NCBI RefSeq assembly: GCF_016743215.1
Contig: NZ_VRZC01000005.1
Coordinates: 1 to 58,046, forward strand
From: Geminocystis sp. GBBB08
GTDB taxonomy: Bacteria; Cyanobacteriota; Cyanobacteriia; Cyanobacteriales; Cyanobacteriaceae
DNA: 58,046 bases
Direction: 5' to 3'
Positions 1 to 58,046 of the stretch are shown here, in pieces. Each line of letters starts with the position of its first letter. Positions within the stretch are counted from its first letter, which is position 1. The notes under the pieces are model-generated. The model saw only the letters and a list, made by a program, of their open reading frames with translations, ran no database searches and was not told the origin of the DNA. Both the position numbers and the translations under genes were made by a program.

Positions 1-53
1 TTGAAAGTTAAGGACTCGCTGACGCTCGATTTTATTTGTTGGTTCGTTTACAT

Positions 54-102
54 CCCTCGTTGATTTCTGTGGGTATTTTTTTGTTGTGAAATTCAACGAG
101 GG
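54..102. repeat. Inverted repeat (hairpin) near window start
   Basis: The arm at 54-67 and the arm at 88-102 are reverse complements (core CCCTCGTTGA / TCAACGAGGG) with one bulged base, separated by a 20-nt T/G-rich loop. A shorter outer pair (TGAAAG at 2-7, CTTTCA at 104-109) flanks it. It sits just beyond the 3' end of an IS1-family relic, so it may be debris of a mobile element or a small palindromic repeat. No function can be assigned. Confidence 0.45.
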
Positions 103-140
103 TCTTTCACTCACATTTCAAGATAAATTTTTAAATTTCA

Positions 141-431
141 GCGATCGCCAATTACCCATAATAATATTTCTGGTTTCTAATGAGTAACTACCGTCTAAAA
201 CCATACTTTATATTTTTTGTCATCGATCAAGGTTTGTAGTTCATCAATCTCCGTAACTTTAAGTATTTCTTGATTGTCGGGTAGCTCATCTGATAGCAAT
301 TCCCCTGATTGTTTGACCCAGTTGATAATTGTAATGTGATCTATTGCTGTAACTAGGGCGATCGCCCGAAAACCCAAATTACCTTGATCAATTACTTTAT
401 CAAGATCAGAACATGATAGAATAAACCTCAT
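141..431 (-). pseudogene. IS1-family transposase relic (middle part only)
   Basis: The reverse strand reads a helix-turn-helix segment (GFRAIALVTAIDHITIINWV) and then an acidic ELDEL-like segment (TEIDELQTLIDDKKYKVWF). This order and wording are typical of IS1-family transposases. After the first stop (195-197) the same frame continues as TVVTH, stop, KPEILLWVIGDR, which fits the family's next stretch; both stops are TAG where the family has Trp (TGG), so they look like point mutations. The N-terminal zinc ribbon and the C-terminal catalytic part are missing. The 78-codon open frame (195-431) is therefore probably not a functional gene. Its upstream end runs straight into the TPP riboswitch of thiC. 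The identification rests on remembered family motifs, not on a search. Confidence 0.65.
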
Positions 432-510
432 AGCTAGGGGTGTCTAAAAAATTAGGCTGAGAAAAACCCTTAGAACCTGAGACTGGGTAATACCAGCGTA
501 GGAAAGCTGT
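430..510 (+). promoter_or_regulatory. TPP riboswitch (THI element) of thiC
   Basis: The conserved blocks appear in order: GGGGTG at 437-442, CTGAGA at 457-462, ACCCTTAGAACCTGA at 467-481, and the GGTAATACCAGCGTAGGAAAG block at 486-506. Terminal stem P1 can form between 430-435 (AUAGCU) and 505-510 (AGCUGU). Thiamin pyrophosphate binding to this element represses thiamin synthesis genes. Here P1 ends only five bases before the GAGGA ribosome binding site (516-520) and there is no room for a terminator hairpin, so control of translation start is the more likely mechanism (inference). Confidence 0.95.
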
Positions 511-523
511 TTATTGAGGATAA

Positions 524-1897
<1,374 letters not shown>

Positions 1898-1978
1898 CTT
1901 TGTCAGTTAAGGTAGTGATTGTCATAAAAACTCCTTCAGAGGTGGGAAAATTGAGAGGGAGGTAGGGAAGAGGGAAGA

Positions 1979-2248
1979 GTGCGATTCGTTGGGTGCTAAT
2001 CATTATCATAATGAAATCCACCCGTTCAGAACCCATAAATCTGAATAACTGATGTCTTTTGAAGGTTAAATTCCTTCCATTGTACTGCCAATTGACTCTC
2101 TCTTCTACCTGCTCTGAAGTAACATCATCATGGTGGGAAGCTATCCCCTTTTGTTCTAGCTAGAAGCCGAATCTGGTAACTCTCCAAGGGTAGATGCACG
2201 GTTTTGAAGGAGAGGCTTAAAGGGTGACTTTTAGCTCGACTCTCTCAC
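1979..2248 (+). mobile_element. Group II intron relic, ORF-less and internally deleted
   Basis: The segment starts with GTGCG, the bacterial group II 5' consensus, and ends with a domain V/VI-like 3' end. A domain V-like hairpin pairs AGCCG (2165-2169) with CGGTTTT (2199-2205), followed by a domain VI-like stem (2210-2246, GAGAGG against CTCTC) with a candidate branch-point A at 2239 and a terminal AC. The six exon bases before the 5' junction (GGAAGA, 1973-1978) can pair with TCTTCT at 2101-2106, as expected for IBS1-EBS1. At 270 nt it is much shorter than a functional group II ribozyme and has no maturase frame, so it is probably dead. Confidence 0.65.
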
Positions 2249-2273
2249 GGGAAGAGGTAAACTTTTGCTCAGG

Positions 2274-2294
2274 CAAAGGGTTTTAAACCCGTTG
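2274..2294. repeat. Palindromic repeat with GTTTAAAC-like core (copy 1)
   Basis: CAAAGGGTTTTAAACCCGTTG is an imperfect palindrome. Related copies lie at 3434, 11237, 29610, 33823 and 49301, all between genes. Confidence 0.6.
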
Positions 2295-2493
2295 TTAGGA
2301 GTTAGGAAAAAATGTAAGTTAAATGCGTTTTAGCTTAACTCTCAAACTCAAGTCATTTCTTATTTCTCGTTTCTCAATTTTTATCGGAAATGCCACAAAT
2401 TAAATAAGATTGCTTTTGACACAAATAAATATATCTCAATTCAAGATAAAATTAGGCTATTGATTTTTAAAATTCCGGCAGTTTATCTCAACG

Positions 2494-3348
2494 ATGCAAA
2501 TTAAAGGTACAACTAAATTATTAGGTATTATTGGTGATCCCATCGAACACTCTAAGTCACCATTAATACAAAATGCCGCCATCGAAGCCTTAAAATTGGA
2601 TTATGTATATATTCCTTTTCTTGTCAAAAAAGAAGACTTAGAAACAGTTTTAAAAGGGTTTCAGGCAATAAATTTAGTAGGTTTTAATGTTACTATTCCT
2701 CACAAAGAAAATATCATCCCTTTCTTGACAAATGTCTCAAAATATGCTAAAAAAATAGGTGCGGTTAATACTGTATGGTTAACTAAAAATGGTTGGCAGG
2801 GTACAAATACCGATATAGATGGTTTTATCGCTCCTCTCAAAGAATTAAATCGAGATTGGCATAATATATTACCTCTTGTAATCGGTGCCGGTGGTGCTAG
2901 TCGTGCCGTCATTGTAGGTTTAGAGCAATTAGGCTGTGAGGAAATTAGAGTAGTAGGGAGAAATTTCCAGAAATTAAATGCCTTTAAGGATAGTTTTCTG
3001 TATAGTTGTCTTAATTGCCGAATTTCAGTTTATGGTTGGCATCAAATTGGTGATTTAATTCCCCATAGTGATTTAATTGTTAATACTACGCCCCTCGGAA
3101 TGTATCCAAATATTGACATTTCACCCTTGACAAAAGAACAAAATAGCCTTGTCAAACCAAACGTGATCGCCTATGATTTAATCTATACTCCTCGCCCTAC
3201 TTTATTTTTACAGGAAGTTCAAAAACAGGGAGGAATTATTATTGATGGTAGTGAAATGTTAGTGCAACAAGGTGCTAAGGCTTTTGAAATTTGGACGGGG
3301 AAAAAACCTTCCATTGAGATTATGAGTAAGGCTTTGTTATTCAGTTAA
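2494..3348 (+). CDS. aroE: Shikimate dehydrogenase
   Basis: AroE reduces 3-dehydroshikimate to shikimate with NADPH in the pathway to chorismate and aromatic amino acids. The 284-residue protein has the substrate-binding SKSP motif (near 20-23), the catalytic lysine in NVTIPHKE (K71), the NTD motif with the second catalytic residue (D107), the NADP-binding loop GAGGASRA (131-138) and the C-terminal GSEMLVQQGA helix. It appears to be a single-gene unit facing the minus-strand acyltransferase. Confidence 0.97.
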   Translation: MQIKGTTKLLGIIGDPIEHSKSPLIQNAAIEALKLDYVYIPFLVKKEDLETVLKGFQAINLVGFNVTIPHKENIIPFLTNVSKYAKKIGAVNTVWLTKNGWQGTNTDIDGFIAPLKELNRDWHNILPLVIGAGGASRAVIVGLEQLGCEEIRVVGRNFQKLNAFKDSFLYSCLNCRISVYGWHQIGDLIPHSDLIVNTTPLGMYPNIDISPLTKEQNSLVKPNVIAYDLIYTPRPTLFLQEVQKQGGIIIDGSEMLVQQGAKAFEIWTGKKPSIEIMSKALLFS

Positions 3349-3400
3349 AGTGACATATTCCATAGATTTTCATTTTAATGATAGAGTCAGAAAAACTATC

Positions 3401-3457
3401 TTAAGTACTGAGGTAAAATTAATTGTATATAGGCAATGAGTTTAAACCCATTGTTAT
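3401..3457 (+). repeat. Dispersed ~57-nt repeat containing palindrome (copy 2)
   Basis: This stretch matches 29577-29633 with only a few differences. Shared blocks are TTAAGTACT, AAAATTAATTGTATATA and the palindrome CAATGAGTTTAAACCCATTG (3434-3453). Both copies have the same orientation and lie between genes. There is no coding potential, so a MITE-like or REP-like element is possible. Confidence 0.7.
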
Positions 3458-3540
3458 TATGGATTTGAGAAAAGTAAAGGGCATCGATTAATTTTGCTTA
3501 CTGAATGAATTATCTGATTATGGTATTGTTTAAAAAACTA

Positions 3541-4239
3541 TTATGAAATACAAATATTTTTCAGAGATGTAGTCAAACTAGCAGTTAAAGCAATACTATC
3601 TTTTCGACTGGATTTTCCTTTATAATCTTTGACGATTAAACATTCCCCAATATTAACTGTCACACTACAGCCACGACTTGGCACCGGTTCACTATACTTA
3701 ATACTTATAGGTAAAATCTTTATGTCTATTTCTGGTTTTTCTTCCGCTACATCTAAGGCAATTTTGGCAATGCCTCTTTTTAAAGGTTGAACTTCGTCTG
3801 TCCGACAAATGTTTCCTTCGGGAAAAATAACCACCATTTTTTCTTGACATAATAAATCAAAACTATGACGTAAACTATCTAAACCAGGTTTATCGGTGTT
3901 AACGGGAAATCCTCCCAATCTTTTCACAATCCACCCTTGAAGCCCCTTCATTTCGTTGGCAGATACCATAAAATGAGGATTTCTAGCACTGACTAATTGA
4001 CCTGTCGCATAAGGAACTATTAACGCATCCCAACGAGAGCGATGGGTAGGTGCAATAATTACGGCTCCATTTTTCGGTACATTTTCTTTCCCCGTGATGA
4101 TAATTTTCTTGAAGAAAAAAGGAAAAATCAATTTAGTGGCTAAAACATAAGCTATTTTGATTAACCAAGGAGAAATATGAGAAGTAATAGTTGTTTCATG
4201 ATGACTGAGATTCGGTTGAATGTCTGATGTGTTAGTCAT
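3541..4239 (-). CDS. plsC: 1-acyl-sn-glycerol-3-phosphate acyltransferase (PlsC family)
   Basis: This enzyme likely transfers an acyl chain to lysophosphatidic acid to make phosphatidic acid, the precursor of membrane and thylakoid lipids. The 232-residue protein has the acyltransferase HX4D motif (HRSRWD, 66-71) and the FPEG motif (139-142). A hydrophobic segment at about 26-45 should anchor it to the membrane. It converges on aroE and diverges from the CruA-like gene across 171 bases. Other acyl acceptors are possible in this broad family. Confidence 0.88.
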   Translation of the reverse strand: MTNTSDIQPNLSHHETTITSHISPWLIKIAYVLATKLIFPFFFKKIIITGKENVPKNGAVIIAPTHRSRWDALIVPYATGQLVSARNPHFMVSANEMKGLQGWIVKRLGGFPVNTDKPGLDSLRHSFDLLCQEKMVVIFPEGNICRTDEVQPLKRGIAKIALDVAEEKPEIDIKILPISIKYSEPVPSRGCSVTVNIGECLIVKDYKGKSSRKDSIALTASLTTSLKNICIS

Positions 4240-4410
4240 GATTTTTGGGGATAAATTATCCGATACTTTTATCTCTCTAGCTTAAAACGATTCCGAATCA
4301 GATTTTCATTCCTTTGTGACAGTTTTTTATGTGCCAATCTTTAGGGGTCATCATTTTGTTAGATAATAAGTAGTAATTAATACTGATATTTTAATCAAAT
4401 ACTTATATAG

Positions 4411-6399
4411 ATGAAATTAACCGAAATCTTATATTTAGAAATTCCTAACCCTAATCCTCAATTAATTTGTGATTGGTTACACAATACATGGCAACCCTCT
4501 CAAGGCAAAAAAGTTAATACTCGTGACGGTATTCGCTTGGAGTTAGCTGATAATCATGAATTATCAATTTTTACTTGGACTTTACAACGCACTACTTACT
4601 TAAAAATGTTCCGTTGGGGTGAAAAACAAGTCATTAATGAGCATAAAATTAAACGAGAATTAGAAACTGCTATTAATCAACAATTTCCACTTCATTATCC
4701 TTCTTTACCTGACATAGATTTAACTCATCAATCCATTTTCACCGCTTTAGAATCTTATTATCCTAATACCGTTAAATTTTTTCAAAAAATGCCTCAAGGT
4801 GAATATGATTTAACTAGAGCTTATTGGTGGGAAAAAAAGTGGCGAGATAGTGTTAAAAGTAAAGGTGAAAATACCATAAAAACTCCTCTCAAACAAGTTC
4901 TTTTTCAAGATCAAACTACAGGAAAAGCAGATTATGATATAGTTTATGTTGGTGGTGCATTAGGAGCGATTCATGCCGCTTTAATGGCAAAATTAGGCTA
5001 TAGTGTTTTACTAATTGAACGTTTAAAATTTGGCAGGATGAACCGTGAATGGAATATTTCTCGCCCAGAATTTCAGGTTTTAATTGATTTAGGTTTATTT
5101 ACCAAAAAAGAATTTGAATCTATAATTGCTGCTGAATATAAGGATGGTTTTAGTAAATTTTTTGATGGTAATAATCCTTCTAATTTAAAGGCAAATATTT
5201 TACATACTCCTCAAGTTTTAAATATTGCGATCGATACTTCTAAATTATTAACATTATGCGGTGAAAAATTACGCAAATATGGAGCTGAAATTTGGGAAGA
5301 AACAGAGTTTAACCGAGCAACCATAGGCAAAGATTTAGTGACTATTAACACTACTAACTTAAACACTAAAGAAGAAAAAGAAGCCACTGCCAGACTGCTT
5401 ATAGACGCTATGGGTACGGCTTCTCCTATTGCATGGCAAATTTCAGGTAATCAGGCTTTTGATAGTGTTTGTCCTACTGTAGGGGCGATTGTAGAAGGTT
5501 TTTCAGAGGAGGTGTGGGATAGACAATATGGTGATGTTTTATTTTCTCACGGGGATATATCCAGAGGAAGACAGTTAATCTGGGAGTTATTTCCAGCAGA
5601 AGGTAACGAGGTGACAATATACCTATTCCATTATCATCAAGTTCATCCTGATAATCCGGGTTCATTATTAGAAATGTATGAGGACTTTTTCACTATTTTA
5701 CCCGAATATCGTCGTTGTGACATGGATCAATTAACATGGAAAAAACCTACTTTTGGTTATATTCCAGGCAAGTTTACTGTTAATCAAGGCGATCGCCAAA
5801 TTGCTACGGATAGAGTATTAACGATAGGGGATGCAGCTTCCTTACAATCACCATTGATTTTTACAGGTTTTGGCTCATTAGTGCGAAATTTAGGCAAATT
5901 AACCAATTTATTAGATTATGCCCTCAAATTAAACTTATTAGACGGAGAATCTTTAAATCAAATTCAGGCATATCAAAGCAATATTGCAGTTACTTGGCTA
6001 TTTTCTAAGGGAATGATGGTTTCTACCTATAAAATTCTACCTCCTGCTCGTATTAACTCTACTTTAAACACTTTCTTTGGCTTACTTGCTGATGAACCGA
6101 ATACAGCAGAAATATTTATAAAAGATCGTACAGATTGGCTAACATTTAACCGTTTAGCCTTAAAAGCAGCACGAAAAAATCCCCCTCTATTATGGTGGAT
6201 TTGGCAAATGGCAGGAAGTAAAGATATATTTCGGTGGTTAGGTGCATATAATGCTTTTACCCTTGATGCTGTGAAAAATCTCTTATTTAGCCGTTGGTTT
6301 AAAGAATGGTTAGAAAAACAAAATTCATGGCTACCGAAGTCTAACCCTCGATTATGGTTTAAATTATTAGTATTTGGATCAAATTTACACCAAAAATAA
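4411..6399 (+). CDS. cruA: CruA-family lycopene cyclase (FAD-dependent)
   Basis: The 662-residue flavoprotein has a dinucleotide-binding fold starting near residue 175 (DIVYVGGALGAIHAALMA), an acidic end of beta-2 (LLIERLKFG), the EWNISR motif shared by CruA and CruP, and a later FAD motif (VLTIGDAASLQSPLIFTGFG). CruA-type enzymes cyclise the ends of lycopene in cyanobacteria that lack CrtL. About 170 residues precede the flavin domain, and the length fits CruA better than the shorter CruP. Assignment within the CruA/CruP family is by recall of motifs and length. No other carotenoid gene is nearby. Confidence 0.72.
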   Translation: MKLTEILYLEIPNPNPQLICDWLHNTWQPSQGKKVNTRDGIRLELADNHELSIFTWTLQRTTYLKMFRWGEKQVINEHKIKRELETAINQQFPLHYPSLPDIDLTHQSIFTALESYYPNTVKFFQKMPQGEYDLTRAYWWEKKWRDSVKSKGENTIKTPLKQVLFQDQTTGKADYDIVYVGGALGAIHAALMAKLGYSVLLIERLKFGRMNREWNISRPEFQVLIDLGLFTKKEFESIIAAEYKDGFSKFFDGNNPSNLKANILHTPQVLNIAIDTSKLLTLCGEKLRKYGAEIWEETEFNRATIGKDLVTINTTNLNTKEEKEATARLLIDAMGTASPIAWQISGNQAFDSVCPTVGAIVEGFSEEVWDRQYGDVLFSHGDISRGRQLIWELFPAEGNEVTIYLFHYHQVHPDNPGSLLEMYEDFFTILPEYRRCDMDQLTWKKPTFGYIPGKFTVNQGDRQIATDRVLTIGDAASLQSPLIFTGFGSLVRNLGKLTNLLDYALKLNLLDGESLNQIQAYQSNIAVTWLFSKGMMVSTYKILPPARINSTLNTFFGLLADEPNTAEIFIKDRTDWLTFNRLALKAARKNPPLLWWIWQMAGSKDIFRWLGAYNAFTLDAVKNLLFSRWFKEWLEKQNSWLPKSNPRLWFKLLVFGSNLHQK

Positions 6400-6551
6400 A
6401 CTATACTCAGAATTAGAATAATTTAAGTCTGTTGACTAGAACTAATATCAGGTTCGTTGAAATAATAATAAAAGAAAATATGTAAAATGGGCATTTTGCC
6501 CGTATCTAATTATAAGTAATTATCCGCACTTGATATAAAAGATTTGTAATT

Positions 6552-7733
6552 ATGGAATATCGTCGATTTGGTAGAACAGAATTATTAATGCCCGTATTTT
6601 CTTGCGGGGGAATGCGTTATCAATATAAATGGCAAGATTTGCCTATGAGTGAGATTCCTGAAGATAATCAACGAAATTTAGAGAAAACTATCAAAAAAAG
6701 CCTAGAAATTGGCATCAATCATATAGAAACCGCTAGATTTTATGGCTCTTCCGAGATACAACTAGGACAAATTTTGCCAAAATTACCGAGAGAAAAACTG
6801 ATTATTCAAACAAAAATTTCTCTTGAAGAAGATAGTAAGGTATTCAGAGCCAATTTTGATCAATCTCTTCGGTATTTAAACCTTGATTATGTAGATTTAC
6901 TGGGTTTTCACGGCATTAACACTCCTCAATTATTAGATTATACGATGCGATCGAATGGTTGTTTAGAGGAAGCCCGAAAGTTACAGCAAGAGGGTAAAGT
7001 AAAATTTATCGGTTTTTCTACCCATGCACCAACGGATTTAATTATCAAAACCATTAAAACCAATGAATTTGATTATGTTAATTTACATTGGTATTGGATA
7101 TATCAAAATAATTGGGAAGCAATATTAGAAGCAAATCTTCATGATATGGGAGTATTTATTATTAGTCCGTCAAATAAAGGAGGAATGCTGTATCAATCAC
7201 CACTTAAGTTAAGAAATCTGACTCAACCTCTTTCCCCCATAGTTTTTAATAATTTATTTTGCTTATCTCATCCCCAAGTGCATACTTTAAGTATCGGTGC
7301 AGAAAAACCTTCAGATTTTGATGAACATTTAACCACTTTATCTTTACTTCCTCAAGCAAAAGAATTGTTACCACCAATTATCGAAAGGTTAGAAAATCAT
7401 GCCAAAGAAGTGTTAGGAGAAGAATGGTTAAGCACATGGCATCTTGGCTTACCTAATCATGAAGAAACACCAGGCAATATTAATATTCCGATGATTTTAT
7501 GGTTACGAAATTTAGCCTTAGCCTATGATTTAGTGGAATACGGCAAAATGCGTTACAATTTGTTAGGTAATGGAGGGCATTGGTTTCCGGGACAAAAAGC
7601 GGATAAATTAAAAGAATTTGATTTAACTCAATGTTTAACTAATAGTAAATATAAAGATAAAATACCACAGTTTTTAGCGGAAGCGGAGAAAATTTTAGGA
7701 GGAGAAGAAGTTAAGCGTTTATCTCAAAGCTAA
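6552..7733 (+). CDS. Aldo/keto reductase family protein
   Basis: This is a 393-residue NADPH-dependent oxidoreductase of the aldo/keto reductase fold. The N-terminus (MEYRRFGRTEL, then FSCGGMRY) and the catalytic region ETARFYGSSE are typical, with the tetrad Tyr present but Glu where most members have Asp. The protein is longer than the usual 310-330 residues because of a C-terminal helical extension (about 280-393), as in members with a C-terminal 4Fe-4S domain, but no cysteine cluster is visible here. The substrate is unknown. It lies 152 bases behind the CruA-like gene and may be transcribed separately. Confidence 0.88.
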   Translation: MEYRRFGRTELLMPVFSCGGMRYQYKWQDLPMSEIPEDNQRNLEKTIKKSLEIGINHIETARFYGSSEIQLGQILPKLPREKLIIQTKISLEEDSKVFRANFDQSLRYLNLDYVDLLGFHGINTPQLLDYTMRSNGCLEEARKLQQEGKVKFIGFSTHAPTDLIIKTIKTNEFDYVNLHWYWIYQNNWEAILEANLHDMGVFIISPSNKGGMLYQSPLKLRNLTQPLSPIVFNNLFCLSHPQVHTLSIGAEKPSDFDEHLTTLSLLPQAKELLPPIIERLENHAKEVLGEEWLSTWHLGLPNHEETPGNINIPMILWLRNLALAYDLVEYGKMRYNLLGNGGHWFPGQKADKLKEFDLTQCLTNSKYKDKIPQFLAEAEKILGGEEVKRLSQS

Positions 7734-7775
7734 ATTTTAATTAGGAGTTGCTCAAAAAGTATGAGTATCGAGGGT

Positions 7776-7810
7776 AGGTATCAGGTATCGGGTTTCAGGT
7801 ATTAGGTTAA
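7776..7810. repeat. Heptamer STRR array (AGGTATC-type)
   Basis: Five consecutive 7-nt units read AGGTATC, AGGTATC, GGGTTTC, AGGTATT, AGGTTAA. The array lies between the convergent aldo/keto reductase and thrC genes. Short tandem heptamers are well known in cyanobacterial genomes. Confidence 0.8.
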
Positions 7811-7957
7811 ATAATGAAAAATCAAGGTTTTGAGGTTTTTTATATACACATCAAACATAAACTGTGGTTAAAAAATAAGGTTAAAAATACTAAGTTTTTG
7901 ATCAAAAATCCCTAAAACTGCACACTTTTTAGTTAATTAGCTTGTTAAAACCTCTAA

Positions 7958-9064
7958 TTACTCAAATCCCATAATTCGAGCTACTTCTTGTAAATCTGGT
8001 TTAATACCTGATCGAATACCAAGTTCGCTAGTTTTCATGGCATTATCAGGATCTTTTAAGCCATTACCAGTTAAAACAGATACGATAGTAGCATTATCAG
8101 GGATTTGGTCTTTTAATTTCAAAATTCCTGCTACCGATGCCGCACTTGCAGGTTCACAAAAAACACCTTCATCTCTGCCTAAAATACGGTAGGCTTCTAA
8201 AATTTCACTGTCAGTAACAGCATTAAACTCTCCTTGAGATGCTTCTTTAACATCTAAAGCCTTTTGCCAATTAGCCGGATTACCAATTCTAATGGCAGTA
8301 GCTATAGTTTCAGGTTTTAAGATTTGATGTCCTTCCACGAAAGGAGCAGAGCCAGAGGCTTGAAATCCCATCATTCGAGGTAATATATCGCATCTATTTT
8401 CACTGTGATACTGACAAAAACCCATCCAATAAGCTGTTATATTCCCAGCATTACCTACTGGAATAGCTAACCAATCAGGGGCATATCCCAAGGTATCTAC
8501 TACCTCAAATGCTGCTGTTTTTTGCCCTTCTAAACGATAAGGGTTAACGGAATTGACCAGGGTGACGGGGTAATTATCTGCTATTTCTCGTACAATGGTT
8601 AAAGCATGATCAAAATTACCTTCAATTGCCAATACTTCTGCTCCATAAATTAAGGCTTGAGCTAATTTTCCTAAAGCTACATAACCATCGGGTATAATCA
8701 CAAATGCTTTCATTCCTGCCCTTGTGGCGTAGGCGGCGGCCGCAGCAGAAGTGTTTCCTGTACTTGCACAGATTACAGCTTTTGCTCCAGCTTCTTTTGC
8801 TTTTGATATTGCCATTGTCATGCCTCGATCTTTAAATGATCCTGTAGGATTTAAGCCATCATACTTGACAAATACTTTTACGTTACGACCGATCATGTTT
8901 GAGATAACGGGAACGGGAATTAAAGGGGTATTTCCTTCTCTCAATGTGATAATAGGTGTTTCAGAAGTCACTGGTAAGTAAGATTTATATTCTTCAATTA
9001 AACCTTTCCAGCCTGTTCTTAAATGATGATTCGTATGGGGTTGATGAATTTTCGTCGCTACCAC
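7958..9064 (-). CDS. thrC: Threonine synthase
   Basis: ThrC converts O-phosphohomoserine to threonine with pyridoxal phosphate. The 368-residue protein has the PLP lysine in [10 protein letters not shown] (K78), the phosphate-binding loop [12 protein letters not shown], and the [13 protein letters not shown] motif. The length fits the short bacterial class. It is convergent with the aldo/keto reductase gene and 74 bases upstream of the WD40 gene's 3' end. Confidence 0.96.
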
Positions 9065-9138
9065 GGGCGTTAGATCTAAATAGACAATGGTTTTAATTAT
9101 GACATAATATTTGCACCTTTACACTTTTATTTTTAACT

Positions 9139-10185
9139 TTAAGTTAAATTTTGATCTTCTAGTTGAAAAATCATTATCTTACCATTTTTACTTCCTAGGG
9201 CTAATTTTTGTCCTGATAAATCCCATTTTAAACAAGAAAAACTCTCAGATATTTTTGGAAAATTTTGAGCTAAATTTTGATTATTTTTCCATAACAATAA
9301 ACTACCTTCTTCATTACCACTAGCTAAAAGAAAATTTTGAGGGTGAAATTGCAAACCGTGAATTATGCTATTATTGTGTTTTAACACAGAGGCATTCCAA
9401 GCTCGATCTTCATTTTTTGTTCTTTTCCATAAAATAATATCTCCCATACAAGAGGTGGCTAAAATAGGGGGTTCTCCTGATGAAATTGGAGACCAACTGA
9501 GGTTACGAATTTTGCTACTAAATCCTAAAAGTCGCCAGGGGACTAAATTTCCTCCTCCCCACACTAACACTATTTTATCTAGAGAACTTACAGCTAAATA
9601 TTCACCATCGCTCGACCAACTAATTTTAAGGGCAGCGGCATTCATTTCAAGATAAAAGGGATCATCCTGCCAATTATGACAATCCCAAATTTTTACTCCC
9701 CCGTTACCAGCGATCGCCAAAAGTTCACCGTTAGGATTCCAAGCTAAATCTAAGACAAAGGAATTTTTAAAAGGTAAAGTAGCGATAATTTTTTGAGAAA
9801 CGGCATCCCAAATTAGTACATTACGCCCTTGAGTGAAGGCGAGGTAATTTTCTTGAGGATGCCATGCTAAATTCTCTATCCATTTTGAGTTATCATAGAG
9901 AATATTAAATGATTGTCTTTGGGGAAATTGCCAAATTTTCAGTTCACCATCTTCACCTCCAGCGGCTAAAAATTGATCATCAGCAGAAAAGTCTAAACAA
10001 AGGATGGAATTTTTTTTCCGGTTAGATTTCAAAATCTGTTGCAGTTGTTTTGAAAATAATGTTACTTCTCCCCCGGCTGAACTTATGGCTAATGTACCAT
10101 CTTGAGACCAACACAAAGCGGTAATATATTCATCTAGTTGTCCCTGCCACTGTAATTTTAAGTTAGGATTATTTAGACTAGACAC
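9139..10185 (-). CDS. WD40-repeat protein
   Basis: The 348-residue protein is built almost entirely of WD40 blades. Repeated ends such as DGELKIWQF, GGVKIWDCH, DKIVLVWGG, GDIILWKR and EGSLLLWKN each follow a stretch like LAWHPQENYLA or ISWSSDGEYLA, suggesting seven blades. No signal peptide or enzymatic domain is seen, so it is probably a cytoplasmic scaffold. Its start overlaps the end of the COG0523 GTPase gene by 13 bases, so the two are probably translationally coupled. This suggests, but does not prove, that the propeller works with the GTPase. Confidence 0.88.
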   Translation of the reverse strand: MSSLNNPNLKLQWQGQLDEYITALCWSQDGTLAISSAGGEVTLFSKQLQQILKSNRKKNSILCLDFSADDQFLAAGGEDGELKIWQFPQRQSFNILYDNSKWIENLAWHPQENYLAFTQGRNVLIWDAVSQKIIATLPFKNSFVLDLAWNPNGELLAIAGNGGVKIWDCHNWQDDPFYLEMNAAALKISWSSDGEYLAVSSLDKIVLVWGGGNLVPWRLLGFSSKIRNLSWSPISSGEPPILATSCMGDIILWKRTKNEDRAWNASVLKHNNSIIHGLQFHPQNFLLASGNEEGSLLLWKNNQNLAQNFPKISESFSCLKWDLSGQKLALGSKNGKIMIFQLEDQNLT

Positions 10186-11144
10186 CCTTGAAAATCCTCT
10201 TTTAACTGCTTTTCATCTAAATTACGTCCAATAAATACTAATTCATTTTTACGAGTTTCTTCTGGTTTCCAAAGGCGATCGACTGTAACATCAAACAACA
10301 TATGCACCCCTTGAAAAACCACTCTATTATCCATCTCATCCGCATTTAAAATACCTTTCATGCGGAAAATATCAGTACCTTGAGTTTTTAATAATTCTGT
10401 CATCCAACAGTGTAACTTGTCTAAATCAACTTTACCAGATTGCACGATCGCTACAGAATAAACTGATTCATCATGTTCGTGAGCATCTTCGGAGAGAAAA
10501 TAAGGATCAATTTCTAAGGCTTGTTGAAGATCAAAGGCTCTAATACCTAAGAGATGATCCATACTAAGATTAGCATTTTTGGTGCTATAAATTTTAGCGA
10601 TGGCATTTATATCCCGAATCCGAGTTTCTAAATCTTCTAACTTATCAACAGTAACTAAATCTGTTTTATTAAGTAAAATAATGTCGGCAAAGGCAATTTG
10701 CTCTTGGGCTTCTTCGGCCTCCCAATGTTGATGAATATGTTTAGTATCCACAACTGTCACCACAGCATCTAAGAGTAACTGTGACTTTAAATCTTCATCG
10801 ACAAAGAAAGTTTGTACTACTGGAGCAGGATCAGCTAATCCCGTAGTTTCAATAACGAGGTGATCAAATTTATCTCTTCTTTTAAGTAAATTACCGATGA
10901 TACGCATTAAATCACCCCTGACGGTGCAACAAATACAGCCGTTATTCATCTCAAAAATTTCCTCATCTGCCGAAATCACTAATTGATTATCAATACCAAC
11001 CTCTCCAAATTCATTAACAATAACAGCAACTTTTTTCCCATGTTCATAGGTGAGAATATGATTGAGTAATGTAGTTTTTCCTGCACCTAAATAACCAGTT
11101 AAAACTGTAACAGGTACTAAATTTTTATCGGTTTCCGTTGACAT
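10173..11144 (-). CDS. COG0523 (CobW/ZNG1-like) G3E GTPase
   Basis: The 323-residue G3E-family P-loop GTPase carries Walker A GYLGAGKTT (17-25), the metal-binding CxCC motif GCICC (69-73), NKTD for guanine recognition, and a C-terminal CobW_C domain (about 225-310). A short His-rich loop (DAHEHDES) precedes that domain. Members of COG0523 act as metallochaperones, often for zinc under limitation, while the classical CobW is tied to cobalamin. Nothing in the context points to cobalamin here, so a metal-insertion role is likely but the metal is unknown. It is the first gene of an overlapping pair with the WD40 protein. Confidence 0.9.
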   Translation of the reverse strand: MSTETDKNLVPVTVLTGYLGAGKTTLLNHILTYEHGKKVAVIVNEFGEVGIDNQLVISADEEIFEMNNGCICCTVRGDLMRIIGNLLKRRDKFDHLVIETTGLADPAPVVQTFFVDEDLKSQLLLDAVVTVVDTKHIHQHWEAEEAQEQIAFADIILLNKTDLVTVDKLEDLETRIRDINAIAKIYSTKNANLSMDHLLGIRAFDLQQALEIDPYFLSEDAHEHDESVYSVAIVQSGKVDLDKLHCWMTELLKTQGTDIFRMKGILNADEMDNRVVFQGVHMLFDVTVDRLWKPEETRKNELVFIGRNLDEKQLKEDFQGCLV

Positions 11145-11236
11145 TAATAACCTCTTTTGCTCAGATGATGATAATTTTCACAAGTTTAACAAAATTTTTA
11201 TTCGATTTTAGGATTGCTAGAGTAGTCAAATATAAT

Positions 11237-11253
11237 CAATGGGTTTAAACTCC
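11237..11253. repeat. Half-degenerate GTTTAAAC palindrome (copy 3)
   Basis: CAATGGGTTTAAACTCC matches the left arm and core of the palindromic family; the right arm has decayed. It lies between cdaA and the COG0523 gene. Confidence 0.5.
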
Positions 11254-11258
11254 TAAGT

Positions 11259-12203
11259 TTAATTTCTTTTCTTTCGAGAAGATGATTTTGGTATATAATT
11301 TTGATTTCGAGATTTTCCGTCATCTAGTTTGAGGAAACTCATTAACAGATTTAAACCTTTAAAACCTAATTTTTTGCTTAAACGAGTAACCCCTGTTACT
11401 ACCTCTCCTTCTTTGGGTGTTAAAAGTTTTTCTTCTAATAATTCCTTTAATTTTGTACTGGTTAAAGGACGATTTAAAAGACCTTTTTCTCCTAAAGAAA
11501 TAGAACCTGTTTCTTCAGAAACTACTATACAAATACAATTTTCAACTATTTCGGTAACGCCCATAGCCGCACGGTGACGAGTGCCTAACTGTCTTGAAGC
11601 ATTCCGATCAGACAATGGTAAAATAACCCCAGCGGAGACGATTTCTGAGCCTCGAATAAACACTGCACCATCATGAAGTAAAGTTTTTGTTTGAAAAATT
11701 GTTTGTAATAATTCTCTGCTAATTTCAGCGTTAAGTTTTACTCCTGGATTAAGAAAAATTCTCTCTTCTATAGTGTTAAAAGTCTCAATAATCATTAAAG
11801 CACCCGTACGATTTTGAGACAATTCTTTAACGGCATCAACTATTTCATCAATGACACTATTTTCTTTAGGCAAAGAATAATTAGACTCAAAAAAGAGGTT
11901 AATTTGTCCTTTACCTAGTTGCTCTAAAAAACGCCTAAAATCAGACTGAAAAACTACCGCCATTGAAAGAGAACAGATTAAGATTAATCTTTCTAAAAAA
12001 AAGCTAAATAAAGTTAAATTGAATACTCGATCGCTAATGAAAAGGATCATAATTAAAATTAATAATCCTCTAATCATCCATTGAGCACGACGCTCTTTAA
12101 TTAGTATAGTAAGAAAGTAAAAAGAGAAAAAAACTAATCCTAAATCAAGAATTTGTCGCAACATTACATATATATTGTCAGGAAAACCCGACGAAAACAT
12201 CAA
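11259..12203 (-). CDS. cdaA: Diadenylate cyclase CdaA
   Basis: CdaA condenses two ATP into cyclic di-AMP, a second messenger linked to potassium and osmotic homeostasis. The 314-residue protein has about three N-terminal transmembrane segments (about 12-85), then the DisA_N catalytic domain with DGA (178-180) and RHR (209-211), both intact. The C-terminal 60 residues are basic (ends SSSRKKRN). It lies behind lysA on the same strand, an arrangement I recall from other cyanobacteria, but 196 bases of tandem repeats separate them. Confidence 0.95.
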   Translation of the reverse strand: MMFSSGFPDNIYVMLRQILDLGLVFFSFYFLTILIKERRAQWMIRGLLILIMILFISDRVFNLTLFSFFLERLILICSLSMAVVFQSDFRRFLEQLGKGQINLFFESNYSLPKENSVIDEIVDAVKELSQNRTGALMIIETFNTIEERIFLNPGVKLNAEISRELLQTIFQTKTLLHDGAVFIRGSEIVSAGVILPLSDRNASRQLGTRHRAAMGVTEIVENCICIVVSEETGSISLGEKGLLNRPLTSTKLKELLEEKLLTPKEGEVVTGVTRLSKKLGFKGLNLLMSFLKLDDGKSRNQNYIPKSSSRKKRN

Positions 12204-12257
12204 TTTTCAACTCACTATTACTAATGTTCTTTAAACATAATATCACAGAGGAATGAG

Positions 12258-12296
12258 GAATTTAGAATTTAGAATTTAGAATTTAGAATTTAGAAT
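12258..12296. repeat. Heptamer STRR array (GAATTTA)
   Basis: Five perfect GAATTTA units and a partial sixth lie 54 bases upstream of the cdaA start. The array is in the lysA-cdaA gap together with a second array. Confidence 0.9.
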
Positions 12297-12333
12297 GATA
12301 CGACAAAATCTATGTTTCAAAACTAATAACAAT

Positions 12334-12417
12334 TGACAAATGACAAATGACAAATCACTAATCACTAATCACTAATCACTAATCACTAATCATTAATCAC
12401 TAATTACTAATTACTAA
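12334..12417. repeat. Twelve-unit heptamer STRR array overlapping the lysA 3' end
   Basis: Exactly 84 bases divide into 12 heptamers: TGACAAA three times, TCACTAA five times, TCATTAA, TCACTAA, TTACTAA twice. The last 18 bases are inside lysA and encode its final residues (LVISN) and TAG stop (12400-12402). On the lysA coding strand the TTAGTGA and TTAGTAA units contain stop triplets. Confidence 0.9.
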
Positions 12418-13809
12418 TCGACTAGGTAATAAGTCTTGTTTCACCAAATCATCGTAAGTTTCACGACGAATAATTAAATTAGCTTCTCCTTCATTAACTA
12501 AAATAGCCGCTGGTCTTCCGATACGATTATAATTGGATGCCATACTATAGTTATATGCACCTGTGGCTAAAACCACTAAAGTATCTCCGGGTTGAGTATC
12601 AGGAATTTCAATATTTTTAATCAAAATATCCCCAGATTCACAATGTTTACCCGCAATAGTTACTATTTCGGTGTTTTCACTACACATTTTATTGGCAATT
12701 ACTACCTGATAAAGAGATTGATAAGTTATAGGGCGAGGATTATCAGCCATTCCACCATCTACGGAAATATAAGTTCTGACATGAGGAATTACTTTTCTAC
12801 CTCCAACAGTATAAGCAGTAATACAGGCAGTTGCAACCATTGATCGCCCTGGTTCAGCAATTAATTTAGGTAAGGCCAAATTTCTTTCTTCACAGGCTTT
12901 AGTTACGGCTTGAGCTACGGTTTTAACCCAATCTGTAATACTTGGAGGATCATCAGATTCGGTGTAACGAATGCCTAAACCGCCACCAACATTTAATTCT
13001 GTGAGGGGTAAACCATAATCAATAGCTTTTTTAAACCAATCTGCTAACACACCGGCTAAATCGTTATGAGGTTGTAATTCAAAAATTTGTGAGCCGATAT
13101 GAGCGTGTAAGCCATTACGGTTCAAAAATTGTTTTTCTTTGACGAAGGTGAAAACTGCTTCTAGTTGATTAGCGTCAAAACCGAATTTACTGTCAATGCT
13201 TCCTGTGCGAATATAGTCATGGGTATGACATTCAATGCCGGGGGTTAAACGAATTAAAATATTGACAGATTTTTGTTTTTCGGCGGTTAATCGGGCTAAA
13301 GTTTCCAATTCTAACCAATTATCAACTATTATTTTACATTTGCTATCGATCGCTAATTCTAATTCACTGACAGATTTATTATTACCGTGAAGATAGATTT
13401 TATTGCTAATTTCTTCGGTAGTAAAACCGCTAATTTCTAAGGCTTTTGTTGTGGTGTAAAGCTCTCCTCCTGACACTACGTCAAAACCGATGCCTTCACT
13501 GGCTAAAATACTGGCGATCGCCATACAACTCCATGCTTTAGATGCGTAAATAACTTGAGATTCTCCGGCATAAAATTCCTGAAAAGCATCACGATATTGA
13601 CTTGCAGAAGTGCGCAAAGTTTGTTCATCAAGTATATACAAAGGTGAGCCAAATTTAGTGACTAATTCAGTGACATCACAACCACCGATAACAAGATGAT
13701 TTTTGTCATTGATAGTGGCAGTTATGGGTAATAATCCTTGATTAGGGGAAGAATGAGAGTTTGAAGATACGATAAATTTTTCTGCTGTGGATTTTTCCGT
13801 TAATAACAT
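12400..13809 (-). CDS. lysA: Diaminopimelate decarboxylase
   Basis: LysA decarboxylates meso-diaminopimelate to lysine, the last step of the pathway. The 469-residue fold-III PLP enzyme has the PLP lysine in VIYASKAWSC (K91), the glycine-rich loop GGGLGIRY, the EPGRS phosphate-binding motif and the CESGD active-site motif. The first 40 residues are a variable leader. The C-terminus runs into the heptamer array, so its last five residues are repeat-derived. It is probably the first gene of a unit with cdaA. Confidence 0.97.
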   Translation of the reverse strand: MLLTEKSTAEKFIVSSNSHSSPNQGLLPITATINDKNHLVIGGCDVTELVTKFGSPLYILDEQTLRTSASQYRDAFQEFYAGESQVIYASKAWSCMAIASILASEGIGFDVVSGGELYTTTKALEISGFTTEEISNKIYLHGNNKSVSELELAIDSKCKIIVDNWLELETLARLTAEKQKSVNILIRLTPGIECHTHDYIRTGSIDSKFGFDANQLEAVFTFVKEKQFLNRNGLHAHIGSQIFELQPHNDLAGVLADWFKKAIDYGLPLTELNVGGGLGIRYTESDDPPSITDWVKTVAQAVTKACEERNLALPKLIAEPGRSMVATACITAYTVGGRKVIPHVRTYISVDGGMADNPRPITYQSLYQVVIANKMCSENTEIVTIAGKHCESGDILIKNIEIPDTQPGDTLVVLATGAYNYSMASNYNRIGRPAAILVNEGEANLIIRRETYDDLVKQDLLPSRLVISN

Positions 13810-13962
13810 TACAAATAATAATTAAAATAAGATTTAACTTTCTATTGTAACGGAGTTGACACTCCATCGGGCTGTCTTCCACGAGGATTCTTTTGAGGAG
13901 ATAACTAACAAATGCTAGTCATTGCTCGTAACAACCACAATGAAGATTTTACCAGTGCATCC

Positions 13963-14028
13963 TTGCCCATTGCCCCGATGCCCCGTTGCCCCGTTGCCCC
14001 GTTGCCTAACTTGTGCAACAAGTCTATT
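13963..14028. repeat. GC-rich STRR (TTGCCCC-type) plus small hairpin
   Basis: Units of 7-8 bases (TTGCCCA, TTGCCCC, GATGCCCC, GTTGCCCC repeated) run over 13963-14006. They are followed by ACTTGTGCAACAAGTCTATT (14009-14028), where ACTTG and CAAGT can pair. The fetB stop (14024-14026) lies in this tail. A related composite is at 20634-20675. Confidence 0.75.
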
Positions 14029-14815
14029 GTAAACGATCAGATCTAAGTTGATGATTCGGACTTAAAAGTGTCCACCAAGCGAATAAAACTACACTTATAG
14101 TTCCTAAAGCACTTGCTGAAGCGATGGCAAATACAATAACAATTTGATAACGTACCGCATCAATGGGACTAGCACCTGCTAAAATTTGACCTGTCATCAT
14201 GCCGGGTAAACTGACTAAACCCATAACCATCATGGAGTTAATTGTGGGTATCATGCCTGTTTTTACTGCTATTTGAATTTCTCTATGGGTAGCTTCCCAC
14301 CGTGTTGCACCTAATGCAAGTAAAGTTTCTATAGCGTTACGATTAATGACTAATCCTTCCATAAACCGCTCTAAACCTAAAGAGATTCCTGTGAGAGTAT
14401 TGCCCAATATCATCCCTAACATGGGAATTAAATATTGAGGGTTAAACCAAGGTTTTACTTGAATAATTCCTGCTACAGATAAATTGGTAACGATAAATGC
14501 TGACACCGATACTGATAGTAAACTTTGCCAATAAATACCTGAAAATCTACGAGAAGTGCGATTAACTGCAGATATTCCCGCTATTCCTGCCATTAATAAG
14601 GCGATCGCCAATACGGAAAAAGGATCGGAAAGAGCAAATAACCATTCAAGCACATAGCCAATTAATAATAACTGTAGTACCATTCGCACTGATGCTATGA
14701 TTAATGAGCGTTCTAATCCCAATCGTAACCTTAGAGATAAGATAACATTGATTAAAATTAATAAACAAGAAATAGCCAGTTGTCCGTAACTTAACGAAAG
14801 GTAATTATCTGACAT
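14024..14815 (-). CDS. fetB: FetB-type ABC transporter permease (UPF0014)
   Basis: The 263-residue membrane protein has about seven hydrophobic segments and the signature loop of the UPF0014/YbbM family (ALGATRWEATHREI, then VMGLVSLPGMMTGQILAG). In E. coli, FetAB exports iron and eases oxidative stress; the substrate here is unproven. It is 60 bases behind the ATPase gene. The stop codon lies inside a repeat element. Confidence 0.88.
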   Translation of the reverse strand: MSDNYLSLSYGQLAISCLLILINVILSLRLRLGLERSLIIASVRMVLQLLLIGYVLEWLFALSDPFSVLAIALLMAGIAGISAVNRTSRRFSGIYWQSLLSVSVSAFIVTNLSVAGIIQVKPWFNPQYLIPMLGMILGNTLTGISLGLERFMEGLVINRNAIETLLALGATRWEATHREIQIAVKTGMIPTINSMMVMGLVSLPGMMTGQILAGASPIDAVRYQIVIVFAIASASALGTISVVLFAWWTLLSPNHQLRSDRLQ

Positions 14816-14875
14816 ATGGGTAATAGATAATAGTTTGTAGTAAGGGATTTATCCCTGATTTTCTCAATTATGCTT

Positions 14876-15520
14876 TTAGCCGGTATATTTGGAAAGTAAA
14901 AGTTGCTCATTAGTTACTCTTTGAATTTGTTGAGAATCATGACTTGTCCAAATACAGGCTCTTCGGGAATCTTGCTCTAACCATGTAGCGATCGCCGATT
15001 CTACTTGTGATTTTGTTGTGGGGTCTAAGGATGCAGTACATTCATCTAATAATAAAACCATCGGTTCTAGTTGTAACCCTCTTATTAATGCTGTTATTTG
15101 ACTTTCTCCTCCTGATAAACTGGTGGCTTGTTTTTGCAAAAATTCCCAAGGACGATTAAATAGATCAAGTAAACTGATAATTTTATGGCCATCGTAATGG
15201 TGGTGACGATGGACTGATAATTGATAAACTGCTTTTAAATTAGCTTCTACCGTTCCCTCAAACATAACTGGTTGCTGATGTAAATAGATAACTTGAGAAC
15301 GATACATCGGTAAATTCCAAGACGACAAAGAACGATCTTGATATTTAATATCTCCTTCCTGTAAGGGATCAAGTCCGGCGATCGCCCGTAAGAGAAGGCT
15401 TTTCCCCGTTCCACTAGCTCCAATTAATCCTAAACGTGTTCCCTCAACTAAAGAAAAAGAGAGATTTCGCCATAACCAGAGAGAATCAATTTTACGCCCG
15501 ACTTTGATACTTTGGAGCAT
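14876..15520 (-). CDS. fetA: FetA-type ABC transporter ATP-binding protein
   Basis: The 214-residue ATPase carries Walker A GASGTGKS (34-41), a Q-loop region (YLHQQPVMF), signature LSGGES and Walker B VLLLDECTASLD. Its small size and its neighbour, a UPF0014 permease, identify the FetA/YbbL type, proposed to drive iron or metal export. The two genes form an operon with the ATPase first. Confidence 0.88.
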   Translation of the reverse strand: MLQSIKVGRKIDSLWLWRNLSFSLVEGTRLGLIGASGTGKSLLLRAIAGLDPLQEGDIKYQDRSLSSWNLPMYRSQVIYLHQQPVMFEGTVEANLKAVYQLSVHRHHHYDGHKIISLLDLFNRPWEFLQKQATSLSGGESQITALIRGLQLEPMVLLLDECTASLDPTTKSQVESAIATWLEQDSRRACIWTSHDSQQIQRVTNEQLLLSKYTG

Positions 15521-15716
15521 GACTATTTTTGTTATATTTAATTTATATTGACAGATTAATGATTAAATTTAGAAAAAAAATATTTAAAATCAATTAAAGT
15601 GCAGTTTATCTCAATTATAAAAACTTTTCCCTTTTCTGCAGCCCTAACCAACAATTTATCATAGAGGTGCAAGACAAAATCTAAGCAATAAGTGTTGATG
15701 ATAGCTCAAGTTATGA

Positions 15717-15887
15717 TTATTCTCTAATTAACTCGATAAATAATTGTTTTAATTCGTTAGATTCTTCCTCTGATACTGTGGCAATATTTAACATTTTTGG
15801 CAATAATTCTAATCTTGCATGAAAATGAGATTCGATTTGAGGATAAGAATGAAAATTGTTATAAACAGGTAAATCCGCTTGAGGAAG
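15717..15887 (-). pseudogene. In-frame continuation of the NYN-Hsp70 gene after a TAA stop
   Basis: Directly after the TAA at 15888-15890 the same frame stays open for 56 codons and ends in TAA at 15717-15719. The translation begins LPQADLPVYNNFHSYPQ and ends in an acidic helix-like stretch (SEEESNELKQLFIELIRE). Its composition and codon use look like real protein, and it would join smoothly to the preceding IYKQIE. A single C-to-T change (CAA Gln to TAA) would explain it. Sequencing error, recent nonsense mutation, or programmed read-through are the options. Confidence 0.6.
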
Positions 15888-18872
15888 TTACTCGATTTGT
15901 TTATAAATAGGAGGACTAAATTCATTACCTAAAACGTGCCATCCTAAACATTGAAATACACAACCGAGAATTGTTAGGGCGACTTGCGGTTCTTTCGTTG
16001 TACGATAAAGTTGCTCTAAGACAAAACTGGTAATACTGGTTACTTGTTTAAAATCAATTCTATACTCTTCTGGTTGTCCAGCACTAATTAAACGTCCTAA
16101 TGCCCACGCTGCTTTTTCTTTTTGTGATAGATGACGACTTGTTTTAATGACTCCACGCAAAAAAGTAAGATTATTAGAGTTACATTGTCCACATTTACCA
16201 AGAGAATTGAGAAATACTAATGCTCGAGGTTCATTTTGAAAAGCTTTGAAGGCTTCAATTAATTTTAAGTCAAAACCATTCCATAATAGTTTACCCGGTA
16301 AATTGACGATGGCATCATATTGTCGATTATCTATTTTTGATAAGTCCTGATTTATCTTCATTTGTACCCATTGTTCAAATTTTATTTCTGAACTTTTGAT
16401 ATTCATGGATTCATTAGGATTAAGAGAAGCGAAAATTTCTCCTAAAGATAATACGGCAATATAAGTTTTGATTTGGTTATGGGAAGTGCTAAAAAAGCTA
16501 TCTATTTCTAACCAGCGAATTAAATCATCAATTATTTGACTACGATTAGAGGCGATCGCCGTTTGTTTAACTAAATTTCGACGACGCTCATGTAATCTAG
16601 CATTAGCAAAATTTTTGTCTAATTGAAAAACAACATCTTCCCAATCTTTAAATTTAACCACAATTTTGGGATCTGCTGGTTTTCCATTGCGACTACGAGA
16701 AATATGAGGAATTAAACTTGTTGGATCTATCGAATTAGCGACAGAAGTATTTTTTGCAGTGGTGCTTTTTTTCGTATTTGTATTGATTTGATTGCTCTCA
16801 GAAGCAACCTCTACTTTAAATCTTACTTGTTTATTGCGTTGAGAAACCCAAGTTAATAAGAGTCTCTCATCAAAAGTATATTCAATTTCGAGATCTAAAA
16901 GATCTCCTGATTTAAGATTCGAGGCAAAAAGATTTTTGAGCATCACTTGACGAGATCTCTGAAGAGTTGTGTTAATATTCGGTTGAGTACCCATTCCCAC
17001 CCAAATATTAAACTGCACATAACCTTCTCGATCATTTGGCAGTTTAAAACCATCTCGGACAGTTTTGTAAGGATATTTTTGACCTTGAGCTATTAATAAA
17101 TCTAACTTAGTTTCGCCATTTTTGATAGTTTCCAGATAAATATTAGTAGGATTAACTCTTTCTACAGATTTTAACGCTCCCGCAGCGAATAAACTAGCAC
17201 CTTTAGCTACGGCTAAATCAGGATTACCGTCAAGAATGGGAATATTACCAAAAAGTTTTTGTAATCTTTCTTTAATAGGGGGAAAATAAGTCATCCCACC
17301 ATTAAGTAAAATAGCATCTACTTCAGGTATTTTGCCTAAAGTTGCCTTAGCTTTTAATAAAACATCTAAAATAGGCACAACAAAAGTATCAAATCGATCA
17401 ACAAAAGGAGTTTGATCAAATGCTTTGGACGGATTCATGTCCGCTAACATTTCTAAATTAAGATCTCGACATAATAACTTATCTAAAATAAGACGCATTT
17501 TTTCTGCACTTATATAATGTCTAATAGGTAAAAAACTATCAAGAAAACTACCTTGAAAAGCCTGTTTAAAGTTTTCTTTATCACCTGAAGAAGTATATTC
17601 AGCCCCCCATAATCTTTTAAATTTTTCGGCATAAATTAATAATTCATAACTTAATTTATCTCGATCAGCTACAGATAAATCAGCTTTATTTAAACCGTTT
17701 TCCACAATATAATTAGCGATTAATTGATCAACTTTATCACCACCAATACGGGTACGAGAACCGATGGCAATATCATTAATTACAAAATTATTATTTTGAG
17801 AATCCCACACTACTTGATGAAGAGTAACATCTAACGTACCACCGCCTAAATCATAAACCATGATATTTGAGGGAGAATTAGCATCAAAAGCCGGAGGAAT
17901 ATCACCTCGTTGCATGGAATAAAGAAAATCATATAACGCTCCTTGAGGTTCAGACAATAAAACTACATTTTCTTCTTGCCAACCTGCCAAAACTGCCGCT
18001 TTTCTCGTAGCTTCAATGGCATCAGATTCATAAGAAGCAGGATGAGTAATGACTACTCCTTGTACATCACCATATTTATCTAGTAATTGTTGACGACAAA
18101 AACCTAAAACTATAGAAGCCGCTTTTTCTGGTAAAATTTCTCCTGAAGTTAACGGATACTGAAAAGGTTTACCATTATTAGAATCACCCATATTATGCTT
18201 CCATGCTAAAATAGTCTGATCACGAAAAGCATAAGCATTACTTTTAATATGCCCCCCCACTTCTGCATTTTCAAGAGAATTAAACCTCACGGAAGAAGGA
18301 ATAATCGGCTTTTTGACTAAACTACCATTTTCGTCTTTAATTGACACATCTAACACAGACGCATTCCATTCCTTTCTAAAGGTATTAAAATTAGCTAGAG
18401 ACATAACAGTATTTGTTGTGCCTAAATCAATACCTACATAAGTAGGTTGCATTACTTCTTTGAGAATTTCCACATAAGTAGCAGATTCCCTTGATTTATT
18501 ACCGATTTGATTACCAATAACTAAGGTTTTAATTTTTTTAGATTTAAATTGTTCAAATAAAGTAGCATAACCATTATCATTACTAACAATTACTATTAAA
18601 TTAATGTTTAATTTACTATTATTAATTAACTCATTTGCTGTTTGAAAAATTAATTTATCAACCTCTTGCTTTACAGGATTTAATCCAGGAGTTAACTCAA
18701 AACGATAATCAAATTTACGAAAACCACTACCATAAGCAGTTAAAACGGAAGGAGTATTAGAAAAACCACGACGATAAACAATTTGCCCATAGGAAGCACA
18801 AATTTTTTCAATAGTATCTAACTTAGGTTTAATGTTATCTAAATCTAGTAAAATAGCAATTCTATTAGTCAT
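15888..18872 (-). CDS. NYN-domain/Hsp70 fusion protein
   Basis: The 994-residue protein joins two domains. Residues 1-140 form a NYN (PIN-like nuclease) domain: LLDLDN with D10, D12 and N13, D72 in KQEVDK, and IVSNDNGY with D99. Two further acidic positions common in the family look replaced (Q77, G101), so nuclease activity is uncertain. Residues 145-570 are an Hsp70 ATPase: GIDLGTTNTV (147-156), VITHPASY, DLGGGT (341-346) and LNGGMT (523-528). The rest holds a beta-rich substrate-binding-like part and a helical C-terminal region with CGQC. An AGGAGAT ribosome binding site lies 6 bases before the ATG. It follows a GrpE-like gene by 42 bases. I infer a dedicated chaperone with an RNA-linked domain. 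Confidence 0.85.
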   Translation of the reverse strand: MTNRIAILLDLDNIKPKLDTIEKICASYGQIVYRRGFSNTPSVLTAYGSGFRKFDYRFELTPGLNPVKQEVDKLIFQTANELINNSKLNINLIVIVSNDNGYATLFEQFKSKKIKTLVIGNQIGNKSRESATYVEILKEVMQPTYVGIDLGTTNTVMSLANFNTFRKEWNASVLDVSIKDENGSLVKKPIIPSSVRFNSLENAEVGGHIKSNAYAFRDQTILAWKHNMGDSNNGKPFQYPLTSGEILPEKAASIVLGFCRQQLLDKYGDVQGVVITHPASYESDAIEATRKAAVLAGWQEENVVLLSEPQGALYDFLYSMQRGDIPPAFDANSPSNIMVYDLGGGTLDVTLHQVVWDSQNNNFVINDIAIGSRTRIGGDKVDQLIANYIVENGLNKADLSVADRDKLSYELLIYAEKFKRLWGAEYTSSGDKENFKQAFQGSFLDSFLPIRHYISAEKMRLILDKLLCRDLNLEMLADMNPSKAFDQTPFVDRFDTFVVPILDVLLKAKATLGKIPEVDAILLNGGMTYFPPIKERLQKLFGNIPILDGNPDLAVAKGASLFAAGALKSVERVNPTNIYLETIKNGETKLDLLIAQGQKYPYKTVRDGFKLPNDREGYVQFNIWVGMGTQPNINTTLQRSRQVMLKNLFASNLKSGDLLDLEIEYTFDERLLLTWVSQRNKQVRFKVEVASESNQINTNTKKSTTAKNTSVANSIDPTSLIPHISRSRNGKPADPKIVVKFKDWEDVVFQLDKNFANARLHERRRNLVKQTAIASNRSQIIDDLIRWLEIDSFFSTSHNQIKTYIAVLSLGEIFASLNPNESMNIKSSEIKFEQWVQMKINQDLSKIDNRQYDAIVNLPGKLLWNGFDLKLIEAFKAFQNEPRALVFLNSLGKCGQCNSNNLTFLRGVIKTSRHLSQKEKAAWALGRLISAGQPEEYRIDFKQVTSITSFVLEQLYRTTKEPQVALTILGCVFQCLGWHVLGNEFSPPIYKQIE

Positions 18873-18914
18873 AAAACTATCTCCTTTTTTTGAGTCTTAA
18901 TGAATTTGAAACAT

Positions 18915-20129
18915 TTAATTAAATTCTTTTACTTCTTCAACTTTTGCCGGAGTTACGATGGCAGAATTAACACACCATCCCGGAGCAATACATTTAACAG
19001 TTTTTTTCTCTTCTTTATTGGTAAATTGAGAACCCGAAATATAGTTATATTTATGTTCATCTAAATCTTGCCCCGTAACTTCAAAAATTTGATTAATATT
19101 GTCAGGAAATAGAGTAATATTAATACTTTTAAAAGCTTTAAATAAAGCCTCAAGATTAATAAAACAAGTTAAAGTTTCTTGAGGTGATAAATTTTCATTA
19201 TTTTCTAGTAAAATATCAAGACGTTTATAAAGATGAAAAAGTTGATCTAATACGGGTTGTTGTTCACCTTGTAAAGATTGTGCTAACTGGAAAACAGCAT
19301 TAGTAAATGATTCGGTTTTAATCGCTTCAATTTGATTTTTTAACTCTTCATTTTTTAATTCAAGACGTTCAATTTCACTTTTTAAATTACTTTCAGTTTC
19401 TCCTAATTCTTGCACTAAATTTTGAGCGGCTCTATCTTTTATGGCAGTACGAGTTAAATGAAATTCTTTTTGTAATTCATAGCCAAATTTACCTAAAAAT
19501 TCACTCGCTCCAAATTTCAGTATTTCTTGATAAGCAGAAGAAGAATTAAAGAATATTTCGATATTATTATCTAAATATTTTGGTAATTGGGATAAAAACC
19601 AAAAAGTTCGTTCTCCAGATCTATTAAAATAGTCAATAATATCTACTAATTGTTCTAATTTAACTAGATCAGGTTGTTTATTTTGAGAAAGAGCAAGTTC
19701 AAATAAATGAACAAAATCTGTCATTCTTTTCTGCCAATTTTCTAAAAATAATGCTGGTTCTTCTGTATAATTTCGAGACAAATAACGACAAAGATTATTC
19801 GCTATTTTTTGTACTTCTGGTTCTGATAAATTTAATTTATATATTAACTGTTTCCAGTTTGTGTAATGATCAGTAATTAAAAGTAATATGCACTGCTCTT
19901 GGATTGAAGTATTTTCTTTTTGTTCTTGTCTTTTATCATAATTATGAGGAATAAATTTAGAGTAATTATTATTGATAAATAAAATAAAATTTTTCCAAGA
20001 TGAATCAACTAACTTATCATCTAATAAAGATATTTTGTTCTTATTTACAATAGGCTTTGATTTATGAGATTTTGGTCTTTCAAAAGCTTTAGAAGGTTTG
20101 TTATTTTCCCGTGATGAATTGTGCATCAT
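18915..20129 (-). CDS. Divergent GrpE-like nucleotide exchange factor
   Basis: The 404-residue protein has a basic, disordered N-terminus (1-50), a helical region (60-220), a strong coiled coil around 235-275 (NLKSEIERLELKNEELKNQI), and a C-terminal part that resembles the GrpE beta domain. In the last 70 residues, FEVTGQDLDEHKY corresponds to the GrpE FDPxxHEA region and TVKCIAPGWCVNSAIVTPAKV to VxxVLQPGYKLGDRVLRPAxV. GrpE proteins release ADP from Hsp70; being directly upstream of an Hsp70 fusion supports this. It is about twice the size of housekeeping GrpE, so the N-terminal half may have another role. The call rests on the C-terminal pattern and the context. Confidence 0.7.
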   Translation of the reverse strand: MMHNSSRENNKPSKAFERPKSHKSKPIVNKNKISLLDDKLVDSSWKNFILFINNNYSKFIPHNYDKRQEQKENTSIQEQCILLLITDHYTNWKQLIYKLNLSEPEVQKIANNLCRYLSRNYTEEPALFLENWQKRMTDFVHLFELALSQNKQPDLVKLEQLVDIIDYFNRSGERTFWFLSQLPKYLDNNIEIFFNSSSAYQEILKFGASEFLGKFGYELQKEFHLTRTAIKDRAAQNLVQELGETESNLKSEIERLELKNEELKNQIEAIKTESFTNAVFQLAQSLQGEQQPVLDQLFHLYKRLDILLENNENLSPQETLTCFINLEALFKAFKSINITLFPDNINQIFEVTGQDLDEHKYNYISGSQFTNKEEKKTVKCIAPGWCVNSAIVTPAKVEEVKEFN

Positions 20130-20418
20130 AATTAATGATTTAAAATTAAGTTAAAAGGTAATAATGTCTAAATTATTTAAGTAGTTTAACACATTATCCA
20201 AAATAGGATTATCCTAATTAGGCGTTGCCTCATTTTAAAAAGGCAAAAAACCTTCAAAGATAAGGAGGGAAAAGGGAAGGCACAGAAGATTAAGTAATAT
20301 TTTTATTTCAAAATTATTTAAGTAATTATTATTTTTTTACTCCTTATTCATATATCAGGTGCGATTTTATTTTTTATGCAAGTTTTTTAAGTAAATAGAC
20401 AAAATTCTTTATATAATA

Positions 20419-20448
20419 TTGACAAACTATATTCTATGAGCAGATAAT
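20419..20448 (+). promoter_or_regulatory. Possible sigma-70-type promoter
   Basis: TTGACA (20419-20424) and GATAAT (20443-20448) are separated by 18 bases. It points toward cbiA but is 240 bases from it, so it could serve a long leader or a small RNA, or be chance in AT-rich DNA. Confidence 0.3.
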
Positions 20449-20633
20449 GCGATCGCAAAACTAGCTCATAATTTGTTCAAAATTAAATTGTTTGAAGAAA
20501 ATCAAAATTAGGAAGCCTCAGAAACCCAAAGTTGTCACTTTCAATCTGCTTTGAGTCATAAAAATTTTATTAGACACGAGTGCAAAATAAAAATTAAAAT
20601 CTATTTAAGGTGAGAAATCATCAATTTTAATAA

Positions 20634-20675
20634 CCATTGCCCATTGCCCATTGCCCGACTTGGTGCAGAAGTCTA
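20634..20675. repeat. CCATTGC heptamer STRR plus hairpin-like tail
   Basis: Three perfect CCATTGC units (20634-20654) are followed by CGACTTGGTGCAGAAGTCTATT, where ACTT and AAGT can pair. The same order, GC-rich heptamers then an ACTTG...AAGTCTATT tail, is seen at 13963-14028. Confidence 0.7.
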
Positions 20676-20685
20676 TTATTAATAA

Positions 20686-22038
20686 GTGCCAATGTTAATT
20701 ATTGCCGGAGAAAGAAGCGGAGTCGGTAAAACGACGATCACTTTAGCTTTGTTGTCATGGTTGAAAAGTAAAGGAAAATCTGTTCAATCTTTTAAAGTTG
20801 GTCCTGATTATATTGATCCTATGTTTCATAGTGCAATTACTGGTTTACCCTGTCGTAATCTTGATCCGATTTTAACCTCCGAAGACTACGTTAAATCTTG
20901 TTTTTCCTATCACAGTCAAAAAGCTGATATTAGTATTATTGAAGGGGTTATGGGTTTATATGATGGTGTACCAAATAGTAGTTATTTTGCTTATGGCAGT
21001 ACCGCTCATATCGCTAAATTATTGCAAATTCCTGTTATTTTAATTATTGATTGTAGTAAATTAAGTACTTCTATTGGGGCGATCGTTTATGGATATGTTA
21101 ATCTTGATCCAGAAGTTAAAATAGTAGGAATTGTTTTAAATAAAGTTGGTAGTGAAAAACATTTATTTTTATTAAAAGAAGGGTTAAAAATATGTTCAAC
21201 TCCTGTTGTTGGTGTCTGGTTTAGAGAGAAAAATATTGAATTACCTTCCCGACATTTAGGGTTAATTCCTACGGAAGAAATTTCTACTTATCAAGAGATT
21301 TTTAAAGATTTAGCTCTGATGGCTGATCATAGTTTTCAGTGGAATTTATTAACTCCTTATCTTCAAAAAAACCAGACTAAAACTAATAATAAATTTTTAG
21401 ATAATCTTGATCATTTTATCATCAACAATAAAATTAATTTACGTTGTGCGATCGCTAAAGATAAAGCCTTTAATTTTTATTATCAAGATAACTTAGATAT
21501 TTTAGAAAAATTAGGAATAGAATTAGTATTTTTTAGTCCTATTGATGATGTAAAAATTCCTGACAACATTCAAGGGATATATTTAGGAGGAGGATTTCCT
21601 GAAGTTTTTGCCTCAGAATTAACCAAAAATAAAACAATGAGAGAATCATTAAAAAAAGCGATAAATTCAGGAGTTTTTACCTATGCTGAATGTGGAGGCA
21701 TGATGTACTTATCAGAAAAAATCATCGACTTTGAAGGTAAATCATGGGAAATGGTAGGAGTTTTACCTAATACTGCTATTATGGATAAAAAATTAACTCT
21801 AGGCTATCGAGAAGCAAAAATTTTAATTAAGAATAAACTCTTGAAAGAGACAATAATATTAAAAGGACATGAAGTTCATCGAGCAAAAAATACCAATATC
21901 CCAAATCCTTCAATACTAGAAGTTCGAGACTATTATACACAAGAAATTTTATCTTATCAGGGATGGCAAATTAATAATATTTATGCTTCTTATTTACACC
22001 TTCATTTTGCTAGTCTATTAATAAAAATAAATCTGTAA
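20686..22038 (+). CDS. cbiA: Cobyrinate a,c-diamide synthase
   Basis: CbiA amidates the a and c side chains of cobyrinic acid with ATP and glutamine during corrinoid synthesis. The 450-residue protein has an N-terminal P-loop domain (GERSGVGKTT, 8-17) and a C-terminal glutamine amidotransferase domain with the nucleophile in YAECGGMMYLSE and a histidine near the end (YLHLHFAS). The frame can start at GTG (20686) or at an ATG two codons on (20692); neither has a clear ribosome binding site. No other cobalamin gene adjoins it. Confidence 0.93.
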   Translation: MPMLIIAGERSGVGKTTITLALLSWLKSKGKSVQSFKVGPDYIDPMFHSAITGLPCRNLDPILTSEDYVKSCFSYHSQKADISIIEGVMGLYDGVPNSSYFAYGSTAHIAKLLQIPVILIIDCSKLSTSIGAIVYGYVNLDPEVKIVGIVLNKVGSEKHLFLLKEGLKICSTPVVGVWFREKNIELPSRHLGLIPTEEISTYQEIFKDLALMADHSFQWNLLTPYLQKNQTKTNNKFLDNLDHFIINNKINLRCAIAKDKAFNFYYQDNLDILEKLGIELVFFSPIDDVKIPDNIQGIYLGGGFPEVFASELTKNKTMRESLKKAINSGVFTYAECGGMMYLSEKIIDFEGKSWEMVGVLPNTAIMDKKLTLGYREAKILIKNKLLKETIILKGHEVHRAKNTNIPNPSILEVRDYYTQEILSYQGWQINNIYASYLHLHFASLLIKINL

Positions 22039-22172
22039 ATCTTACTATACCTTAAAGCTGACCACTGAAAGCTGATAGCTGCTAAAACCTCTAAAAATCT
22101 CACAACTCCCATAGGATTGCTATATTTATCCTATAGTTGAAAAATCTATTGTTAATTCTGTACTATAAAATT

Positions 22173-22991
22173 ATGGGTTATTTTGATACGTTAATTGATA
22201 AATTTGCTAAAGATCAGGAATTAGAACAAGCTTTCGGAAAACATATTCACTGGGGTTATTGGGAAATTCCTTCTACCGCTATTGGTACTTTAACAGATTT
22301 TGCTATAGCAGCCAATAATCTTTCTCAATTAGTAATTCAAACCGCACAAATCACAGACGGGGTAACTATTCTTGATGCTGGTTGTGGTTTTGGTGGGACA
22401 ATAAGTTTACTTAATGAAAGTTTTAGTAACTTAAATTTGTCGGGTGTTAATATCGATAATGCCCAAGTAGAAAGAGCAAGAGAAGTTATTAAACCACAAA
22501 ATAATAATAACATTCAATTTATTAACGCTGATGCTTGTGATTTACCTGATTTTAGAGAATCATTTGATTATGCGATCGCTTTAGAATGTATTTTTGCATT
22601 TCCTAGTCGAAAAATTTTCTTTCAACAAGTAAGAAAAAACCTCAAATCATCAGGTAGATTAATTATAGTTGATTTTATTATTAATCCCCAGATTAGTCAA
22701 TTTTGGTCTTGGTTTGAAATTAAAATTCTTAGCCGTTTAATTACTGATACTTACGGTTCAAAAGCTACAAATCTAGTTAAATTTATTGGAATAAAAGAAT
22801 ATGAAAAAGTTGCTAATCAAACAGGATTTAAACTAGAAAAAGTGATCGATATAAATAAAAATGTACAACCAACTTATCGAGTAATTAATAAACTTATTGT
22901 TGATAATTTTAATGATTGGATAACTGCTAAAGGTTTAGAAATTTTTAGCCAATTTAACTTAATTAACTATCAGATTTTAATTTTTCAATAA
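22173..22991 (+). CDS. Class I SAM-dependent methyltransferase
   Basis: The protein (272 residues from this ATG) has motif I LDAGCGFGGT, an acidic residue after beta-2 (GVNID), and a motif II-like INADACDLPDF. A cysteine-containing LECIFAF follows where family members bind substrate. A TTG 36 bases upstream (22137) is in frame, but its added residues look unconserved. The substrate is unknown; small-molecule C- or O-methyltransferases have this layout. It lies 134 bases downstream of cbiA and may be co-transcribed. Confidence 0.8.
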   Translation: MGYFDTLIDKFAKDQELEQAFGKHIHWGYWEIPSTAIGTLTDFAIAANNLSQLVIQTAQITDGVTILDAGCGFGGTISLLNESFSNLNLSGVNIDNAQVERAREVIKPQNNNNIQFINADACDLPDFRESFDYAIALECIFAFPSRKIFFQQVRKNLKSSGRLIIVDFIINPQISQFWSWFEIKILSRLITDTYGSKATNLVKFIGIKEYEKVANQTGFKLEKVIDINKNVQPTYRVINKLIVDNFNDWITAKGLEIFSQFNLINYQILIFQ

Positions 22992-23025
22992 TCTACTGTT
23001 AATTTTATTTAAAGGATATAATAAT

Positions 23026-23040
23026 GTGGGCATTGCCCAC
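23026..23040. repeat. Small perfect hairpin GTGGGC-ATT-GCCCAC
   Basis: A 6-bp perfect stem with a 3-nt loop, followed by CCTAC, lies between two convergent genes. This phrase is a common dispersed repeat in cyanobacteria as I recall. It could act as a weak bidirectional terminator, but no T-run follows on either strand. Confidence 0.5.
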
Positions 23041-23050
23041 CCTACTCAGA

Positions 23051-24100
23051 TTAATTATTATTTTCTTCTATGCCTTTAGAGATTAAAAGTCGCTCTCTTT
23101 TTTTCTTGGCAATTTCTCTTAAACTAATAATTTTATCAGTTTCATCAACAATATCTCCCGTTAAAACTTCTAAGACATCTTCAAGGGTAACAACACCAGA
23201 AACTCCCCCATACTCATCAATTACTACCATTAAATGTTGACGAATTTCTTGAAAGTGTTTTAATAAATGATCAGCTTTAATAGTTTCAGGAACAAAATTA
23301 GCAGTAGCAACTAAATTCGCTATTTTTTCATCTTGTCTTCCCTGAATAATTGCTGTTAATAATTCATTTTTAAAACCGATACCAATAACGTCATCAATAG
23401 AATCTTGAACAACTAAAATACGACTATGTTCGGACTTAATAATAAAATCTTGACAGTCTTTTAAAATGGCATCTCCTTTCAGATAAGTAATTATAATTCG
23501 AGGAGTCATTAAGTCGGCGGCAGAAAGATCATTTAAGTGAAAAACACGGGTGATCATTTCAGCTTCATCGGCTTCAATTACTCCCTCATGACTACCAATA
23601 GTTGTTAATAATTTAATCTCCATTTCGTTAGTAGTTGGCATAACTTTTCCTTGAGTTACTGGTTCAGTTACTTTTTCCATTATCCATACTAAAGGAGTTA
23701 AAATAAGTGTTAAAAACTGTACGGGTAAAGCTAAAAATAAAGCAAAATTATCAGCATATCTTTGTCCAATAGTTTTCGGAAATATTTCGCCAAAAATAAT
23801 AATTAAAAATGTTAATATACCTGAAAAAATGCCTAACCAAGCATGACCTAAAACTTCTGTTGCTAAACTACCAATAAGAATACTACCAACTATATTAAAA
23901 ATATTATTTAAAATAACCACCGTAGCGATAGGGCGATTCATTTTTTTCTTGATTTTGAGTAAAGCTAAAGCACTAGATTTTTTAGATTGCGCCCATTGTT
24001 TAACTTTTATGTCTGAAACCGTCAATATTACTGTTTCCGCAAATGAGCAAAAAGCTGAACCGCATAAAACTATAACAATAATGAAAAAAAGAGTTAACAT
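23051..24100 (-). CDS. CNNM/CorC-type membrane protein (DUF21 plus CBS pair)
   Basis: The 349-residue protein has an N-terminal DUF21 transmembrane domain (about 1-175, four hydrophobic segments, with the family-like FGEIFPKTIGQRYA) followed by two CBS domains (about 195-320, e.g. RILVVQDSIDDVIGIGFKNELL and HLMVVIDEYGGVSGVVTLEDVLEVL). There is no CorC_HlyC domain after the CBS pair, only a basic tail. Relatives transport or sense magnesium or other divalent cations, with nucleotide binding to the CBS pair. Older annotation calls these hemolysins; nothing here supports a toxin role. Confidence 0.9.
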   Translation of the reverse strand: MLTLFFIIVIVLCGSAFCSFAETVILTVSDIKVKQWAQSKKSSALALLKIKKKMNRPIATVVILNNIFNIVGSILIGSLATEVLGHAWLGIFSGILTFLIIIFGEIFPKTIGQRYADNFALFLALPVQFLTLILTPLVWIMEKVTEPVTQGKVMPTTNEMEIKLLTTIGSHEGVIEADEAEMITRVFHLNDLSAADLMTPRIIITYLKGDAILKDCQDFIIKSEHSRILVVQDSIDDVIGIGFKNELLTAIIQGRQDEKIANLVATANFVPETIKADHLLKHFQEIRQHLMVVIDEYGGVSGVVTLEDVLEVLTGDIVDETDKIISLREIAKKKRERLLISKGIEENNN

Positions 24101-24189
24101 AATGGTTTAGAAGTTCGCAGATGCTTAAGAGGAGGAGAAAGAGAAGTTATGGGTAATCCGTAATCCCTATTCCGTAATAAAGGTTATTA

Positions 24190-24217
24190 ATTCTCCATTC
24201 TCCATTCGTGATTGTCG
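24190..24217. repeat. ATTCTCC heptamer STRR
   Basis: Two perfect ATTCTCC units and two degenerate ones (ATTCGTG, ATTGTCG) lie immediately downstream of ilvN. Confidence 0.6.
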
Positions 24218-24219
24218 GA

Positions 24220-24738
24220 TTAGACTTTTGCCTCTAAAGATTTTAAATACTCCGTATTAACTCCCGATTCTCGCACTAAAGCTATTTTTCCAGTACGGGC
24301 AATTTCTTTAATGCCAAATTTGTTTAACATGGAGATAATTGCTACCATTTTACCTGGATCTCCTACTACCTCAAAGGTTAAACTATCATCGGACATATCC
24401 ACTACTCTAGCTCTAAAAATTTGTGCAATTTGTAAGGCTTCTCCCCTAGTATTTGTATTAGTACTGACTTTTACTAACATTAATTCTCTTTCTACACAGG
24501 GAATTTTTGTAATATCAGTAACTTTAATAACATTAATTAATTTGTGTAATTGTTTTGTTAGCTGTTCAATGGTATCATCATCTCCGGGTACAACCATTGT
24601 AATTCTTGAAATACCAACTTGTTCGGCAGGTCCTACGGCTAAACTTTCAATATTAAAACCTCTACGGGCAAATAATCCAGCAATTCTCGTCAAAACCCCC
24701 GCTTCATCTTCTACTAATACAGAAATAGTGTGCTTCAT
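24220..24738 (-). CDS. ilvN: Acetolactate synthase small (regulatory) subunit
   Basis: The regulatory subunit binds valine through its ACT domain and modulates acetolactate synthase in branched-chain amino acid synthesis. The 172-residue protein has the N-terminal ACT domain (1-78: [22 protein letters not shown], shortened here to its type) and the C-terminal ALS_ss_C domain (85-160). The length matches the family. The catalytic ilvB is not in the window, as is usual in cyanobacteria, where the subunits are unlinked. Confidence 0.95.
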
Positions 24739-25524
24739 TAATATTTTAGATTTTCGATTCGTTAAAAATAATTAATTTTCTTTAGTTAAGTTTTTAATTT
24801 AACTTACCATTGTATCAAAAAGCAAAAGACAAAAAATAAAACATTAATTAAGTCTGTAGTAATTCCTGATTCTCAATTCCTTGGGTAATGGGTAACGATG
24901 CTCAATTTCTAAATTCGGCATTGGTGGGCATTGGTGAATCGAGCTATAAATTAAAATATTTTGAAGATAAATTTTGATTCTGTAGTGTAAGATTATGGAA
25001 TGTCATATCTGCAAAAATGCAATTAATCGATAAGGGAAACAAAACTATATCTGTGTTGATTGCCTTTCATGCTTGGTTACGGCGATCGCCATTAAAAACT
25101 AATACAGTTTTTATGTAACTTAAAAAGATAGCGGTTAAATATCGAGAAAGCTATTAATGAGATTAGAGAAGATTTTTTAAGTCAAAATGATTAAAAACAT
25201 AGAAGTTACTTTAAATACTTTAGCTTTTGTTTCAGCTTTATCAGAAAATCATACCTTAATTCAGCAACGCCATAATAATTATAGTTGATTAACTTAAGAA
25301 TGAAACAATATCAAAATCTGTTAGCCTTATTAAATGGAGGTTTTAGCTTAATAAAGTGTCTCAAGTTTAAGTCAAATGACTATAATTATCCAGTAAACAT
25401 TTATAATCTTCTTAATGTAATTGATCTAAATTTGGTCTAAAAATTGATTATAAAGAAATAATGATTTTTTTTTCTCTGCACTTCAAGAGGGATAAGTACT
25501 TATAAATATAAGGTTTAGAGTATA
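24739..25524. other. Gene-poor region with transposase debris
   Basis: This 786-base stretch between ilvN and tRNA-Thr has no intact gene. It contains a tandem 10-mer (GGCATTGGTG twice, 24917-24936), an IS1-like zinc-ribbon relic (24995-25102), and short frames of unknown origin, one reading KYREKAINEIREDFLSQND (about 25140-25190) and one 33-codon ATG frame at 25187. These look like decayed genes. Confidence 0.6.
24995..25102 (+). pseudogene. IS1-family InsA zinc-ribbon relic
   Basis: The frame from ATG reads MECHICKNAINR, stop, GKQNYICVDC, then LSCLVTAIAIKN and stop. The two CxxC pairs (codons 3/6 and 20/23) and the GKQNYICVDC phrase are characteristic of the N-terminal zinc ribbon of IS1-family InsA proteins. 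An internal TAA and the lack of anything downstream show it is dead. It is unrelated in position to the other IS1 relic at the window start. Confidence 0.6.
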
Positions 25525-25597
25525 AGCTACCTACGAGAGTCGAACTCGTAACCTATTCATTACGAATGAATTGCTCTGCCATTTGAGCTAAGGTAGC
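25525..25597 (-). tRNA. tRNA-Thr (anticodon CGU)
   Basis: Reading the reverse strand, the acceptor arms GCTACC and GGTAGC pair, the anticodon stem ATTCA/TGAAT encloses loop TTCGTAA (anticodon CGT at 25562-25564), and the T arm TACGAG-TTCGACT-CTCGTA is canonical. CCA is not encoded. It is a monocistronic tRNA upstream of the coiled-coil protein gene. Confidence 0.95.
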
Positions 25598-25674
25598 AAT
25601 TTTATCTAGGAAACTATGATAACACAAATGAGAAATAATTGATAATGGTAAAATAAGTATTTCCCTGTCATTCC

Positions 25675-26118
25675 TCATTTATTATCAGTCATTGATTTAA
25701 GTTTTTCCCTTTCAAGGTGCAAATTTTGCTCTAATTCTTGTAACTCTTCCCGCCTAATTTCAATTTCAAGACGCAAACGAGTTAAATCTTGACTTTGAGA
25801 TGTTAACTCTTGCCTCCATTTTTCAATTCTGGCTTGTTCTTCAGGTATATTGATATTATGATTAGAATGTCCTTCTACTAAGAATTCTCTAATTAAGTCT
25901 AAAATCCAATCTTTTGCATCTCGACAACGAATAATTTGGTCATGACTATCTAATTCTACTAACAATAATAATCCCAATGCAAAACTTTCTTGCCCATTTA
26001 AAGATAAAAATTTTTCGTTACAAAATGTCCATTGTAATTTAGATTCTTCTACTGCTAGTAAATGTAATTCTAATTTCCCGGATACAATATTTTTAATAAC
26101 TTGAGCAAGATATAGCAT
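25675..26118 (-). CDS. Conserved-looking hypothetical protein with C-terminal coiled coil
   Basis: I do not recognise this 147-residue protein. The first 90 residues are compact and mixed alpha/beta (e.g. ESFALGLLLLVELDSHDQI, CRDAKDWILDLIREFL). The rest is a charged helix with heptad-like spacing (EEQARIEKWRQELTSQSQDL, then RLRLEIEIRREELQELEQNL), predicted to be a coiled coil. No signal peptide is seen, so it is probably cytoplasmic. It lies between valS and tRNA-Thr on the same strand; a 14-mer tandem repeat sits just upstream of its start. Confidence 0.75.
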   Translation of the reverse strand: MLYLAQVIKNIVSGKLELHLLAVEESKLQWTFCNEKFLSLNGQESFALGLLLLVELDSHDQIIRCRDAKDWILDLIREFLVEGHSNHNINIPEEQARIEKWRQELTSQSQDLTRLRLEIEIRREELQELEQNLHLEREKLKSMTDNK

Positions 26119-26123
26119 TTAAC

Positions 26124-26165
26124 AATTAGGAATGAGAAATTAGGAATGAGAAATTAGGAATGAGA
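26124..26165. repeat. Three perfect copies of a 14-mer (two fused heptamers)
   Basis: AATTAGGAATGAGA occurs three times without change, five bases upstream of the preceding gene's start codon. Each 14-mer is AATTAGG plus AATGAGA, relatives of units found next to gmd and pilC. Confidence 0.9.
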
Positions 26166-26246
26166 AGTTAGCAAGAAGTTTTAACTCTTTGTTAAAAATG
26201 AGGAATAAAGAATTATGGCACAAGACACCTATTATATAATTAATAC

Positions 26247-26274
26247 TCATTACTTATTATTCATTATTCATTAT
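26247..26274. repeat. Heptamer STRR overlapping the valS stop codon
   Basis: Four units read TCATTAC, TTATTAT, TCATTAT, TCATTAT. The last contains the valS TAA (26271-26273). On the valS strand the units are ATAATGA, which carries TAA and TGA. Confidence 0.75.
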
Positions 26275-29200
26275 TTTAATAAGTCGATGCGTTTTTGCAA
26301 AATTTCCCTTTGAATTTTACTTTCATTTAAGCCATTTTGTACTGTTTCGATGATCTCTTTAGGTGCTTTATTAACGAAATTGGGATTATTTAACCTTCTT
26401 TCTAAGGATTGTATCTCCCCTTCAATTTTATCTAGTTTTTTATCTAGTTTTGTCGTTAATTTTTCAATATCAATTACTCCCTCTAAAGGTATTAATATTT
26501 GAATGGTATTAACAACTGAGGCGATCGCTTTTGATACTTCTTCCGTTAAACCTTCAGTAATCGTGAGATTCTCAACTTTTGCTAACTCTTTAATATAAGT
26601 TTGAGTTTGACTTAAAATCTCCCTTTCTTTTTTACTATCAGACTGTAAAATCACATTTACCTTAACCCCGGGTTTAATTTCTGCTTCCCCACGAAGGTTA
26701 CGAATCGCCCGAATTGTCTGAAATAATAAGCTAAAACTGGTTTCTAAATCTTTATTGATGAGGGTTGTTAATGGTGTTATGTTAACTTGAGGAATAGGTA
26801 CAGTAAATTCCAAGTCTATAATATTATTTACAGAAGATCCAAAAATTTCTTGTTTTAAGACATTTAATCTTTCTAACGTCTTCTCTCTAGCTTCGGCAAA
26901 TACCAAGTTTTGATAAGTAAACCATAAACTGTAGAATAATCCCACTAATTTTAACAAGGGTGCTAATAAAAGAAAATCATGAATAACGTTGATAACAGAA
27001 GAAACTAACTCCAAAATCAGAAAAGTTATTAAAATTATCGCTAAAAGAATAAAGGGTTGTTGATATTTTTTTATAAATGAACTAACCTGATGTGGTAATT
27101 GATCTAGCAAACCTACTACTTGATTCCCTAGTTTTATAATTGTACCTTCATCCCTTTGGTTTATTGAAATTGTTGATACTTCTTTTGGACTTTGCTGAGG
27201 GAATAAGTTGATTAATTCGTCAACTTGAGGAAAAGATTGCAAAGCTAAACTATCCTTTTCATTTTGAGTTAAAGTGTGCCAAATTTCTTCGGTGATATGA
27301 GGCATGAAAGGATGTAAAAGTTTTAGTATCCCTTCCAATACATAAGCTAAGGTTTGTTGTGCTACTTGACGGGAATCTACTCCTTCTTCTCCCTTATTAA
27401 GGGGGGTGGGAGGAGATTGCCATAAACGAGTTTTAACTAATTCTATATACCAATCGCAAAAGTCACCCCAAATAAATTCATATAATCCTTTTGCCGCTTC
27501 TCCTAAGCCATAATGCTCAATATTTTCTCTGGTTTCCTTGACAACTTGATTAAATCTTGATAGTATCCAGCGATCGCTAAATTCCACATTTTGTAAGTTA
27601 GGATAACCTAATTGTTGGGGTGTTTTACCATCTAAATTCATCAAGACGAAACGGGCAGCATTCCATAACTTATTGGCAAAATTACGACTGGCTTCCACTG
27701 AATCTGATTCATCGGTTTCACGATTATATTGTAAACTAATATCTTGCCCCGCTCCCGCCACTTCTCGAATTAAGGTATATCTTAGGGCATCTGTCCCGTA
27801 TTTATCCGTTAATAATAAAGGATCAATGCCATTATTAGCTGATTTTGACATTTTTTTACCGTTTTCATCCCTTACCAAACCATGAATATAAACATCCTTA
27901 AAAGGCATTTTATCGGTAAAGTGTCCTGACATCATCGTCATTCGAGCTACCCAAAAGAAAATAATATCAAATCCCGTAACTAATGTCGTATTCGGGAAAT
28001 ACTTATCTAAATCTTCTGTATTATTAGGCCATCCCATTGTCGAAAAAGGCCATAAACCAGATGAAAACCATGTATCAAGTACATCTGGATCTTGAGCTAT
28101 AATTATATCTTCTCCGTATTCTGCTAAGGCTTTGTCCCTCGCTTCGCTTTCATCAAATGCTACAATAAAAGGAGTCTCATCGGTAATTTCACCGTTAGTT
28201 TTACTCACAATATACCACGCAGGAATTTGATGCCCCCACCAAAGTTGACGAGAGATACACCAATCTTGAATTTTTAGTAACCAATCTCGATAGACTTTTT
28301 GCCATCTTTCAGGTACAAAATGAGGGGAGTTGTTATCTTCTAATTCTTGTAAGGCTTTTTGGGCTAGAGGTTCAATTTTTACATACCATTGGGTAGAAAT
28401 AAGAGGTTCAACGGGTACTTTTCCTCGATCGCTATAGGGTACACTGTGACGATAGGCTTCTACTTTGACTAAAAATTGTTCTTCTTTAAGACGGTTAAGG
28501 ATATTTTTTCGGGCTTCAAATCGATCTTGCCCTTCAAATTCCCCACCATTTTCGTTAATAGTACCGTCTTTATTTAAAATGTTGATCAAAGGCAGATTAT
28601 GACGCTTACCCATTTGAAAATCATTAGGATCATGCGCTGGTGTAACTTTAACACATCCAGTCCCAAAAGCAGGATCGACAAATTCATCGGCGATAATGGG
28701 AATTTCTCGAAAGGTAATGGGTAATATAAGAGTTTTGCCGATAAGATGCTGATAACGGGTATCATTAGGGTTAACCGCAACGGCAGTATCACCTAACATA
28801 GTTTCCGGGCGTGTCGTGGCAACTTCTACATATTCATCTCCTTGTGCTAAGGGGTAACGAAAATGCCATAAATTCCCGTCAACTTCTTTATTTTCTACTT
28901 CTAAATCGGATACAGCAGATTGAGATTCAGGACACCAATTTACCATATAATTTCCTCTATAAATTAAACCTTCTTCATAGAGTTTTATGAATGCAGTTTT
29001 TACCGCATCGCATAAATCGTCATCGAGGGTGAATCTTTCTCGACTCCAGTCTGCGGATAAACCTAATTTTTGCAGTTGATTAACAATAGCATCTCCTGAT
29101 TCTGTGCGCCATTGCCATGCTTTTTCTAAAAATTTCTCTCTCCCTAAGTCGTAACGAGTTTTACCTTCTTCTTTAAGTTGTTTTTCAATAATCGTCTGTA

Positions 29201-29477
29201 CCGCAATACTAGCATGATCTGTACCCGGAAGACAGAGAGTATTTTTCCCCGTCATGCGATGGTAACGAATTAAAGTATCTATTAAAGATGTATTAAAAGC
29301 GTGTCCCATGTGCAACTTCCCCGTGACATTAGGTGGTGGAATTACTATAGCGTAAGCCTCTCCCTCTTTTTCTGCGTTGGCTTTAAAGGTTTCTTGCGAT
29401 CGCCAAAATTCCTGCCATTTAGCTTCGGTAGTCTGTGCATCATAGTTCGGCGGTAATATAGGGTTAGAATTAGTCAT
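26271..29477 (-). CDS. valS: Valyl-tRNA synthetase with membrane CAAD domain
   Basis: This is a class I enzyme that charges tRNA-Val. The start chosen is [13 protein letters not shown] (1068 residues); an in-frame start 30 codons upstream adds unconserved residues. It has HIGH as HMGH ([10 protein letters not shown]), the editing domain, KMSKS ([11 protein letters not shown]), the anticodon-binding domain and a C-terminal coiled coil. Between the last two, around residues 785-865, sits a hydrophobic module with two membrane segments ([20 protein letters not shown], then [19 protein letters not shown]). This matches the CAAD domain known from cyanobacterial synthetases, which anchors the enzyme to thylakoids. 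A short [14 protein letters not shown] insert comes from a palindromic repeat. The stop codon lies in a heptamer array. Confidence 0.97.
27381..27415. repeat. Palindromic repeat inserted in frame in valS
   Basis: The near-palindrome CTCCCTTATTAAGGGGGG (27389-27406) with a G-rich flank encodes [12 protein letters not shown] in ValRS. The same DNA phrase (CCCCCTTAATAAGGGGG) is a frequent dispersed repeat in cyanobacterial intergenic DNA, as I recall. Its frame was kept open, so the enzyme tolerates the added loop. Confidence 0.65.
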
Positions 29478-29576
29478 ATTGAGAATCTGAATATTATAGA
29501 CATTTTTATATTTGTGTCTTTTCATTATCTTTGATTCCCTTTCAATTATCAACTTAACTATTATCATTAAAAGTTG

Positions 29577-29633
29577 TTAAGTACTTAGGCAAAATTAATT
29601 GTATATAAGCAATGGATTTAAACCTATTGTTAT
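29577..29633 (+). repeat. Dispersed ~57-nt repeat containing palindrome (copy 4)
   Basis: This is the second member of the pair with 3401-3457: TTAAGTACTTAGG, AAAATTAATTGTATATA and the palindrome CAATGGATTTAAACCTATTG (29610-29629), same orientation. It lies between the fcl stop and the valS start. Confidence 0.7.
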
Positions 29634-29761
29634 CAAGGGTTTAGCAAAAATAAAATATTATTGGGTGCGATCGCATTTAGGTAATAAAGAGTGCGATTGT
29701 ATTTATCAATCTTCTCTACTGGATACCCTAAATTCTCCGAAAATTTTAGATCAGACTGAGG

Positions 29762-30769
<1,008 letters not shown>

Positions 30770-30786
30770 TTATTGATTGTTTAACT

Positions 30787-30807
30787 CCTAATTCCTAATT
30801 CCTAATT
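30787..30807. repeat. CCTAATT heptamer STRR overlapping the gmd stop codon
   Basis: Three perfect CCTAATT units; the last contains the gmd TAG (30802-30804). On the gmd strand the unit is AATTAGG. Confidence 0.85.
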
Positions 30808-31866
30808 AACATTGTGTAGCATACTTTTACGAATATAAGCTATATCCTTAACTTTGTGTCCATTAGTGATGCCTAAGGCTTCTAAATCCGCATCTACCAT
30901 TAAGTTTACTAACTCAGGGAATGTAACGCTGGGTTGCCAACCTAACTTTTCTTTAGCTTTTGTCGGATTCCCTATTAATAAATCTACCTCAGTAGGGCGC
31001 AAATAACGCTCATCAAAGGCAACATAATCTTCCCAGTTAAGGTTAACGTGAGAAAAAGCTAAATCTAAAAATTCCCTGACAGAATGGGTTTCTCCTGTGG
31101 CTACCACATAATCATCCGGTTGATCTTGTTGCAGCATTAACCACATGGCAACAACATAATCTTTTGCATAACCCCAGTCTCTTTTCGAGTCAATGTTACC
31201 TAAGTATAGTTTATTTTGTTGTCCAGTCACAATACGAGCTATAGCTCTAGTAATTTTTCTAGTTACGAAAGTTTCACCACGACGAGGACTTTCATGATTG
31301 AATAAGATACCGTTACAAGCAAATAGGTTATATGATTCACGGTGATTAATGGTTTGCCAGTGTGCATATACTTTACCACAAGCATAAGGACTACGGGGAT
31401 AAAAAGGAGTAGATTCTTTTTGAGGAATTTCTAGCACTTTTCCGAACATTTCTGATGATCCGGCTTGATAATAGCGTATATTAGCGGAAGTTCTTTGTTG
31501 ATAATCTCTTATCGCTTCTAGTAGTCTAAGTGTACCCATTGCGACACTGTCAACAGTAAATTCAGGAGCATCAAAACTTACTCTAACGTGAGATTGTGCT
31601 CCTAAGTTATAGACTTCATCAGGTTGTGTTTCTTCTAAAATACGGCGTAGAGTAGTACCGTCAGTTAAGTCACCATAATGAAGAAAAAATTTCGCATCTT
31701 CTTGATGGGGATCTTGGTATATATGATCTATGCGATCAGTATTAAAAGTAGAAGTTCGTCTGATAATACCATGAACCTCGTATCCTTTATCTAATAATAG
31801 TTCGCTCAAATAAGAACCATCTTGTCCTGTAACACCAGTAATAAGAGCTTTTTTATGATTAGTCAT
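30802..31866 (-). CDS. gmd: GDP-mannose 4,6-dehydratase
   Basis: Gmd dehydrates GDP-D-mannose to GDP-4-keto-6-deoxymannose, the first step toward GDP-L-fucose or GDP-rhamnose. The 354-residue protein has the nucleotide loop [10 protein letters not shown] (9-18), [11 protein letters not shown], and the catalytic YACGKVY motif. The operon partner fcl sets the product as GDP-fucose. The last residue and TAG stop are within a heptamer repeat. It diverges from the polysaccharide exporter genes across 257 bases. Confidence 0.97.
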
Positions 31867-32123
31867 TCTTTCTTAAATCAATTTTTATTTGTATTTCTAT
31901 GGAATCATAGATTTATACTTTGGTTAAGTTTATATGATCTAAACTTATTTTCAACATCGAAAAAATGATCAAGTTTAATTGTACTTTCAAAGTGATCGAT
32001 TTTATAGTAACTTATTTCAATTATCCTTTAAAGGGAAGATAACTGCTAACAAGAAAAACTGCTAACTCTAAGATACAATAAATTTATCAAATAACTAATA
32101 GTTGATTATTATTTTTAATATTT

Positions 32124-32951
32124 ATGATTTTAACTAGGAAAAAAACCTTAATGATGTGGGAGAAATTGCCTTTTAGTAATGATATTGAACGTTATTGGCA
32201 ATTACTTTCTGTTTTAGTACCACAAAATCTCAATACTCGTTATCGTGGTTCTTTTTTAGGAGTATATTGGTCATTATTAAATCCCATTATTATGACTACT
32301 TTATATACAGTTATTTTTGGCACAACATTTGCTTCTTATTTTGGTGATTCTATCATTAATTATATGTTTGCAGCTTTTACTGGTTTATTAGTAATTAATT
32401 TTTATAATTCAGCTACAACTCAAGCATTAAGCAGTATCGTTATTAATGGTGATTTATTAAATAAAATTAAGTTACCTTTACCAGTTTTTCCTCTTTCAAT
32501 GATTGCGGCTAATATTTTTCAATTTATAGTGGGATCATTGCCATTATTAATTATTGTTACATTAATTAAAACTCATAATATTCTATTTGTATTTTCATTA
32601 TTATTACCTTTTAGTGCTTTAGTTTTAGTCTGTACTGGAATTGGCTTATTTTTAAGTGCTTTATTTGTTTTTTTTAGAGATTTAGGTTACTTTTATGAAA
32701 TAGCTACCTTTATTGTGTGGATTACCAGTCCAGTATTTTATCCTTCTGAAATTGTACCAGCAAGAGTCCAACCTTTTTTATATCTCAATCCTTTAGTACC
32801 AATAATTGAAAGTCTGAGACAAATAAGTTTAGATGGTACTTTTCCAGAATTTAGTCACTTGATGAAAGGCTTTTTAAGTGGCATAGTTATTTTAACTTTA
32901 GGATGCTTATTTTTTCGTAAAGTACAATCATCTTTTATGGATTTACTTTAA
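32124..32951 (+). CDS. Polysaccharide ABC-2 type exporter permease
   Basis: The 275-residue integral membrane protein of the ABC-2 family has about six membrane segments and the family-like N-terminal amphipathic stretch NLNTRYRGSFLGVYWSLLNP. This class (Wzm, TagG, KpsM relatives) exports O-antigen, capsule or teichoic polymers across the inner membrane. A later in-frame ATG pair at 32151 could also be the start. The ATPase follows 56 bases on, and the divergent gmd-fcl pair suggests a fucose-containing polymer. Confidence 0.9.
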   Translation: MILTRKKTLMMWEKLPFSNDIERYWQLLSVLVPQNLNTRYRGSFLGVYWSLLNPIIMTTLYTVIFGTTFASYFGDSIINYMFAAFTGLLVINFYNSATTQALSSIVINGDLLNKIKLPLPVFPLSMIAANIFQFIVGSLPLLIIVTLIKTHNILFVFSLLLPFSALVLVCTGIGLFLSALFVFFRDLGYFYEIATFIVWITSPVFYPSEIVPARVQPFLYLNPLVPIIESLRQISLDGTFPEFSHLMKGFLSGIVILTLGCLFFRKVQSSFMDLL

Positions 32952-33007
32952 ATAAATTTATTTCTCGGCTCAATTATTTATGACATTTATTCTTATTTAA
33001 TATCACA

Positions 33008-33781
33008 ATGGATCAAGAAGTTATTAGACTAAATAATGTTTCTTTATGGCGTAGAACTCAAGAAGAATTTTCTTATGATCTTAAAAGAACAGTCATCTCT
33101 TTTTTACAAGGAAAATATATTAAACCAGCAAAAAAACAAGTTTTAAAAGATGTTAATTTTGTGGTAAAAAGTGGTGAAAAAATTGGCATTATTGGTTCAA
33201 ATGGTGCAGGAAAATCTACTTTACTCAAAGTTATTTGTGGTATTTTAGATCCAACTTTTGGCACAGTAAGAGTACGGGGAAATATTGCTCCTTTAATCGA
33301 ATTAGGTGCCGGTTTTAATATGGAAATGTCAGTCAAAGATAACATCATTTTATATGGTGTGTTATTAGGTTATTCTAAAGAAGAAATGAAAACTCGTACC
33401 AATGAAATTCTTGAATTTGCCGAATTAGAAGAATATGGAGAAGTACCAGTAAAAGCTTTATCTTCAGGTATGAAAGCTCGTTTAGGTTTCTCTGTCGCTA
33501 CAGATGTAAAGCCAGATATTCTTATTCTTGATGAGGTTTTATCTGTTGGTGACGCTAAATTTACCCATAAATCACGAGAGCGCATTCAAAGTTTATGGGA
33601 GCAAAGTAGTACCATATTATTTGTTTCCCATAGTTTAGAATATGTTAAAGATTTATGCGATCGCTGTATTTGGTTAAATCATGGAGAAATTGCCTATCAT
33701 GGAAATACTCAAGAGGCGATAAAACTCTATTTAGATTCAGTAGGTGTCAAAGAATATATTCGCCCTCCTTCTGCTTTATAA
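33008..33781 (+). CDS. Polysaccharide ABC exporter ATP-binding protein
   Basis: The 257-residue ATPase is of the Wzt/TagH/KpsT type. Walker A is GSNGAGKST, the signature is LSSGMKARLGFSVA, and Walker B is ILILDEVLSVGD. The N-terminal VSLWRRT...LKRTVISFLQGK stretch and the GAPLIELGAGF-like segment (IAPLIELGAGFNMEMSV) are typical of O-antigen exporters. It lacks the C-terminal carbohydrate-binding domain of Wzt proteins that recognise a capped chain, so it may rely on lipid-linked substrate alone. It pairs with the permease upstream. Confidence 0.92.
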   Translation: MDQEVIRLNNVSLWRRTQEEFSYDLKRTVISFLQGKYIKPAKKQVLKDVNFVVKSGEKIGIIGSNGAGKSTLLKVICGILDPTFGTVRVRGNIAPLIELGAGFNMEMSVKDNIILYGVLLGYSKEEMKTRTNEILEFAELEEYGEVPVKALSSGMKARLGFSVATDVKPDILILDEVLSVGDAKFTHKSRERIQSLWEQSSTILFVSHSLEYVKDLCDRCIWLNHGEIAYHGNTQEAIKLYLDSVGVKEYIRPPSAL

Positions 33782-33822
33782 GCACTCGAAGCATTTAACT
33801 TACCGTTTTTATTAATTCCTCA

Positions 33823-33842
33823 CAGGGGGTTTAAACCCCTTG
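33823..33842. repeat. Palindromic repeat with GTTTAAAC core (copy 5)
   Basis: CAGGGGGTTTAAACCCCTTG is a near-perfect palindrome 41 bases after the exporter ATPase stop. It may serve as a transcription stop hairpin, but there is no T-run. Confidence 0.6.
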
Positions 33843-33981
33843 CCTTGACTCAAACGTTTATCTGTTGCACTCTTTCCAAATCCGCTCTTTCCTAGCCTCA
33901 TTCCTTAACTTAGATGGAAAGCAGCTTAGTGATATATATTCATTGTTAATTATTATTAATTACTTATCCCCCTGTTTAGCA

Positions 33982-34011
33982 TTTACCTTAGTTTCAGGGG
34001 ATCGGTATAAT
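33982..34011 (+). promoter_or_regulatory. Possible cbiX promoter
   Basis: A perfect -10 TATAAT (34006-34011) has TTTACC (33982-33987) 18 bases upstream, four of six matching the -35 consensus. It would start transcription about 30 bases before the cbiX ATG. Confidence 0.4.
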
Positions 34012-34048
34012 TAAGCTAAAGATTATCGCTATTCATCCCCAAAATTTA

Positions 34049-35050
34049 ATGCAAACTTTTCCCATTGAAAAAATATCCTTAAATTCTCAAAAAATTACCC
34101 TAAAGCCTTTACCATTACAACGTCCCTTACTAATGATTGGTCATGGTACAAGAGATGATGATGGTCGTCAAGTATTTATGGATTTTGTTAATACTTATCA
34201 ACAATTAGATCGATCTCGCCCTGTAATTCCTTGTTTTTTAGAATTAACTGCACCAACTATCGCTGAAGGTGTTGAGGACTGTATAAATCAAGGTTATAGT
34301 GATATTTCGGCGTTGCCTATCCTCTTATTTGCCGCCCGTCATAATAAATTTGATGTTACCAATGAATTAGATCGCACACGGCTTAAATATCCTCAGTTAC
34401 AATTTTATTATGGACGACATTTCGGCATTAATCCTAGTATTATGGAACTTTGGCAAAAACGCCTTACACAATTAGATCAACCCCAATATAACCTTCATAA
34501 TATTTCTCGTCAAGATACTGTGTTATTATTTGTGGGTAGAGGATCAAGTGATCCTGATGCTAACGGTGATGTGTATAAACTAGCTCGTATTTTGTGGGAA
34601 GGTAGCGGTTATAATACGGTTGAAACTTGTTTTATTGGTATTTCTCATCCTCGTTTAGAAGAAGGATTCCGTCGTGCTTTGTTATATCAACCCAAAAGAA
34701 TTATTGTTCTGCCTTACTTCTTATTTATGGGTGCTTTAATGAAGAAAATATACTATATTTCTGCTGAACATCAAAAATTATATCCTGAAATTAATATTAT
34801 TTGTTTACCTGAAATGGGCATTCAACCTGAATTATTACAGTTAATTAGGGAAAGAGAAATTGAAACTCAACTAGGGGAAGTAAAGATGAATTGTGAAATG
34901 TGTAAATTTCGTCTAAATACTTTACAAAATGACGATCATCACCATCATGAACATAATCATAGCCATGATCATTCTCATCATCATAACCATGATAACGATC
35001 CTTTAGCACAACCGATGGCTTATCATCAACGTATCTGGCAAACTCCTTAA
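34049..35050 (+). CDS. cbiX: Sirohydrochlorin chelatase, long CbiX type
   Basis: The enzyme inserts cobalt or ferrous iron into sirohydrochlorin for cobalamin or siroheme. The 333-residue protein contains two chelatase half-domains: the first begins [13 protein letters not shown] (about residue 29) and the second [17 protein letters not shown] (about 167). It ends with an MxCxxC motif (MNCEMC) and a His/Asp-rich tail (about 297-318), features known from long CbiX proteins, where they bind an iron-sulfur cluster and metal. Which metal is used cannot be told from sequence; cbiA at 20.7 kb shows that the organism makes corrinoids. Confidence 0.9.
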
Positions 35051-35214
35051 TCGGGAATAGTTAATAGGTGATAATTAGATAAATTTTTGTAACAAAATAT
35101 TTCCTTCATTAATAAATTAGAGATTTTTCCAGTTCATTTCGGTAATCAAAATACTTTTTCATTAAAATATTGAGTTATATTGAAAAGAGGTTTTACATTC
35201 CGGAGAATAGAATT

Positions 35215-36333
35215 ATGGAATTAATGATCGAAGATTTGATGGAGCAGTTGGTAGAATTAGGAGGCTCAGATATGCACATTCAAGCAGGAGCTCCTGTTTA
35301 TTTCCGTATTAGTGGTAAACTTACTCCCATTGGTGATGATCCTTTGACTCCCCAAGAGGCTCAAAAACTAATTTTTAGTATGTTAAATAATACTCAACGA
35401 AAAACTCTTGAACAAGAATGGGAGTTGGATTGTTCTTATGGAGTTAAAGGTTTAGCTCGATTTCGGGTAAATGTCTATAAGGAAAGAGGTTGTTATGCCG
35501 CTTGTTTACGGGCTTTATCTTCTAAAATTCCTAACTTTGATCAATTGGGTTTACCTGATATTGTCAAGGAAATGACCGATCGCCCCAGAGGTTTAATTTT
35601 GGTAACAGGACAAACAGGTTCAGGTAAAACTACAACCTTAGCGGCGATGTTGGATCTCATTAACCGCACTCGGGCTGAACATATTTTAACAGTAGAAGAT
35701 CCTATTGAGTATGTTTTTCCCAATATAAATAGCTTATTTCATCAAAGACAAAAAGGAGAAGATACTAAAAGTTTCGGTAATGCTCTAAAAGCAGCTTTGC
35801 GAGAAGATCCTGATATTATTCTGGTAGGTGAGATGCGAGATTTAGAAACTATCTCTCTGGCAATTAGTGCTGCAGAAACAGGACACCTCGTCTTTGGGAC
35901 TCTTCACACTAGTTCTGCCGCCGGAACAATTGATCGTATTATTGACGTTTTTCCAGCCGCCGAACAAGCTCAAATTCGGGCGATGTTATCTAACTCTTTA
36001 TTAGCGGTATTTGCTCAAACTTTAGCCAAAAAGAAAAACCCTAAACCAGGAGAATTTGGACGGGCTATGGCTCAAGAAATTATGATTATTACTCCAGCGA
36101 TCGCCAACTTAATTCGGGAAGCAAAAGCACCTCAAATTTATTCTGCCATTCAAACAGGAGGTAAATTAGGGATGCAAACAATGGAACAAGCCTTAGCCGG
36201 ATATGTAAAAACGGGAACTATTAGTTTTGAGGAAGGATTAGCTAAAAGTAGTAAACCAGATGAATTAAAACGTTTAGTAGCTGGTAGTGGAATGGATACG
36301 AATAGTGTAACAACTGCTACGAAAAAAAGATAA
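35215..36333 (+). CDS. pilT: Type IV pilus retraction ATPase PilT
   Basis: PilT hydrolyses ATP to depolymerise the pilus for twitching motility and natural transformation. From the ATG at 35215 (preceded by GGAG at 35202-35205) the protein has 373 residues; a TTG 15 codons upstream is less likely. Walker A GQTGSGKTTT, the Asp box, Walker B ILVGEMRD and the His box GTLHTSSA are present, and AIANLIREAK is the PilT-specific helix. PilC follows by 147 bases. PilB, often just upstream in cyanobacteria, is not in this window. Confidence 0.97.
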   Translation: MELMIEDLMEQLVELGGSDMHIQAGAPVYFRISGKLTPIGDDPLTPQEAQKLIFSMLNNTQRKTLEQEWELDCSYGVKGLARFRVNVYKERGCYAACLRALSSKIPNFDQLGLPDIVKEMTDRPRGLILVTGQTGSGKTTTLAAMLDLINRTRAEHILTVEDPIEYVFPNINSLFHQRQKGEDTKSFGNALKAALREDPDIILVGEMRDLETISLAISAAETGHLVFGTLHTSSAAGTIDRIIDVFPAAEQAQIRAMLSNSLLAVFAQTLAKKKNPKPGEFGRAMAQEIMIITPAIANLIREAKAPQIYSAIQTGGKLGMQTMEQALAGYVKTGTISFEEGLAKSSKPDELKRLVAGSGMDTNSVTTATKKR

Positions 36334-36480
36334 CGATTAAGACGCTTTTTTGTCAGTGATAGGTGAGGGAAAATAATAAGCCATAGACAAAAAGGATCAA
36401 TACAGCCCATTACTAAATAAGCAAAATTAATAGTGCATTTTATTTCTCATGGTTAATAATTTATTGTTTTAATTAAAATT

Positions 36481-37695
36481 ATGGCTACTTTTATTGTTCA
36501 AGTTAAAGATAAAGCAGGTAACATACTTAATGAAAGAGTAGTTGCTGAGTCTCAAGATGAAGCTAGAAGAATTCTGAAAAAACGATTTACCACCATTGGT
36601 AAAATCAAAAAAGCTGGTATGGAATTTGACATGGCTAGTATTGAAGCGGCCATGAGTAAAGTGACGGTGAAGGATAAAGCGATTTTTTCCCGTCAATTTG
36701 CTGTGTTAGTTAATGCGGGGGTAGCGATTATCAGAACCTTAAGCGTATTAGCTGAACAATCCGGCAATCCTAAATTTAAAAAAGCCTTAATGACGATTAG
36801 TGAAGACGTACAACAAGGTACAAATCTTTCAGAAGCCATGGCTAAACATCCTGATTGTTTTGATCAACTCTATGTTTCTATGGTGGAAGCTGGAGAAACA
36901 GGGGGGGTTTTAGATGAAGTCATGAATCGTCTTGCTAAACTTTTAGAAGATGTGGCAAGGTTACAAAATCAAGTCAAATCTGCTTTGGCTTATCCTGTAA
37001 CAGTAGGTATTTTTGCTGTCTTGGCTTTTTTGGGGATGACTATTTTCTTAATTCCAGTTTTTGCGGGAATTTTTAAGAGTATTGGTGCTGAATTACCAGC
37101 GTTAACTCAATTTATGCTTAATTTAAGTGGTTTTTTAAGAAGTCCGAAAGTGATTATTCCTATTTTTGTGGTTTGGGGTTCTTTTTTTGCTTTTAAACAA
37201 TATTATAAAACCCCTGCAGGAAGATTGCAAATAGATCATTTAGCTTTAAAAATGCCTATTTTTGGTGATTTAAACGAAAAAAATTCTGTAGCTCGTTTTT
37301 GTCGTGTATTTGGTACTTTAACCCGTTCTGGTGTTCCTATTCTTCAATGTTTAGATATTGTCCAAGAAACTATCTCTAATAAAGTAATTTCTAACGCCGT
37401 CGGAGCAGCTAAAGATGCTATTTTAGAAGGGGGGATGCTTAGTGTGGCGATCGCTGAGAAAAAAGTATTTCCAGCTATGGCGATACAAATGATGATGATT
37501 GGGGAAGAAACAGGGGAATTAGATTCAATGATGATGAAAGTAGCAGACTTTTATGAAGATGAAGTAGAACAAGCAGTGAAAGCCTTAACTAGCGTCATTG
37601 AGCCTTTGATGATGGTAGGTATTGCGGGGATGGTGGGAACTATATTATTATCTATGTACTTACCTATGTTCAAAATTTTCGAGAAACTCGGATAA
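36481..37695 (+). CDS. pilC: Type IV pilus inner-membrane platform protein PilC
   Basis: PilC (GspF family) couples the motor ATPases to pilin assembly at the inner membrane. The 404-residue protein has two T2SSF domains (about 70-195 and 270-395) with hydrophobic segments near 170-200, 220-240 and 370-395. The motif FSRQFAVLVNAGVAIIRTL and its second copy FCRVFGTLTRSGVPILQCL are characteristic. It follows pilT, and heptamer repeats start five bases after its stop. Confidence 0.97.
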   Translation: MATFIVQVKDKAGNILNERVVAESQDEARRILKKRFTTIGKIKKAGMEFDMASIEAAMSKVTVKDKAIFSRQFAVLVNAGVAIIRTLSVLAEQSGNPKFKKALMTISEDVQQGTNLSEAMAKHPDCFDQLYVSMVEAGETGGVLDEVMNRLAKLLEDVARLQNQVKSALAYPVTVGIFAVLAFLGMTIFLIPVFAGIFKSIGAELPALTQFMLNLSGFLRSPKVIIPIFVVWGSFFAFKQYYKTPAGRLQIDHLALKMPIFGDLNEKNSVARFCRVFGTLTRSGVPILQCLDIVQETISNKVISNAVGAAKDAILEGGMLSVAIAEKKVFPAMAIQMMMIGEETGELDSMMMKVADFYEDEVEQAVKALTSVIEPLMMVGIAGMVGTILLSMYLPMFKIFEKLG

Positions 37696-37700
37696 GAAAG

Positions 37701-37721
37701 AATGAGGAATGAGGAATTAGC
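37701..37721. repeat. AATGAGG heptamer STRR behind pilC
   Basis: AATGAGG twice and AATTAGC begin five bases after the pilC stop. The coding-strand unit carries TGA or TAG. Confidence 0.7.
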
Positions 37722-37787
37722 AATATTTAACCAGTTTGAAATGAATTTCAAAGCTAAAAATCATCGTTTAATAAATTGAAATAAAAT

Positions 37788-38366
37788 ATGACTATCAAAC
37801 AATCAGATTACGAAATGGTATTAGCCGATTATAGTAATCGAGAGCGTATTGTCTCTCTATTAGGTCAATATCGTCAATATTTAGCAATGATTCCTAGCAT
37901 GAGACGAGCTAGTGAGAGTGTTATTGCAATTCCTTTACCCCTAGCGAAGGTGAGGAATTTAAGGATAGTCTCTGGTGATAACCTTAATCAAGAGTGTTTA
38001 GATGAAATTACTCCTATTCCTTGTGATGTAGCTGTATTAATGTGCGATCCTGAATGGAAAATAAAAATGGGAGTTGAAATACTGATTTTTATTCATCGCC
38101 CTCAAGAAGATTTTTCCGATTTACTTCGACGTTGGCGACAATCACAAATTTATCTTCATAAAGAATATGAATGGATTATGCCTCATACAGAAGATCATAT
38201 GTATAGTGATTTAGCTGAAGAAATATACCCCTTATTTATTACCTTTCCTCAAACCACCGAAAGAATCAAAAAAGGTTTATCAGGGGCTTCTTTGCCTTAT
38301 ATTGAGTATATTCAAGAAGAAATTACTAAGGATCAAAGTTTATATTCATTATCAAAAGTAATTTAA
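37788..38366 (+). CDS. Uncharacterised protein downstream of pilC
   Basis: I do not recognise this 192-residue protein. It is a soluble-looking mixed alpha/beta protein without signal peptide or membrane segment. Visible features are ETVIAIP-like ESVIAIPLPLAKVRNLRIV near the start, one CDVAVLMCDPEW stretch with two cysteines, an acidic/aromatic PQEDFSDLLRRWRQ helix, and HTEDHMYSDLAEEIYP. It lies 92 bases after pilC on the same strand, so it could be part of the pilus unit, but nothing in its sequence proves it. Confidence 0.7.
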   Translation: MTIKQSDYEMVLADYSNRERIVSLLGQYRQYLAMIPSMRRASESVIAIPLPLAKVRNLRIVSGDNLNQECLDEITPIPCDVAVLMCDPEWKIKMGVEILIFIHRPQEDFSDLLRRWRQSQIYLHKEYEWIMPHTEDHMYSDLAEEIYPLFITFPQTTERIKKGLSGASLPYIEYIQEEITKDQSLYSLSKVI

Positions 38367-38467
38367 TTGATATTACCTAAATTGAAGATAATTAAAGTAA
38401 TTTTGTTGATCAATATTTATCTATAAAATTACAAACTTTAAACTTAACGTCAGTAATTTAAGATACT

Positions 38468-38767
38468 CTAAAAAAAACTATCGGCAATGGTGACAATTTC
38501 TGTGGCTAAATCAAAGTCTTTTTGAGTAACTCCTCCCGCATCATGGGTACTTAAATGAATAGTTACTTTATTATAATTTATTTCAATGTCGGGATGATGC
38601 CCTGCTTTTTCTGAGGGAGTAACTAAACGATTAATAAATTCAACTGCTTGAATAAAGTCTTTAAATTTATAAGTTTTACTAATAGTTTGTCCGCTAGTAA
38701 TCCAATCGGGGAAATTAGCTAGTTGTTGTCTGATTTCTAATTCGTTTAAAACCATATTTTTGATCAT
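38468..38767 (-). CDS. 4a-hydroxytetrahydrobiopterin dehydratase (PCD)
   Basis: The 99-residue protein matches the pterin-4a-carbinolamine dehydratase family. It has the active-site phrase KAGHHPDIEINYNKVTIHLS with the two catalytic histidines, followed by the conserved THDAGGVTQKDFDLA. In organisms without phenylalanine hydroxylase, such proteins are thought to help folate or molybdopterin metabolism. A second in-frame ATG at codon 5 (38755) may be the true start. No neighbour explains its role. Confidence 0.93.
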   Translation of the reverse strand: MIKNMVLNELEIRQQLANFPDWITSGQTISKTYKFKDFIQAVEFINRLVTPSEKAGHHPDIEINYNKVTIHLSTHDAGGVTQKDFDLATEIVTIADSFF

Positions 38768-38870
38768 AAATGATTGTTGAGCAATATAAATAGCTATTTT
38801 AGTTCAATTTATTAAACATATCCTATCAACATTTTATCTAAGTAGTTTATTACTTATTACTTTTTATTTA

Positions 38871-39341
38871 TTACATTTGTCCGATAATTCCTTGTAACTT
38901 TTGTTTTAAAGCTGGATTTTGTTTAACTTGTTGGGTAATTTGATTAAATTGAGTGTTGGTTAATCCATATTTTTTGACGATAGCTTCTGATTGTTCACAA
39001 TAATTTACTGCCATAGTACGAGCGTTACCTTGTAGTTGATTTAAACTGTCTTCTTGATAACAATTTAATTGATTAGGTTTAGATTTACCGACAATACTTT
39101 CAATATTACTAAAAGTTGTTTTTCTTAAATTTTCAATTTCTATAGCGGCTTGAGCATATTTTCTTAAATCTTCATCTGTGGGAGTTTGAGCCACAGCTTG
39201 ATTACTAATATTGATAGTTTTGCTTTGCCAATTAATTTCAGGAATGATACCTAATGCCATAGCACTGGTAGTTAAAGTTATTAAAATAAGAAGATGATAA
39301 CCAGTTTTTAAAGAATTAAAGTTATATTTATTTACTAACAT
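38871..39341 (-). CDS. Exported DUF4168-like protein
   Basis: The 156-residue protein has an N-terminal signal sequence (hydrophobic HLLILITLTTSAMALGIIP at about 17-35) and a mature helical domain. The phrases QTPTDEDLRKYAQAAIEIE and AIVKKYGLTNTQFNQITQQV fit the DUF4168 family of cyanobacteria. Two cysteines in the mature part (about residues 98 and 118) could form a disulfide in the periplasm. The function is unknown. Confidence 0.8.
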   Translation of the reverse strand: MLVNKYNFNSLKTGYHLLILITLTTSAMALGIIPEINWQSKTINISNQAVAQTPTDEDLRKYAQAAIEIENLRKTTFSNIESIVGKSKPNQLNCYQEDSLNQLQGNARTMAVNYCEQSEAIVKKYGLTNTQFNQITQQVKQNPALKQKLQGIIGQM

Positions 39342-39393
39342 AGTTTAATTAAGAATAACAATAGGGAACAATATAATATGAATAATTTTACTG

Positions 39394-40767
39394 TTAATTA
39401 GTTCCTGGTTTAGCAGTAATAACAGAAGTTAAAGCACTACCTCCTACGGCTAACAATGCTAAAGTTATTAAAACTATCCTTAAACCGAAATAAGTCTCGG
39501 CGACTCCTGCTAAGGCTAAAGGTAAAGATAAGGCAATATTAACGGCGTTGTTTTGTAATCCGAAGACTTTTCCACGCATCTCTGGAGGTGTTTCTGCTTG
39601 AATGGTTGTCTGCATCGGCACACCCACTAAGGCGGCAAAAAATCCTAAAATAACCGTCATGGTTAAGGCTAAAACGAGGTTATTAGTTACCACAGATAAA
39701 CCGGTTAATGCCCCAGCCATACCAATGGAGCCCCAAAAACAAAGTTTAGCATGAGAGGTCATTCTTCCTTGATGAGTCACAAATGTGCCACCAATAGCAA
39801 TACCTACTCCGGCAGAGGCAAGAAGATAGCCAAATTGAGAGGCTTCCATTCCCGGAATTGTCTCTGCTAATCTTACTGCTAACACAGCTAAGGCGGCAAA
39901 AATGGAAAATAAAATTACTAATTGAAATAAAGCGTTGCGCACTCGATGATTTTTACCTAAATAGCGTAATCCTTCTTTGATGTCTTCAAAAGGATGTTTT
40001 TCTTCTGTTTGTTTATCTTGATTTTTTTCTTGAGTATTTAAAATAATTAAAATTAATCCGGCTAAAACATAGGAAGCGCCCACTAATAATTCTTGTCCAT
40101 AATTAAAGCTAAATTTTTTACCCCAATTACTTACTAATACTAACAAAGGATCGCCAATCGCAAAACCGATAATTAACATTCCCATCATGGTTGTGGTATA
40201 AAATGTGTTAGCGGCTAATAAATCTTGTTTTTTGACTATTAAAGGGATGGTTGCTTGTTCTGCTGGAGCAAAAAATTGTGTAAATGTTGATACTGATAAG
40301 GTAATAAATAATATTAACCAAAATGCAAAAGGTAATGAAAAAATTTCTTGATTTATATTATCTATTGATAAGCAAAAAGGAATCATTAAAACTAATAATC
40401 CCCTCAGTAAATTTGACATAACTAAAACTACTTTTTTTGACCAACGATCAACATATACTCCTGCTAGTGATCCAAATAATACAGCAGGAATAGTAAAGGC
40501 AATCATTACCAATGATACCCAACCGCTAATACTCTGACCTTCAGCTTGAAAATTGTTACTAATAATAGCAATAATTAAAACTAGATAAATCTTATCTGCT
40601 AATTGAGAAAAAATTTGTCCTAGCCAGAGTATTAAAAAACTTTTATTTATTAATACGTTCATAAATCCTGTGCTAGATTTTTCTTGACTAATAGATGATT
40701 CTATATCTTTGATTTTTAAAGATGGTAAAGAAGATTTTTCTTCCTTTTTAGTGTCTGATACTTGCAT
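39394..40767 (-). CDS. MFS transporter (MFS_3, exporter-like)
   Basis: The 457-residue protein has about twelve membrane segments after a 35-residue polar leader. The intracellular loop motif GVYVDRWSKKVVLVMSNLLRG and the IFSQLADKIYLVLI start are typical of the MFS_3 group that includes siderophore and multidrug exporters. A long charged linker (about 250-270, TQEKNQDKQTEEKHP) separates the halves. The substrate cannot be deduced. It ends 53 bases before the DUF4168 gene starts, so the two may be co-transcribed. Confidence 0.88.
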   Translation of the reverse strand: MQVSDTKKEEKSSLPSLKIKDIESSISQEKSSTGFMNVLINKSFLILWLGQIFSQLADKIYLVLIIAIISNNFQAEGQSISGWVSLVMIAFTIPAVLFGSLAGVYVDRWSKKVVLVMSNLLRGLLVLMIPFCLSIDNINQEIFSLPFAFWLILFITLSVSTFTQFFAPAEQATIPLIVKKQDLLAANTFYTTTMMGMLIIGFAIGDPLLVLVSNWGKKFSFNYGQELLVGASYVLAGLILIILNTQEKNQDKQTEEKHPFEDIKEGLRYLGKNHRVRNALFQLVILFSIFAALAVLAVRLAETIPGMEASQFGYLLASAGVGIAIGGTFVTHQGRMTSHAKLCFWGSIGMAGALTGLSVVTNNLVLALTMTVILGFFAALVGVPMQTTIQAETPPEMRGKVFGLQNNAVNIALSLPLALAGVAETYFGLRIVLITLALLAVGGSALTSVITAKPGTN

Positions 40768-41082
40768 TTTTCGTCATTTTTATTTAGTTTTAATTATTGA
40801 GCATAAATTAATCTTATTTTAGTAATTTAGTATTTTTTTATGATTTTAATTTAATTTTAAATTGCCTGATAAATTATTTATCTGTTTATTATAGATTAAA
40901 CTAAATTTTTGAACTTTGATTATTCCCCAAAAAAATAATTTATTCCTTACCTTAAAATACCACTAAAATATCATTAATAACCTTTGCTGATTTTAGCGCA
41001 TAGCCTAAATAAATCTCAATATATTTCTTAAGTGTCATTACAACTGAAATACACCAATTATTAAGAACGAAATCTCAAAAAT
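40768..41082. other. AT-rich intergenic region, recO / MFS gene
   Basis: This is 315 bases between two minus-strand genes. I see no RNA gene, repeat or reading frame of note; it presumably holds the MFS gene promoter. Confidence 0.5.
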
Positions 41083-41775
41083 TCAAGTGTAAATATCACT
41101 AATAGGTAATAATACTTTATGGGCTAAACTTTGGAATAAGGCTAACTCCAAAGCATTCAGTTGACTATTGATGATCATTGAGTCATGGTCATGATTAATT
41201 TTACCAGTATTAAGAGTTTTGAGTAAACCACCAGCTTTAAAACTAAATCCCACTTTCCATCCCTGTTGTTCAAAATTGGGTGTTATCGGTTGTTGAGTTT
41301 TCAGACAATTATACATATTAGGAGCAATACCGGCGATCGCCAAAAAATGAAAAACTGCTTGGGCAATATAAGGATATAGATTCTCTTTCGGGGATAATTG
41401 TTCGATACGCTTTAAATGTTCATTAAAAACAGTATATAATTCTGGTTGAGGTTGTTGTGTTATCGCTAAATTTAAGACTAATTCCGCTAAATACTGACTT
41501 ACGGTTAATTTACCTAAACTTTGACTTAATTTATGGTAAGTTTTTTCAGTATCAACTTGGGAAATACGATCAAGATTTCTTCCTTTGATGATTAAAAAGT
41601 TATTGACAACAAATAATTCCGTTTTTCCTCTTAAAGTAGATTGATATTTTCTAGCATTAGGGGCTATGGCTTTTATTAATCCATTTTCAGGAGAAAGGAG
41701 AGTGATTAATAAGTCATTTTCACCGAAACCTTGTTTTTGAACAATAATTCCTTTGATATTATAAGTTTTACTCAT
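41083..41775 (-). CDS. recO: DNA repair protein RecO
   Basis: RecO works with RecF and RecR to load RecA on SSB-coated DNA. The 230-residue protein begins with the RecO N-terminal OB-fold (NIKGIIVQKQGFGENDLLI, then VNNFLIIKGRNLDRI) and continues with the helical RecO_C domain. The zinc-binding cysteines found in some RecO proteins are largely missing; one C remains in YNCLKTQQP. It lies 137 bases behind deoC, an association I recall from other cyanobacteria. Confidence 0.9.
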   Translation of the reverse strand: MSKTYNIKGIIVQKQGFGENDLLITLLSPENGLIKAIAPNARKYQSTLRGKTELFVVNNFLIIKGRNLDRISQVDTEKTYHKLSQSLGKLTVSQYLAELVLNLAITQQPQPELYTVFNEHLKRIEQLSPKENLYPYIAQAVFHFLAIAGIAPNMYNCLKTQQPITPNFEQQGWKVGFSFKAGGLLKTLNTGKINHDHDSMIINSQLNALELALFQSLAHKVLLPISDIYT

Positions 41776-41873
41776 AGGAAAATAACTAATTGGTAATTAG
41801 TAGCAATTAAATCTTATATAAGCAGTAGGTGCTGATTATTTGGGCAACGATGTTCAAATTTCTTCATTCTCTG

Positions 41874-41915
41874 AATTCTCAATTCTCAATTCTCAATTCT
41901 CAATTCTCAATTCTA
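41874..41915. repeat. AATTCTC heptamer STRR overlapping the deoC stop codon
   Basis: Five perfect AATTCTC units and a sixth, AATTCTA, which supplies the deoC TAG stop (41913-41915). On the deoC strand the unit is GAGAATT, and each TTGAGA junction contains TGA. Confidence 0.9.
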
Positions 41916-42593
41916 ATTGTCATTCACCATTACTGATTGTTGTTTAACTAACTCTACTCCTTGAGATGTGCCGAGTCGAGTCGCTCCAGCATTAATTAAG
42001 GCGATCGCTTGTTCTAAATGTTTAATACCTCCAGAGGCTTTGATTTGGACTTGCCCTTTAGTAATATTATGTAAAAACTTAACATCTTCAACAGTAGCAC
42101 CACCAAACCATCCCGTAGAGGTTTTCAAAAAACTAGCTCCTGCATCCATACAAATTTCGGCGGCAAGACGTTTTTCCGTATTGTTTAACAGAGAAGTTTC
42201 TAAAATGACTTTGACGATTAACCCTGTTTCCTCACAAATAGAGGCTATTTCTTGATAAATTAACTCTGATTTGCCCTCCTTTAACCAACCTAAGTTTATC
42301 ACTACATCAAGGTCTGATGCACCATTTTCTAAGGCTTCTTGAGCTTCATAAAGTTTACAATTGCTTGTATTTGCACCAGTGGGAAAACCGATAACAGTAG
42401 CAACGTTAGTTTTTTGATTATGTAATAATTGTGATGCTTGTTTAACGGCACTAGGATAAACACACACTGCCGGAAAATTATATTGAATAGCTTGATGACA
42501 ACATAGCTCAACATCTTTTTGTGTTGCCATCGGATGGAGCATCGCTTGATCTATATAATGGGCTATATCAATATCTGTAACTGAAATTACCAT
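41913..42593 (-). CDS. deoC: Deoxyribose-phosphate aldolase
   Basis: DeoC cleaves 2-deoxyribose 5-phosphate to acetaldehyde and glyceraldehyde 3-phosphate, salvaging nucleosides. The 226-residue TIM barrel has the Schiff-base lysine in FLKTSTGW, a second lysine in [10 protein letters not shown], and the D in DVVINLGWL. The C-terminal tyrosine of the E. coli enzyme has no clear counterpart (ends VMVNDN). The stop codon is supplied by the neighbouring heptamer array. Confidence 0.95.
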
Positions 42594-42643
42594 TTTATGA
42601 TTAAAAACCTCTTATTAAAAAGGTAGAAAAGGAAAAATTTGAT

Positions 42644-42979
42644 TTAAGCATCTTCTTCAGTAGATCTAGTTTGACTTGGAGAAGACTCATAGATAGAATC
42701 CAATTTTTGACGAGCATCTTCTACAGATACTGATCTAATTACTAATAAAGGTTCGTTAATGGGATTACCTTGATTATCAAATAATTCAGGGTGAGTAGGG
42801 CGATAATTGCTTTGATAGGGCGATCGCATAGCACCATTTTGTGTTCTGATAGAGCGGGGTGTATCTGTCCATGAACCGCGCTGAGATTCACCGCTAATAG
42901 TAATTAAACTACGAATTAAATTACTGATAGCAAAAAAAGCGATAACAGTAAAAGCCAAAATATAAACTAAATGTAGCAT
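42644..42979 (-). CDS. DUF2973 membrane protein
   Basis: The 111-residue protein starts MLHLVYILAFTVIAF, one N-terminal membrane segment (about 2-24) and a polar remainder, the plan of the cyanobacterial DUF2973 family. The ATG at 42979 is preceded by GGAGG five bases upstream, which fixes this start over an in-frame TTG four codons earlier. It is downstream of a DUF2605 gene on the same strand, the usual pairing. The function is unknown; the restriction to cyanobacteria suggests a photosynthesis or envelope role. Confidence 0.85.
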   Translation of the reverse strand: MLHLVYILAFTVIAFFAISNLIRSLITISGESQRGSWTDTPRSIRTQNGAMRSPYQSNYRPTHPELFDNQGNPINEPLLVIRSVSVEDARQKLDSIYESSPSQTRSTEEDA

Positions 42980-43201
42980 TTGAGCCTCCAAAAACGGTAA
43001 TAAACTGAGTTTAAAAAAAAAGATAACAGACAGAAAATATCAAAAGATGAGTAATGGAAACTAAGGAATAAGTGATTACCGATTGATAATTATTAATTAT
43101 TTACTATGGCTATTGACTTTTCTGATTATTAACCAGAGTTCTCCTAAAATATTGTAATTGGTTCTTAGTAAGGGCTTAATTCCTAATTTTCCTAATTATG
43201 A

Positions 43202-43540
43202 TTAATGTCCATCATCTATGGTTAATTGTTCATTAATTATGCGCCATTGTCGAGTGATAGCCCAACATTGAGAGACTAATTGATGCCAATACATTACTAG
43301 GTTAGTATCAATTCCTGCTTGACCATCGGTGACATTAAAAAGCATAATGGCTGTTTTAACTTCCTGATGAGCTTCTTCAATTTTTTCTAGTAAATTTGTT
43401 TGTTCCTCTAGGGATAAAAAAGACATCCTTTCTGATTCTAACAAAGAATGGGATCGAGAAAACCAATATTCAAAGTCTTGTAATAAAGGCTCTAGTACTT
43501 GTTTTAAAAGTTGTTTTTCTGTGGGCTGAGATGGATACAT
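43202..43540 (-). CDS. DUF2605 protein
   Basis: The 112-residue soluble protein (starts MYPSQPTEKQLLKQVLEPLL) is all-helical by pattern and fits the cyanobacterial DUF2605 family, normally encoded next to DUF2973. WHQLVSQCWAITRQWRI near the C-terminus is a conserved-looking aromatic helix. It is the upstream gene of the pair, 222 bases from its partner. The function is unknown. Confidence 0.83.
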   Translation of the reverse strand: MYPSQPTEKQLLKQVLEPLLQDFEYWFSRSHSLLESERMSFLSLEEQTNLLEKIEEAHQEVKTAIMLFNVTDGQAGIDTNLVMYWHQLVSQCWAITRQWRIINEQLTIDDGH

Positions 43541-43707
43541 TTTGATATTTTTTTAGTTATTTTAATATTCTAGTTATTATCTTAACTAACTTTACAATTA
43601 TTTACATTTTTCTCAGCTATAGTTTTTTCTTTATATATAGTTGCTAATTCATAATTGTTAATTGTTATGATCAGATAATCTTAAAATTCGAGTTAAAAGA
43701 TTCTCTA

Positions 43708-44154
43708 ATGAGTAAATGGTTAGAACATAGTGTACAAGTAGAAGTCGATGCCCCTATAGACTTGGTCTGGAATTTATGGTCAGATTTAGAACAAATGCCT
43801 CGTTGGATGAAATGGATTGATTCTGTGAAAATTTTAGCAGCTGATCCAGATTTGTCCCGTTGGAAGTTGGCTAGTGGTGGTTTTGAATTTACTTGGTTAT
43901 CTCGCATCCTTAAATTAGAAAAACATCAAATTATTCAATGGGAATCGGTGGATGGTTTACCCAATCGTGGGGCTGTACGTTTTTATGATCGCCATCAAAG
44001 TAGTATAGTAAAATTAACAATCGCCTATGCAATACCGGGTATATTAGGTCAATTAATGGATAATTTATTTTTAGGCCAAATTGTCGAATCGACTATTCAA
44101 GCTGATTTATATAGATTTAAAAATTATGTGACTCAACTACAGATGAAATCTTGA
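43708..44154 (+). CDS. SRPBCC-family (cyclase/dehydrase-like) protein
   Basis: The 148-residue protein has the START-like SRPBCC fold: SVQVEVDAPIDLVWNLWSDLEQMPRWM at the start (quoted only to its first words, VEVDAPIDLVWNLWSDLEQM), a central EFTWLSRI strand and the final amphipathic helix. Such proteins bind hydrophobic ligands in a deep cavity. Cyanobacterial relatives are often annotated as polyketide cyclases without evidence, and no polyketide genes are near. It diverges from the DUF2605 gene. Confidence 0.85.
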   Translation: MSKWLEHSVQVEVDAPIDLVWNLWSDLEQMPRWMKWIDSVKILAADPDLSRWKLASGGFEFTWLSRILKLEKHQIIQWESVDGLPNRGAVRFYDRHQSSIVKLTIAYAIPGILGQLMDNLFLGQIVESTIQADLYRFKNYVTQLQMKS

Positions 44155-44218
44155 TTTTTTTGTTAAATTAAACAATAGAAGTAAATCAAAATAAGCAAAA
44201 TAATTAGGGTGGAAGATC

Positions 44219-44494
44219 ATGATTTTGAATATTAAAGTTTTCAATGGTTTTACGGGCTTAATGGGAAAAATAGGTTCTATGCTAATAAAATTATCTCCTA
44301 TTTATATAATCATTTTTATAGCCTGTGGCGATCGCTTTTTACCATCTCCGTTAAGTGATTTAAGTGCCAATACTCGTAACACAATTAATGGAATTTTAGT
44401 GGGATCATTTAATAAAGATATAATCAAAAACGACAAATACAATAACAAAAAAACAGATAAAATTATTAAAGAAGTGGAAAATTCAAACAAATAG
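44219..44494 (+). CDS. Small hypothetical protein with one membrane segment
   Basis: The 91-residue protein has a hydrophobic segment (LIKLSPIYIIIFIACGDRF, about 22-40) and a charged, Lys/Asn-rich tail. The segment IACGD could be a lipobox-like site, but the N-terminal region is long for a lipoprotein signal. The FLPSPLSDLSANTRNTINGI part reads like a phrase I have seen in other cyanobacterial proteins. The function is unknown. Confidence 0.6.
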   Translation: MILNIKVFNGFTGLMGKIGSMLIKLSPIYIIIFIACGDRFLPSPLSDLSANTRNTINGILVGSFNKDIIKNDKYNNKKTDKIIKEVENSNK

Positions 44495-44581
44495 AAATAT
44501 GCTGACATAACTTTTATTAAAAAATGTCAATTCAAGTCTATTCGGTTTACTATAACAAGAAAAAAATTAAAGAGAAAACCA

Positions 44582-45334
44582 ATGTTAAAATTAATACTAT
44601 CTCCTTCTATTGTTTGTTTAGTTTCCATTTATTTTATATTCTCTTTCGGTCAACAAGTTAAAGCCGATGATCTTAATTACCCTGAAAATAAATTAACTTC
44701 CCCGATTATTGCTCAAAATCAAAAACCTCGCTTAAAGTTCAAATTACCAGATCGAGGAGTACCAAATGCGAGAATTGGCGGTGCTACAAGATCCCTAACC
44801 AAACCTGTTGTTGCAATTATTCCGTCAGAAAAAATAGCTTTAACCAACAGTGAATCTCCCACTATTTTTGTTTATATTTCTAAAAATGAGGCTATTAGTG
44901 GCAGTGTCAAAATTAGCAATGAAAGTGGGAAAGAATTATACAGTAGTGAGTTTAAATTACCTGAAAAAACAGGAATTTTGAGAATTAAATTACCAAAAAC
45001 TCTTAATTTGGAAACCAACAAACTGTATAAATGGGAAGTAAAACTTAATTTTAAAGACAATAATCCAATCGTAGCTTCAAAATATAGAACTTTTGGTTGG
45101 TTGGAAAAAGTATCTTTAAAAGAAGATGTCTCGACAAAAGAAACTTGGGCAAATTTAAACGTTTTAGCGGAAGCGGGAATTTGGTATGATACCTTAGAGC
45201 AACTAGCTATATTACGCTTAGAAAATCCTGAAGATAAGGATATTCAGGTAGAATGGACGGAATTGTTAAAATCTGTTGGCTTAAATAATGTTGCCGATAG
45301 TGATATTTTGTCTGAAGTGGTTATCATTAATTAA
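44582..45334 (+). CDS. Exported DUF928 protein
   Basis: The 250-residue protein has a signal peptide (hydrophobic LILSPSIVCLVSIYFIFSFG, 3-22) and then the DUF928 pattern: LPDRGVPNARIGGATRS near the start, a beta-rich middle (ESPTIFVYISK, LYKWEVKLNF) and a helical C-terminus (ETWANLNVLAEAGIWYDTL, ILRLENPEDKDIQVEW). DUF928 genes commonly precede CHASE2 sensor genes in cyanobacteria, as here (66 bases). It is probably a periplasmic partner of the kinase, an inference from context. Confidence 0.87.
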   Translation: MLKLILSPSIVCLVSIYFIFSFGQQVKADDLNYPENKLTSPIIAQNQKPRLKFKLPDRGVPNARIGGATRSLTKPVVAIIPSEKIALTNSESPTIFVYISKNEAISGSVKISNESGKELYSSEFKLPEKTGILRIKLPKTLNLETNKLYKWEVKLNFKDNNPIVASKYRTFGWLEKVSLKEDVSTKETWANLNVLAEAGIWYDTLEQLAILRLENPEDKDIQVEWTELLKSVGLNNVADSDILSEVVIIN

Positions 45335-45400
45335 GAGAATTATTGCATATTTTGGAGATAATAAAGGGCTTTAAAATTTACTACAAACATAAATATACTA

Positions 45401-47581
45401 ATGTTTAAATCTTTTTTTCAATGGTTAAATAACTCTTCGTGGCGAAAAAGTAGTTTTTCCATTGTTGTGGCTTCAGTTATTGCTAGTACTTTAACTGTCA
45501 CATTTAAACAATTAGGTTGGTTTGAATCTTTTGATTTAGGTGCTTATGATTGGTTAGTCAAATTAAATGCTAATGCACCTCCTGATTCCCGTTTATTGAC
45601 AGTTTTAATTACAGAAGATGATATTCAAACTGAAGGAAAATGGCCTCTTGCTGATGCAACTTTAGCAAAAGCATTAACTATTCTCCTTGAAAATAATCCT
45701 CGTGGGATAGGTATTGACTTATATCGTGATTTACCTGTAGCTCCGGGTTCAGACAAATTAGCTCGTCTTTTTACAGATAGTGATCGCATTTCGGTAGTCT
45801 GTAAACTAGAATCAACAAATCAACCAGCCGTTGCCCCACCTCCAAGTTTACCTATTGATTTAGTAGGTTTTGCTGATATTGTTATCGATAAAGATGGTGT
45901 TGTACGTCGAAATTTGTTTTATGTTGAATCACAAGAAACTAGATGCCCAACTTCTTATTCTTTAGGATTACAGCTAAGTTTAAATTATCTCATCCGTGAA
46001 GGTATTGAACCAGAAATTAATGAAGATGGTTGGTTAAAATTAGGTAAAACTACCCTCAAACCCATTGAAAAAAATATGGGGGCATATCAAAATATCGATG
46101 CTAGTGGTTATCAAATTATGCTAGATTATCGACGAGGAAATAATCCTACCCCCACAGTTACTTTAAATGAAGTTTTACAAGGAAAAGTTAGCCCTGAATT
46201 AATTAAAGATAAAGTTATTTTATTAGGTGTTTCTGCCCCTAGTTTAAAAGATGTTTTTTCCACCCCTTTTAGTTATCAAACTGAAGATGTTACTTTAATG
46301 CCGGGAGTAACTCTACACGCCCAGATGGTAAGTCAAATTCTTTCTTCTGCTATAGACGGGGAAAGATTAATTTGGAATTGGAGTGAAGGGCAAGAAATTG
46401 CTTGGATTTATTTTTGGGGCTTATTAGGGGGTGTTTCTGTTATTTTTATCTCTCGCCCTTTCATCATGGTGACAGCACAAATTATTGCTATAGTCATTAT
46501 TTTGGGTAGTGGGATAATTTTCTTTTTTTGGGGAGGATGGATTCCTATTATTACCCCGATAGTTGCCTTTGTAGGGGGTGCAGTTTTTGTATTAGGTTAT
46601 AACGCTTATCAGGGAAAACAAGAGCAATTAAGCATTCAAAAGCAAGTAGCAGAGCAAGAAAAATCCATTGCCATGTTAAAAATGCTTTTAGAAACACAAT
46701 CTCAAATAAATAATCCTTCTACAATCAATTATGAAAAAGGTTCAATTCTTGTCAATCGTTATGAAATAGTTAAGGCGTTAGGAAAAGGAACTTTTGGTAG
46801 TACTTATTTATCAAGAGATTTACAACGTCCAGGAAAGCCTTATTGTGTAGTTAAGCGTTTAACTCCTTCTTCGAGAGAACCGAAATTTTTAGCTATTGTA
46901 CAACGATTATTTAAAACTGAAGCAAAAATTTTAGAAACAGTGGGTAAACATGAGCAAATACCCCATCTTCTGGCTTATATTGAAGAAAATGACGAGTTTT
47001 TCTTAATTCAAGAATATATTGAAGGTAAAACTCTGATAACAGAATTAAGGGAAAAAAAGAGATATAGCGAAAAAGAAATTTTAACTTTCCTTGAGGAAAT
47101 GATGAATATTTTAATGTTTATCCAAGATTATAACTTGATTCATCGGGATATTAAACTTGATAATATTATTCGTCGTCAATCCGATAATTCTCTAGTTTTA
47201 ATCGATTTTGGGGCTGTTAAACAAATTTCTCGTAATCCGACAACTCAACAAAAGACTGTAATTATTGGGAATGAAGTATATGCCGCTCCTGAGCAATTAG
47301 CGGGGCAACCCGTTATGGCTAGTGATATTTACGCTACAGGAATGGTTGCTATTCATTGTTTAACAGGTATTTTACCTACCAAATTACCTAAAGATTCAAA
47401 AACTGGTGACATTATTTGGGATAGTGAAAAATATGTTAGTCTGATTACTGCTAAAATAATTCACAAAATGACTCGTTATCACTTTGGCGATCGCTACGAA
47501 AATGCACAACAAGTAATGAAAGATTTACGAAAATTAAAAATGAAAATAAAACAATTCAAACAGATAAAAGATAAAAATTAG
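45401..47581 (+). CDS. CHASE2-domain Ser/Thr protein kinase
   Basis: The 726-residue membrane receptor has a membrane segment at about 20-40, an extracytoplasmic CHASE2 domain (about 45-330, with FDLGAYDWLVKL at its start and RGIGIDLYRDLPV), three membrane segments (about 333-410), a short coiled linker, and a Hanks-type kinase (about 448-715). The kinase keeps the glycine loop GKGTFGSTYL, the lysine in VVKRL, HRDIKLDN, DFGAVK and APEQLAG, so it should be active. It follows DUF928 and is 12 bases before a lectin-like gene. The ligand of CHASE2 is not known. Confidence 0.93.
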   Translation: MFKSFFQWLNNSSWRKSSFSIVVASVIASTLTVTFKQLGWFESFDLGAYDWLVKLNANAPPDSRLLTVLITEDDIQTEGKWPLADATLAKALTILLENNPRGIGIDLYRDLPVAPGSDKLARLFTDSDRISVVCKLESTNQPAVAPPPSLPIDLVGFADIVIDKDGVVRRNLFYVESQETRCPTSYSLGLQLSLNYLIREGIEPEINEDGWLKLGKTTLKPIEKNMGAYQNIDASGYQIMLDYRRGNNPTPTVTLNEVLQGKVSPELIKDKVILLGVSAPSLKDVFSTPFSYQTEDVTLMPGVTLHAQMVSQILSSAIDGERLIWNWSEGQEIAWIYFWGLLGGVSVIFISRPFIMVTAQIIAIVIILGSGIIFFFWGGWIPIITPIVAFVGGAVFVLGYNAYQGKQEQLSIQKQVAEQEKSIAMLKMLLETQSQINNPSTINYEKGSILVNRYEIVKALGKGTFGSTYLSRDLQRPGKPYCVVKRLTPSSREPKFLAIVQRLFKTEAKILETVGKHEQIPHLLAYIEENDEFFLIQEYIEGKTLITELREKKRYSEKEILTFLEEMMNILMFIQDYNLIHRDIKLDNIIRRQSDNSLVLIDFGAVKQISRNPTTQQKTVIIGNEVYAAPEQLAGQPVMASDIYATGMVAIHCLTGILPTKLPKDSKTGDIIWDSEKYVSLITAKIIHKMTRYHFGDRYENAQQVMKDLRKLKMKIKQFKQIKDKN

Positions 47582-47593
47582 AAATTTAAAATT

Positions 47594-48109
47594 ATGATCA
47601 ATAAAAATCATTTTCCTCAAAAAATTTTACTGGGCTTTCTAACAACTTTTCTCTCCTTGAGTTATAAAAATAGTGGTTTTTGTGAAGATATGATTAAAAT
47701 AACTAACCGAAAAAATCAACATCAATACGTTTTAACTCCTGAAATGTCGTGGCAAGATGCTCAAAATTTAGCAAAAAAAATGGGTGGTAATTTAGTTACT
47801 ATTAATGATGAAAAAGAGAATCAATGGTTAGTGGATACTTTCGTAAAATCTGACACTAATTTTCTTTGGATTGGCCTGAATGATCAAGAAAATGAAGGAG
47901 AATTTATTTGGGTTAGTGGGGAAAAATCAGATTACTATAATTGGGCAAAAGATGAGCCGAATGACAATCCAAAGCAAGGAGGGGAAGACTACGGAGTTTT
48001 AAATGGTTTTGCTAATCCTTTTAATCGTCCTGTGGGTACTTGGAGTGATGCACCTATTCATGTTAAACTAAAAGCTATAGTGGAAATTACCTTGCCAATT
48101 TTACCTTAA
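47594..48109 (+). CDS. Exported C-type lectin-like domain protein
   Basis: The 171-residue protein has a signal peptide (about 1-29) and a single C-type lectin-like domain: SWQDAQNLAKKMGGNLVTI, the WIGL motif (FLWIGLNDQ), and the EPN calcium/sugar motif in DEPNDNPKQGGEDY. The usual disulfide cysteines are absent, as in many bacterial members. EPN in eukaryotic lectins suits mannose-type sugars; specificity here is unproven. It starts 12 bases after the CHASE2 kinase, so the three genes form an operon and the lectin may present a sugar ligand to the sensor (inference). Confidence 0.87.
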   Translation: MINKNHFPQKILLGFLTTFLSLSYKNSGFCEDMIKITNRKNQHQYVLTPEMSWQDAQNLAKKMGGNLVTINDEKENQWLVDTFVKSDTNFLWIGLNDQENEGEFIWVSGEKSDYYNWAKDEPNDNPKQGGEDYGVLNGFANPFNRPVGTWSDAPIHVKLKAIVEITLPILP

Positions 48110-48123
48110 CGGATTCTCAGAGT

Positions 48124-49167
48124 TTATCTAAGGCGATCTATTTTGGTAATCAAATGATTATGATTAAGATTAACCACTAAGTCTGTTAAGTTGTGATTTT
48201 TGAGAAGAGGTTTAATATAAATTTGTGGATGTAAGGCTTTCCAAAAATAATGGACAAATTTTTTAATTTCTTCATCACTCATACCTGTTTTACCCTGATT
48301 TATCATTTTATGCTCGGCTTTTTTTCGCCACTGTAAACTAAATTGATAATTTTCAGGATTAAATATCATTAGATAGTCTAGTTTTTGCCATAGGGGTAGA
48401 TACTCTTTTAATCTTTCGTTACAGTCAAGGGCAAATTTTTTGTCTTCCACCGTCACAATGGGATAAGGCGCATTGATAAAGGCTTTTTCCGACACCGGTT
48501 GCACTCCCAGAAACCAACCTTCAAAAATGATAATATCCGCTTTGGTTACTTTTTCTGGTATTATGCGATCGCCTGAACCATTATAAAGAGATTTATCAAA
48601 ACGAGGAATATCAACAGGATAATTTGCTTGATGAAGTTGCTCTAAAACCTTGATACCTAATTCTACATCATGAGTACCAGGAGGACCTCGCCAAATTAAA
48701 CGAGAATCAAAGGTGAGTAATTTTTGTCTTTCTTGGTAGGTTTTATAGAAATCGTCAAGAGAAATGCCAATGCTAAATAGATTTAGAGATTGCCATAACA
48801 CAGATAATATTTTGGTTAAAGTTGTTTTTCCTGTACCTTGTCCGCCTAAAATACCTACAGTTAAAGGATGATTTTGTTGCTTTTTTTTGTCTGCCAATTC
48901 TAAAGCTAAAGGAAGCCAAAAATACCAAATGTTATTGATATTGTTGTAATCATTCGTCAAAGTTAGCCCATGGAATAATAAGTTCAATTTGGGGTAAACC
49001 AAAGGTAAAATGTCAAGTTTTTGTTGTAAAAATTTATGATTATTTTGAGACTTAAAAGGATATTGATGATTACCGTCATCATCTTGTAAGAGTTTTAACT
49101 GTGATGATGATAATTGATTATTATCAATAAATTTTAATAGGGTATTAATAATTTCTAATTGATTCAT
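48124..49167 (-). CDS. D-glycerate 3-kinase (plant/cyanobacterial GLYK type)
   Basis: The enzyme phosphorylates D-glycerate to 3-phosphoglycerate, closing the photorespiratory cycle. The 347-residue P-loop protein of the uridine kinase-like fold has Walker A GGQGTGKTT (108-116), DDFYKTYQER, RGPPGTHDVELG and the FEGWFLGVQPV motif that mark glycerate kinase. The N-terminal 80 residues are variable. It is convergent with the lectin gene, only 14 bases apart. Confidence 0.93.
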   Translation of the reverse strand: MNQLEIINTLLKFIDNNQLSSSQLKLLQDDDGNHQYPFKSQNNHKFLQQKLDILPLVYPKLNLLFHGLTLTNDYNNINNIWYFWLPLALELADKKKQQNHPLTVGILGGQGTGKTTLTKILSVLWQSLNLFSIGISLDDFYKTYQERQKLLTFDSRLIWRGPPGTHDVELGIKVLEQLHQANYPVDIPRFDKSLYNGSGDRIIPEKVTKADIIIFEGWFLGVQPVSEKAFINAPYPIVTVEDKKFALDCNERLKEYLPLWQKLDYLMIFNPENYQFSLQWRKKAEHKMINQGKTGMSDEEIKKFVHYFWKALHPQIYIKPLLKNHNLTDLVVNLNHNHLITKIDRLR

Positions 49168-49480
49168 TGATATTGATAAACTCCATACGCATCTAAGTTA
49201 ACTATGGGAGGTAGAGAAGAGGTAAACGTTTGGGAATCAAAAAGCTATTAAAACTAGAGATTTAGACATACTACATTAACAAAAAAGTGCTCAATTTTAG
49301 GAAAGGGTTTAAACCCCTTGTTTACTAACAAACTTAACACTTTTGACCTTATTTTTATTGATTATAAATACACTTAAAAGGTATGTTAACAACATCAAAA
49401 CCTTGATTTTTCAGTATTTCTCCTAGTCTTAAGAGTCATAAGAGTCTCCCTAATTGATTGATAGACTTTTTAAGCAAACC
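49168..49480. other. Intergenic region with palindrome
   Basis: This is 313 bases between two minus-strand genes. Apart from the palindrome at 49301-49320 I see nothing definite; promoter elements for the glycerate kinase gene should be near 49170-49230. Confidence 0.5.
49301..49320. repeat. Palindromic repeat with GTTTAAAC-like core (copy 6)
   Basis: GAAAGGGTTTAAACCCCTTG, imperfect at one arm. It shares the flank pattern TGCTCA upstream and TTGTT downstream with copy 1 at 2274. Confidence 0.6.
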
Positions 49481-51721
49481 CTAATTGTTAATTATTCTTG
49501 CTATTGCTTTAAGTAAAATTCTTGGTTGTAATGGTTTTAATAAATACTCATCAATACCAGAATGAGATAAATTTTCCCAATCATTGCCATTTATTTCTTC
49601 TCGAATAACGATTAAATGTAAATTATTATCACTATCGGTTTTAAGGGCATGGGAAATGTTTAAAGAAATTTGCTGATTTTGTTCTAAAATGACGATAGCT
49701 GGATTAATTAATTTTATTCTATTAATAGCCTCATTCAAATCTACTAACCAAATAACTTGATAATCTGCAGCAGTTAATAATTCACATAAAAAAGTACCAA
49801 TTTCATCATCATGGGAAATAATTACAATAGTTTTATTTACTTTTATTTCTACTATTTCTTTTTCATTTATTTTGGGTATGAAATTGATTGGTTCTTTAGA
49901 ATTTGGTAAAATTACTGTAAAAGTAGAACCTTTTCCCACCGTAGATTTTACTTCAATTAAACCTCCATGCAATTCTACTAAATGTTTTGTTAATGCTAAT
50001 CCTAATCCGGTGCCAGAATGAGTACGAGTTCGATAATTTTCTAGTTGTTGAAATTTGGTAAATAAAAGAGGAATTTGTTTTTCGTCAATCCCAATTCCAG
50101 TATCTTCTACTTGAAAAATTGCTTGATTTTTATTTCTCATTAATCTAATAATTACTTCTCCACCTGATGGCGTAAATTTAATAGCATTATCTACCAGATT
50201 TAATAATATTTGATATAGTCTTTCTTCGTCAGCATAAAATAAAACTAAGTCGGGAGTTGTTAGATTATCTAGCCTTATGGTAATGCCTTGATGACGAGCA
50301 ATTTCTAACCCCGCTAAATAAATCATTTTACTAAGATTTTCTATCGATATTTTTTCAATATAAAGTAGTGATTTACCAGCTTCAATATCGGCAAAATCTA
50401 AAATATTATTAATTAATTTTAATAACTTTTTACCACTATCTTGTATAATTTTTAAATATCTTACTTCTTGGTCATTGGATAAGTTATTATTAGTGTTATT
50501 TGACCAATGTAATAAAGTTCCAGATAAACCAATAACACAGGTTAAAGGAGTTCTTAATTCATGGCTAATACTTCCCAAAAATTCTGTTTTAGATTGATTA
50601 GCAATTTGAGCGGCAATTAAAGCATCTTGTAACTGCTTTGCTTTTTTTTCTATTTGTTGTTCTAGTAATTTTTTTTGTTCTTCTAGTTTATGAGAAGAGT
50701 TATATTGATAGATAGCTACAGCTAAATATTCAGCAATATTTTTGAGAAAATTAACTTCACTACTTTTCCATTTTCTGGAGGTAAAACATTGATGAGCAAT
50801 TAATAAACCCCAGAGTTTATTTTGAACAATAATTGGGATAACTATTTTAGCTTTTACCTTTAATTTTTCCATTGATTCTTTCAGACATTTATTGATATTA
50901 GAATTATCAATATCTTCTACTGCTAAATGAAATCCCTTCAGATATTTTTCTTCACAGTTTCTAATGGTATTAAAACAAGTTTCTTCTTGAAAATTTAATA
51001 CAGAAGGAATTAGATTTGATGCTTTTGCTTCATAGGTTACAGTATCAATAAACTTGGTTTCTGCTGAAAATTTCTCTTTGATTGGTACTTTTATTTGATA
51101 GACTAAAAGACGATCAATTTGTAATAATTTTTGTACCTGTTCTATAGTCATTTTGACAATAATTAATAAATCTAAATCTTGCTGAATTTTTTGTGTTACT
51201 TGATGTAAAATTTTCTCCTGTTGAATTCTATTTTTTAAAATAATTTCTATGGATTGATTTTCAAAATAATCGTTTAAATAACCTTCTTGAAAGCATAAAG
51301 GTTCTGTAAGAATTTTGAGTAAGGCAATAATAAAATATTGATTAGAAAAATCTTCATTTTGATATTGACATAAGATTCTTGTTAATTTTTTAAATTCTTC
51401 TGAGGGGAGAATTATTTGTGGTTTAGTTAATTCTAAAAAATCGATGATTTCTTGACGATCAAAAGTAATGGTTATTTGATAATATATTTCGTTAATCTGC
51501 TTTTCAACTAATAATAAAGCCTTTATTTTATCTGACACAAATAATTGAAAACTGTGAAATTTTTGTTTTGGTGTGTTATCAGAGGAAATTAAATTATCCT
51601 CATTAAGATATATTCCTTTATAATCATTTTTATTTACTAAATCTTGCCATAGATGACTGATTTTAGTAAACATTTGATGAGGAATAATTCTACTAATAAG
51701 GGATTGACTGGATATAAACAT
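49481..51721 (-). CDS. GAF-containing hybrid sensor histidine kinase with degenerate receiver
   Basis: The 746-residue cytoplasmic kinase has an uncharacterised N-terminus (1-170), a GAF domain (about 185-345), a coiled linker, HisKA with H about 386 in ISHELRTPL, a HATPase domain (DNAIKFTPSGGE, VEDTGIGID, GTGLGLAL) and a C-terminal receiver fold (about 630-746). No membrane segment is seen. The GAF has no bilin-binding cysteine that I can place with certainty. In the receiver the phospho-acceptor position is Glu (AIVILEQN) rather than Asp, while the lysine (LLKPL) remains, so the domain probably cannot be phosphorylated. The partner regulator is not adjacent. Confidence 0.9.
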   Translation of the reverse strand: MFISSQSLISRIIPHQMFTKISHLWQDLVNKNDYKGIYLNEDNLISSDNTPKQKFHSFQLFVSDKIKALLLVEKQINEIYYQITITFDRQEIIDFLELTKPQIILPSEEFKKLTRILCQYQNEDFSNQYFIIALLKILTEPLCFQEGYLNDYFENQSIEIILKNRIQQEKILHQVTQKIQQDLDLLIIVKMTIEQVQKLLQIDRLLVYQIKVPIKEKFSAETKFIDTVTYEAKASNLIPSVLNFQEETCFNTIRNCEEKYLKGFHLAVEDIDNSNINKCLKESMEKLKVKAKIVIPIIVQNKLWGLLIAHQCFTSRKWKSSEVNFLKNIAEYLAVAIYQYNSSHKLEEQKKLLEQQIEKKAKQLQDALIAAQIANQSKTEFLGSISHELRTPLTCVIGLSGTLLHWSNNTNNNLSNDQEVRYLKIIQDSGKKLLKLINNILDFADIEAGKSLLYIEKISIENLSKMIYLAGLEIARHQGITIRLDNLTTPDLVLFYADEERLYQILLNLVDNAIKFTPSGGEVIIRLMRNKNQAIFQVEDTGIGIDEKQIPLLFTKFQQLENYRTRTHSGTGLGLALTKHLVELHGGLIEVKSTVGKGSTFTVILPNSKEPINFIPKINEKEIVEIKVNKTIVIISHDDEIGTFLCELLTAADYQVIWLVDLNEAINRIKLINPAIVILEQNQQISLNISHALKTDSDNNLHLIVIREEINGNDWENLSHSGIDEYLLKPLQPRILLKAIARIINN

Positions 51722-52117
51722 TAATTAGAAAGTTCAAAAGATAGCTAGATACAATACAGAATGTATAATTGAGAATTGAGAATAAAAAATTTAAAATTTT
51801 TAAGATTTAAGAGAATTTCAGAGTTTGCTGTCATTTATGTACTTTACTGATAATTTTTTCTACCTTAATAGTTACCTATTACTATGATGTCTTTATTTGT
51901 TTAATTTTGGTGAAACTGTAATCTTTTCTAAAGATTGAATGGATTTTTCCCTTAATATTTTTTTTAGATTTACAAAATTAGAAATTAGCCATCAAGATAG
52001 GTATATATTCCACAATTAACTATTAGCTAATACCTGATACCTAACACTTACGACTAGACTAATAATTATCTCTATTTTGCCTAATCTCAATGAATAACTT
52101 TGAGATAAAAGTTTTGA
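51722..52117. other. Intergenic region with short heptamer repeats
   Basis: This is 396 AT-rich bases between two minus-strand genes. It holds AATTGAG twice (51767-51780) and ATACCTG/ATACCTA (52030-52043), the latter the reverse complement of the AGGTATC unit at 7776. No gene or RNA is evident. Confidence 0.55.
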
Positions 52118-53200
52118 TTAAGATAAGTTTATTTTAGTATTGTTATCGATTAATTGTGGTTTTCCATCACTATCAATAGCACCAAATTGCTGAAAATATT
52201 GGTTAATATCCGCAGGTAATTGGGGAAAGTTAAATAGTTTATCTCCATGGGCAATATCTGCCCAAAAATTTCTTAATAACGGTGCATATTTTTTCGCTTC
52301 TGTCAAGGGTAAGTTTAAAGGAGGAGACGTTAATATAGTTATCATAAAGGGAAATGAGCGATCGCAAGTCCATTTTTGAGAAAAATCTGCTAAGTTTTCC
52401 ATTTCTGGTAATTGGGTGATACGATGAGACTCGATGATTAATTGATTATCCTTTAATTCTAAGATGCGATAAGGATGAGGATAAGTAATTAATGAACCTG
52501 TCGTAATTTCATAAATGTTATTAAAATTGGCGATGTCTTGTATATGTAAATGTCCTGTAAAAATAAATTTTACTTGATATTTTTCTAGTATTGTTAATAA
52601 ATCTGAAGCATTATCTAACATATATCTCTGCCCTAAAACATGATCAGATTGTTGAGGTAAGTGTTCAATTACATTATGATGAATCATCAAGAAGATTAAC
52701 TTATCCTGAAGATGAGAAAGAGTTTCTTCTAACCAAATTAATTGATTTTCTCTTAAGCAACCTAATTGTTTTCCTTGGGCATTAAATTGATTGGAATTGA
52801 GGGCGACTAATTGTAAGCCTTTTGCAATTTCACAAGTATAGTCTAATTTATTGGTATTTTCATAGCCAAACTGTTGATAATAATGGGGAAAATCTGTAAA
52901 GGCAATGGTTGTATCATTTCCTGTTAAACTAGGAACATCATGATTACCCGGAATCACATATACGGGGTAAGGTAAAGTGGCTAATTTTTTTTGTAACCAA
53001 CGATGATTAACTTTTTCTCCGTCTTGGGTTAAATCCCCTGGTAATAAAAGAAAATCAAGGTTAAGGGTGCTTAAATGTTGTAAAACTACTTCTAAGGCTG
53101 GTATGCTCAATTGAGTTAAATGAAAACGATTAGCATTAAAATCAATGGTTTCCGGTAAAGCTATATGTAAATCACTGGCGATCGCAAAACGTACATTCAT
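52118..53200 (-). CDS. Calcineurin-like metallophosphoesterase
   Basis: The 360-residue protein has all five phosphoesterase motifs: ASDLHIAL (D9, H11), LPGDLTQDG, GNHDVP, MIHHN and GHLHIQ. The order and spacing resemble class III cyclic nucleotide phosphodiesterases and GpdQ-like enzymes, which bind two metal ions. A C-terminal region of 100 residues (after about 260) is specific to this type and unrecognised. The substrate is not determined. It is divergent from trmB. Confidence 0.88.
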   Translation of the reverse strand: MNVRFAIASDLHIALPETIDFNANRFHLTQLSIPALEVVLQHLSTLNLDFLLLPGDLTQDGEKVNHRWLQKKLATLPYPVYVIPGNHDVPSLTGNDTTIAFTDFPHYYQQFGYENTNKLDYTCEIAKGLQLVALNSNQFNAQGKQLGCLRENQLIWLEETLSHLQDKLIFLMIHHNVIEHLPQQSDHVLGQRYMLDNASDLLTILEKYQVKFIFTGHLHIQDIANFNNIYEITTGSLITYPHPYRILELKDNQLIIESHRITQLPEMENLADFSQKWTCDRSFPFMITILTSPPLNLPLTEAKKYAPLLRNFWADIAHGDKLFNFPQLPADINQYFQQFGAIDSDGKPQLIDNNTKINLS

Positions 53201-53371
53201 AGTTTAAATTAACCTATAAGCAAAGATAAAATTATACTAGCAATGATATTATTTATTTCAAGTCGAAAACTAAGACTGTAAAGATTTGTCTCCGATAGGA
53301 GTTAAATCAAAAATAGTTATCATTCAAAATTAACTTTAAATTAGAATCCTAAAAATAGGAGAAAAAATACA

Positions 53372-54007
53372 TTGGCTAGAGTCAGAGTGCGTCAACACGT
53401 CAATCCATTAAGTAACAAGTATCAACAATCAATCTCCATACCAGATTGGAGTCAAGTATATTCTAATTTATCCGCACCCTTTCACCTTGATTTAGGTTGT
53501 GCTAGGGGGCGTTTTTTGTTACAAATGGCGCAAAAAAATCCCCACAGAAATTATTTAGGCATAGAAATAAGAGAAGCATTAGTCAAGGAAGCCAATCAAA
53601 TTAAAGATGAATATAATTTAACTAATCTTTTTTATTTATCTGGAAATATTAATCATTTTTTCAAAGAATTATTAGCCTCTTTACCGCCTAATAGTTTAGA
53701 ATTAGTAACGATACAATTTCCTGATCCTTGGTTTAAGAAAAAACATCAAAAAAGAAGAGTTGTACAATCAGAAATAGTTGCAATTTTGGCACAATTTTTA
53801 AGTAAAAAAGGTCAAATATTTTTACAGTCAGATATAAAAGAAGTCGCCGAAGAAATGTGTTCTCGTTTTTTAGATAATCAGCAATTTAAACCTTTAAAAT
53901 CAGAAATTTGGCTCTCAGAAAATCCCTTAGAAATTATGACAGAAAGAGAAATCGCTACTATAAATAAAGGAGAAAAAGTTTATCGCACAATTTTAACCCT
54001 ATTTTAA
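53372..54007 (+). CDS. trmB: tRNA (guanine-N7-)-methyltransferase
   Basis: TrmB makes m7G46 in the tRNA variable loop. The 211-residue SAM enzyme has motif I LDLGCARGRFL (39-49), GIEIREALV and the family signature FPDPWFKKKHQKRR (about 115-128). The start is TTG, preceded by AGGAG (53357-53361) ten bases upstream, and the product then begins MARVRVRQHVNPL, the usual cyanobacterial N-terminus; no in-frame ATG lies before it. Confidence 0.95.
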   Translation: MARVRVRQHVNPLSNKYQQSISIPDWSQVYSNLSAPFHLDLGCARGRFLLQMAQKNPHRNYLGIEIREALVKEANQIKDEYNLTNLFYLSGNINHFFKELLASLPPNSLELVTIQFPDPWFKKKHQKRRVVQSEIVAILAQFLSKKGQIFLQSDIKEVAEEMCSRFLDNQQFKPLKSEIWLSENPLEIMTEREIATINKGEKVYRTILTLF

Positions 54008-54127
54008 TTTTTCTCTGAGATAACTATTTCGTTAATTGGTATGAATAGTTACAGAATCAGTTTTAAAGATTTCTATAGTCTAATAGCTTATGCAGAATCA
54101 ATCATAGGCAAAATTGATTATATATTT

Positions 54128-55045
54128 ATGAGAATTGAACAAATCAAGGCTTTTCTAGCGGTAAGTGAAACAGGTAGTTTTGGACAAGCAGCAAAGCTTT
54201 GTGGAGTGACACAATCAACTATTAGCCGTCAAGTTCAAGGTTTAGAAACTCATTTAAAAACAGCTTTATTTCATCGTCAAGCAGTAGCAAAATTAACCGT
54301 TAGCGGAGAAAAATTATTACCCCATGCTAGGCGTATTTGTCAGGAATGGGAAAAAGTTGAGGAAAAAATTCAAGAATTACTTGGCGGTGAGCAACCAGAG
54401 TTGTGTGTAGCAGCAATTCATTCTGTATGTGCATATTATTTACCTCCTATTTTACAAGATTTTTGCCAAAATCATCCCCAAGTACAACTACGAGTGACTG
54501 CTTTAGGTAGCGATCGAGCTTTAAAAGTTTTAAGGGATGGTTTGGTAGATATAGCTTTAGTCATGAATAATAAGTATTTAACCTCTAGTTCAGATATGGT
54601 AGTTAAACATTTATATCATGAACCAATTAAAGTATTAGTATCGAGTAGTCATCCGTTAGCTACAGCTAAAAGCGTTACTATTGCAGAATTAGCCAAGTAT
54701 TCTCAAGTGATTTTTAAAGATGGTTATGGTATGCAACGTATAGTTCAAGATATATTCGCTCTTTACGGATTTGAGTTAGAAGTTGCGATGGAGTTAAATA
54801 CTTTGGATGCCTTTCGGGGAGTGATTCGTCAAGGAAATTTAATTGCTTTATTACCTGAATTAGCATTGCAAGAGTCAAAGTTAGATTCCACTTTAGCTAT
54901 TATTCCCATTACTATGCCTTCCAATAATTCTTTTAATCATGAATTAACCAGAGAAGTTGTTTTGATTACCACAAAAGATCGTTTAGAAATTCCCACAGTA
55001 AGAGATTTTTTTAATTTAGTTTATGAGTATAGTGTGATGAAGTGA
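54128..55045 (+). CDS. LysR-type transcriptional regulator (NtcB-like)
   Basis: From this ATG (MRIEQIKAFLAVSETGSFG) the protein has 305 residues, the normal LysR size. An ATG 29 codons upstream (54041) adds residues unlike the family. The winged helix-turn-helix (GSFGQAAKLCGVTQSTISRQ) occupies the first 60 residues and the LysR substrate-binding domain the rest (QPELCVAAIHSVCAYYLPP, DGYGMQRIVQ, NTLDAFRGVIRQGNLIALLP). The effector domain reads like cyanobacterial NtcB, the activator of nitrate assimilation genes, but I cannot confirm this without alignment, and no nitrogen gene is nearby. The gene follows trmB by 120 bases. Confidence 0.88.
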   Translation: MRIEQIKAFLAVSETGSFGQAAKLCGVTQSTISRQVQGLETHLKTALFHRQAVAKLTVSGEKLLPHARRICQEWEKVEEKIQELLGGEQPELCVAAIHSVCAYYLPPILQDFCQNHPQVQLRVTALGSDRALKVLRDGLVDIALVMNNKYLTSSSDMVVKHLYHEPIKVLVSSSHPLATAKSVTIAELAKYSQVIFKDGYGMQRIVQDIFALYGFELEVAMELNTLDAFRGVIRQGNLIALLPELALQESKLDSTLAIIPITMPSNNSFNHELTREVVLITTKDRLEIPTVRDFFNLVYEYSVMK

Positions 55046-55135
55046 TGAGGTGATAGGGATAAGAAAATGTGTTGGAAAGATAAATAATCTGCAACTTAAA
55101 TGTTATAATTTGTCCTGAGAATTATAGCACTCATC

Positions 55136-55210
55136 ATGTTTGTGTTTGAAATTATCAAATGCAACAAACTTGATCACAGCAAAGATTTTGATAAAGCCAT
55201 GAGTGTATGA
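55136..55210 (+). CDS. Possible 24-residue reading frame upstream of trpS
   Basis: A frame MFVFEIIKCNKLDHSKDFDK followed by AMSV and stop sits in the 223-base gap before trpS. It has a mixed, protein-like composition but no clear ribosome binding site. It may be a decayed gene end or chance. Confidence 0.2.
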   Translation: MFVFEIIKCNKLDHSKDFDKAMSV

Positions 55211-55268
55211 GAATTTGATGTTATATTCATCTATTCAATAAAGTTAACTGAATTTTTAACCAAAAATA

Positions 55269-56279
55269 ATGACCAAAAAGCGTGTTTTATCAGGAGTACA
55301 ACCGACAGGAAATTTACATATCGGCAATTATTTAGGGGCAATTCGCAACTGGGTAGAGTTACAATATAACTATGATAATTTTTTCTGTGTCGTTGATTTA
55401 CACGCTATCACTGTACCTCATAATCCTGCTACTTTAGCTCAAGATACCTACACCATTGCCGCTTTATATTTGGCTTGTGGTATTGACTTAAACTATTCTA
55501 CTATTTTTGTACAATCTCACGTTAGCGCCCATAGTGAATTAGCATGGTTGTTAAACTGTGTAACTCCCCTTAATTGGTTAGAACGAATGATCCAATTTAA
55601 AGAAAAAGCCATTAAACAAGGAGACAATGTCAGTGTTGGTTTATTAGACTATCCTGTTTTGATGGCGGCGGATATATTATTATATGATGCTGATCAAGTA
55701 CCTGTAGGAGAAGATCAAAAACAGCATTTAGAGTTAACCCGTAATATTGCTATAGCAGTTAATCATAAATATGGTAACGAAAAAAATCCTATCTTTAAAA
55801 TACCAGAGCCTTTAATCAGAAAAGAAGGTGCGAGAATAATGAGTCTTAGCGACGGTAGCAAAAAAATGTCTAAATCTGATCCCTCGGAATTAAGTAGAAT
55901 CAATTTATTGGATACTCCTGATGATATTCGGAAAAAAATTAAAAAATGTAAAACTGATCCTATTATGGGTTTAAATTTTGCTGACGATCGCCCAGAGTGT
56001 AATAATTTATTAGGATTATACGGCATTTTTACTGGTAAAAGTCAAGAAGAAGTAACCACAGAATGTAGTGATATGGGTTGGGGTAAATTTAAACCGTTGC
56101 TAACGGAAGCGACTATTACTGCTTTAACTCCCATTCAGGCTAAATACCAAGAAATCATGACAGAGAAAAGTTATTTAGATTCTGTGTTAAAAGAGGGTAA
56201 AGAAAAAGCCGAAAGTGTTGCCAGTATAACTTTAAAAAGGGTAAAAGATGCTTTGGGATATTTAACTATTAAAAATTAA
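55269..56279 (+). CDS. trpS: Tryptophanyl-tRNA synthetase
   Basis: This is a class I enzyme that charges tRNA-Trp. The 336-residue protein has the HIGH motif as HIGN (17-20, in GNLHIGNYLG), KMSKS (about 198-202, KKMSKSDP), and YDADQVPVGEDQKQHLELTR, typical of TrpRS. The length matches bacterial TrpRS. It is followed by a metF-like gene after 92 bases. Confidence 0.97.
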   Translation: MTKKRVLSGVQPTGNLHIGNYLGAIRNWVELQYNYDNFFCVVDLHAITVPHNPATLAQDTYTIAALYLACGIDLNYSTIFVQSHVSAHSELAWLLNCVTPLNWLERMIQFKEKAIKQGDNVSVGLLDYPVLMAADILLYDADQVPVGEDQKQHLELTRNIAIAVNHKYGNEKNPIFKIPEPLIRKEGARIMSLSDGSKKMSKSDPSELSRINLLDTPDDIRKKIKKCKTDPIMGLNFADDRPECNNLLGLYGIFTGKSQEEVTTECSDMGWGKFKPLLTEATITALTPIQAKYQEIMTEKSYLDSVLKEGKEKAESVASITLKRVKDALGYLTIKN

Positions 56280-56371
56280 CTCCCTTCAAAGATAGGAAAG
56301 TTGAAAGCAAATATTTTCCCTCTCTTATCTTAGTCTCCTTTTCTTTTCCTCTTACTTATTACTTAATATAT

Positions 56372-57250
56372 ATGACTAATAAATTTCAAGCAGCGATCGC
56401 CAATAAAGAGTTTTTGATTACGGCTGAAATTACACCGCCTAAAGGTGGCAATCCTCAGCGAATGTTAGAAGTGGCAGAATTGTTGAAAAATCGTGTTCAT
56501 GGTGTTAATATTACAGATGGTAGTCGAGCAGTATTAAGAATGTCCTCTATTGCCGCTTGTGCCTTATTATCTCAGAAACGAATTGAGCCAATTTGTCAAG
56601 TAACTGGTAGAGATAGAAATGCGATCGCCTTACAAGCAGATTTAATGGGAGCTTATAGTTTAGGAATTAGAAACATTTTAGCCTTAACAGGTGATCCTTT
56701 AAAAGCAGGAGATCATCCCAAATCTAAGGCAGTTTTTGAGTTGGAATCGGTGCGATTATTAAAGTTAATTAGACAATTAAATCAAGGTTTTGATCTTCAT
56801 AATAAACCTTTAGTTGACGGCAATTTAGACTTATTTGCAGGAGCTGCAGTTGATCCTCAATCTAATAGTTGGTCTGGATTACAACGCCGTTTTGAAGCAA
56901 AATTAATGGCTGGGGCAAAGTTTTTTCAAAGTCAATTAATCACAGATTTTGATAAATTAGATCTATTTATGAATCAAATTGCGATAAATTGTGATCGACC
57001 AATTTTAGCGGGAATATTTTTATTAAAAAGTGCAAAAAATGCTATATTTATTAATAAAAATGTGCCGGGAGTTCAGATCCCAGAAACGATAATTAAAAGA
57101 CTAGAAAAAGCTGAAAAACCCTTAGAAGAAGGGGTAAAAATCGCTGCCGAGCAAGTAAAATTAGCTAAAAGTATTTGTCAAGGAGTACATTTGATGGCTA
57201 TAAAAAAAGAAGATTTAATACCACAAATATTAGACTTAGCTGAGATTTAA
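56372..57250 (+). CDS. metF: Methylenetetrahydrofolate reductase family protein
   Basis: The enzyme likely reduces 5,10-methylene-THF to 5-methyl-THF for methionine synthesis. The 292-residue TIM-barrel flavoprotein has the catalytic glutamate in ITAEITPPKGG (about E19), NITDGSRAVLRMS, and the folate-binding ALTGDPLKAGDHP with the conserved Asp. The length fits E. coli MetF (296). Electron donor specificity is not evident. Confidence 0.9.
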   Translation: MTNKFQAAIANKEFLITAEITPPKGGNPQRMLEVAELLKNRVHGVNITDGSRAVLRMSSIAACALLSQKRIEPICQVTGRDRNAIALQADLMGAYSLGIRNILALTGDPLKAGDHPKSKAVFELESVRLLKLIRQLNQGFDLHNKPLVDGNLDLFAGAAVDPQSNSWSGLQRRFEAKLMAGAKFFQSQLITDFDKLDLFMNQIAINCDRPILAGIFLLKSAKNAIFINKNVPGVQIPETIIKRLEKAEKPLEEGVKIAAEQVKLAKSICQGVHLMAIKKEDLIPQILDLAEI

Positions 57251-57322
57251 CTAAATGTAGAAACATAAACCTGTGAATGATGAAGCCCACACCATAAATC
57301 TTTGATTTTGATGCTGGGTAGT

Positions 57323-57961
57323 TTACTTAAAAGCATCTTTTAAAGCCGTACGAGCCGCTAAATTACCTCTTGTAGTTGTCAAAATATCAATTTCTCTTTG
57401 TAAACGCTCTCCAGTATCCTGCATTTCTAATAACGCTTGTTGTTCGATTGCTACTCCATAAAGATTACTAGCTATCCAATAAGACAATTCTCTAGGTAAG
57501 GTAGGTAAATTTTCTGGTAATTCAATTTTTTGATCTGTCAATTTAGCGGATAATTTAACTACATCGTGCAATAAAGTTGTTGCTTCTTTCGCTTTTTCTC
57601 GTAAATTATGTTGAGTGGAATTATCTTCAAACCACTCTACTAAACCAACCCGATAAGGTTTTTCTCTGACATATTCCAATACTCGAAATCTCTGTTGCCC
57701 TAAGGTTAACACTTTCATGCGATCATCAGGTAAACGCTCAAAATGGATGATTTCTGCACAACAACCCATCTTCGCAATTTCCCCATTACTCGGATCAATC
57801 ATTAATACTCCAAAACGACGATCGTATTCTAAAATGGTATTCATCATCATACGATAACGAAATTCAAAGATATGCAACGGTAAAGGGCGCCCCGGAAATA
57901 ATACGACTTCGGGAAGGGGGAATAAAGGTAATTCTCTAACTGCAATGGAAGAAGATGCCAT
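57323..57961 (-). CDS. LON peptidase substrate-binding domain protein
   Basis: The protein (212 residues from MASSSIAVRELPLF) contains the Lon N-terminal domain without the ATPase or protease: LPLFPLPEVVLFPGRPLPLH, IFEFRYRMMMNTIL, and a helical C-terminus. Stand-alone LON-domain proteins are common in cyanobacteria and of unknown function; they may bind unfolded proteins or act with cereblon-like ligands. A start seven codons upstream (57982) is possible but the shorter N-terminus is the one usually seen. It is convergent with metF. Confidence 0.9.
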   Translation of the reverse strand: MASSSIAVRELPLFPLPEVVLFPGRPLPLHIFEFRYRMMMNTILEYDRRFGVLMIDPSNGEIAKMGCCAEIIHFERLPDDRMKVLTLGQQRFRVLEYVREKPYRVGLVEWFEDNSTQHNLREKAKEATTLLHDVVKLSAKLTDQKIELPENLPTLPRELSYWIASNLYGVAIEQQALLEMQDTGERLQREIDILTTTRGNLAARTALKDAFK

Positions 57962-58046
57962 GATTTTTCTGTAATTATGCACTTTTTTCTAATTTAGCTG
58001 ATTTTTGCCTTAATTAACAGATAACTACCGATAATACTTTTCTAAA

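Follow-up and report, generated by a model that had tools for sequence, protein, structure and literature searches.

A conserved NYN-Hsp70 fusion protein with a GrpE-like partner in Geminocystis, a possible chaperone-powered ribonuclease switch

A 58,046-nucleotide stretch of Geminocystis sp. GBBB08 (the window) was found to encode a NYN domain and an Hsp70-type ATPase in one polypeptide, and this fusion was confirmed to be genuine and conserved. It is paired with a GrpE-like gene, and we see about an even chance that the two-gene cassette is a ribonuclease switch powered by a chaperone motor and used for defence or emergency arrest, a reading in which both activity and trigger are inferred.

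Results

The fusion gene and its spread

The features of the locus were as follows.

18915..20129, minus strand: GrpE-like gene (404 aa), separated by 42 bp from the fusion gene downstream of it (Pfam GrpE, 26.5 bits)
18936..19415, minus strand: GrpE domain within that gene's product, residues 239-398 (Pfam)
15888..18872, minus strand: NYN-Hsp70 fusion gene, read as 994 aa, a single ORF running from 18872 down to 15888
18477..18863, minus strand: NYN domain, residues 4-132 (Pfam PF01936)
18843..18845, 18657..18659 and 18570..18572, minus strand: NYN codons of D10, D72 and G101, respectively
18576..18578, minus strand: codon of D99, an invariant NYN acidic residue (alignment and sequence)
17172..18437, minus strand: Hsp70-type ATPase (actin-fold nucleotide-binding), residues about 146-567 (Pfam HSP70, PF00012)
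16773..17171, minus strand: middle domain, residues about 568-700, common to beta-CASP-linked Hsp70s
15891..16715, minus strand: C-terminal helical region, residues about 720-994 (low-confidence model, pLDDT 46)
15888..15890, minus strand: in-frame TAA ending the fusion gene, 56 codons short of the relatives' end
15717..15887, minus strand: frame past the TAA, 56 codons resembling the relatives' C-terminus, then a stop (alignment)

An AAGGAG ribosome-binding site preceded the ATG of the fusion gene, and the encoded domains were ordered NYN, Hsp70 ATPase, middle domain, and helical tail. The first-pass annotation had proposed that NYN and Hsp70 ATPase share one polypeptide, and the single 994-aa ORF with its full-length homologues bears this out. 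Homologues spanning query residues 1-5 to 984-994 with no internal stop were present in 14 other genomes, with identities of 49-74% to the window fusion. The annotation had set the lower limit at 15717 and left the strand unstated; this limit is the end of the read-through frame, and the gene itself, read on the minus strand, stops at the TAA. Full-length relatives had 1041-1062 aa (n=14), versus 994 aa for the window copy, whose early TAA may be either a real stop or a sequencing error. The early TAA, the upstream GrpE-domain gene, and the beta-CASP-linked Hsp70 relatives described below are additions to the first-pass annotation.

Because uninterrupted homologues exist in 14 other genomes, the join is not the product of a frameshift or an assembly error, which that annotation had named among the outcomes that would undo its claim. 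The borderline Pfam score of the window NYN copy is the one point in favor of an artefact, whether two genes joined by frameshift or misassembly or a chance similarity; the full-length homologues, together with NYN matches in all 14 aligned copies, refute it and leave it a negligible chance.

The survey of fusion frequency among cyanobacteria that had been suggested showed a patchy family, carried by 17 of the 388 genomes surveyed from the order (own genome included). Of 39 other relatives, a sample that overlaps the 388-genome set, 6 had homologues. In the order-wide survey, scoring was limited to the two best places in each genome. Searches with the fusion at E 1e-22 matched none of 158 Bacteroidota and none of 158 Pseudomonadota, counts that lack a positive control and say little. 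The 80 loci listed in a contig scan with the fusion, a listing filled by a common Hsp70 motif, all matched from query residue 119 or later, with no NYN fusion among the matches listed. A viral scan with the fusion protein returned no relative, and the 19 matches in phage records were every one confined to the Hsp70 part.

A strongly foreign base composition of the cassette was unsupported: window ORFs of at least 150 aa averaged a GC content of 0.337 (sd 0.033), the fusion gene had 0.327, and the GrpE-like gene had 0.268. The CIRCE heat-shock element had no match within the window with up to 3 mismatches allowed.

The NYN domain

In the whole-protein Pfam scan, the window NYN scored 19.6 bits (E 0.0014), under the cutoff of 24.2. 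The N-terminus scanned alone reached 24.0 bits as a 150-aa piece and 24.2 bits (E 5.4e-5) as a 145-aa piece, the latter match covering profile positions 1-139 of 145. The proposed profile check recovered both halves of the protein, NYN alone at its cutoff and Hsp70 at 92.6 bits. PF01936 matched all 14 aligned N-termini, window included (best E, 4.7e-10), and the borderline window score is therefore attributed to divergence rather than chance. Left out of this 14-row alignment were L013 and the damaged G468 and G506 copies.

Residues D10, D12, N13, D72, and D99 were invariant in all 14 rows and, like Q77 and G101, lay at the positions first assigned to them. We take the five invariant residues and position 101 to have catalytic roles in a metal-binding acidic core. 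The loss of two acidic positions, which had been read as a possible sign of RNA binding, did not hold as a family trait: position 77 was acidic in none of the 14 rows, and position 101 was D in 10 and G in 4 (the window, L017, L102, and L103). NYN was conserved like the ATPase (mean pairwise identity, 66% versus 64%; 11 copies), and dN/dS was <1 in 16 of 16 domain-by-pair comparisons (range, 0.02-0.65). A single-sequence structure model of NYN had a pLDDT of 46.5, its best Foldseek match (E 0.047) was a designed fold, and a PDB sequence search with the NYN part gave no relative, outcomes that say little about whether its fold is PIN-like.

The Hsp70 ATPase, middle domain, and tail

The Pfam HSP70 match comprised residues 146-422 and a second stretch. 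The ATP-site landmarks equivalent to DnaK D8, T11, K70, E171, D194, T199, D201, and G341 were kept in 13 of 13 NYN-Hsp70s, all of which had H for R71 and Q or K for T173. In the same 13 proteins, the J-protein contact R167 was replaced by V and the DLLLD linker was gone; the docking role of R167 and the role of the linker are as given in PMC8215388. Among four beta-CASP-linked Hsp70s, R167 was kept in three and the linker in none. The landmark table comprised 13 NYN rows, without L013 and L020 (near L012 and L019) and the damaged G468 and G506 copies, and its four beta-CASP-linked Hsp70s predate the finding of G791 and G756.

Profile comparison with the middle domain detected no DnaK-type substrate-binding domain. 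The beta-CASP-linked Hsp70s, one of which matched PF00012 over positions 2-518 of 599, also had the middle domain (in a 6-sequence set, E ranged from 4e-6 to 1e-3); it is possibly a degenerate substrate-binding beta domain. The general picture of Hsp70s clamping hydrophobic segments, on which the first-pass annotation had drawn, is unsupported for this protein: no substrate-binding domain of the DnaK type was detected by profile, and both the linker between the domains and the contact with J-proteins have been lost. The model of the tail was mostly helical, and a PDB profile search gave weak solenoid matches (best E, 0.07). The cyanobacterial C-terminal region had no supported homology to the HEAT-type proteins encoded in the sister cassettes described below (profile probability, 1).

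The GrpE-like gene and the locus

The window GrpE-like protein scored 26.5 bits against GrpE (PF01025; cutoff, 25.8). Eight of 11 aligned copies, window included, matched GrpE with E no higher than 0.01 (lowest, 1.2e-8), and three missed it at that threshold. The gene was present at 17 of 17 fusion loci, 2-278 bp from the fusion gene in the 16 loci read, and constituted the sole other gene cluster common to all. Clustering of neighbors by similarity gave no third gene common to the 17 cyanobacterial loci, and no J-protein gene was among the common genes. The two copies in the window's genus (G000 and G004) had no neighbors in common, and plasmids gave no match to the window GrpE-like protein. 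In PADLOC, the fusion had a single weak and partial match (candidate PDC-M61B, E 6e-5) and the GrpE-like protein had none; ten proteins taken from three of the six sister loci gave partial matches or none.

Related Hsp70s beside beta-CASP ribonucleases

The six nearest non-cyanobacterial Hsp70s found, from four lineages, each adjoined a beta-CASP-type RNase gene. These loci, on a Priestia plasmid, on a Klebsiella grimontii plasmid, and in G994, G850, G791, and G756, were retrieved by Hsp70 or GrpE-like similarity, the RNase not being used as a query. The sister cassettes, in Bacillota and on one enterobacterial plasmid, comprised a beta-CASP RNase, a GrpE-like protein, an Hsp70, and a HEAT-type protein. 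All six partner RNases kept the HxHxDH residues. The GrpE-like proteins of the NYN and beta-CASP groups matched each other by profile (E 7e-6; probability, 84), and the GrpE wing was present in four of the six sister proteins and missing in G791 and G756. Two mobilizable plasmids carried related Hsp70 cassettes, an integrase gene adjoined the Klebsiella cassette, and CRISPR arrays adjoined those of G994 and G850; four of the six loci were thus on plasmids or beside CRISPR arrays. The G791 and G756 cassettes were surrounded, by eye, by metabolic genes. These parallel cassettes with a different RNase suggest a constant Hsp70/GrpE core and an exchangeable nuclease.

In the careful tree, the NYN- and beta-CASP-linked Hsp70s split from DnaK, HscA, and HscC with support of 97/95. 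A seventh, more distant and long-branched Hsp70, L022, fell inside the clade in the quick tree (43 rows) and outside it in the careful tree, and no RNase-like ORF was noticed beside it. For both trees, the program issued warnings about long branches coming together and about differing sequence composition. The reference Hsp70 set comprised 19 of the 80 listed contig-scan loci and three Hsp70s of the own genome. For the careful tree, ten rows were taken out, YegD, L004, and L027 for length and NYN_L014, NYN_L018, NYN_L106, L025, L035, L072, and L100 for speed, and L146 and L147 were added. The Priestia GrpE-like protein had no relative in the viral scan and no match in phage records, and E. coli genomes yielded nothing close to the GrpE-like gene of the Klebsiella cassette. 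A Priestia/Klebsiella GrpE-like profile matched 0 of 349 Pseudomonadota, a count that lacks a positive control and says little.

Discussion

The first-pass annotation had coupled an Hsp70 cycle to RNA cleavage, and this part of it stands as the best reading, now by way of the GrpE-like neighbor and the beta-CASP-linked clade, with the activity itself deduced. The Hsp70 module would cycle ATP without a classical J-protein, and the GrpE-like protein would be its dedicated nucleotide-exchange factor. A trigger, such as an aberrant or foreign protein or ribonucleoprotein, would be bound by the middle and helical parts and keep the Hsp70 in a single nucleotide state, in which the attached NYN domain would become exposed or active and cut RNA; GrpE-driven exchange would reset the machine. 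The likeliest use would be defence against phages or mobile elements, or emergency arrest of translation. Related Hsp70s in Bacillota and on the enterobacterial plasmid would play the same role, using a separate beta-CASP RNase instead of NYN.

The switch is supported by the conserved fusion, the invariable GrpE-like neighbor, and the retained NYN and ATP-site residues, as well as by the related Hsp70s that adjoin beta-CASP RNases and group with the NYN-Hsp70s in the tree. The patchy spread, the mobilizable plasmids, the Klebsiella integrase gene, and the CRISPR arrays point to a mobile or defence setting. Counting against the switch are G101, the shortened C-terminus, and the sub-cutoff whole-protein NYN score in the window copy; the possibility that NYN binds RNA; the weak or missing PADLOC matches and the lack of a third common gene; the metabolic surroundings of G791 and G756, the GrpE misses in three copies, and the wing missing from two sister proteins; and the unsupported tail-HEAT homology, the behavior of L022 (no RNase, unstable in trees), and the tree warnings.

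Three other readings were weighed. The pair could serve housekeeping quality control of RNA or protein, the Hsp70 binding nascent or misfolded chains at ribosomes and NYN clipping the mRNA of stalled or damaged complexes, with no defence role. The same anatomy is compatible with it, neither a defence gene nor any other third gene is common to the 17 loci, and ribosome association is reported for many Hsp70s in PMC11090510; however, the very patchy spread, the lack of common neighbors within the window's genus, and the relatives on mobilizable plasmids speak against it, and we judge it unlikely, at perhaps one chance in four.

Somewhat less probable still is a catalytically poor NYN that serves as an RNA-binding anchor and brings the Hsp70 machine to RNA or ribosomes. 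NYN domains are sometimes RNA binders, and the G101 copies, the lack of an acidic residue at position 77, and a window score at or under the Pfam cutoff would fit, but the five invariant core residues oppose it and the intact HxHxDH motifs of the sister RNases argue for cleavage. We give a similarly low chance to the Hsp70 part and GrpE-like protein acting as a built-in antitoxin or folding guard, with a toxic RNase kept silent until unfolded proteins titrate the chaperone. The covalent link and the paired GrpE-like gene favor such a guard, as does a related published idea, MNT-HEPN modules unmasked by misfolding (PMC3710099), yet the same data fit an ATP-gated switch equally well.

Like LabA-type proteins, an example of NYN ribonucleases, the fusion has the PF01936 match and the acidic core, but here NYN is fused to an Hsp70. 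It resembles DnaK-DnaJ-GrpE in having an Hsp70 ATPase with a GrpE-domain partner and differs in lacking R167, the DLLLD linker, a profile-detectable DnaK-type substrate-binding domain, and a shared J-protein gene, and in carrying an extra NYN. With the beta-CASP cassettes it shares the Hsp70 clade, the GrpE-like partner, and a ribonuclease, whereas there the RNase and the HEAT-type protein are separate proteins. In type III CoCoNuT systems, as described in PMC11090510, CnuD/CnuCD combine an Hsp70-like ATPase with a helical HEAT-like part in predicted RNA-targeting, ribonuclease-encoding systems; the Hsp70 part there is joined to McrB/McrC-type proteins or encoded next to them, HEPN serves as the RNase, and very poor ATP hydrolysis is predicted by the authors. 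Compared by published description, both systems unite an Hsp70-like ATPase, a helical part, and a ribonuclease-type component; here, in contrast, NYN is fused directly, the ATP-site residues are intact, a GrpE-like gene is paired, and clustering of neighbors by similarity alone gave no third gene common to the 17 loci. The predicted GAP1-N2 GTPase conflict systems include HSP70 and GrpE genes and are centered on GTPases (PMC7159879); the HSP70 and GrpE pairing is alike, but no GTPase or other third gene is common to the 17 loci here. The accessible text of literature naming both NYN and Hsp70 described no such fusion, and the literature search returned no paper with beta-CASP, Hsp70, and GrpE together.

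As a tentative proposal, to which we give somewhat less than an even chance, the cassettes may form a new class of system in which a J-protein-free Hsp70 ATPase, reset by a GrpE-like protein, directly gates an RNase (NYN in cis in cyanobacteria, beta-CASP in trans in Bacillota and on plasmids) and, on sensing invader proteins or ribonucleoproteins, responds by cutting RNA. Hsp70s are known as folding machines; joined here to an RNase-type domain and accompanied by a GrpE-like gene, the Hsp70 motor may use its ATP cycle to switch RNA cleavage. With its two genes, the cassette would allow a clean test of whether protein-folding state, or phage proteins, can be sensed by bacteria via an Hsp70 and met with a response at the RNA level.

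Conservation of an NYN-Hsp70 fusion and its partner gene

The first-pass annotation had placed an NYN domain and an Hsp70 ATPase in a single polypeptide. This observation was confirmed, with the strand corrected to minus and the end revised: the proposed lower limit, 15717, lies past an in-frame TAA, and the frame as read ends at 15888. The fusion and its upstream neighbor have the following features.

18872 down to 15888, minus strand: NYN-Hsp70 fusion gene, 994 aa (open reading frame)
Residues 4-132 of the fusion, minus strand: NYN domain (Pfam)
From residue 146 of the fusion, minus strand: Hsp70 ATPase (Pfam)
Residues ~568-700 of the fusion, minus strand: middle domain common to Hsp70s linked to beta-CASP-type RNases
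15888-15890, minus strand: in-frame TAA ending the fusion gene (sequence and comparison with relatives)
18915-20129, minus strand, directly upstream of the fusion: GrpE-like gene, 404 aa, the C-terminal part being a GrpE domain (Pfam, 26.5 bits; cutoff, 25.8)

An AAGGAG ribosome-binding site lies immediately 5' of the fusion-gene ATG. At the other end, the 56 codons past the TAA are similar to the C-termini of relatives, and the 14 full-length relatives have 1041 to 1062 aa, which suggests that the window's copy either has been shortened or contains a misread base; intact copies are present in relatives.

Whole-genome searches with the protein recovered the fusion in 6 of 39 close relatives besides its own genome, in 9 of the 386 phylum genomes sampled, and in 17 of the 388 from the order (12 of 149 genera); the last two counts include its own genome, and the three samples overlap. 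In 15 of the 17 genomes, own genome included, a single frame begins at the NYN domain and runs without interruption nearly to the query end, and the fusion is thus real, not a frameshift or misassembly. The copies in G468 and G506 were broken or rearranged. At the loci of this one genus (L104 and L108 of G506; L107 and L109 of G468), the gene is interrupted, or part of it recurs at another place on the contig, which may reflect recent decay, recent rearrangement, or a problem with the assembly.

Identity ranged from 49 to 74% across the 14 full-length relatives. Mean pairwise identity among 11 copies was 66% for the NYN domain, 64% for the ATPase, 57% for the middle domain, and 48% for the C-terminal part, the NYN domain thus being conserved as well as the ATPase, and dN/dS was below 1 in all 16 domain-by-pair comparisons (0.02 to 0.65).

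The window's NYN copy is divergent in sequence, scoring 19.6 bits in the whole protein and 24.0 to 24.2 as an isolated N-terminus (Pfam cutoff, 24.2). The profile check named at first pass gave an NYN match in all 14 aligned N-termini, window counted (best E, 4.7e-10). The residues singled out then, D10, D12, N13, D72, and D99, had all been rightly placed and are invariant in the 14 alignment rows. The accompanying reading of Q77 and G101 as lost acidic positions did not hold as a family trait: G occupies position 101 in the window and three other copies and D in the remaining 10 of 14, and position 77 is acidic in none.

Neighborhoods of 12 to 20 kb around 16 further fusion copies were compared with 23 kb of the window, and the ORFs of the 17 loci were clustered at an E of 1e-8 with half of the query covered. 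The fusion and the GrpE-like gene formed the sole clusters common to all 17 loci; the third commonest, ABC-transporter-type ATPases by eye, occurred at 6, and the remaining shared clusters were largely within-genus synteny. The two genes are separated by 2 to 278 bp at the 16 loci where the gap was readable; at one of these, the GrpE-like ORF is shortened. A GrpE match at an E of 0.01 or better was obtained for 8 of 11 aligned copies of the upstream protein (best, 1.2e-8) and was absent in the other 3. The fusion's own genome encodes two other GrpE proteins, one near a DnaK and one at a different place, so the fusion-adjacent gene is extra and probably dedicated.

At locus L103 of G497, the GrpE-like ORF has 616 aa (484 aa where cut at the locus edge) versus ~400 elsewhere, and its N-terminal part appears duplicated. 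In the window's own genome, contig C15 carries Hsp70 genes with TPR- and band-7-type neighbors by eye, and on contig C161 a second GrpE gene comes after a fragment of an Hsp70; the two contig ends (L143 and L144) may be one cluster split in two. Elsewhere in the window, an ORF at 11259-12203, minus strand, resembles by eye a CdaA-type diadenylate cyclase (c-di-AMP synthase).

Features and phylogeny of the Hsp70 part

In an alignment with Escherichia coli DnaK, the equivalents of D8, T11, K70, E171, D194, T199, D201, and G341 were kept in all 13 NYN-Hsp70s, and R71 and T173 were altered; all 13 carried V at the R167 position and lacked the DLLLD linker. In DnaK, R167 contacts the J-domain (PMC8215388, the source for the roles of both R167 and the linker). 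No DnaK-type substrate-binding domain was detected in the fusion by profile comparison; a structure model of low confidence shows its C-terminal region as largely helices, and solenoid matches to that region were weak at best. From the loss of R167 and the linker, the retained ATP site, and the GrpE-like partner, we infer that the Hsp70 cycle would be J-free and would use a GrpE-type exchange factor.

A maximum-likelihood tree of 35 rows placed the NYN-Hsp70s and beta-CASP-linked Hsp70s on one side and DnaK, HscA, HscC, and others on the other (97 bootstrap, 95 SH-aLRT). A quick 43-row tree recovered the grouping (SH-aLRT, 94); the tree program flagged long branches and uneven residue composition. 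Where the clade ends is uncertain because the long-branched Hsp70 of locus L022 fell inside the larger clade in the 43-row tree and outside it in the 35-row tree. By eye, this 812-aa protein seems to end in TPR-like repeats, its neighbors are GTPase-like and helicase-like ORFs, and no RNase-like ORF was noticed beside it at the locus.

Sister cassettes with a beta-CASP-type RNase

The best plasmid match to the fusion was an Hsp70 of Priestia megaterium, which lies beside a beta-CASP/RMMBL ribonuclease, a HEAT-repeat protein, and a protein of 476 aa that matches the cyanobacterial GrpE-like profile weakly (E, 6e-5 in five sequences). Following up this last protein gave a Klebsiella grimontii plasmid that has identical gene order and an adjoining integrase gene; the Hsp70 there (L127:10454-12237) is annotated as two overlapping ORFs and may be broken. 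A GrpE-like profile search yielded 2 loci among 348 Bacillota genomes (G994 and G850), and a search with the fusion protein yielded 2 among 159 (G791 and G756).

At all six sister loci, which represent four lineages and were located via Hsp70 or GrpE-like similarity and not via the RNase, a beta-CASP-type RNase adjoins the Hsp70. Pfam Beta-Casp was above the cutoff in both plasmid RNases; the G994 RNase matched RMMBL and lactamase and scored below the cutoff for Beta-Casp, and all four chromosomal RNases matched the Priestia protein by blastp. The HxHxDH residues are conserved in all six, as are additional histidines and aspartates. Compared by hhalign, the cyanobacterial and sister GrpE-like proteins matched at an E of 7e-6 (prob, 84), and the GrpE wing is absent from those of G791 and G756. 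The HEAT-type protein had Pfam support in both plasmids and blastp support in G791 and G756; a 552-aa protein of G994 had a weak blastp link to it and no Pfam match. Homology of these HEAT-type proteins to the cyanobacterial fusion tail was not supported, as the two did not match.

CRISPR arrays adjoin the G994 and G850 cassettes, on both flanks in G994, where a cas gene is near. At L131, two arrays that share a repeat sequence (2548-4160 and 12913-13540) flank the beta-CASP/Hsp70 cassette near a Cas_TM1802 gene, an arrangement that would fit insertion of the cassette into a CRISPR locus. Beside the G850 cassette, PP2C phosphatase, FHA, AAA-ATPase, and Ser/Thr kinase genes lie on one strand (L132:12250-19500), possibly a second signaling or conflict system.

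Comparison with known systems and possible role

In the open-access literature searched, no NYN-Hsp70 fusion was described among the matches listed, and no paper named beta-CASP together with Hsp70 and GrpE, or phage defense together with Hsp70-like proteins. Of published systems, two come closest: CoCoNuT type III, which combines Hsp70-HEAT proteins and HEPN RNases (PMC11090510), and conflict systems built on GTPases that include HSP70 and GrpE (PMC7159879). The present cassette differs in the direct joining of an RNase-type domain to an Hsp70 whose ATP-site residues are intact, and in the GrpE-like gene paired with that fusion; the contrast with CnuD, the Hsp70-like protein of CoCoNuT type III, is drawn from its published description. 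A eukaryotic parallel is the chaperone Sacsin, which has a HEPN domain (PMC3710099).

Sequence comparison shows which parts make up the cassette, in what order they lie, and that they are conserved together; it also shows that the ATP-site residues are intact and the acidic core invariant. A plausible mechanism, as read from sequence, is that the NYN domain would cut RNA under the control of the Hsp70 state, that aberrant or foreign protein would be the trigger, and that the GrpE-like protein would reset the Hsp70. The earlier proposal of a coupling between protein-folding stress and RNA cleavage is supported in part, and widened by the GrpE-like partner and the sister cassettes.

A role in stress or quality control may apply instead, in keeping with the lack of a third gene shared among the cyanobacterial loci, the metabolic-looking neighbors (by eye) of the G791 and G756 cassettes, and the PADLOC results, which were weak, partial matches at most for the cassette proteins. 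We favor a function in conflicts that involve phages or mobile elements because of the patchy distribution, the changing neighbors, the plasmids, the integrase gene, and the CRISPR arrays. Judged by sequence comparison, this is a conserved RNase-type/Hsp70/GrpE cassette that has no description among the matches listed from the open-access literature searched.
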